Shown here: positions 1 through 30,886 of the stretch, one piece after another | How the letters are laid out: the number at the start of each line of letters is the position of its first letter | How positions within the stretch are numbered: the stretch's first letter is position 1 | Program-made: the position numbers and the translations under genes | Assembly (NCBI GenBank): GCA_002104895.1 | Contig: MCFG01000189.1 | Location: forward strand, 97,501 to 128,386 | From: Anaeromyces robustus | Lineage: Eukaryota; Neocallimastigomycota; Neocallimastigomycetes; Neocallimastigales; Neocallimastigaceae | Direction: 5' to 3' | Length of the DNA: 30,886 bases | Notes under the pieces: generated by a model | Seen by the model: only the letters and a program-made list of their open reading frames with translations | The model's database searches: none | What the model was told of the DNA's origin: nothing

Positions 1-670
1 TAGATATTATATGTTTATAAATAATAACTTATTTTTGTATTTACTTATAATTTTAATAATTTAATATTTATATTGTTTTATTTTCATTTTCATTTTTGTT
101 TTGTTTTATTTTTCTATTTAGATATTTATTAATAGAAATAAAGTTTGTTTTTTTCTTTTTTTTTTTCTGTAAAAAGACTTTGTTATTATTTTCACTATGA
201 TAAAAAAAATAAATTAATATAAAATTAATAAAAATCATTAAATTGAGATATCCAGAAATTTATCTTGTACACTAAATTGATTTTTTTGGAAACAATTAAT
301 TTATTAAATCATTATATAATTAAATCTAAATTTAATGCCAATAAATTTAATATTAAAAAAAAAGAAAAAGGAAAAAAGAAAAAAAAAAACTTAATAATTA
401 TTTAATTTATCACTATCTTAAATCACAAATTAAAAATTTTAAACTTTATTCATTATAAAATATTATTATAAATTTTTCTGTAAAAAAAAATGTCTAATTA
501 AAATAAATTAAAAAAAAAAAAAAGAAATATTTTTTAAATTAAAAAAGAAATATTTTGTAAATTAAAAGAAAACTTTTTAAATTTATTTTTAAATATTTTA
601 ATAATAATATATTATAATATATAATATATTTTAATAACTTTATTTATGAATACTGTCAAAAAAGAATTAA

Positions 671-744
671 TTAATTAAATACTTTATATATAAATAATCT
701 ATTATTATTTTTATGAATAAATGTATTATAAAGTATTTAATTAA
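671..744. repeat. Inverted repeat, 18 bp arms
   Basis: Perfect 18 bp arms (TTAATTAAATACTTTATA at 671-688 and its reverse complement at 727-744) enclose a 38 nt loop. It could be a small foldback element or simply AT-rich palindromic sequence. No target-site duplication or coding content was recognised. Confidence 0.6.
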
Positions 745-851
745 TTCTAACCATATATAAATATATATAAAATGAAATAAATCGTCCCATTAAGATTAAA
801 ATGTATAGTTTTTTTTTTTTTGTTTTATATTATTTTGTTTTGGTTTGGTTT

Positions 852-885
<34 letters not shown>

Positions 886-2710
886 TACTTTTATTTATTT
901 TGTTTTTGTTTTGTTTTTGTTTTATTTAAATTAACTAATATTTATTTCTCATATTTATTCTCATAACAATAATTAAAATAAATATGATTATGATTAATTA
1001 TTATAATAAAAATACTAATATATAAAATGTATTTTTTTTACAACAAAATATTATTAATAAAAAATAAAGTTATTAAATTTTTCAATATTAAGAAATATTA
1101 TAAATTTCTTACAGTTGTATAAAAAATTAAAATTCTCTTTTTAGAATTATTATTATTAATTATAATTATTTAATATGAAATGAAAAATAACTGATTTTTT
1201 TAATAAAAATAATAATAAAGTTCATAAAGAAGATCATAATAATAATAATAATTAATAATTAATAAATTTTTATATTGATGATGATAAAAATAATAAATTA
1301 TATTTTGTTGAAAAAAAAAAAAGATTTCATGGTTGTTTCATTATAAAAATAAATATAAAACATAATATATATTTGTATAATTTAAATTAATATATTGTTA
1401 GATAATAATAGTATTTATAAAAGATTGTTAAAGAGATATAAATAAATAATATTTGAATAAAACTAATGTTTTATAAGAGTTTACTATTTATTTATATTAT
1501 TATTATAATCTTTATTGTATTCAATTAATGAAAAATATTATTTTTTTTTTAAATTAAAAACTCAATAACTGGAATAAACATTTCTCTTTAATGTTATAAA
1601 TATATATATATATAATAGAATTAAATAAAACATGTATTAAATATATATATATATTAATTCTATTTTAAAAATTAATATTAATAATAATGATGAAATGAAT
1701 TATATGAATATTAATTTTATTATTAGATTTTTGAATTAATTATTAATATCTATGATATTTATGTACTTTTTTATTTATTTATTTATTATTTTTGAATTTT
1801 ATTTCAATTTCAATTTCTTTATATATATATTCATATTTATTATATTTCATATTTTCATTAATAAAGGCTATTTTGATTTCTATTATAGAAAATAGGAAAA
1901 TAACTCTGTTCTAAATAATTTTCTTTTTATTTTTTTTTTTATTATTTTTATTATTCCATATAAAATGTATATAAAATAAATGTAAACAATTATTAATGAT
2001 GAAATATTAATTTTTTTTTTAATTAATAATAATAAACAATAAACAATTTTATTTTTTAATCTTTGTTACATTTTTTTTCTGTATAAAGTTTAATTAATTA
2101 TATTATAATGAATAATTAATAATAATAATTAATAGTATTCAACAATATTAATAATAATTAATAATAATTTAAAAAAAAAAAAAAAAAAAACATGTAAAAC
2201 ATAAAGCATAGTACAAAACAAGAATAATTTTATATTTTTAACTTTTTATCCCTATGATTAGTTTGTTTTTGTTTTTTTTAATGATACACTAATATATTAC
2301 AATTTATATATAAAAAATTCTATAGCATCTTTTTATACAGGTAAAAAAAAAATGAAACTTTATTATTATTATTAATATTATTATTATTTATTATTTATAA
2401 TATTTAAAATTAAAATTTATAAAAATTTTTATCACTATTTCTACTATAAAATAATTTAAAAACGAGTTGATAAAAATTATTGATCTTCCAATTATTAATA
2501 TTGTTATACAAACGTAAAATATTTTTTTTAATTTATTTTTAATATAAAATTGTTTTTTTTTTTTTTTTTTTTATAAAATAATAAAGTATAAAAAGTTAAA
2601 ATGTAAAACAATTACACAAAATTTTTTAACTTAATAATAATTTAATATATTAAATGTAAACAAATATCTAAATGTAATAAAAAAAATTTTTTATTATTAT
2701 TATTATGATG

Positions 2711-2744
2711 AAAAAATCCGCTTTACATTTAAAGTGGGTTTTTT
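2711..2744. repeat. GC-containing hairpin flanked by A and T runs
   Basis: The left arm AAAATCCGCTTTA and right arm TAAAGTGGGTTTT pair over 13 positions with two G-U wobbles and a loop of about 4 nt. An A run precedes it and a long T run follows. The form is that of an intrinsic terminator, but there is no bacterial context. It stands out because G and C are rare in this spacer. Confidence 0.5.
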
Positions 2745-3396
2745 TTTTTTTTTTGTGAATTAGTTTCAAATATATCTTTATATATATACATTTTGTAAAT
2801 AATTAATTATATTAAATAGAATATTAAAAAAAAAATTTAATTTATTATAAAATGAACAAATTTATTTATTTACTTTTATATTTATTTATTATTTATTAAT
2901 TATTTATTATTTATTTATTTACTTTTATATTTATTTATTTATTATATATTTATTATATATTTATTATATATCATAAATATATATAATAATAATAATGTAT
3001 TTTACATTTATTTATTATATTATATAAATGTACAATACAAATAATTTTTTATTACTAATTTTTATATATTATTTATTTTATAACAGTTATTGAGTTATTA
3101 TAAACAAAATGGTTTATATAATATGTTATGAATGAATAAATAATAATTCTAACGTGCTTTAAAAATTTTATAAATTATAATAAAATTATCAGAAAAACTA
3201 ATAATGCGTTAATAGATAAAATTATCATTATTTATAGAATTCTAAAAAATGATTAAATTAAAATATGAGTAAATTATTATTTATTATCATATATTCTTTT
3301 CGATTTAATATTCATTATCTTCTTTGTGATTTTCAAATAATATTTAGAATACCTAAATCAACATAATTTTTTTAATGTTACATTTAAACAATAAAT

Positions 3397-3560
3397 AAAT
3401 ATAACACCATTTCTCCTTAATTCAGTAAATTTTTTTTGTATTTCATGAAAATAATCAGAATGTAATCGAATATATTCTAAAGATTGTAATTCAGAAAAAG
3501 TATTTAAAGATGTTACAATAATATAAAGATTAGCTTTTTTAGCTGCTCTTGTGTATTTAC
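3397..3560 (-). pseudogene. Relic of a subtilase-CBM18 gene (fifth copy)
   Basis: Read on the minus strand this stretch encodes about 55 residues clearly related to the protease domain of the neighbouring genes, from just after the catalytic His to the strand before the oxyanion Asn. It holds KYTRAAKKANLYII, FSELQSLEYIRLH and EIQKKFTELRRNGVIF, matching KYTGAAKKANLHII, FSELQSLEYI and the ELRRSGVIIF region of the gene at 4552-6544. About 15 residues between the IRLH and EIQ segments are missing, in frame. Similarity stops abruptly at both ends, and there is no start, signal peptide, Asp, His or Ser motif. It is therefore a truncated remnant, not a gene. It lies about 1 kb downstream of the first protease gene in the same orientation, so the array once extended further left. 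Confidence 0.8.
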
Positions 3561-4551
3561 AGATAAAAATTTTTTTTCTTTTTTAATTTCTTATAATGTT
3601 ATGTGAAATTGAATAAAAAATGTATTACAAAAAAAAAATTTTTACTCAATCAATAATTATGGAAAAATAAATAAGTAATATTTAATATTTATATACTCTT
3701 ATTATACTATTTATAAAATTATATTTATTTATATAATTATTATAATTTATTATCATTACTTATTAGTAAATCATAATAATATCATATTTCATTTAAATTA
3801 AACTCTTTTGATCGATCATAATTATAAACCATAATTAAAAATATAATTTAAGAATAAAACACATTAATTGTTAAATATATATGCTTGTTAGTTTTAATTT
3901 TATTTTTATTTATTTATTTAAATGATTTAATTATTTTTTTTTATTATTAATTATTATTCTTTTTTCTTTTATTTTAATTTTTATTTTATTTTGATTTTTT
4001 TTCCTTTATTTTGATTTTTTCTTTTATTTTGATTTTTTATTTTTAAATTTATATTTATTTTTTGTTTATATTTATATTTATTAATAGTTTTATGGTTTAT
4101 TCTAGTAATATATTACTTATGAATATTCATTTATATAATATTATAATTAATGCCTTATTCATATTAGTTATAATTCTAATAATGATAAGATTATTATATT
4201 AATTAGATTTTTATATATATAATTATATATATATAATATATTATTAAATTAATATTAAAATATTTCATTTTATATTTTAAAAAATAATTACAATCAATAT
4301 TGTTTTAAAATAGAATAATAATTCCATTATTTATGTTATTGATTGATAATATAAAAAAATAAATAGTAGTATAATTAATAATACTTTCATTTATTATAAT
4401 AAAATATTATTTTTTTTTCTTTTTCTTTTTCTTTTTCTTTCTTTTCTTCAATTAAAATAAATAAATAAATATTAAAACAAAAGGTTATAATAAATTTTTA
4501 ATATATTTATTTATTTATATATATACATATATATTAGTTTTTAATTTAATT
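3561..4551. other. Downstream flank of protease gene 1 (duplicated)
   Basis: No gene seen. From about 3740 the sequence matches the downstream flank of gene 4 (from about 17760), including a GATCGATC-containing block near 3810-3822 and 17815-17824. From about 3920 it also matches the downstream flank of gene 2 (from about 8840). The last 440 bases before the stop codon are almost identical in the three units, including AGTAATATATTACT, ATATATATAATTATATATAT and a variable CTTTTT run (4411-4450). The T-rich plus strand means A-rich 3' ends on the gene strand with several AATAAA-like strings; no single poly(A) signal can be chosen. Confidence 0.65.
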
Positions 4552-6544
4552 TTAATTTGAAGAATAACAAGCCCCAAATTCACTTTGACAACCTTTTCCA
4601 CAATGTTGAGAACTAGTACCACAATAACCATCTTTACTACAACATCCAACACCATCAATGTATCTACTTTTTTTGATAATACAACTACCATATCCTGGTC
4701 CACATCTATTATTTACAAGTCTAGTAGAAGTACTAGTTGATTTATTGGATAAACAAAATTCACTATATTCACTTTGACATCCTAAGCTAACATAACAATA
4801 TTGTGACGCACTACTTCCATCAAATTCAATACATTTATTATCTTTGCTACAACAACCTTTAGAACATTTAGAATATCCTGAATTTTCTCCACATCCATGA
4901 TAAGCATTATTTGGTGAATATACGACACGTTTACCATTATTAATAAATCTATTTGCTGTTTCACCTGGTAATCCATAAAGTATATCTTTAAGTGACATAT
5001 CAATTAAAGTTTTTTTCATTAAATTATAATTATATCTGATTTCAGTATGTTCTGACATAATAGTTGCAGCAACTCCAGCAACTAATGGTGTTGCATAAGA
5101 TGTACCATAATCTCTAAAATAATCAGTACCATCTTTTTCAAATAAATAAAATCCACCAACGGATGGATAAAATACTTCACCTGGAGCAAAAATATCAACA
5201 CATTTTCCATAATTAGAATAACTAGCAAATATATATATATCCATTACTAATATCTCTATCTATTGTATCCTCAGTTGCACCAACAGTAATAACATCATCA
5301 AATCCTCCATAAAGATGCATACTGGAACAACAGTTTTCCTTATTATTACCAGCAGCAACAAAAATGATAACACCACTTCTCCTTAATTCAATAATTTTTT
5401 CTTGTATTTCAGAATAATAACCATATCCTGTACGTGATATATTAATAATAGTTTTATTTGGTCTAGCATGTTTTCTAATATATTCTAAGGATTGTAATTC
5501 AGAAAAACTATGTAAAGATGTTGCAATAATATGAAGATTAGCTTTTTTAGCTGCTCCTGTGTATTTACCTCCTGCTGTCATGGATACAATAGTACCATGA
5601 GATGTATTTTTTATATTAGATACTTCACATCCTTTTACTCTTCTTTCATCATCATATGATAATTCAGTAAAATCATAATTTATATCCGAAATAGCATCAC
5701 ATGTTATAGTACGACTTCCATTATAGGTATCAAATTCATCATAATCAAAATATCCTGATTCTTCAATAAAATAAATATCTATATCTTGTCCAGCTGTTTT
5801 TGGGTAATAATAAGTATTATCATATACTTCAGTACTCTCAGAATCAAAATGAGATTGAGATAATAAGGATAAGTGAGAATAAAAATTTCTTGAAACATTT
5901 TTAAAACGATCTTGAACTATAACATCTGTCCAATTGGTTTCCTTTTGAATAAAATCGAGATTATAATAAGTATTAGCATCATTTTCTGTAGGAATAGATT
6001 TATTACATCTTTTAATATCTGGTAATTTTTTAACCTTTTTAATAACTTCATCGGATGCATAAATAACAACTGCATAACCACTATCAAGTGGACAAATGGG
6101 ACTAACTAATTTAGATTCAACAGGGATATATTCTTCAATTTTATCATCTAAAATTTCAGTTGAATTATCTGAACGTTTTTGAAGATTTTGAAGATTTTGA
6201 ATTGCAGTAATGTTTTGTGGATTAACTTGATTAACAAATAATAATTTAGTACTTCTATGATGACGTTTGTTCATAACAATTGAGTCAAGTTCTTCTAATC
6301 TTTCATCCATCTGACCATTTTCTAAAGTATATGTATCTTTATTTTCTTCAATGATATCATATATATCATTTAATTTATCATTAACAAAGACATCAACAGC
6401 ATCTTTAACATTTTGATCATCATCATAATCTTTAAGATTTATTTTAGTCTTAATAGTAATAATATAGTGATCATTATCAGCAAGGGCATTAATGAAATAG
6501 TTGAATAATACAACTATCATAAAAGCAAAAGAAAGAGATTTCAT
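4552..6544 (-). pseudogene. Secreted subtilase-CBM18-CBM18 gene 1, frameshifted
   Basis: This is a near-full-length copy of the family but its reading frame is broken. The 5' part (6544 down to 5222, 440 codons) encodes a signal peptide, the propeptide region and the protease domain with His (SHGT motif) and oxyanion Asn (AAGN). It then ends in an out-of-frame tail GYIYIC and a stop. The 3' part (down to 4552) continues in another frame with the nucleophile motif GTSYATP and both CBM18 modules. The break is an (AT)6 tract at 5229-5240, where gene 2 has eight bases (AAGTGTAT) and this copy twelve, a +4 change. As it stands, His and Ser are on separate frames, so no active protease is made. The first-triad position reads IEESG, with Glu where S8 enzymes have Asp. 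It could be a real pseudogene, one allele, or an assembly or sequencing error at the repeat. Confidence 0.85.
5229..5240. repeat. (AT)6 tract at the frameshift
   Basis: A dinucleotide run inside the coding region of protease gene 1. The same position reads AAGTGTAT in gene 2 (10257-10264) and AAGTATAT in gene 4. G-to-A changes could have created a pure AT run that then expanded by slippage, adding 4 nt and shifting the frame. Confidence 0.85.
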
Positions 6545-6812
6545 TTTTTAATTAATTTTTTTAATTTAATTATTATTATTTTATTTAATTATATTTGTAC
6601 TTTAATTTTTATTTTTATTTTTATTTACTTTTTATTTTTTATTTTATTATTATTTTTATTTTTATTTAATTTTTATTTTTATTTTTATTTAATTTTTATT
6701 TTTTTAATTTATTTTATTTTATTTTATTTTTTATATTATTTTATTTTATTTTTTTATATATTTAATAATTATACTCTACTATTTTATTTTTATATTTTAT
6801 AAATTTGTTTAT

Positions 6813-6834
6813 TTTCTTATTTATAAATAAGAAA
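6813..6834. repeat. Perfect 22 bp palindrome upstream of gene 1
   Basis: TTTCTTATTTATAAATAAGAAA is its own reverse complement. The same palindrome is at 11808-11829 upstream of gene 2. Upstream of gene 4 (about 21396-21415) it is imperfect. It sits between the conserved promoter-like block and the start codon, so it might form a hairpin in the 5' leader; this is inference. Confidence 0.6.
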
Positions 6835-6914
6835 TATTTATACAAATTTATTTTAATTTATTAATTTATTTATTTAATTATTTATTTAATTAATTATTTA
6901 TTTATTTATTTAAC

Positions 6915-6958
6915 GTGTGTGGTATTAAAAAGAAAGTTATTTTTTCTTCTTTTTATAC
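6915..6958 (-). promoter_or_regulatory. Promoter-like block of protease gene 1
   Basis: On the gene strand this block reads GTATAAAAAGAAG, then a purine-rich stretch, then ACCACACAC, one of the few G/C islands in the spacer. The TATA-like GTATAAAAA is about 410 bases before the ATG. Corresponding blocks lie upstream of the other three genes (11874-11917, 16706-16744, 21469-21512), including the diverged gene 3. Conservation between old paralogues in otherwise free-running AT sequence suggests function, probably core promoter plus an upstream element. Confidence 0.45.
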
Positions 6959-6999
6959 TTTTTTTTTTTTTTTGTTAATTATATTATGAAAAAAAAAAA

Positions 7000-7036
<37 letters not shown>

Positions 7037-7744
7037 GTAAAAACTGTTTTCATTTTTATTAAATTCATTTATTATTTCCTTTTTAATAAATATTTCCATC
7101 ATTTATCATTACATAATTTTATATTTAAAAAAAAGTAATATTATAATATATAATTATTAAAACACAAACTTTTCTATTTTATACAGTTTAATTATTATTT
7201 AATATATTTAATATAATAAAAAGAAACAAAAAGAAACCTTAAAAAAAATTATTTTTATTTGTTCAATATATTTTATTTATTTAATATATTATTTTTTTAT
7301 TTTATTTGTCTAATTTATTTTTATTGTTTTTGTTTTTGTTTTTGTTTTTTGTTTTTTGTTTTTTGTTTTGGCGTTTTTTTTTTTTTTCTAGAAATATATT
7401 ATTAATTACTTCTATTAACATAAAAATTGATGATATACTTTTTTAAGTTAATCTTTTTCAATAAATTCAATTAATATTATGGTAAAACAATTCAAAAAAA
7501 AAATTTTTTTTGTTCACTTAATTGATTATCTTTTACTTACAATCAAAATTACCTTTTAAATAATGTTAATTTAGTGCCAATAAATAAATAAATATAAAAA
7601 AAATTGTAAACTTTATTCATATATAAAACTTGTTAAAAAATTTCTATAAAAAAAAAAAAATAAAACACAAATCCATTATTAAATATCTTTTCAAAAAAAA
7701 AATGTTTTTTTTTTATTTATTTAAATATAAACTATGATATTTTT

Positions 7745-7815
7745 AACGAATATTAGTATATGAATTATCATATGAATTATATGAATTAGTATATGAATTA
7801 GTATATAAATTAGTA
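7745..7815. repeat. 12 bp minisatellite, expanded in unit 1
   Basis: An AGTATATGAATT-like unit occurs about five to six times here with variants. At 22529-22565 (unit of gene 4) there are two copies and at 13019-13041 (unit of gene 2) one, between the same borders (AACGAATATT before, AATATTTG after). Confidence 0.7.
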
Positions 7816-8066
7816 TATGAATATTTGAAATATATATATTTCATTCTTTATAATGAATGCTTTTTTTTTTTTAATTACAATCAATTAGCAACTTGCATTC
7901 ATTATCATTATAATAATTGATTGTTAGCAAAAATATATAATTATCATCCAATTATGAAAAATTAAAAATACATATAAACTTTAATATAGATTGAAGTGGA
8001 TTTTTTTATTATTGTATAAATGTTTTTGTTTTCGTATAGAAAAAAAGTATATTCTTTTAAATTTAT

Positions 8067-8160
8067 TTAAGGAATATTGAAAATTTTTATTATATATTAA
8101 TATTTAATATAATATAAAAAAATCATTTTATATAATATTTTATTTTTCAATTTAATATAA
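8067..8160. repeat. 94 bp segment inverted relative to sister units
   Basis: The reverse complement of this segment matches 13278-13371 at about 90 of 94 positions without gaps, and matches 22831-22922 with small indels. The left flank (AGTATATTCTTTTAAATTTA) is colinear in all three. Imperfect inverted arms near the ends (ATTGAAAA and TTTTTCAAT) suggest flipping by recombination between the arms. Confidence 0.8.
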
Positions 8161-8716
8161 AGATTAAATTATTATTTTAAAATTAAATATATTAAATTAT
8201 TATTTAATATATTTAATTTAATTATGATTAAGATATTAAATCAATAAAAGAAACAATAATAATTATATAGTAGATTGAAAAATAAATAAATAAATAATAA
8301 TGCTATTAATAAATAAACAATAATAATGACATTAATAATAATAAAATGGTAAATAATATATTTATTATCACAGTTAGAGGTAAAAATTAAAAAATAATAA
8401 TGATCAATTCAATTAATGTTAATAAGTAAAGAAAAAGATTGCTATATAATTGTTATACAAATATATATATAAAAAACACAAATATTTGTATATTCATTTA
8501 TATACAATTACTATATAAATTATTAGAATGTCAAATAAAATGTTAAACATTTCTAATTGATTAAGTAAAAGTATAAAAACAAAATATTTAATATAATAAT
8601 ATATATATATATATATATAGAATTTTCAAAAAATAATATATTAAATATATTAAATGTAAACATAAACAATTATTTAAAATATAAAAAAACAAATTAGTAT
8701 TTGTATCCCAACAAAT

Positions 8717-8839
<123 letters not shown>

Positions 8840-9579
8840 GAATGATTTATTCTTTTTTTTTTTAGTTTTATATTAATTTTAAATTTTTTTTATTATTAAT
8901 TATTGTTCTTTTTTCTTTTACTTTTATATTAATTTTGATTTTTTATTTTATTTTGATTTTATTTTGATTTTATTTTGATTTTTTATTTTTATTTTTTATT
9001 TTTAAACTTAATTTCTTGTTGATTTTTTAAAATCAATTTGTTAATTTATTTATATTTATTTTTTGTTTATATTTATATTTATTAATATATTTATGGTTAT
9101 TCTAGTAATATATTACTTATGAATATTCATTTATATAATATTATTATTAAAGTCTTTTTCATATTAGTTATAATTCTAATAATGATAAGATTATTATATT
9201 AATTAGATTTTTTATATATATAATTATATATATATAATATATTATTAAATTAATATTAAAATATTTCATTTTATATTTTAAAAAATAATTACAATCAATA
9301 TTGTTTTAAAATAGAATAATAATTCCATTATTTATGTTATTGATTGATAATATAAAAAAACAAATAGTAGTATAATTAATAATATTTTAATATTTTCATT
9401 TATTATAATAAAAGATTATTTTTTTTCTTTTTCTTTTTCTTTTTCTTTTTCTTTCTTTTCTTCAATTAAAATAAATAAATAAATAAATATTAAACCAAAA
9501 GGTTATAATAAATTTTTAATATATTTATTTATTTATATATATTATTTATAATATATATTTATTAGTTTATAATTTAATT
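8840..9579. other. Downstream flank of protease gene 2 (duplicated)
   Basis: No gene seen. It is colinear and nearly identical with 3920-4551 and 17925-18643. The leftmost part of the longer flank, with the GATCGATC block of units 1 and 4, is missing: homology begins right at the end of the TTTA run. That is what recombination within the run would leave. Confidence 0.65.
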
Positions 9580-11574
9580 TTAATTTGAAGAATAACAAGC
9601 CCCAAATTCACTTTGACAACCTTTTCCACAATGTTGAGAACTAGTACCACAATAACCATCTTTACTACAACATCCAACACCATCAATGTATCTACTTTTT
9701 TTGATAATACAACTACCATATCCTGGTCCACATCTATTATTTACAAGTCTAATAGAAGTACTAGTTGATTTATTAGATAAACAAAATTCACTATACTCAC
9801 TTTGACATCCTAAGCTAACATAACAATATTGTGATGCACTACTTCCATCAAATTCAATACATTTATTATCTTTGCTACAACAACCTTTAGAACATTTAGA
9901 ATATCCTGAATTTTCTCCACATCCATGATAAGCATTATTTGGTGATAATACTACACGTTTACCATTATTAACAAATCTATTTACTGTTTTATCTGGTAAT
10001 CCATAAAGTATATCTTTAAGTGACATATCAATTAAAGTTTTTTTCATTAAATTATAATTATATCTGATTTCTCTATGTTCTGACATAATAGTTGCAGCAA
10101 TTCCAGCAACTAATGGTGTTGCAAAAGATGTACCATCATTTTTATAATAATTAGTACCATCTTTTTCAAATAAATAAAATCCACCAACGGATGGATAAAA
10201 TACTTCACCTGGAGCAAAAATATCAATACATTTTCCATAATTAGAATAACTAGCAAAAGTGTATCCATTACTAATATCTCTATCTATTGTATCCTCAGTT
10301 GCACCAACAGTAATAGCATCATCAAATCCTCCATAACGAAAATAATTGGAATCACAGTTTTCATGTTCATTACCACCAGAAACAAATATGATAACACCAT
10401 TTCTACTTAATTCAGTAAATATTTCTTGTATTTCAGGAACATAACCACGTCCTCCACGTGAAATATTAACAATAGTTTTATTTGGTCTAGCATGTAATCT
10501 AATATATTCTAAAGATTTTAATTCTGCAGAAGTATGTAAAGATGTTGCAATAATATGAAGATTAGCTTTTTTAGCTGCTCCTGTGTATTTACCTCCTGCT
10601 GTCATGGATACAATAGTACCATGAATTGAACTATCTCTATCAGATACTCCACATCCTTTTACTCTTCTTTCATCATCATATGATAATTCAGTAAAACCAT
10701 AATTTATATCTGAAATAGCATCACATGTTACAGTACGACTTCCATTATAGGTATCAAATTCATCATAATGAAAATAACCTGTTTCTTCAATAAAATAAAT
10801 ATCTATATCTTGTCCAGCTGTTTTTGGGTAATAATAAGTATTATCATATACTTCAGTACTCTCAGGATCAAAATGAGATTGAGATAATAAGGATAAATGA
10901 GAATAAAAATTTCTTGAAACATTTTTAAAACGATCTTGAACTCTAACATTTGTCCAATTGGTTTCCTTTTGAATAAAATCGAGATTATAATAAGTATTAG
11001 CATAATTTTCTGAAGGAATAGATTTATTACATCTTTTAATATCTGGTAATTTTTTAACCTTTTTAATAACTTCATCGGATGCATAAATAACAACTGCATA
11101 ACCACTACCAAGTGGACAAATAGGACTAACTAATTTAGATTCAACAGGGATATATTCAACTTTATCATCTAAAATTTCAGTTGAATTATCTGAACGTTTT
11201 TGAAGATTTTGGAGATTCTGAAAATTTTGAATTGCAGTAATGTTTTGTGGATTTACTTCATTAATAAATAATAATTTAGTACTTCTATGATGACGTTTGT
11301 TCATAACAATTGAATCAAGTTCTTCTAATCTTTCATCCATTTGGCCATTTTCTAAAGTATATGTATCTTTATTTTCTTCAATGATATCGTATATATCATT
11401 TAATTTATCATTAACAAAGACATCAACAGCATCTTTAACATTTTGATCATCATCATAATCTTTAAGATTTATTTTAGTCTTAAGAGTAATAATATAGTGA
11501 TCATTATCAGCAAGGGCATTAATGAAATAGTTGAATAATACAACTATCATAAAAGCAAAAGAAAGAGATTTCAT
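9580..11574 (-). CDS. Secreted subtilisin-like protein with two CBM18 modules (gene 2)
   Basis: An intact 664-residue product. Residues 1-22 form a signal peptide ending ALA. Residues 23 to about 200 are a propeptide region whose end (AVVIYASDEVIKKVKKLP) resembles an I9-type inhibitor domain. The S8-like domain spans about 255-500, with His318 (IHGT), oxyanion Asn402 (SGGN) and Ser483 (GTSFATP). The first triad position reads IEETG: ungapped alignment with the gene at 14357-16342 (VIDTA) places Glu263 at the catalytic Asp. Two cysteine-rich CBM18 modules follow (about 551-598 and 615-660), joined by a Ser/Thr-rich linker. Many N-glycosylation sequons support secretion. The protein should bind chitin; protease activity is uncertain because of the Asp-to-Glu change. 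The start fits the signal peptide and an A-rich context. Confidence 0.93.
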   Translation of the reverse strand: MKSLSFAFMIVVLFNYFINALADNDHYIITLKTKINLKDYDDDQNVKDAVDVFVNDKLNDIYDIIEENKDTYTLENGQMDERLEELDSIVMNKRHHRSTKLLFINEVNPQNITAIQNFQNLQNLQKRSDNSTEILDDKVEYIPVESKLVSPICPLGSGYAVVIYASDEVIKKVKKLPDIKRCNKSIPSENYANTYYNLDFIQKETNWTNVRVQDRFKNVSRNFYSHLSLLSQSHFDPESTEVYDNTYYYPKTAGQDIDIYFIEETGYFHYDEFDTYNGSRTVTCDAISDINYGFTELSYDDERRVKGCGVSDRDSSIHGTIVSMTAGGKYTGAAKKANLHIIATSLHTSAELKSLEYIRLHARPNKTIVNISRGGRGYVPEIQEIFTELSRNGVIIFVSGGNEHENCDSNYFRYGGFDDAITVGATEDTIDRDISNGYTFASYSNYGKCIDIFAPGEVFYPSVGGFYLFEKDGTNYYKNDGTSFATPLVAGIAATIMSEHREIRYNYNLMKKTLIDMSLKDILYGLPDKTVNRFVNNGKRVVLSPNNAYHGCGENSGYSKCSKGCCSKDNKCIEFDGSSASQYCYVSLGCQSEYSEFCLSNKSTSTSIRLVNNRCGPGYGSCIIKKSRYIDGVGCCSKDGYCGTSSQHCGKGCQSEFGACYSSN

Positions 11575-11873
11575 TTTTTAATTAATTTTTTTAATTTAAT
11601 TATTATTATTTTATTTAATTATATTTGTACTTTAATTTTTATTTTTATTTTTGTTTACTTTTTATTTTTTATTTTTTTATTTTTTTATTTTTTTATTTTT
11701 TTTATTTTATAAAAAAAAATTAATTTTATTTAATTTTTTTTTAATATCTTTATATATTTAATAATTATACTCTACTATTTTATTTTTATATTTATAAATT
11801 TGTTTATTTTCTTATTTATAAATAAGAAATTTTTATTCAAATTTATTTTAATTTATTTATTTATTTATTCAAT

Positions 11874-11917
11874 GTGTGTGGTATTAAAAAGAAAGTTATT
11901 TTTTCTTCTTTTTATAC
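11874..11917 (-). promoter_or_regulatory. Promoter-like block of protease gene 2
   Basis: On the gene strand: GTATAAAAAGAAG, purine-rich stretch, ACCACACAC. It is practically identical to the block upstream of gene 1 and lies about 300-340 bases before the ATG. Role inferred from conservation and the TATA-like string. Confidence 0.45.
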
Positions 11918-13277
11918 TTTTTTTTTTGTTAATTATATTATGGTAAATAATAATAATAATAATAATAGCAATAATAATAATAATAATTATAATAAAAGTA
12001 AAAACTGTTTTAATAAATGAAAGATAATATTGTAGTAACTCTAATTATTATAAAAAATATAGATACGCATCTTCTCTTTTATTACTTTTATTTATTATTT
12101 CCTTTATTTAATAAATATTTCCATCATTTATCATTACAATAATAATATATAATTTTATATTTAAAAAAATAATATTATTATATATAATTATTAAAACACA
12201 AACTTTTTTATTTCATACAATTTAATTATTATTTAATGCATTAATATAATAAAAAGAAATATAAAAAAAAACTTAAAAAAGATTATTCTTTATTATTTAT
12301 TTTATTATTAATATCATTTTCTAAAGTGGATTATTTGTAATAACATTTATGAGAATGATATATTCTTTAATTAAATGACTTTCATCAAAATTATTAATAA
12401 AAAATCTCTAATTCTTATCAATTTTATTTTTATTTTTTACAATGTATACTTGGATTTATATTTATTAATATATATTTATTATAAAAGATTTACAAACATA
12501 TAAATTCTATAGCTATTAATAATATTTAAATTATTATTTTTATACTCTTTTAGTTTATTTCATATTAGTAAATTCTATTTGTTTAATTTTTTTATTTTTT
12601 TGTTTAATTGATTTTTATTGTTTTTGTTTTTTGTTTTTTGTTTTTTTTTTAGAGTTTTTTTTTTTTTCTAGAATTATATTATTAATTATTTCTATCAACA
12701 TAAAAATTGATGGTACACTTTTTTAAGTTAATCTTTTTCAATAAATTCAATTAATATTATGGTAAAACAATTCAAAAAAAAAATTTTTTTTTTCACTAAA
12801 TTAATTATCTTTTAGTTACAATCAAATTTACCTTTAATTTAATTAATGTTTATTTAGTACCAAATAAATAAATTAATATAAAAAAATATTGTAAACTTTA
12901 TTCATATATAAAATTTATTAAAAAATTTCTGTATAAAAAAAAAATCTCACATCCACTATTAAATATCTTTTCAAAAAAAAACTTATTTTTTATTTAAATT
13001 TAAACTATGATATTTTTAACGAATATTAGTATATGAATATTTGAAATATATATATTTCATTCTTTATAATGAATACTTTTTTTTTTTTAATTGCAATCAA
13101 ATAGTGATTACATTCATTATCATTATTATAATTGATTATTAACAAAAATATATAGTTAACATCCAATTATGAAAAATTAAAATACATTTAAACTTTAATA
13201 TAGATTGAAGTGGATTATTTTTTTTTTTATATTAGTGTTTTTGTTTTTGTAAAGAAAAAAAGTATATTCTTTTAAAT

Positions 13278-13371
13278 TTATATTAAATTGAAAAAAAAAA
13301 TATTATATAAAAAGATTTTTTTATATTATATTAAATATTAATATATAATAAAGTTTTTCAATATTCCTTAA
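13278..13371. repeat. Partner of the 94 bp inverted segment (unit 2 orientation)
   Basis: Same orientation as 22831-22922 and opposite to 8067-8160. Because two of three units agree, unit 1 probably carries the derived flip. Confidence 0.75.
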
Positions 13372-13401
13372 CAAAGAAATATTTCATTATTACTTTAACT
13401 T

Positions 13402-13488
13402 AAATACAAAATTAAATTTCATATTATTATAAATTATTTATTATTACTATATAATATGAAACAAAAAATAACATGAATTTTTAATAAC
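13402..13488. repeat. 87 bp segment inverted relative to unit 4
   Basis: The reverse complement of 22961-23047 matches this segment at about 84 of 87 positions without gaps, while flanks on both sides (CATTATTACTTTAA and TTTAATATAATTGTGATA) are colinear. Inverted arms lie inside it (TTTCATATTA at 13417-13426 and TAATATGAAA at 13452-13461). Confidence 0.8.
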
Positions 13489-13711
13489 AAAAATATTAAA
13501 AAATTTAATATAATTGTGATATCTTTATCATATTATAGTAAATCAATAAAAGAAACAATAATAATTAATAATGATTTAATATATTATTAGATAATTATAT
13601 AGTAGATTGAAAGATAAATAAATAAATAAAAATAATGATATTAATAAATCAATGTAAACATAAACAAATATTTAAATGTAATAAATTACATAGTATTATA
13701 TCCCAACAAAT

Positions 13712-13712
13712 T

Positions 13713-13787
<75 letters not shown>

Positions 13788-13790
13788 TTT
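13712..13790. repeat. (TTTA)n tract, about 20 units, at unit end
   Basis: Marks the right end of the gene 2 unit, preceded by TATCCCAACAAATTTTA as at the other junctions. To the right the sequence is unrelated to the young units and leads to gene 3. A translated frame through the run (repeats of IYLF) is meaningless. Confidence 0.95.
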
Positions 13791-13974
13791 TTTTATTTAT
13801 TTATTTTATTTATTACCTTTATTTTATTTATTTTATAAATATTTATGTTAATTAATGGTTTTGTTTATTAATATATATGAAATTATTTCTTTATAAATTT
13901 TTTATAACGCTATTTATGCTATATTTTATTTATTATAAATTCCTTATATTAATATGAATTTATAATTTTATTTT

Positions 13975-14025
13975 ATATTATGTTTTTATATATACTTTTA
14001 TAGATAATATATAAAAACATAATAT
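13975..14025. repeat. Inverted repeat, 19 bp arms
   Basis: ATATTATGTTTTTATATAT at 13975-13993 pairs perfectly with 14007-14025, leaving a 13 nt loop. It lies about 330 bases beyond the stop of gene 3 and directly abuts the palindrome at 14026-14067. Confidence 0.7.
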
Positions 14026-14067
14026 TAATTCATATAATAATAATTATAATTATTATTATATGAATTA
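14026..14067. repeat. Perfect 42 bp palindrome
   Basis: Two 21 bp halves (beginning TTAATTCATATAATAATAAT) are exact reverse complements with no spacer. With the 19 bp-arm repeat next to it, this makes a cruciform-prone cluster in the gene 2 to gene 3 spacer. Confidence 0.75.
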
Positions 14068-14356
14068 TTTGTTTAAATAATAACTATATATAAATAATAT
14101 TTATATTTAATATAGAAAATGTAATAAGATTATAATTAATGATTATTAAAATAGAAAAAAAAAAACTTTTTTCTAAATTATTAAAATAATAGATTTTTTT
14201 AGTTCTTTCAATGATGAAAAATATTATAAATATATAATATATGTGTGTTTTAATTATTTTTACATAATATTATGTGAAAATAAAAATAAATTAAAAAAAA
14301 AAAGAAAAAAAAAAAAAAAAATTTTTTTTCTTTAATTCTAAATAAAAAAAAGTTGA

Positions 14357-16342
14357 TTAATTTGATAAATAACATACACCAAATTCACTTTGACATCCTT
14401 TACCACAATATTCAGAACTCCTACCACAATAACCATCTGAACTACAACATTCAACATCATCATAATATCTAGAATTTTTAGTTATACAACTACCATATTC
14501 TGGTCCACATCTCTTATTTGTTTTCCTAGTACTAACTTTAGTATTTAAACTTGATAAACAAAATTCACTAAATTCACTTTGACATCCTTTACTAATACTG
14601 CAGTATTGTGACATATTACGTCCATCAAATTCAATACATTTATTATTTTTTGTACAACAACCTTTAGAACATTTAGAATTTCCTGATGTTTCACCACATC
14701 CACGATATGTATTTGTTGGTGAATATACTATACGTTTACCATTATTAATAAATCTATTTGGTGTTTCATCATTTATTCCTTTTAATATATCTTTAATTGA
14801 CATATCAATTAATATTTGTTTCATTGAATAATGATCATAATGAATTTCAGAATGTTCTGACATAATAGTAGCTGCAACTCCAGCAACTAATGGTGATGCA
14901 AAAGATGTTCCAATAGAAGTTTGGAATCTAACACCTTCTCTCGATACTCTACTATATTGATCAAGTGATGGATAAAGTATTTCACCTGGAGCAAAAATAT
15001 CAACACAAGGTCCAAAATTAGAATAAGAAGATCTAGAATATCCATTATTAATATCATTATAAAATGTGCTTTCTGTTGCTCCAACTGTAATAACACCATC
15101 ATATCCTCCAAAATAATATTCTTTTGAACAACAATCAACATTATTATTTCCAGCTGAAACAAAAATAATAAAACCTGCTTCTTTTAATTCAATAAATTTA
15201 GCTGCCATTTCAGGACTATCTCCATTTCCTCCAATAGAAAGATTAATAACGGTTTTATACGGTACTGCATTTAATTTAATATAATCGAAGCCCAATATCT
15301 CATCAAAAGTATCCAAAGTTGCTGCAATAAAATGAAGATTAGATTTCTTAGCTGCTCCTGTATATTTACCACCAGCTGCCATAGAAACGAGAGTTCCATG
15401 AGATTCAATACCTTTATCTTTTACCCCACATTCTTTTCTATTTATTACATCATCATCAGGTATTTCATAAAAGTTATCATTTTCAATAATGACATCACAT
15501 GTTATAGTACGACTCTCATTATAAGTATCAAATTCATCATTATTAAAATTTACTGCTGTATCTATAACATAGATATCAATATCTTGTCCAGCCGAACTTG
15601 GATAATAATAATTATTATCATATTCTTCTGTACTTTCCATATCAAAACGTGATTGTGACATTAATGATAAATGAGAATAAAAGTATCTCTCTTTAACATA
15701 ACTAAAACGATCTTGAATACTAATATCTGTCCAATTAGTTTCTTTTTTAATATATTCAAGATTATAATATGTATTATTATTATCATTATCATTATTATAT
15801 AATTGTTTTAATGGGTTATTTTTAGTACAACGTCTAATATTAGGCAATTTTTTTATCTTTTTAATAACTTTTTCAGATGCATAGATAACAACTGCATAAT
15901 CATTACCAACTGGACATAAAGGTCTAGCTAATTTTGATTTAATAGGAATATAATTAATTTCTTCTAAATTATCAGTACGCTTATATATTTTTTGGAAAGT
16001 AGTAATATTTTTTGGTCTATTTTGACTAACAAAAATAAATTTAGTAGTTTCATTATTTCGCTTTTTTAAGGCAATTAAATCAAGTTCTTCTAATTTTTCA
16101 TCCATTTGCCCATTTTCCAATAGATAAGAATCTTTATTTTCTTCAATTATATTATATATATCATTTAATCTATCATTAACCAAAACATCTATAGCTTCTT
16201 GAACACTTTGACTTTCATCATCATAATTTTTATGATTTAAATTGCTCATAATAGAAACAATATAATGATCATTTTTAGCATAAACATTAATAAAATAGTT
16301 GAATAATACAACTATCATAAAAGTTAAAGAAATAGATCTCAT
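14357..16342 (-). CDS. Secreted subtilisin-like protease with two CBM18 modules (gene 3, diverged)
   Basis: An intact 661-residue product and the oldest paralogue of the cluster. Residues 1-22 are a signal peptide (ending VYA); the propeptide region runs to about 200. The S8-like domain carries a full triad: Asp261 (IYVIDTAV), His315 (SHGT) and Ser480 (GTSFASP), with oxyanion Asn399 (SAGN). CBM18 modules lie at about 549-595 and 612-657. The Asp motif has Ala in place of the usual Gly after the Thr. It has an Asn/Asp-rich insert (about 181-191) that the others lack, and a shorter segment before the KR pair near 121. The flanks are not those of the young units, but the promoter-like block is recognisable. 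It is the member most likely to be an active serine endopeptidase acting outside the cell or at the chitinous wall; the substrate is unknown. Confidence 0.93.
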   Translation of the reverse strand: MRSISLTFMIVVLFNYFINVYAKNDHYIVSIMSNLNHKNYDDESQSVQEAIDVLVNDRLNDIYNIIEENKDSYLLENGQMDEKLEELDLIALKKRNNETTKFIFVSQNRPKNITTFQKIYKRTDNLEEINYIPIKSKLARPLCPVGNDYAVVIYASEKVIKKIKKLPNIRRCTKNNPLKQLYNNDNDNNNTYYNLEYIKKETNWTDISIQDRFSYVKERYFYSHLSLMSQSRFDMESTEEYDNNYYYPSSAGQDIDIYVIDTAVNFNNDEFDTYNESRTITCDVIIENDNFYEIPDDDVINRKECGVKDKGIESHGTLVSMAAGGKYTGAAKKSNLHFIAATLDTFDEILGFDYIKLNAVPYKTVINLSIGGNGDSPEMAAKFIELKEAGFIIFVSAGNNNVDCCSKEYYFGGYDGVITVGATESTFYNDINNGYSRSSYSNFGPCVDIFAPGEILYPSLDQYSRVSREGVRFQTSIGTSFASPLVAGVAATIMSEHSEIHYDHYSMKQILIDMSIKDILKGINDETPNRFINNGKRIVYSPTNTYRGCGETSGNSKCSKGCCTKNNKCIEFDGRNMSQYCSISKGCQSEFSEFCLSSLNTKVSTRKTNKRCGPEYGSCITKNSRYYDDVECCSSDGYCGRSSEYCGKGCQSEFGVCYLSN

Positions 16343-16426
16343 TTTTTTTCTTTTTATTTTGATTTCTATTTATAATTTAATTTTTTTTTTTTATATTCCT
16401 ATATTTTTATATTTTTAATATTTTAT

Positions 16427-16520
16427 TTTTTATTTTAATTTTTTATTTTAATTTTTTATTTTAATTTTTTATTTTAATTTTTTATTTTAATTTTTTATTT
16501 TTATTTTTTATTTTAATTTT
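16427..16520. repeat. 13 bp minisatellite, about 7 copies
   Basis: The unit TATTTTAATTTTT is repeated with few changes, about 90-190 bases before the start codon of gene 3. It occupies the same relative place as the ATTTT tract of gene 4 and the T-rich runs upstream of genes 1 and 2. Confidence 0.75.
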
Positions 16521-16705
16521 TTATTTTTTATTCTTCTTTATCTTTATTTTTTATTTTTTATTTTTTATTTTTTATTTTTTATTTCTATTATCTGTTCTTT
16601 TAAAATTATATATGAATTTTTATTATTTATATTTTATTATTTTTTATATTTTTATTGTTTATGCTTTTTAATCAATTCATATATAATATCTTTTTTTTTT
16701 AATTT

Positions 16706-16744
16706 GTTGTGTTAAATAAAGAAACCTTTCCTCTTCTTATATAC
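16706..16744 (-). promoter_or_regulatory. Promoter-like block of protease gene 3
   Basis: On the gene strand it reads TATATAAGAAGAGG, a purine-rich stretch and then AACACAAC, parallel to the GTATAAAAAGAAG to ACCACACAC block of the young genes. It starts about 365 bases before the ATG. Similarity survives although most surrounding spacer does not align. Confidence 0.4.
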
Positions 16745-17501
16745 CAATTTCTATTACAAAAAAAAAGAAAAAAAAAAAAAAAAGAACATCAAAAAATAAT
16801 AAAAAATTAGCCAATTAAGATTTTATTAAAATTTTCTTAAATTTTAAGATTTATAAATAACTTTATTTATAATAAATTCTTTCTGTATTAAATATTTATA
16901 ACTAAACAATTTTTCTTTTAATATTTTTTTTTTTTTATTTTACAAAAAAATAAATTAATAAAACATTTTAATAAAAAAATAGAAATAATAAATAATAATA
17001 ATCCTTTAAAACTCAAAAATTAAATATATAAATATTAAATTATTTTTGGAATAAAAATAGAAAATTCTTTAAAATAAATTATGTTTTATATGTAACACAG
17101 TAAAAAAAAATTAATTTTTTTTTTTTTCTGTATTATGTTTTTTTTTTTTTTTTTTTATAATTTAACACAACTGGATAAAAAAAAAATGTTAATATAGAAA
17201 GCTATATTAATATTTTTTTCTGTAAAATATTTTTTTTATTTAATATAGTTGAAATTTAGAAAAAAAATTTTTTTATAAATAAAGACCTAATTTAGATAAA
17301 AATTTATAATAGAATATTAAATACTATTGTTTCATATTTTTTTATATGAAATTTTAATTATTAATCATCAATTAAACTTTTCAAATAAAGATTTATATAA
17401 TGAATATCAAATTTTCTTCTTTTATATAAAAATTATATTACAAAATATTTTTATTTATATATATAATATATATTTATATATATACATTTATTTATTTATT
17501 T

Positions 17502-17751
<250 letters not shown>

Positions 17752-18643
17752 ATAATTATCATTACCAATAAGTCATGGCAATTATATCATATTTCAATTA
17801 AATTAAACTCTTTTGATCGATCATAATTTTAATCCATAATTAAAAATATAATTTTAGAATAAAACACATTAATTGTTAAATATATATGCTTGTTAGTTTT
17901 AATTTTATTTTTATTTATTTATTTAAATGGTTTTATTATTTTTTTTATTATTAATTATTGTTCTTTTTTTCTTTATTTTAATTTTAATTTTTATTTTTTT
18001 TTTTTTTATTTTTATTTTGATTTTTTCTTTTATTTTATTTTTATTTATTTAATTTTGATTTTGATTTTTAAATTTAATTTTTTGTTGTTTTTTTTCTTTT
18101 ATTTTAATTTTTTATCTTTAAATTTATATTTACTTTTTATTTTTATTTATATTAATATTTTTATGGTTATTCTAGTAATATATTACTTATGAATATTCAT
18201 TTATATAATATTATTGTTAAAGTCTTTTTCATATTAGTTATAATTCTAATAATGATAAGATTATTATATTAATTAGATTTTTATATATATAATTATATAT
18301 ATATAATATATTATTAAATTAATATTAAAATATTTCATTTTATATTTTAAAAAATAATTACAATCAATATTGTTTTAAAATAGAATAATAATTCCATTAT
18401 TTATGTTATTGATTGATAATATAAAAAAATAAATAGTAGTATAATTAATAATACTTTCATTTATTATAATAAAATATTATTTTTTTTTCTTTTTCTTTTT
18501 CTTTTTCTTTTTCTTTTTCTTTCTTTTCTTCAATTAAAATAAATAAATAAATATTAAAACAAAAGGTTATAATAAATTTTTAATATATTTATTTATTTAT
18601 ATATATTATTTATAATATATATTTATTAGTTTATAATTTAATT
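17752..18643. other. Downstream flank of protease gene 4 (duplicated)
   Basis: No gene seen; open plus-strand frames here are Phe/Ile/Leu-rich translations of T-rich DNA. It is colinear with 3740-4551, including the GATCGATC block, and its right half also with 8850-9579. The CTTTTT run near 18489-18532 is longer than in the other two copies. Confidence 0.65.
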
Positions 18644-20638
18644 TTAATTTGAAGAATAACAAGCCCCAAATTCACTTTGACAACCTTTTCCACAATGTTG
18701 AGAACTAGTACCACAATAACCATCTTTACTACAACATCCAACACTATCAATGTATCTACTACTTTTGATAATACAACTACCATATCCTGGTCCACATCTA
18801 TTATTTACAAGTCTAATAGAAGTACTAGTTGATTTATTGGATAAACAAAATTCACTATACTCACTTTGACATCCCATACTAACTAAACAAGATTGTGATA
18901 CACTACTTCCATCAAATTCAATACATTTATTATCTTTGCTACAACAACCTTTAGAACATTTATAATTACCTGAATTTTCTCCACATCCATGATAAGCATT
19001 ATTTGGTGATAATACTACACGTTTACCATTATTAACAAATCTATTTACTGTTTTATCTGGTAATCCATAAAGTATATCTTTAAGTGACATATCAATTAAA
19101 GTTTTTTTCATTAAATTATAATTATATCTGATTTCTCTATGTTCTGACATAATAGTTGCAGCAATTCCAGCAACTAATGGTGTTGCATAAGATGTACCAT
19201 AATCTCTAAAATAATCAGTACCATCTTTTTCAAATAAATAAAATCCACCAACGGATGGATAAAATACTTCACCTGGAGCAAAAATATCAATACATTTTCC
19301 ATAATTAGAATAACTAGAAAAAGTATATCCATTACTAATATCTCTATCTATTGTATCTTCAGTTGCACCAACAGTAATAACATCATCAAATCCTCCATAA
19401 CGAAAACGATTGGAATCACAGTTTTCATGTTCATTACCACCAGAAACAAATATGATAACACCATTTCTACTTAATTCAGTAAATATTTCTTGTATTTCAG
19501 GAACATAACCACGTCCTCCACGTGAAATATTAACAATAGTTTTATTTGGTCTAGCATGTAATCTAATATATTCTAAAGATTTTAATTCAGTATGAGTGTA
19601 TAAAGATGTAGCAATAATATGAAGATTAGCTTTTTTAGCTGCTCCTGTGTATTTACCTCCTGCTGTCATGGATACAATAGTACCATGAATTGAACTATCT
19701 CTATCAGATACTCCACATCCTTTTACTCTTCTTTCATCATCATATGATAATTCAGTAAAACCATCATTTGTATCTGAAATAGCATCACATGTTACAGTAC
19801 GACTTCCATTATAGGTATCAAATTCATCATAATGAAAATAACCTGTTTCTTCAATAAAATAAATATCTATATCTTGTCCAGCTGTTTTTGGATAATAATA
19901 AGTATTATCATATACTTCAGTATTCTCAGGATCAAAATGAGATTGAGATACTAAGGATAAATGAGAATAAAAATTTCTTGAAACATTTTTAAAACGATCT
20001 TGAACTCTAACATTTGTCCAATTGGTTTCCTTTTGAATATAATCTAGATTATAATAAGTATTGGCATGATTTTCTGAAGGAATAGATTTATTACATCTTT
20101 TAATATCTGGTAATTTTTTAACCTTTTTAATAACTTCATCGGATGCATAAATAACAACTGCATAACCACTATCAAGTGGACAAATAGGACTAACTAATTT
20201 AGATTCAACAGGGATATATTCAACTTTATCATCTAAAATTTCAGTTGAATTATCTGAACGTTTTTGAAGATTTTGGAGATTCTGAAAATTTTGAATTGCA
20301 GTAATGTTTTGTGGATTTACTTCATTAATAAATAATAATTTAGTACTTCTATGATGACGTTTGTTCATAACAATTGAATCAAGTTCTTCTAATTTTTCAT
20401 CCATTTGGCCATTTTCTAAAGTATATGTATCTTTATTTTCTTCAATGATATCGTACATATCATTTAATTTATCATTAACAAAGACATCAACAGCATCTTT
20501 AACATTTTGATCATCATCGTAATCATTATGATTTATTTTAGTCTTAAGAGTAATAATATAGTGATCATTATCAGCAAGGGCATTAATGAAATAGTTGAAT
20601 AATACAACTACCATAAAAGCAAAAGAAAGAGATTTCAT
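18644..20638 (-). CDS. Secreted subtilisin-like protein with two CBM18 modules (gene 4)
   Basis: An intact 664-residue product, colinear with gene 2 without gaps. Signal peptide 1-22, propeptide region to about 200, S8-like domain with His318 (IHGT), Asn402 (SGGN) and Ser483 (GTSYATP), CBM18 modules at about 551-598 and 615-660. As in gene 2, the first triad position reads IEETG, with Glu263 in place of Asp. It shares with gene 2 the segment around GVIIFVSGGNEHENC, but with gene 1 the segment DYFRDYGTSYATP next to the nucleophile. The first CBM18 has its own changes (SGNYKC, SQSCLVSMGC). The mosaic suggests gene conversion between copies. A 575 bp ATTTT tract begins about 112 bases before the ATG, within the likely leader. 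Chitin binding is expected; protease activity is uncertain. Confidence 0.93.
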   Translation of the reverse strand: MKSLSFAFMVVVLFNYFINALADNDHYIITLKTKINHNDYDDDQNVKDAVDVFVNDKLNDMYDIIEENKDTYTLENGQMDEKLEELDSIVMNKRHHRSTKLLFINEVNPQNITAIQNFQNLQNLQKRSDNSTEILDDKVEYIPVESKLVSPICPLDSGYAVVIYASDEVIKKVKKLPDIKRCNKSIPSENHANTYYNLDYIQKETNWTNVRVQDRFKNVSRNFYSHLSLVSQSHFDPENTEVYDNTYYYPKTAGQDIDIYFIEETGYFHYDEFDTYNGSRTVTCDAISDTNDGFTELSYDDERRVKGCGVSDRDSSIHGTIVSMTAGGKYTGAAKKANLHIIATSLYTHTELKSLEYIRLHARPNKTIVNISRGGRGYVPEIQEIFTELSRNGVIIFVSGGNEHENCDSNRFRYGGFDDVITVGATEDTIDRDISNGYTFSSYSNYGKCIDIFAPGEVFYPSVGGFYLFEKDGTDYFRDYGTSYATPLVAGIAATIMSEHREIRYNYNLMKKTLIDMSLKDILYGLPDKTVNRFVNNGKRVVLSPNNAYHGCGENSGNYKCSKGCCSKDNKCIEFDGSSVSQSCLVSMGCQSEYSEFCLSNKSTSTSIRLVNNRCGPGYGSCIIKSSRYIDSVGCCSKDGYCGTSSQHCGKGCQSEFGACYSSN

Positions 20639-20750
20639 TTTTTTATTAATTTTTTTAATTTAATTATTATTATTTTATTTAACTTTGTTATTTAATTTTT
20701 TATTTTTATTTAATTTTTATTTTTTATTTTTTATTTTTTTTTTTTTTTTT

Positions 20751-21325
20751 ATTTTATTTTATTTTATTTTATTTTATTTTATTTTATTTTATTTTATTTT
20801 ATTTTATTTTATTTTATTTTATTTTATTTTATTTTATTTTATTTTATTTTATTTTATTTTATTTTATTTTATTTTATTTTATTTTATTTTATTTTATTTT
20901 ATTTTATTTTATTTTATTTTATTTTATTTTATTTTATTTTATTTTATTTTATTTTATTTTATTTTATTTTATTTTATTTTATTTTATTTTATTTTATTTT
21001 ATTTTATTTTATTTTATTTTATTTTATTTTATTTTATTTTATTTTATTTTATTTTATTTTATTTTATTTTATTTTATTTTATTTTATTTTATTTTATTTT
21101 ATTTTATTTTATTTTATTTTATTTTATTTTATTTTATTTTATTTTATTTTATTTTATTTTATTTTATTTTATTTTATTTTATTTTATTTTATTTTATTTT
21201 ATTTTATTTTATTTTATTTTATTTTATTTTATTTTATTTTATTTTATTTTATTTTATTTTATTTTATTTTATTTTATTTTATTTTATTTTATTTTATTTT
21301 ATTTTATTTTATTTTATTTTATTTT
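20751..21325. repeat. (ATTTT)115 perfect pentanucleotide tract
   Basis: 115 uninterrupted copies as given. It lies between the ATG of gene 4 and its promoter-like block at 21469-21512. The equivalent places upstream of genes 1 and 2 hold only short mixed T-rich runs, so the expansion is specific to this copy. On the transcript it would read as AAAAT repeats if the block is indeed the promoter. The open plus-strand frame through it (repeats of FYFIL) is not a gene. Confidence 0.97.
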
Positions 21326-21468
21326 TAATATCTTTATATATTTAATAATTATACTCTATTATTTTATTTTTATATTTTATAAATTTGTTTAATACTTTCT
21401 TATTTATAAATAAAAAATTTTTATTCAAATTTATTTTATTAAATTAATTATTTATTTATTTATTTAAT

Positions 21469-21512
21469 GTGTGTGGTGTTAAAAAGAAAGTTATTTTTTC
21501 CTCTTTTTATAC
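21469..21512 (-). promoter_or_regulatory. Promoter-like block of protease gene 4
   Basis: Same GTATAAAAAG to ACACAC block as for genes 1 and 2, with a few changes. It is displaced to about 830-870 bases from the ATG by the ATTTT expansion. Confidence 0.45.
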
Positions 21513-22830
21513 TTTTTTTTTTTGTTAATTATATTATAAAAATAATAATAATAATTATAATAAAAGTAAAAACTGTTTTCATAAATGAAAAATAATATTG
21601 TAGTAACTCTAATTATTATAAAAAATATAGATATGCATCTTCTCTTTTATTATTTCCTTTTTAATAAATATTTCCATCATTTATCATTACAATAATAATA
21701 TATAATTTTATATTTAAAAAAAAAGTAATATTATAATATATAATTAATTATTAAAACACAAACTTTTCTGTTTTATACAGTTTAATTATTATTTAATATA
21801 TTTAATATAATAAAAGAAACAAAAAAAAAACTATAATGAAAAAAACCTTAAAAGAAAAAAATTTTTTTTTTTTGTATTTATTTTATTATTAGTATCATTT
21901 TCTAAAGTGGATTATTTGTAATAACGTTTATTAAAATGATATATTCTTTAATTAAATGATTTTCAAAATTATAAATATCAAAGTTTCTAGTTCTTATCAA
22001 TTTTATTTTTATTTTTTAAAATATAATCTCTATATTGATTCATATTTATTAATATATATTTATTATAATAGTTTACAAACATATATTCTACAACTAATAA
22101 TAAATTTAAATTATTTTTTTTACTCTTTTTTTTTTGTCTTAGTTTTTTTTTTTTTTTTTCTAGAAATATATTATTAATTACTTCTATTAACATAAAAATT
22201 GATGATATACTTTTTTAAGTTAATCTTTTTCAATAAATTCAATTAATATTATGGTAAAACAATTCAAAAAAAAAATTTTTTTTTTTCACTTAATTGATTA
22301 TCTTTTACTTACAATCAAAATTACCTTTTAAATAATGTTAATTTAGTGCCAATAAATAAATAAATATAAAAAAAATTGTAAACTTTATTCATATTATAAA
22401 ATTTATTAAAATTTTCTGTAAAAAAAAAAAAAGAAAAAAAAATCTCACATCCATTATTAAATTTATTAAATATCTTTTCAAAAAAAAATTGTTTTTTTTT
22501 TTATTTAAATATAAACGATGATATTTTTAACGAATATTAGTATATGAATTAGTATATGAATATTTGAAATATATATATTTCATTCTTTATAATGAATACT
22601 TTTTTTTTATTTACAATCAATTAGCAATTGCATTCATTATCATAATAATTGATTATTAACAAATATATAATTAACATCCAACTATGAAAAATTAAAATAC
22701 ATATATACTTTAATGTAGATTGAAGTGGATTATTTTTTTTTTTGTATTACGATTGTTTTTGTTTTTGTTTTAAATATAAAAAATTTCCAATGAAATATAT
22801 TAAATAGGAAAAAAGTATATTCTTTTAAAT

Positions 22831-22922
22831 TTATATTAAATTGAAGAAAAAATATTATATAAAAAAAATTTTTATATTATATTAAAAACTAATATATAAT
22901 AAAATTTTTCAATATTCCTTAA
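22831..22922. repeat. Unit 4 copy of the 94 bp flip segment
   Basis: Same orientation as 13278-13371 and opposite to 8067-8160, with small indels in the A and T runs. Confidence 0.7.
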
Positions 22923-22960
22923 CTAATATATTACATTACATTATTACTTTAAATTATTTT

Positions 22961-23047
22961 GTTATTATAAATTCAAGTTATTTTTTGTTTCATATTATAT
23001 AGTAATAATAAATAGTTTATAATAATATGAAATTTAATTTTGTATTT
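22961..23047. repeat. 87 bp segment inverted relative to unit 2
   Basis: The reverse complement matches 13402-13488 with about three differences. Flanks are colinear on both sides, so this is a clean short inversion. Confidence 0.8.
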
Positions 23048-23085
23048 AATATAATTGTGATATCTTTATCACAATTATATTAAAT
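23044..23085. repeat. Hairpin with perfect 19 bp arms
   Basis: The arm at 23044-23062 (ATTTAATATAATTGTGATA) is the exact reverse complement of 23067-23085, with a TCTT loop. In unit 2 the left arm is kept but the right arm is degenerate (TATCATATTATAGTAAAT). It lies at the edge of the inverted segment. Confidence 0.7.
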
Positions 23086-23596
23086 CAATAAAAGAAACAA
23101 TAATAATTAATGATTTAATATATTATTAGATAATTATATAGTAGATTGAAAGATAAATAAATAAATAAAAATAATGATAATAATAAATAAATAATAATGA
23201 TATTAATGATAATAAAATGGTATAATATATTTATTAGCACAGCCAGAGGTAAAAATTAAAAAATAATGATCAATTCTATTAATGTTAATGAGTTAAGAAC
23301 AAGATTACTATATAATATATTATACATATATAAAATAAATATAAATAATTGTACATCCATTTATATAAAATTACTATGTATAATAATAATCATTAGAATG
23401 TTAAATAAAATTATAAAATATTAAATGTTTTGTTTTTATCACTCTTAATCAATTAAAAATGTTTACTTAATTATCCTATATATATAAATATAGAATTCTC
23501 AAAAATTAATATATTAAATTTAAACATAAACAAATATTTAAAATATAATAAAAAAATAAATTCCATAGTATTTGTATCCCAACATATTTTATTTAA

Positions 23597-23742
<146 letters not shown>

Positions 23743-23947
23743 ATAATATAATTTCTGCTTAATTACTAATTTTGTTATCTTTTTTTTTTTTAAAAAATAG
23801 TAATTGGGTATATGTTGGTAATTCATACTATTCGCTTTGATATCTTTTACAATATATTTCTTTTTATATAATTATCTAAATTTTCTATTACACACCTTTA
23901 TTCTATTTTATTTCGTTTATATAACGTTTATATAACTTTTATCTTTA

Positions 23948-24097
23948 ATTATTATTTATTATTTATTAATTATTATTTATTATTTATTATTTATTATTTA
24001 TTATTTATTATTTATTATTTATTATTTATTATTTATTATTTATTATTTATTATTTATTATTTATTATTTATTATTTATTATTTATTATTTATTATTA
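23948..24097. repeat. (TTATTTA)n heptamer tract
   Basis: A 7 bp unit, pure for about 18 copies from about 23971, irregular before that. It abuts the three 21 bp repeats and the broken coding relic. Confidence 0.9.
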
Positions 24098-24440
24098 AAT
24101 GTTTAATAAACCTACTTCATAATTCATAAAACCTACTTCATAATTCATAAAACCTACTTCATAATTCATAATAATACCTCGAATCATTTTGCTATAACAA
24201 AGATTTATATTATTAAATGTTCTCATAATTGTTCTTTAAGTTTTTTCAGGAATAAAACAGATTATCTTCTATATATTTAATAGCAATAAAGGATATAATT
24301 AATTAACTTGTTAAGGATATTTAATACAATAATATATTAAATTATATAATTTATAATCTTCTAACCATTTTAATTTTTTAATGTCATATTCTACTAGGCT
24401 ATTATAAATAAAACGAAAAAAAAGTCACCCTAATTATGAA
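24095..24440 (-). pseudogene. Broken coding relic of an unidentified protein
   Basis: On the minus strand several protein-like segments follow one another in different frames: VEYDIKKLKWLEDYKLYNL then IYYCIKYP (24400-24311), then IAIKYIEDNLFYS, then LFLKKLKEQL, then an ATG-started frame of 43 residues (24226-24095) with NLCYSKMIRGII and three MNYEVGF-type repeats. The presence of Trp, Asp, Glu and Cys, rare in translated AT spacer, and the ordered succession suggest a gene decayed by frameshifts. I do not recognise the family. A small gene of 43 codons at 24095-24226 is possible but less likely. Confidence 0.45.
24111..24173. repeat. Three tandem 21 bp repeats
   Basis: CCTACTTCATAATTCATAAA plus one A, repeated three times, the last slightly changed at its end. 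The unit is seven codons long and lies in frame in the minus-strand relic, giving MNYEVGF repeats. Confidence 0.9.
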
Positions 24441-24985
24441 AACAAAAAAAATTAAAATAAAAAAAGGCTTTTAATGTATTTTTATAAAAATATATTTTAT
24501 AAAAAAAAAAAAAAAAAGAAAAGAAAAAAAAAAAAAAAGCATAAATGCATTTATAAATAATTATATTAAATACTATAGTTAAATAATAAATTAATTTAAA
24601 AAAAAAAAAACATTAAAAAAAATGTATAATAATATAAACAATAAAAAAAAAAAATAAATAATAAAAATAATATATAATAAATATAAACAAAAAAGTATCA
24701 ATACTAAAAATATAATAAATATAATATTAAATTACTATTATAATTTATTTCACTAAATTATTTAAAGAAAAATTGTCAATCTCACTAATTATTTATATAA
24801 ATTATTTTTTATATTCAATTAAAAGTAAAAGTTTCACAAAACAATTTTTAAAGAAATATTTTAATTAAAATTTTTAATTTTAATTAATTAATCCACTATA
24901 TAAAATTTATAAATTTTAACATATTATAATTTTATTATTAAATATTATTAAAACAAATTTTTAAATATTTCCATAAATATAAAAA

Positions 24986-25023
<38 letters not shown>

Positions 25024-25659
25024 CAATTTAATTAACCTATTAATTATTTCAAACCAAACTACCTAAGAAAAAATATCGATTTTATTTGTATATATTAATA
25101 CTAATACTAATACTAATATTTAAAGTATTTATATCTAATTTGATTGTCAAAGTAAAAAATTGATTATTACCGTGTTTTTTTAATCAATTTATATATACTA
25201 TTTATCATTCTTCAAAAATAGAAAAAAATTTTTTATACACTAATTAATAAGAAAAATTTTTAATATAAATTTAATAACATAAAAAAATGAAATAGTTATT
25301 AAAGTACTTTTGTTTTTTTAGTTTTATTATTTATTTTTAAAAGTTGATAATGTAAAAAAAATAATAAACTAAGAAATCGGGATCTTACTTTTATTATTAT
25401 TTATTTTCACTCTTTATTTTATTTTTCCTTTTTTGTTTTTATTTTAAATTTAAATTTAATGTTATTTTAACATAAATTATAAAATTTAATCTAAAAAAAC
25501 AAAAAAAAAAAAAGCAAAAATAAATAAAAATTAACAAATAAATAAATAATAAAATACTATTCAAGTATAATATATTATTATTATTATTATATATTTAAAT
25601 AATTAAAGAAAAAAATAGATAAATAAATAAGATATAATTAAATTTAAAATATAAACAAA
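24441..25659. other. Spacer upstream of the ankyrin gene
   Basis: No coding sequence seen. It contains A runs (30 A at 24991-25020), a short TAATAC repeat (about 25092-25117) and A-rich sequence leading to the ATG at 25660. The promoter of the ankyrin gene must lie here, but no element can be named. Confidence 0.55.
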
Positions 25660-28600
25660 ATGGTTAATAATGATAATAATAATAATAATAGAAGTCATAG
25701 AGAAAAAATTTTTAACTTTATATCAAATAATGATATAAATGGATTGAAAAACTATATTGACAAAAACAATATAGTTTTAAGAAAATTAGAGCATAATAGG
25801 ACAATACCAATAAAACGTAATTTTTTAATTTATTCCATTAATAATAATGCCTCAGTAGAAATGGTAAAATATATTATTAATGAATGTCAATATGAAACTT
25901 TAAATTTTGGTTCTTATGCTCTAGATTCACCATTAGCATATGCCATCAAAAATGAAAATATTGAATTAGCTGATTATTTATTAGAAAATGGGGCTGATAT
26001 TAATTATAATCGTACAAAAAAAAATAAAGATTTACTAGACCAAATATATGAAGAAAAAAAAGGTAAAAATATTAAAAAATGGATAAAATATATCATTAGT
26101 CATGGTTTTTACATTTCAATGGAAAATTTGAAAAAATTAATAATTGATAATAATACCAGCTCTCTAAAAATAATAATTAATCATCTAACAGATAATCATA
26201 AATTTATCTTAAACCTACTTTCATATTACAAAAGTAAGATACCTTTATCAAATAAACAATTAAAAGAAAAAATTTCGGAAGAAAAAAAAGTAATATTTAA
26301 TGATTCTTTATTTGAAATTGCTATTGAAAATGCAAATTATGAGGCCATAAATCTATTTATGAACTATGATAATAGAAAAAAGGAAATAATACTATATCAT
26401 ATATTAAATGTATTTGAAGAAGTTAATGATATAAATAGCAATGAACTGAATTCTTCTCTCCATAAAAAAATAGTTTTTATTAATGATATTAAAAATGGAA
26501 GAATAAAAATTCCAGTTGATAATTATACCCTAGATAATATACTCCACTACCATGAAATATGTCAACAAATAAAAAAATTAATTGAACATAAAAATTTAAT
26601 ACACTTTCAATCCTATTTTCAAGAAGAAAAACGAATATCAAAATTTTTTATAAAATATTTACATAATATGGAATTTGATATTTTGATATATGCCATTGAA
26701 CAACAAGAAACACCCATAGAAATGATAGAATATATTATTCAACAATATGACAATTTAAACTATTTTATTGATTTAAATGAAGATTTCATTCGAACTCCAC
26801 TTTATATAGCTGTTGAAACGGAACAATTTAATATAGCAGATATATTATTAAAATATGGTGCAGATATTAATTATAATTATGAAGAACTTTTATTATCCAA
26901 AAATGATGAGGCTTTAAATTATAATGGTCATAATGAAAATATTTTTGACTATTTATACCAAAAACAGCGATTGAATCATCGAATTTTAAAATATATGTTC
27001 AATCGTGATATTTATTTAACCTCTGATATTCTCAATAATTTAATTGATAAAAATGAAACCAAACTTTTAAAAATAATTTTTCATCAATATATTTTTAATG
27101 AACAATTCATTTTAAATTTACTTTCTCATTATCAAAATAAAATACCACTGTCCGAAAAGGCCTTACAAATAAAAATCAAAAGAGAAATAAATAAAATAGA
27201 TTTTGATGATTTAATGTATATTAATGCTTTTGCTATTAATAATTATGATATTTTAAACCTTTTAATTAGAAATGATAATAGAAAGCAAAATATTATTATA
27301 TATGATGTATTTAATTTATTAAATAAATATTCTGAAAAGGGGAAGATTTTTGTTGATAAACTTAGGAGTAATCCTCATAAAACAGATATAGAAAATATTA
27401 TAATTGAAAATTCCATAAATATTGAAGATAAAAGGAAAACGATTATGGAAAAAATTAAAAATAATGATAGAAAAGGACTACAAAATTATATTGAAATTCA
27501 TCGAATTATATTACAATGTTTATATGAAGCTAGAAATAATAATGATATATTAATTTATGCTATTGAAAATAATAATACTAGTCTTGATATCATTAAGTTT
27601 ATTATAAGTCAATATACCACTTTAAATTATTTTACTTTTCGTATCCATAATAATAAATATATTCAGTGTAATACACCACTTCTTTCTGCCGTTTATAGAA
27701 ATAAATTTCATATTGCAGATTTATTATTAAAAAATGGTGCAGATATTAATTTTAATATTCATGGCGTTAATATTCTTTACTATCTATGTGAAAATACACC
27801 TACCTGTAAAAGAGCTTTAAGATATGTTATTCATCATGGTATTGATTTAACTTATAATACACTTTTTAAATTAATTATATCTATGAATAATGAAATGTTG
27901 AATCGAATTTTAAAATATTATACCTTTGGACCACCATTTATTATAAATATGATTTATTTTTCAAAAAAAAAATTAGCCCTATCAAATCAACAACTTAAAT
28001 ATTTAATTGCAAAAGAAAAGGATAAATTAAAAATTAATAATCCAATTTATAGAGTAGCCCTTGAAAATTATAATTTTAATGGGTTAGAAATACTTCTTAA
28101 CTATAGTAATCATCGAAGGAAAACGATTGAATATTTAAATATATGTAATCGATCACAATCAATTTTTAGAGGGAAAATAGAAAATATAGTACGTGAAGGT
28201 AAACTGGAAATGTTAAAAATTTTATTTGCTAATAATATTAATATTAGTGGCGATGATTGGTTTCATAATTTACCATTAATTTATGCCATTAAAGCCGAAA
28301 ATTATGAAATTATTAAATATTTAATAGGACGTAGTAATAATAATGCCCAAGAAATTGATAAAAAAGATTTAATTAATTTAGTAAAACATGGGAAATTAAA
28401 AATATTAAAATTATTAATTTCAAATTATTTAAATTTAAATGAAAATAAAGGCTATGAACTTATGCTTGAAGCTATAAAATGTAATAATGAAAAAATAATA
28501 AAATATTTTTTAGATACAAATATATGTCATCAAAATATATATAATGTATTTGAACCTATCATACAAAATGGAAAATTGAATATTTTGAAATTATTATTAG

Positions 28601-28809
28601 AAAATAATAATAATATTAATAATAATTATAAAATTGATATAAATATGAAAGATAATAAAAATCATACACCTTTAGATTATGCTCTAAAATATAAAAATTT
28701 AGAAATTATAAAATATATTATTGAGTGTGGAGCTGATATTAATAATATAAATGATCAAATAGTAAAAGATACTGAAAAAGATCTTTTAGATTTAATCCAC
28801 TTTTTATAA
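25660..28809 (+). CDS. Large ankyrin-repeat protein with threefold super-repeat
   Basis: An intact 1049-residue product. It has no signal peptide or membrane segment and is likely intracellular. Canonical ankyrin turns LENGADINYN (108-117), KYGADINYN (398-406), KNGADINFN (691-699) and ECGADINNI (1022-1030) identify the family. The first 830 residues form three diverged copies of one module of about 235-255 residues (about 14-250, 300-552, 594-830). Each has an opening helix pair, LIYxI, a GADIN repeat, a helical block and a segment of the FILNLLSYY and IPLSNKQLK type. Residues 840-1049 are more regular ankyrin repeats (GKLEMLKILF, GKLKILKLLI, GKLNILKLLL). The start has an A-rich context and a polyAsn N-terminus. 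Such proteins are usually protein-binding scaffolds; the partner is unknown. Alternative: a diverged family that only borrows ankyrin folds. Confidence 0.92.
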   Translation: MVNNDNNNNNRSHREKIFNFISNNDINGLKNYIDKNNIVLRKLEHNRTIPIKRNFLIYSINNNASVEMVKYIINECQYETLNFGSYALDSPLAYAIKNENIELADYLLENGADINYNRTKKNKDLLDQIYEEKKGKNIKKWIKYIISHGFYISMENLKKLIIDNNTSSLKIIINHLTDNHKFILNLLSYYKSKIPLSNKQLKEKISEEKKVIFNDSLFEIAIENANYEAINLFMNYDNRKKEIILYHILNVFEEVNDINSNELNSSLHKKIVFINDIKNGRIKIPVDNYTLDNILHYHEICQQIKKLIEHKNLIHFQSYFQEEKRISKFFIKYLHNMEFDILIYAIEQQETPIEMIEYIIQQYDNLNYFIDLNEDFIRTPLYIAVETEQFNIADILLKYGADINYNYEELLLSKNDEALNYNGHNENIFDYLYQKQRLNHRILKYMFNRDIYLTSDILNNLIDKNETKLLKIIFHQYIFNEQFILNLLSHYQNKIPLSEKALQIKIKREINKIDFDDLMYINAFAINNYDILNLLIRNDNRKQNIIIYDVFNLLNKYSEKGKIFVDKLRSNPHKTDIENIIIENSINIEDKRKTIMEKIKNNDRKGLQNYIEIHRIILQCLYEARNNNDILIYAIENNNTSLDIIKFIISQYTTLNYFTFRIHNNKYIQCNTPLLSAVYRNKFHIADLLLKNGADINFNIHGVNILYYLCENTPTCKRALRYVIHHGIDLTYNTLFKLIISMNNEMLNRILKYYTFGPPFIINMIYFSKKKLALSNQQLKYLIAKEKDKLKINNPIYRVALENYNFNGLEILLNYSNHRRKTIEYLNICNRSQSIFRGKIENIVREGKLEMLKILFANNINISGDDWFHNLPLIYAIKAENYEIIKYLIGRSNNNAQEIDKKDLINLVKHGKLKILKLLISNYLNLNENKGYELMLEAIKCNNEKIIKYFLDTNICHQNIYNVFEPIIQNGKLNILKLLLENNNNINNNYKIDINMKDNKNHTPLDYALKYKNLEIIKYIIECGADINNINDQIVKDTEKDLLDLIHFL

Positions 28810-29079
28810 ATTAAATATAAAACATATTATGTAAATATTTTTTAAAAAAAAAAAAAAAATTAATAATAATAATTAAAATAAAAGGAAAAGAAAGGAAAGT
28901 TAAAAATAATATAAATAAATTAAAATAAAATAAAAAATAAAATAAAAATAAAAAAATAAAAAAATAAAATTATATATATAATATAATATAATATAATATA
29001 ATATAATATATGAATATATAAATACTATTTACCATTTTTATTATTATTATTTTTTTTATATATAATTTTATTTATACTA
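28810..29079. other. Spacer after the ankyrin gene
   Basis: A-rich sequence followed by a short AATAT run (28976-29010). Candidate AATAAA strings (around 28914 and 28925) could serve as poly(A) signals, but their number makes the choice arbitrary. Confidence 0.5.
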
Positions 29080-29611
29080 CTTTCATCTCATTTTCAAAAT
29101 ACACATTATATGATAATATAATTTATTTTCATATTCTTCTTCATTTATATTAAATAATATTATTTTTATCATTCCTATATATTATTTTACTTATATTTCT
29201 TTTTAACTTTAATTAAAATTTTTAATATGTTTATATATCCAATTTTATATATATTAAATGATGGTGTTTTATATATATATATGTTATTTATATGTTACTT
29301 GTTTTATGTTCAATTAAATTATTTACCTTTTTTTTTTCTCATTGTTTTTGTTCTACATCTATTAGATAATAATGTTTCTCTATGATAAAAAAATTTTTTT
29401 TTTATTTAAATCTACTACACATTCAATCTACACATTCAATCAAATAATTTATTATATATATCAATTCTTATATATCTTTTATATTTTACAATAATTAATG
29501 ATGTTTCATCATCTTTATTTCTTTATATACAATTACACCTAATTCTATTAAATATTTCAATATATTGATATTCCTACATTTACGTGTCTTAATTACACTA
29601 TACTTGTTTTA
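29080..29611 (-). pseudogene. Decayed ankyrin-repeat gene fragment
   Basis: On the minus strand, ankyrin-like segments occur in order but in shifting frames: NINILKYLIELGVIV (about 29519-29566), then after a one-base shift KDDETSLIIVKYKR and IDIYNKLFD, then GYINILKILIKVKKK (about 29200-29245), then NINEEEYENKLYYH. LKYLIELG followed by a DDETSLII segment fits the ankyrin helix pair and next-repeat start seen in the intact gene (EIIKYIIECGADI, HTPLDYALKY). Several stops and frameshifts rule out a working gene. It faces the intact ankyrin gene, so it is a separate, convergent family member and not its 3' end. Confidence 0.65.
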
Positions 29612-30519
29612 ATAATATAAGATAATTTATTAATTATATATATTAAAAATAATGTAATTAATAACTATACAAGGTTACTATAACACATAATTTTATTACA
29701 ATGCATATTACTTTATTTTATTAAAAATATATTAAATTATATTCTATTAAAATATATAAAGTTTTTTTTTTTTTTTTTTTTGGAAAAATACAATTTACAT
29801 TGCTTTTTCTTGATACTAAATGCTATATTATATTGTGTATAATCTTTGTTTCTGGAATTATTTTTTATTTCTTTATTTCTTTGTTATTTTTATATTCTTT
29901 ATTTCTTTATTATTTTATTTATATCAATAATAAATTTTTTTTTTTTTTGTAACACTGTAATTTTCTGCTTTTTTCAATTCCATAAAAAAAATAATATTTA
30001 ATTATAAAATTATTTATTTAAAAAAAATATATATATTAATTTTTTTTTTAATATGGCTTTTTATATATATAATTTTTTTATTATTAAATTTAAGTTAAAA
30101 AAATTTTTTTTTTAATATTCAATAGGTTGCCAACAATATGGAATAATACAAAAAAAAATATAAATTTTTAATGCTAATGTAACGTAATACACATAATACA
30201 TTGAGGATATTGTATCACAAAAAAAAATTTTTTTTTTATTTTTATGTTGTTAAAAAATACTTTGATTTATTTTAAATTATTCATTATTCATTACATTATT
30301 TAATGTAAATAATTTAAAAACATTTTAAAGTTTAATTAATGTGATACAGAAAGAAAAACTTTTTATTTATTTACTTATTTATAATTTATTTATTTATTTA
30401 TATATTATTTATTTATTTATTTATTTGTTATTTATTTTTTTTTTAAACTCTATTTTTAATTTATTATTTATAATTTTTTTTTATAAAAGGCTGTGACATA
30501 AACAATCAACAATTAACAA

Positions 30520-30563
<44 letters not shown>

Positions 30564-30886
30564 GAATAAATTATTATTAGGGGAAATATGAAATCGATAA
30601 AAAATAAAAAAAATTTACTCAATTAAAATAAAGTCTATAATACAAATCTTCATTTTGTTAAAATTAAATATTTAATATTAATTATATATATTTTAAAAAA
30701 AAAAATGAAATTTTAATACTATAGTATTTATAATATATAGGAAATATTTTTTATTTTCTACTTTGCTATAATGGATTTATTTGTATTAAAAAATTAGAAT
30801 TTAGAATTATTTTAATGTACATTATGGAAAGCCATTATCAAGTATTAAGATTTTTTGGTAACTAAAAAATGTATTAATTTTATTCT
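29612..30886. other. Terminal AT-rich spacer
   Basis: No coding sequence recognised. It contains mixed T runs (29762-29782, 29935-29948), facing GTATCAC and GTGATAC strings (about 30212 and 30341) that could end a small foldback, and a run of 39 A at 30523-30561. Confidence 0.55.

Follow-up and report, generated by a model that had tools for sequence, protein, structure and literature searches.

Can a subtilisin-like protease work with a glutamate where the acid of its catalytic triad should be an aspartate? To our knowledge, the triad acid of the S8 family is generally treated as fixed, and subtilisins lose much activity when their triad Asp is replaced. The question is raised by a 30,886-nucleotide stretch of the genome of the gut fungus Anaeromyces robustus (contig MCFG01000189.1, positions 97,501 to 128,386), referred to below as the window, which harbours four S8 protease genes (genes 1 to 4), all on the minus strand and with AT-rich repeats around them. 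Gene 2 (9580..11577, first Met codon at 11574), gene 3 (14357..16369, first Met codon at 16342) and gene 4 (18644..20659, first Met codon at 20638) are intact, and all three exceed the curated cut-off of 21.8 bits for Pfam PF00082 (Peptidase_S8), with 78.1 bits (9.1e-22), 88 bits (9.3e-25) and 76.2 bits (3.5e-21), respectively. Gene 1 (4552..6547), which lies outside the interval covered by the initial annotation, consists of two open pieces (5222-6547 and 4552-5259) thrown out of frame with each other by a net gain of 4 nt in a run of TA and, if the indel is not a sequencing error, has probably become a pseudogene only recently. Beside it sits a relic of a further S8 copy (3457..3560, minus strand; repeat family D15), a translated piece matching gene 1 at 90% that falls wholly between the His and Asn motifs.

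At the site of the catalytic Asp, gene 3 reads DIYVIDTAVNFNNDEFD and keeps the VIDTA motif (Asp codon 15560-15562), while gene 1 reads DIYFIEESGYFDYDEFD (IEESG) and genes 2 and 4 share an identical motif, DIYFIEETGYFHYDEFD (IEETG). The Glu codons lie on the minus strand at 5762-5764 in gene 1, at 10786..10788 in gene 2 (GAA, computed from residue indices) and at 19850-19852 in gene 4. The substitution proposed in the initial annotation is borne out by a profile built from 51 Asp-bearing rows, with which the copies align in register, the first Glu coinciding with the Asp column, ungapped, in the alignments of gene 1, gene 4 and an unlinked paralog (C59) described below. Between IDIY and DEFD the copies are indeed equally spaced, at 18 residues rather than the 16 originally counted. 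A one-residue shift, which the ACA common to genes 2, 3 and 4 makes possible at the DNA level, still yields Glu, as had been claimed, and no nearby Asp stands in for it, including those of the DIDIY segment, which occur in Asp paralogs too.

The rest of the active site is kept: the His of the HG motif, the oxyanion Asn and the Ser of the GTS motif all occur in genes 2, 3 and 4 and in the C59 copy (in gene 2 at codons 10621-10623, 10369-10371 and 10126-10128 of the minus strand, computed from residue indices). Their retention had been asserted for all Glu genes, which is right for genes 2 and 4 but applies to gene 1 only across two frames, because the frameshift separates Ser from the piece that carries His and Asn. 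As regards the catalytic Asp expected of an S8 peptidase, gene 3 has it and genes 1, 2, 4 and C59 have Glu. Gene 2 deviates at only one of 50 near-invariant S8 columns (conservation of 90% or more among the 51 Asp rows), which is the Asp itself, as compared with a median of 2 deviations among Asp rows; gene 1 deviates at one of the 29 such columns covered by its longer piece (these counts are given for 30 rows, gene 4 not being among them). The Glu forms of the window are also without the Gly two residues past the Asp, having T or S at a position that is Gly in 90 of 110 Asp rows. An SR motif was considered as a marker of the Glu form and rejected, several Asp paralogs carrying it as well.

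How exceptional the change is can be seen from the S8 family of this genome, which amounts to 131 matches, five with in-frame stops (possibly introns or damage). The column reads Asp at 126 of 130 places and Glu at four, and such retention of Asp suggests that the change is disfavoured. The fourth Glu belongs to the C59 paralog (L098/L138), an intact 651-aa copy diverged from those of the window that reads IETG, and its Glu has an independent origin: two changes are needed, a single Glu clade being rejected (p-AU 6.7e-5). A carboxylate is retained in both replacements. Loss of catalysis does occur in this S8 family, since the catalytic Ser of another paralog (L054) has become Phe (GTF). The remark that the copies which multiplied are those with the change is true inside the window only, for six of seven young paralog groups in the genome (at least three members, 80% identity, 114 rows) are Asp groups, and amplification following Glu was therefore rejected. 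The Glu copies of the window form a small young group.

Whether these copies are maintained is a matter of dN/dS, which the initial annotation had proposed to examine and on which methods diverge. With codon models, whole-gene omega among the Glu copies is about 0.25-0.32, equal to or slightly higher than the upper end of the range for Asp pairs of similar age (0.15-0.25; nine of 13 pairs run). Between genes 2 and 4 it is 0.25 for the whole gene (LRT against 1 = 12.9) and, for the S8 part, 0.20 (LRT 10.9) or 0.37 (LRT 4.6) under two models; the S8 part of Asp control pairs gives 0.13-0.43 over both models in four of five pairs (one of which includes the Ser-to-Phe copy), the fifth giving 0.39 and 0.73. 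For genes 1 and 2, the S8 values (0.72 or 1.35) are indistinguishable from neutrality. Nei-Gojobori counts, in contrast, show little constraint in S8, with derived ratios of ~0.66 for gene 2 versus gene 4 and 2.0 for gene 1 versus gene 2; constraint therefore depends on the model, and gene conversion among copies may blur all these figures. One segment stands out: between genes 1 and 2, amino-acid changes number 31 and silent codons 3 in residues 301-420, whereas residues 1-190 have 6 and 8, respectively (Fisher p = 0.0008; 0.006 for gene 1 versus gene 4 and 1.0 for gene 2 versus gene 4). Its omega for this pair (1.15 or 2.13) lies above that of every Asp pair run, at most 0.59 or 1.23, but is not significantly greater than 1, and the segment outpaces the N-terminal part in four of the five Asp pairs run (Fisher p <0.05 in two of the five). 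Positive selection specific to the Glu form is thus not established.

The proteins otherwise resemble proteinase K-like subtilases such as aqualysin and proteinase K (MEROPS S8A, PF00082) in Pfam score, motif order and the HGT, GN and GTS motifs, and aqualysin-1 is the best solved relative by sequence of both gene 2 and gene 3. They differ in the Glu of genes 1, 2 and 4, in an N-terminal part of ~190 residues that gives no match to a Pfam prodomain and in a cysteine-rich, chitin-binding-like C-terminal part, which the Glu genes retain. Matches of the latter to PF00187 fall below the curated cut-off (E ~5e-4, 20.6-20.9 bits, where 27.8 would be required), whether the gene carries Glu or Asp, and do not single out the non-proteolytic chitin-binding role that had been suggested. 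Between genes 2 and 4, omega is 0.24 in the chitin-binding part versus 0.20 in the S8 part, or 0.40 versus 0.37 under the other model. No relatives of gene 2, and none for the S8 alignment, were found in a viral contig collection, and a collection of non-fungal genome contigs returned five distant bacterial S8 relatives.

Several known groups invite comparison. CspA and CspC are relatives of the subtilases. These Clostridioides difficile proteins are termed pseudoproteases (PMC6636752, PMC12880746); for the window Glu proteins, in contrast, nothing points to loss of the His or Ser, or to signalling. Sedolisins (S53), also subtilase relatives that use a Glu, have a Ser-Glu-Asp triad without His according to PMC5371821; S53 identity was rejected for the window Glu proteins because they keep the triad His (HGT). 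A Pezizomycotina S8 subgroup (cd04843) is likewise fungal and altered around the Asp, with DxExG in place of DTG according to PMC5567314; that motif still starts with Asp, whereas here the residue is Glu.

What, then, has become of genes 2 and 4? In our view, with a probability of about one half, they encode S8 proteases, likely secreted, that cleave proteins via Ser-His-Glu. The triad acid of these proteinase K-like enzymes would be Glu instead of Asp; the products would be secreted and freed of their prodomain to give the mature enzyme, proteolysis would probably be slower or retuned, and the C-terminal cysteine-rich modules would hold the protein on a carbohydrate surface, gene 1 being another such copy in which the frame was recently lost. 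Directly supported are the Glu in register, the conservation of the other catalytic residues and S8 positions, the constraint that codon models show after the change and the second, independent origin of Glu in an intact gene. With at least two origins, and copies that look maintained, the Glu copies may be functional proteases that use an atypical triad, not defunct ones. Other serine hydrolases employ Glu as triad acid. Weighing against this reading are the extra methylene of Glu, the activity that subtilisins lose without their triad Asp, the rarity of the change, the missing Gly, the omega of Glu pairs at or beyond the Asp range, the near-neutral S8 values for genes 1 and 2 and the dependence of constraint on the model.

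The most serious rival, which we judge less probable and which follows the line hinted at in the initial annotation, is that Glu abolishes useful catalysis and that genes 2 and 4 persist as pseudoproteases binding substrate proteins, inhibitors or chitin. It would fit the double replacement of Asp, the lost Ser of L054, the retained cysteine-rich part and an omega that matches or slightly exceeds the Asp-pair values, and codon constraint is equally expected of a maintained pseudoprotease. It sits less well with the presence of His, Asn and Ser, with the absence of further near-invariant losses in gene 2, with a carboxylate surviving both replacements and with a chitin-binding part showing no sign of stronger constraint than the S8 part. 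Considering the residues kept, the constraint and an amplification that is not Glu-specific, we do not prefer a pseudoprotease that binds chitin to the simpler Ser-His-Glu reading. That Glu instead marks the onset of decay, hardly any function remaining, in a large family prone to gene turnover seems improbable: the frameshift of gene 1 and its neighbouring relic, the 131 S8 matches with five in-frame stop cases, the smallness and youth of the window Glu group and the Nei-Gojobori counts all speak for such birth-and-death decay, but genes 2 and 4 have unbroken frames and show constraint in codon models, gene 2 has lost no other near-invariant column and the C59 copy, though diverged, is intact over 651 aa. 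We give hardly any credence to misalignment or sequence error, whereby another residue would be the true acid or the motif an assembly artefact. The shared ACA would permit a one-codon insertion followed by a one-codon deletion, and the AT-rich repeats could favour error, but Glu appears in either register, three copies concur with unchanged spacing and an ungapped profile alignment, C59 reads a plain IETG and the upstream DIDIY aspartates are no peculiarity of the Glu forms.

Judging by titles and the starts of abstracts, we recognised no description of a Glu-for-Asp S8 protein in the open-access literature, which argues only weakly that none exists; the phrase 'replaced by Glu' does appear in a paper on PCSK9 (PMC5621713). 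Glu forms could have been filtered out of earlier work, because one fungal survey dropped genes with ambiguous alignment around catalytic residues as pseudogenes (PMC5371821) and another set aside likely inactive homologs (PMC5567314).

The side chain of Glu is one methylene longer than that of Asp. We tentatively suggest, from sequence comparison, that a competent natural Ser-His-Glu triad might have arisen in the subtilisin fold at least twice in a single fungal genome, each time from an Asp ancestor, the strand and loop nearby having changed to accommodate the longer side chain. Two independent origins of Glu in otherwise intact genes make a Ser-His-Glu subtilisin, and the nearby changes that might permit it, directly testable.

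The window carries a tandem array of four genes encoding subtilisin-like (S8, PF00082) proteases, all on the minus strand (gene 1, in two pieces, at 4552-6547; gene 2 at 9580-11577; gene 3 at 14357-16369; gene 4 at 18644-20659), and a fifth S8 relic at 3457-3560. The four share one layout, with a hydrophobic start, some 190 residues of N-terminal sequence, the S8 domain and a cysteine-rich end whose chitin-binding match is below threshold. Gene 2 is 95% identical to gene 4 and 61% to gene 3, while the two pieces of gene 1, whose frame is broken by a net four-base insertion within a TA run, are 89% and 91% identical to gene 2. Genes 1 and 4 have 3' flanks (4088-4387 and 18158-18457) that are 97% alike, and the ends of genes 1 and 2 are 99% alike, a pattern that suggests block duplication plus gene conversion. 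Long simple repeats between or beside these genes (17467-17771 and 20664-21392; 4-base and 5-base units, judging from translations) yield spurious open frames in three frames, and a 1053-aa open frame rich in ankyrin repeats (Ank_2, 5e-42) lies on the plus strand at 25648-28809. The window spans positions 97501-128386 of contig C100 in a genome of 70.2 Mb and 769 contigs, and its G+C is ~8% to 29% in the listed 1-kb bins.

The motif difference reported in the initial annotation is real: gene 3 reads VIDTA, genes 2 and 4 FIEETG and gene 1 FIEESG. Against a profile of 51 Asp-bearing rows, the first Glu falls, ungapped, on the column of the catalytic Asp (alignments seen for gene 1, gene 4 and the C59 copy, an unlinked Glu-form paralog on another contig). 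An ACA common to genes 2, 3 and 4 makes a one-codon shift imaginable, and the shifted register also puts a Glu on that column, as had been claimed, together with the retention of His, oxyanion Asn and Ser, all of which are indeed kept. Of the 50 S8 columns in which conservation among the 51 Asp rows reaches 90% or more, gene 2 departs at one, the Asp; gene 1 departs at the Asp only (29 of these columns being present in its longer piece); and the C59 copy departs at five, two of them immediately preceding the Glu on the same strand. The median for Asp rows is two departures; these figures cover genes 1 and 2 and the C59 copy among the 30 rows listed, with gene 4 outside.

Genome-wide, PF00082 has at least 131 matches (128 of 166 first-look candidates scored). 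One alignment of 114 places has 110 Asp and four Glu, and all 16 readable stretches among 17 further short ones (L132 is unreadable) have Asp, giving 126/130 Asp and 4/130 Glu; outside the 130 are L001 (open frame starting past the Asp), C193 (in-frame stops) and the unscored candidates. In a few cases, two of the 130 places may represent alternative haplotypes of a single gene: over the aligned part, rows on contigs C672 and C1 (L013/L014, L052/L104) either match exactly or are separated by zero branch length, and C672 is probably a haplotig that slightly inflates S8 counts. The sole Glu outside genes 1, 2 and 4 is that of the C59 copy (L098/L138), which is intact (651 residues, IETG) and keeps HGV, AGN and GTS. 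Another copy, L125 (C126:71564-71864), keeps Asp (LLDEDYNRYEG) and seems to be without the loop after it.

Glu arose more than once on these trees. With the Asp motif columns taken out, the 114-row tree has two changes of Glu state. In a second, careful tree of 40 rows hand-chosen from the 114, genes 1, 2 and 4 form one group, to which gene 3 is sister (100/99), and the C59 copy sits inside a five-row C59 clade whose other members have Asp (100/99). A single Glu clade is rejected on the 40-row tree (log-likelihood 61.7 lower, p-AU 6.7e-5, a value not strictly prior since the group was tested once the first tree had been seen).

The further claim that the Glu copies are those that multiplied holds inside the window only. 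Among 13 young groups (80% identity over the shared region, 114 rows), seven have three or more members and six of these seven are Asp groups; amplification was not unusual in the wake of the Glu. CBM_10, the fungal dockerin type, has at least 150 matches in the genome (150 of 683 candidates scored) and none in the 14 control genomes; together with the genome and G+C figures above, these matches suggest an anaerobic gut fungus (Neocallimastigomycota). A survey (PMC8778642) names S08 as one of the peptidase families that have expanded in Neocallimastigomycota, and also puts S08A copy number there among the lowest.

Selection was gauged from divergence that, for the Glu copies, all postdates the Asp to Glu change. 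Whole-gene omega is 0.25 for gene 2 versus 4 (likelihood-ratio test against 1, 12.9) and 0.25-0.32 for the pieces of gene 1 versus genes 2 and 4, at or just above the 0.15-0.25 of Asp pairs of like age (nine of 13 pairs run, the other four being saturated, far more ancient or lacking differences). Restricted to the S8 part, omega for gene 2 versus 4 is 0.20 (GY codon model) or 0.37 (MG); across five Asp pairs it is 0.13-0.39 or 0.25-0.73. Between genes 1 and 2 the N-terminal part is constrained (0.08 or 0.13) and constraint on the S8 part is not measurable (0.72 or 1.35 under the two models); changes concentrate in residues 301-420 (31 amino-acid, three silent), a segment also faster in four of five Asp pairs. 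Nei-Gojobori S8 dN/dS (~0.66 for gene 2 versus 4, ~2.0 for gene 1 versus 2) implies weaker constraint than the codon models, which we trust more because of the AT bias. On balance, the Glu copies appear much like their Asp cousins, if somewhat looser, with a conserved core and a fast pocket segment.

The Glu forms are thus best read as S8 enzymes that would run on, or tolerate, Ser-His-Glu, because a conservative swap of carboxylate for carboxylate occurred twice, in genes whose active site is otherwise retained and which are still constrained in codon models. The initial annotation expected Glu to weaken or abolish catalysis, and a pseudoprotease function is a serious rival; the Ser-His-Glu reading rests mainly on retained residues and the second origin. 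A young paralog, L054 (C40:140577-145085), has Phe for the catalytic Ser (GTF) and keeps Asp, His and Asn; as a candidate pseudoprotease it is clearer than any of the Glu copies. Two published surveys discarded genes whose triads were unclear or inactive (PMC5371821; PMC5567314), and the Glu variant may therefore have gone unnoticed elsewhere.
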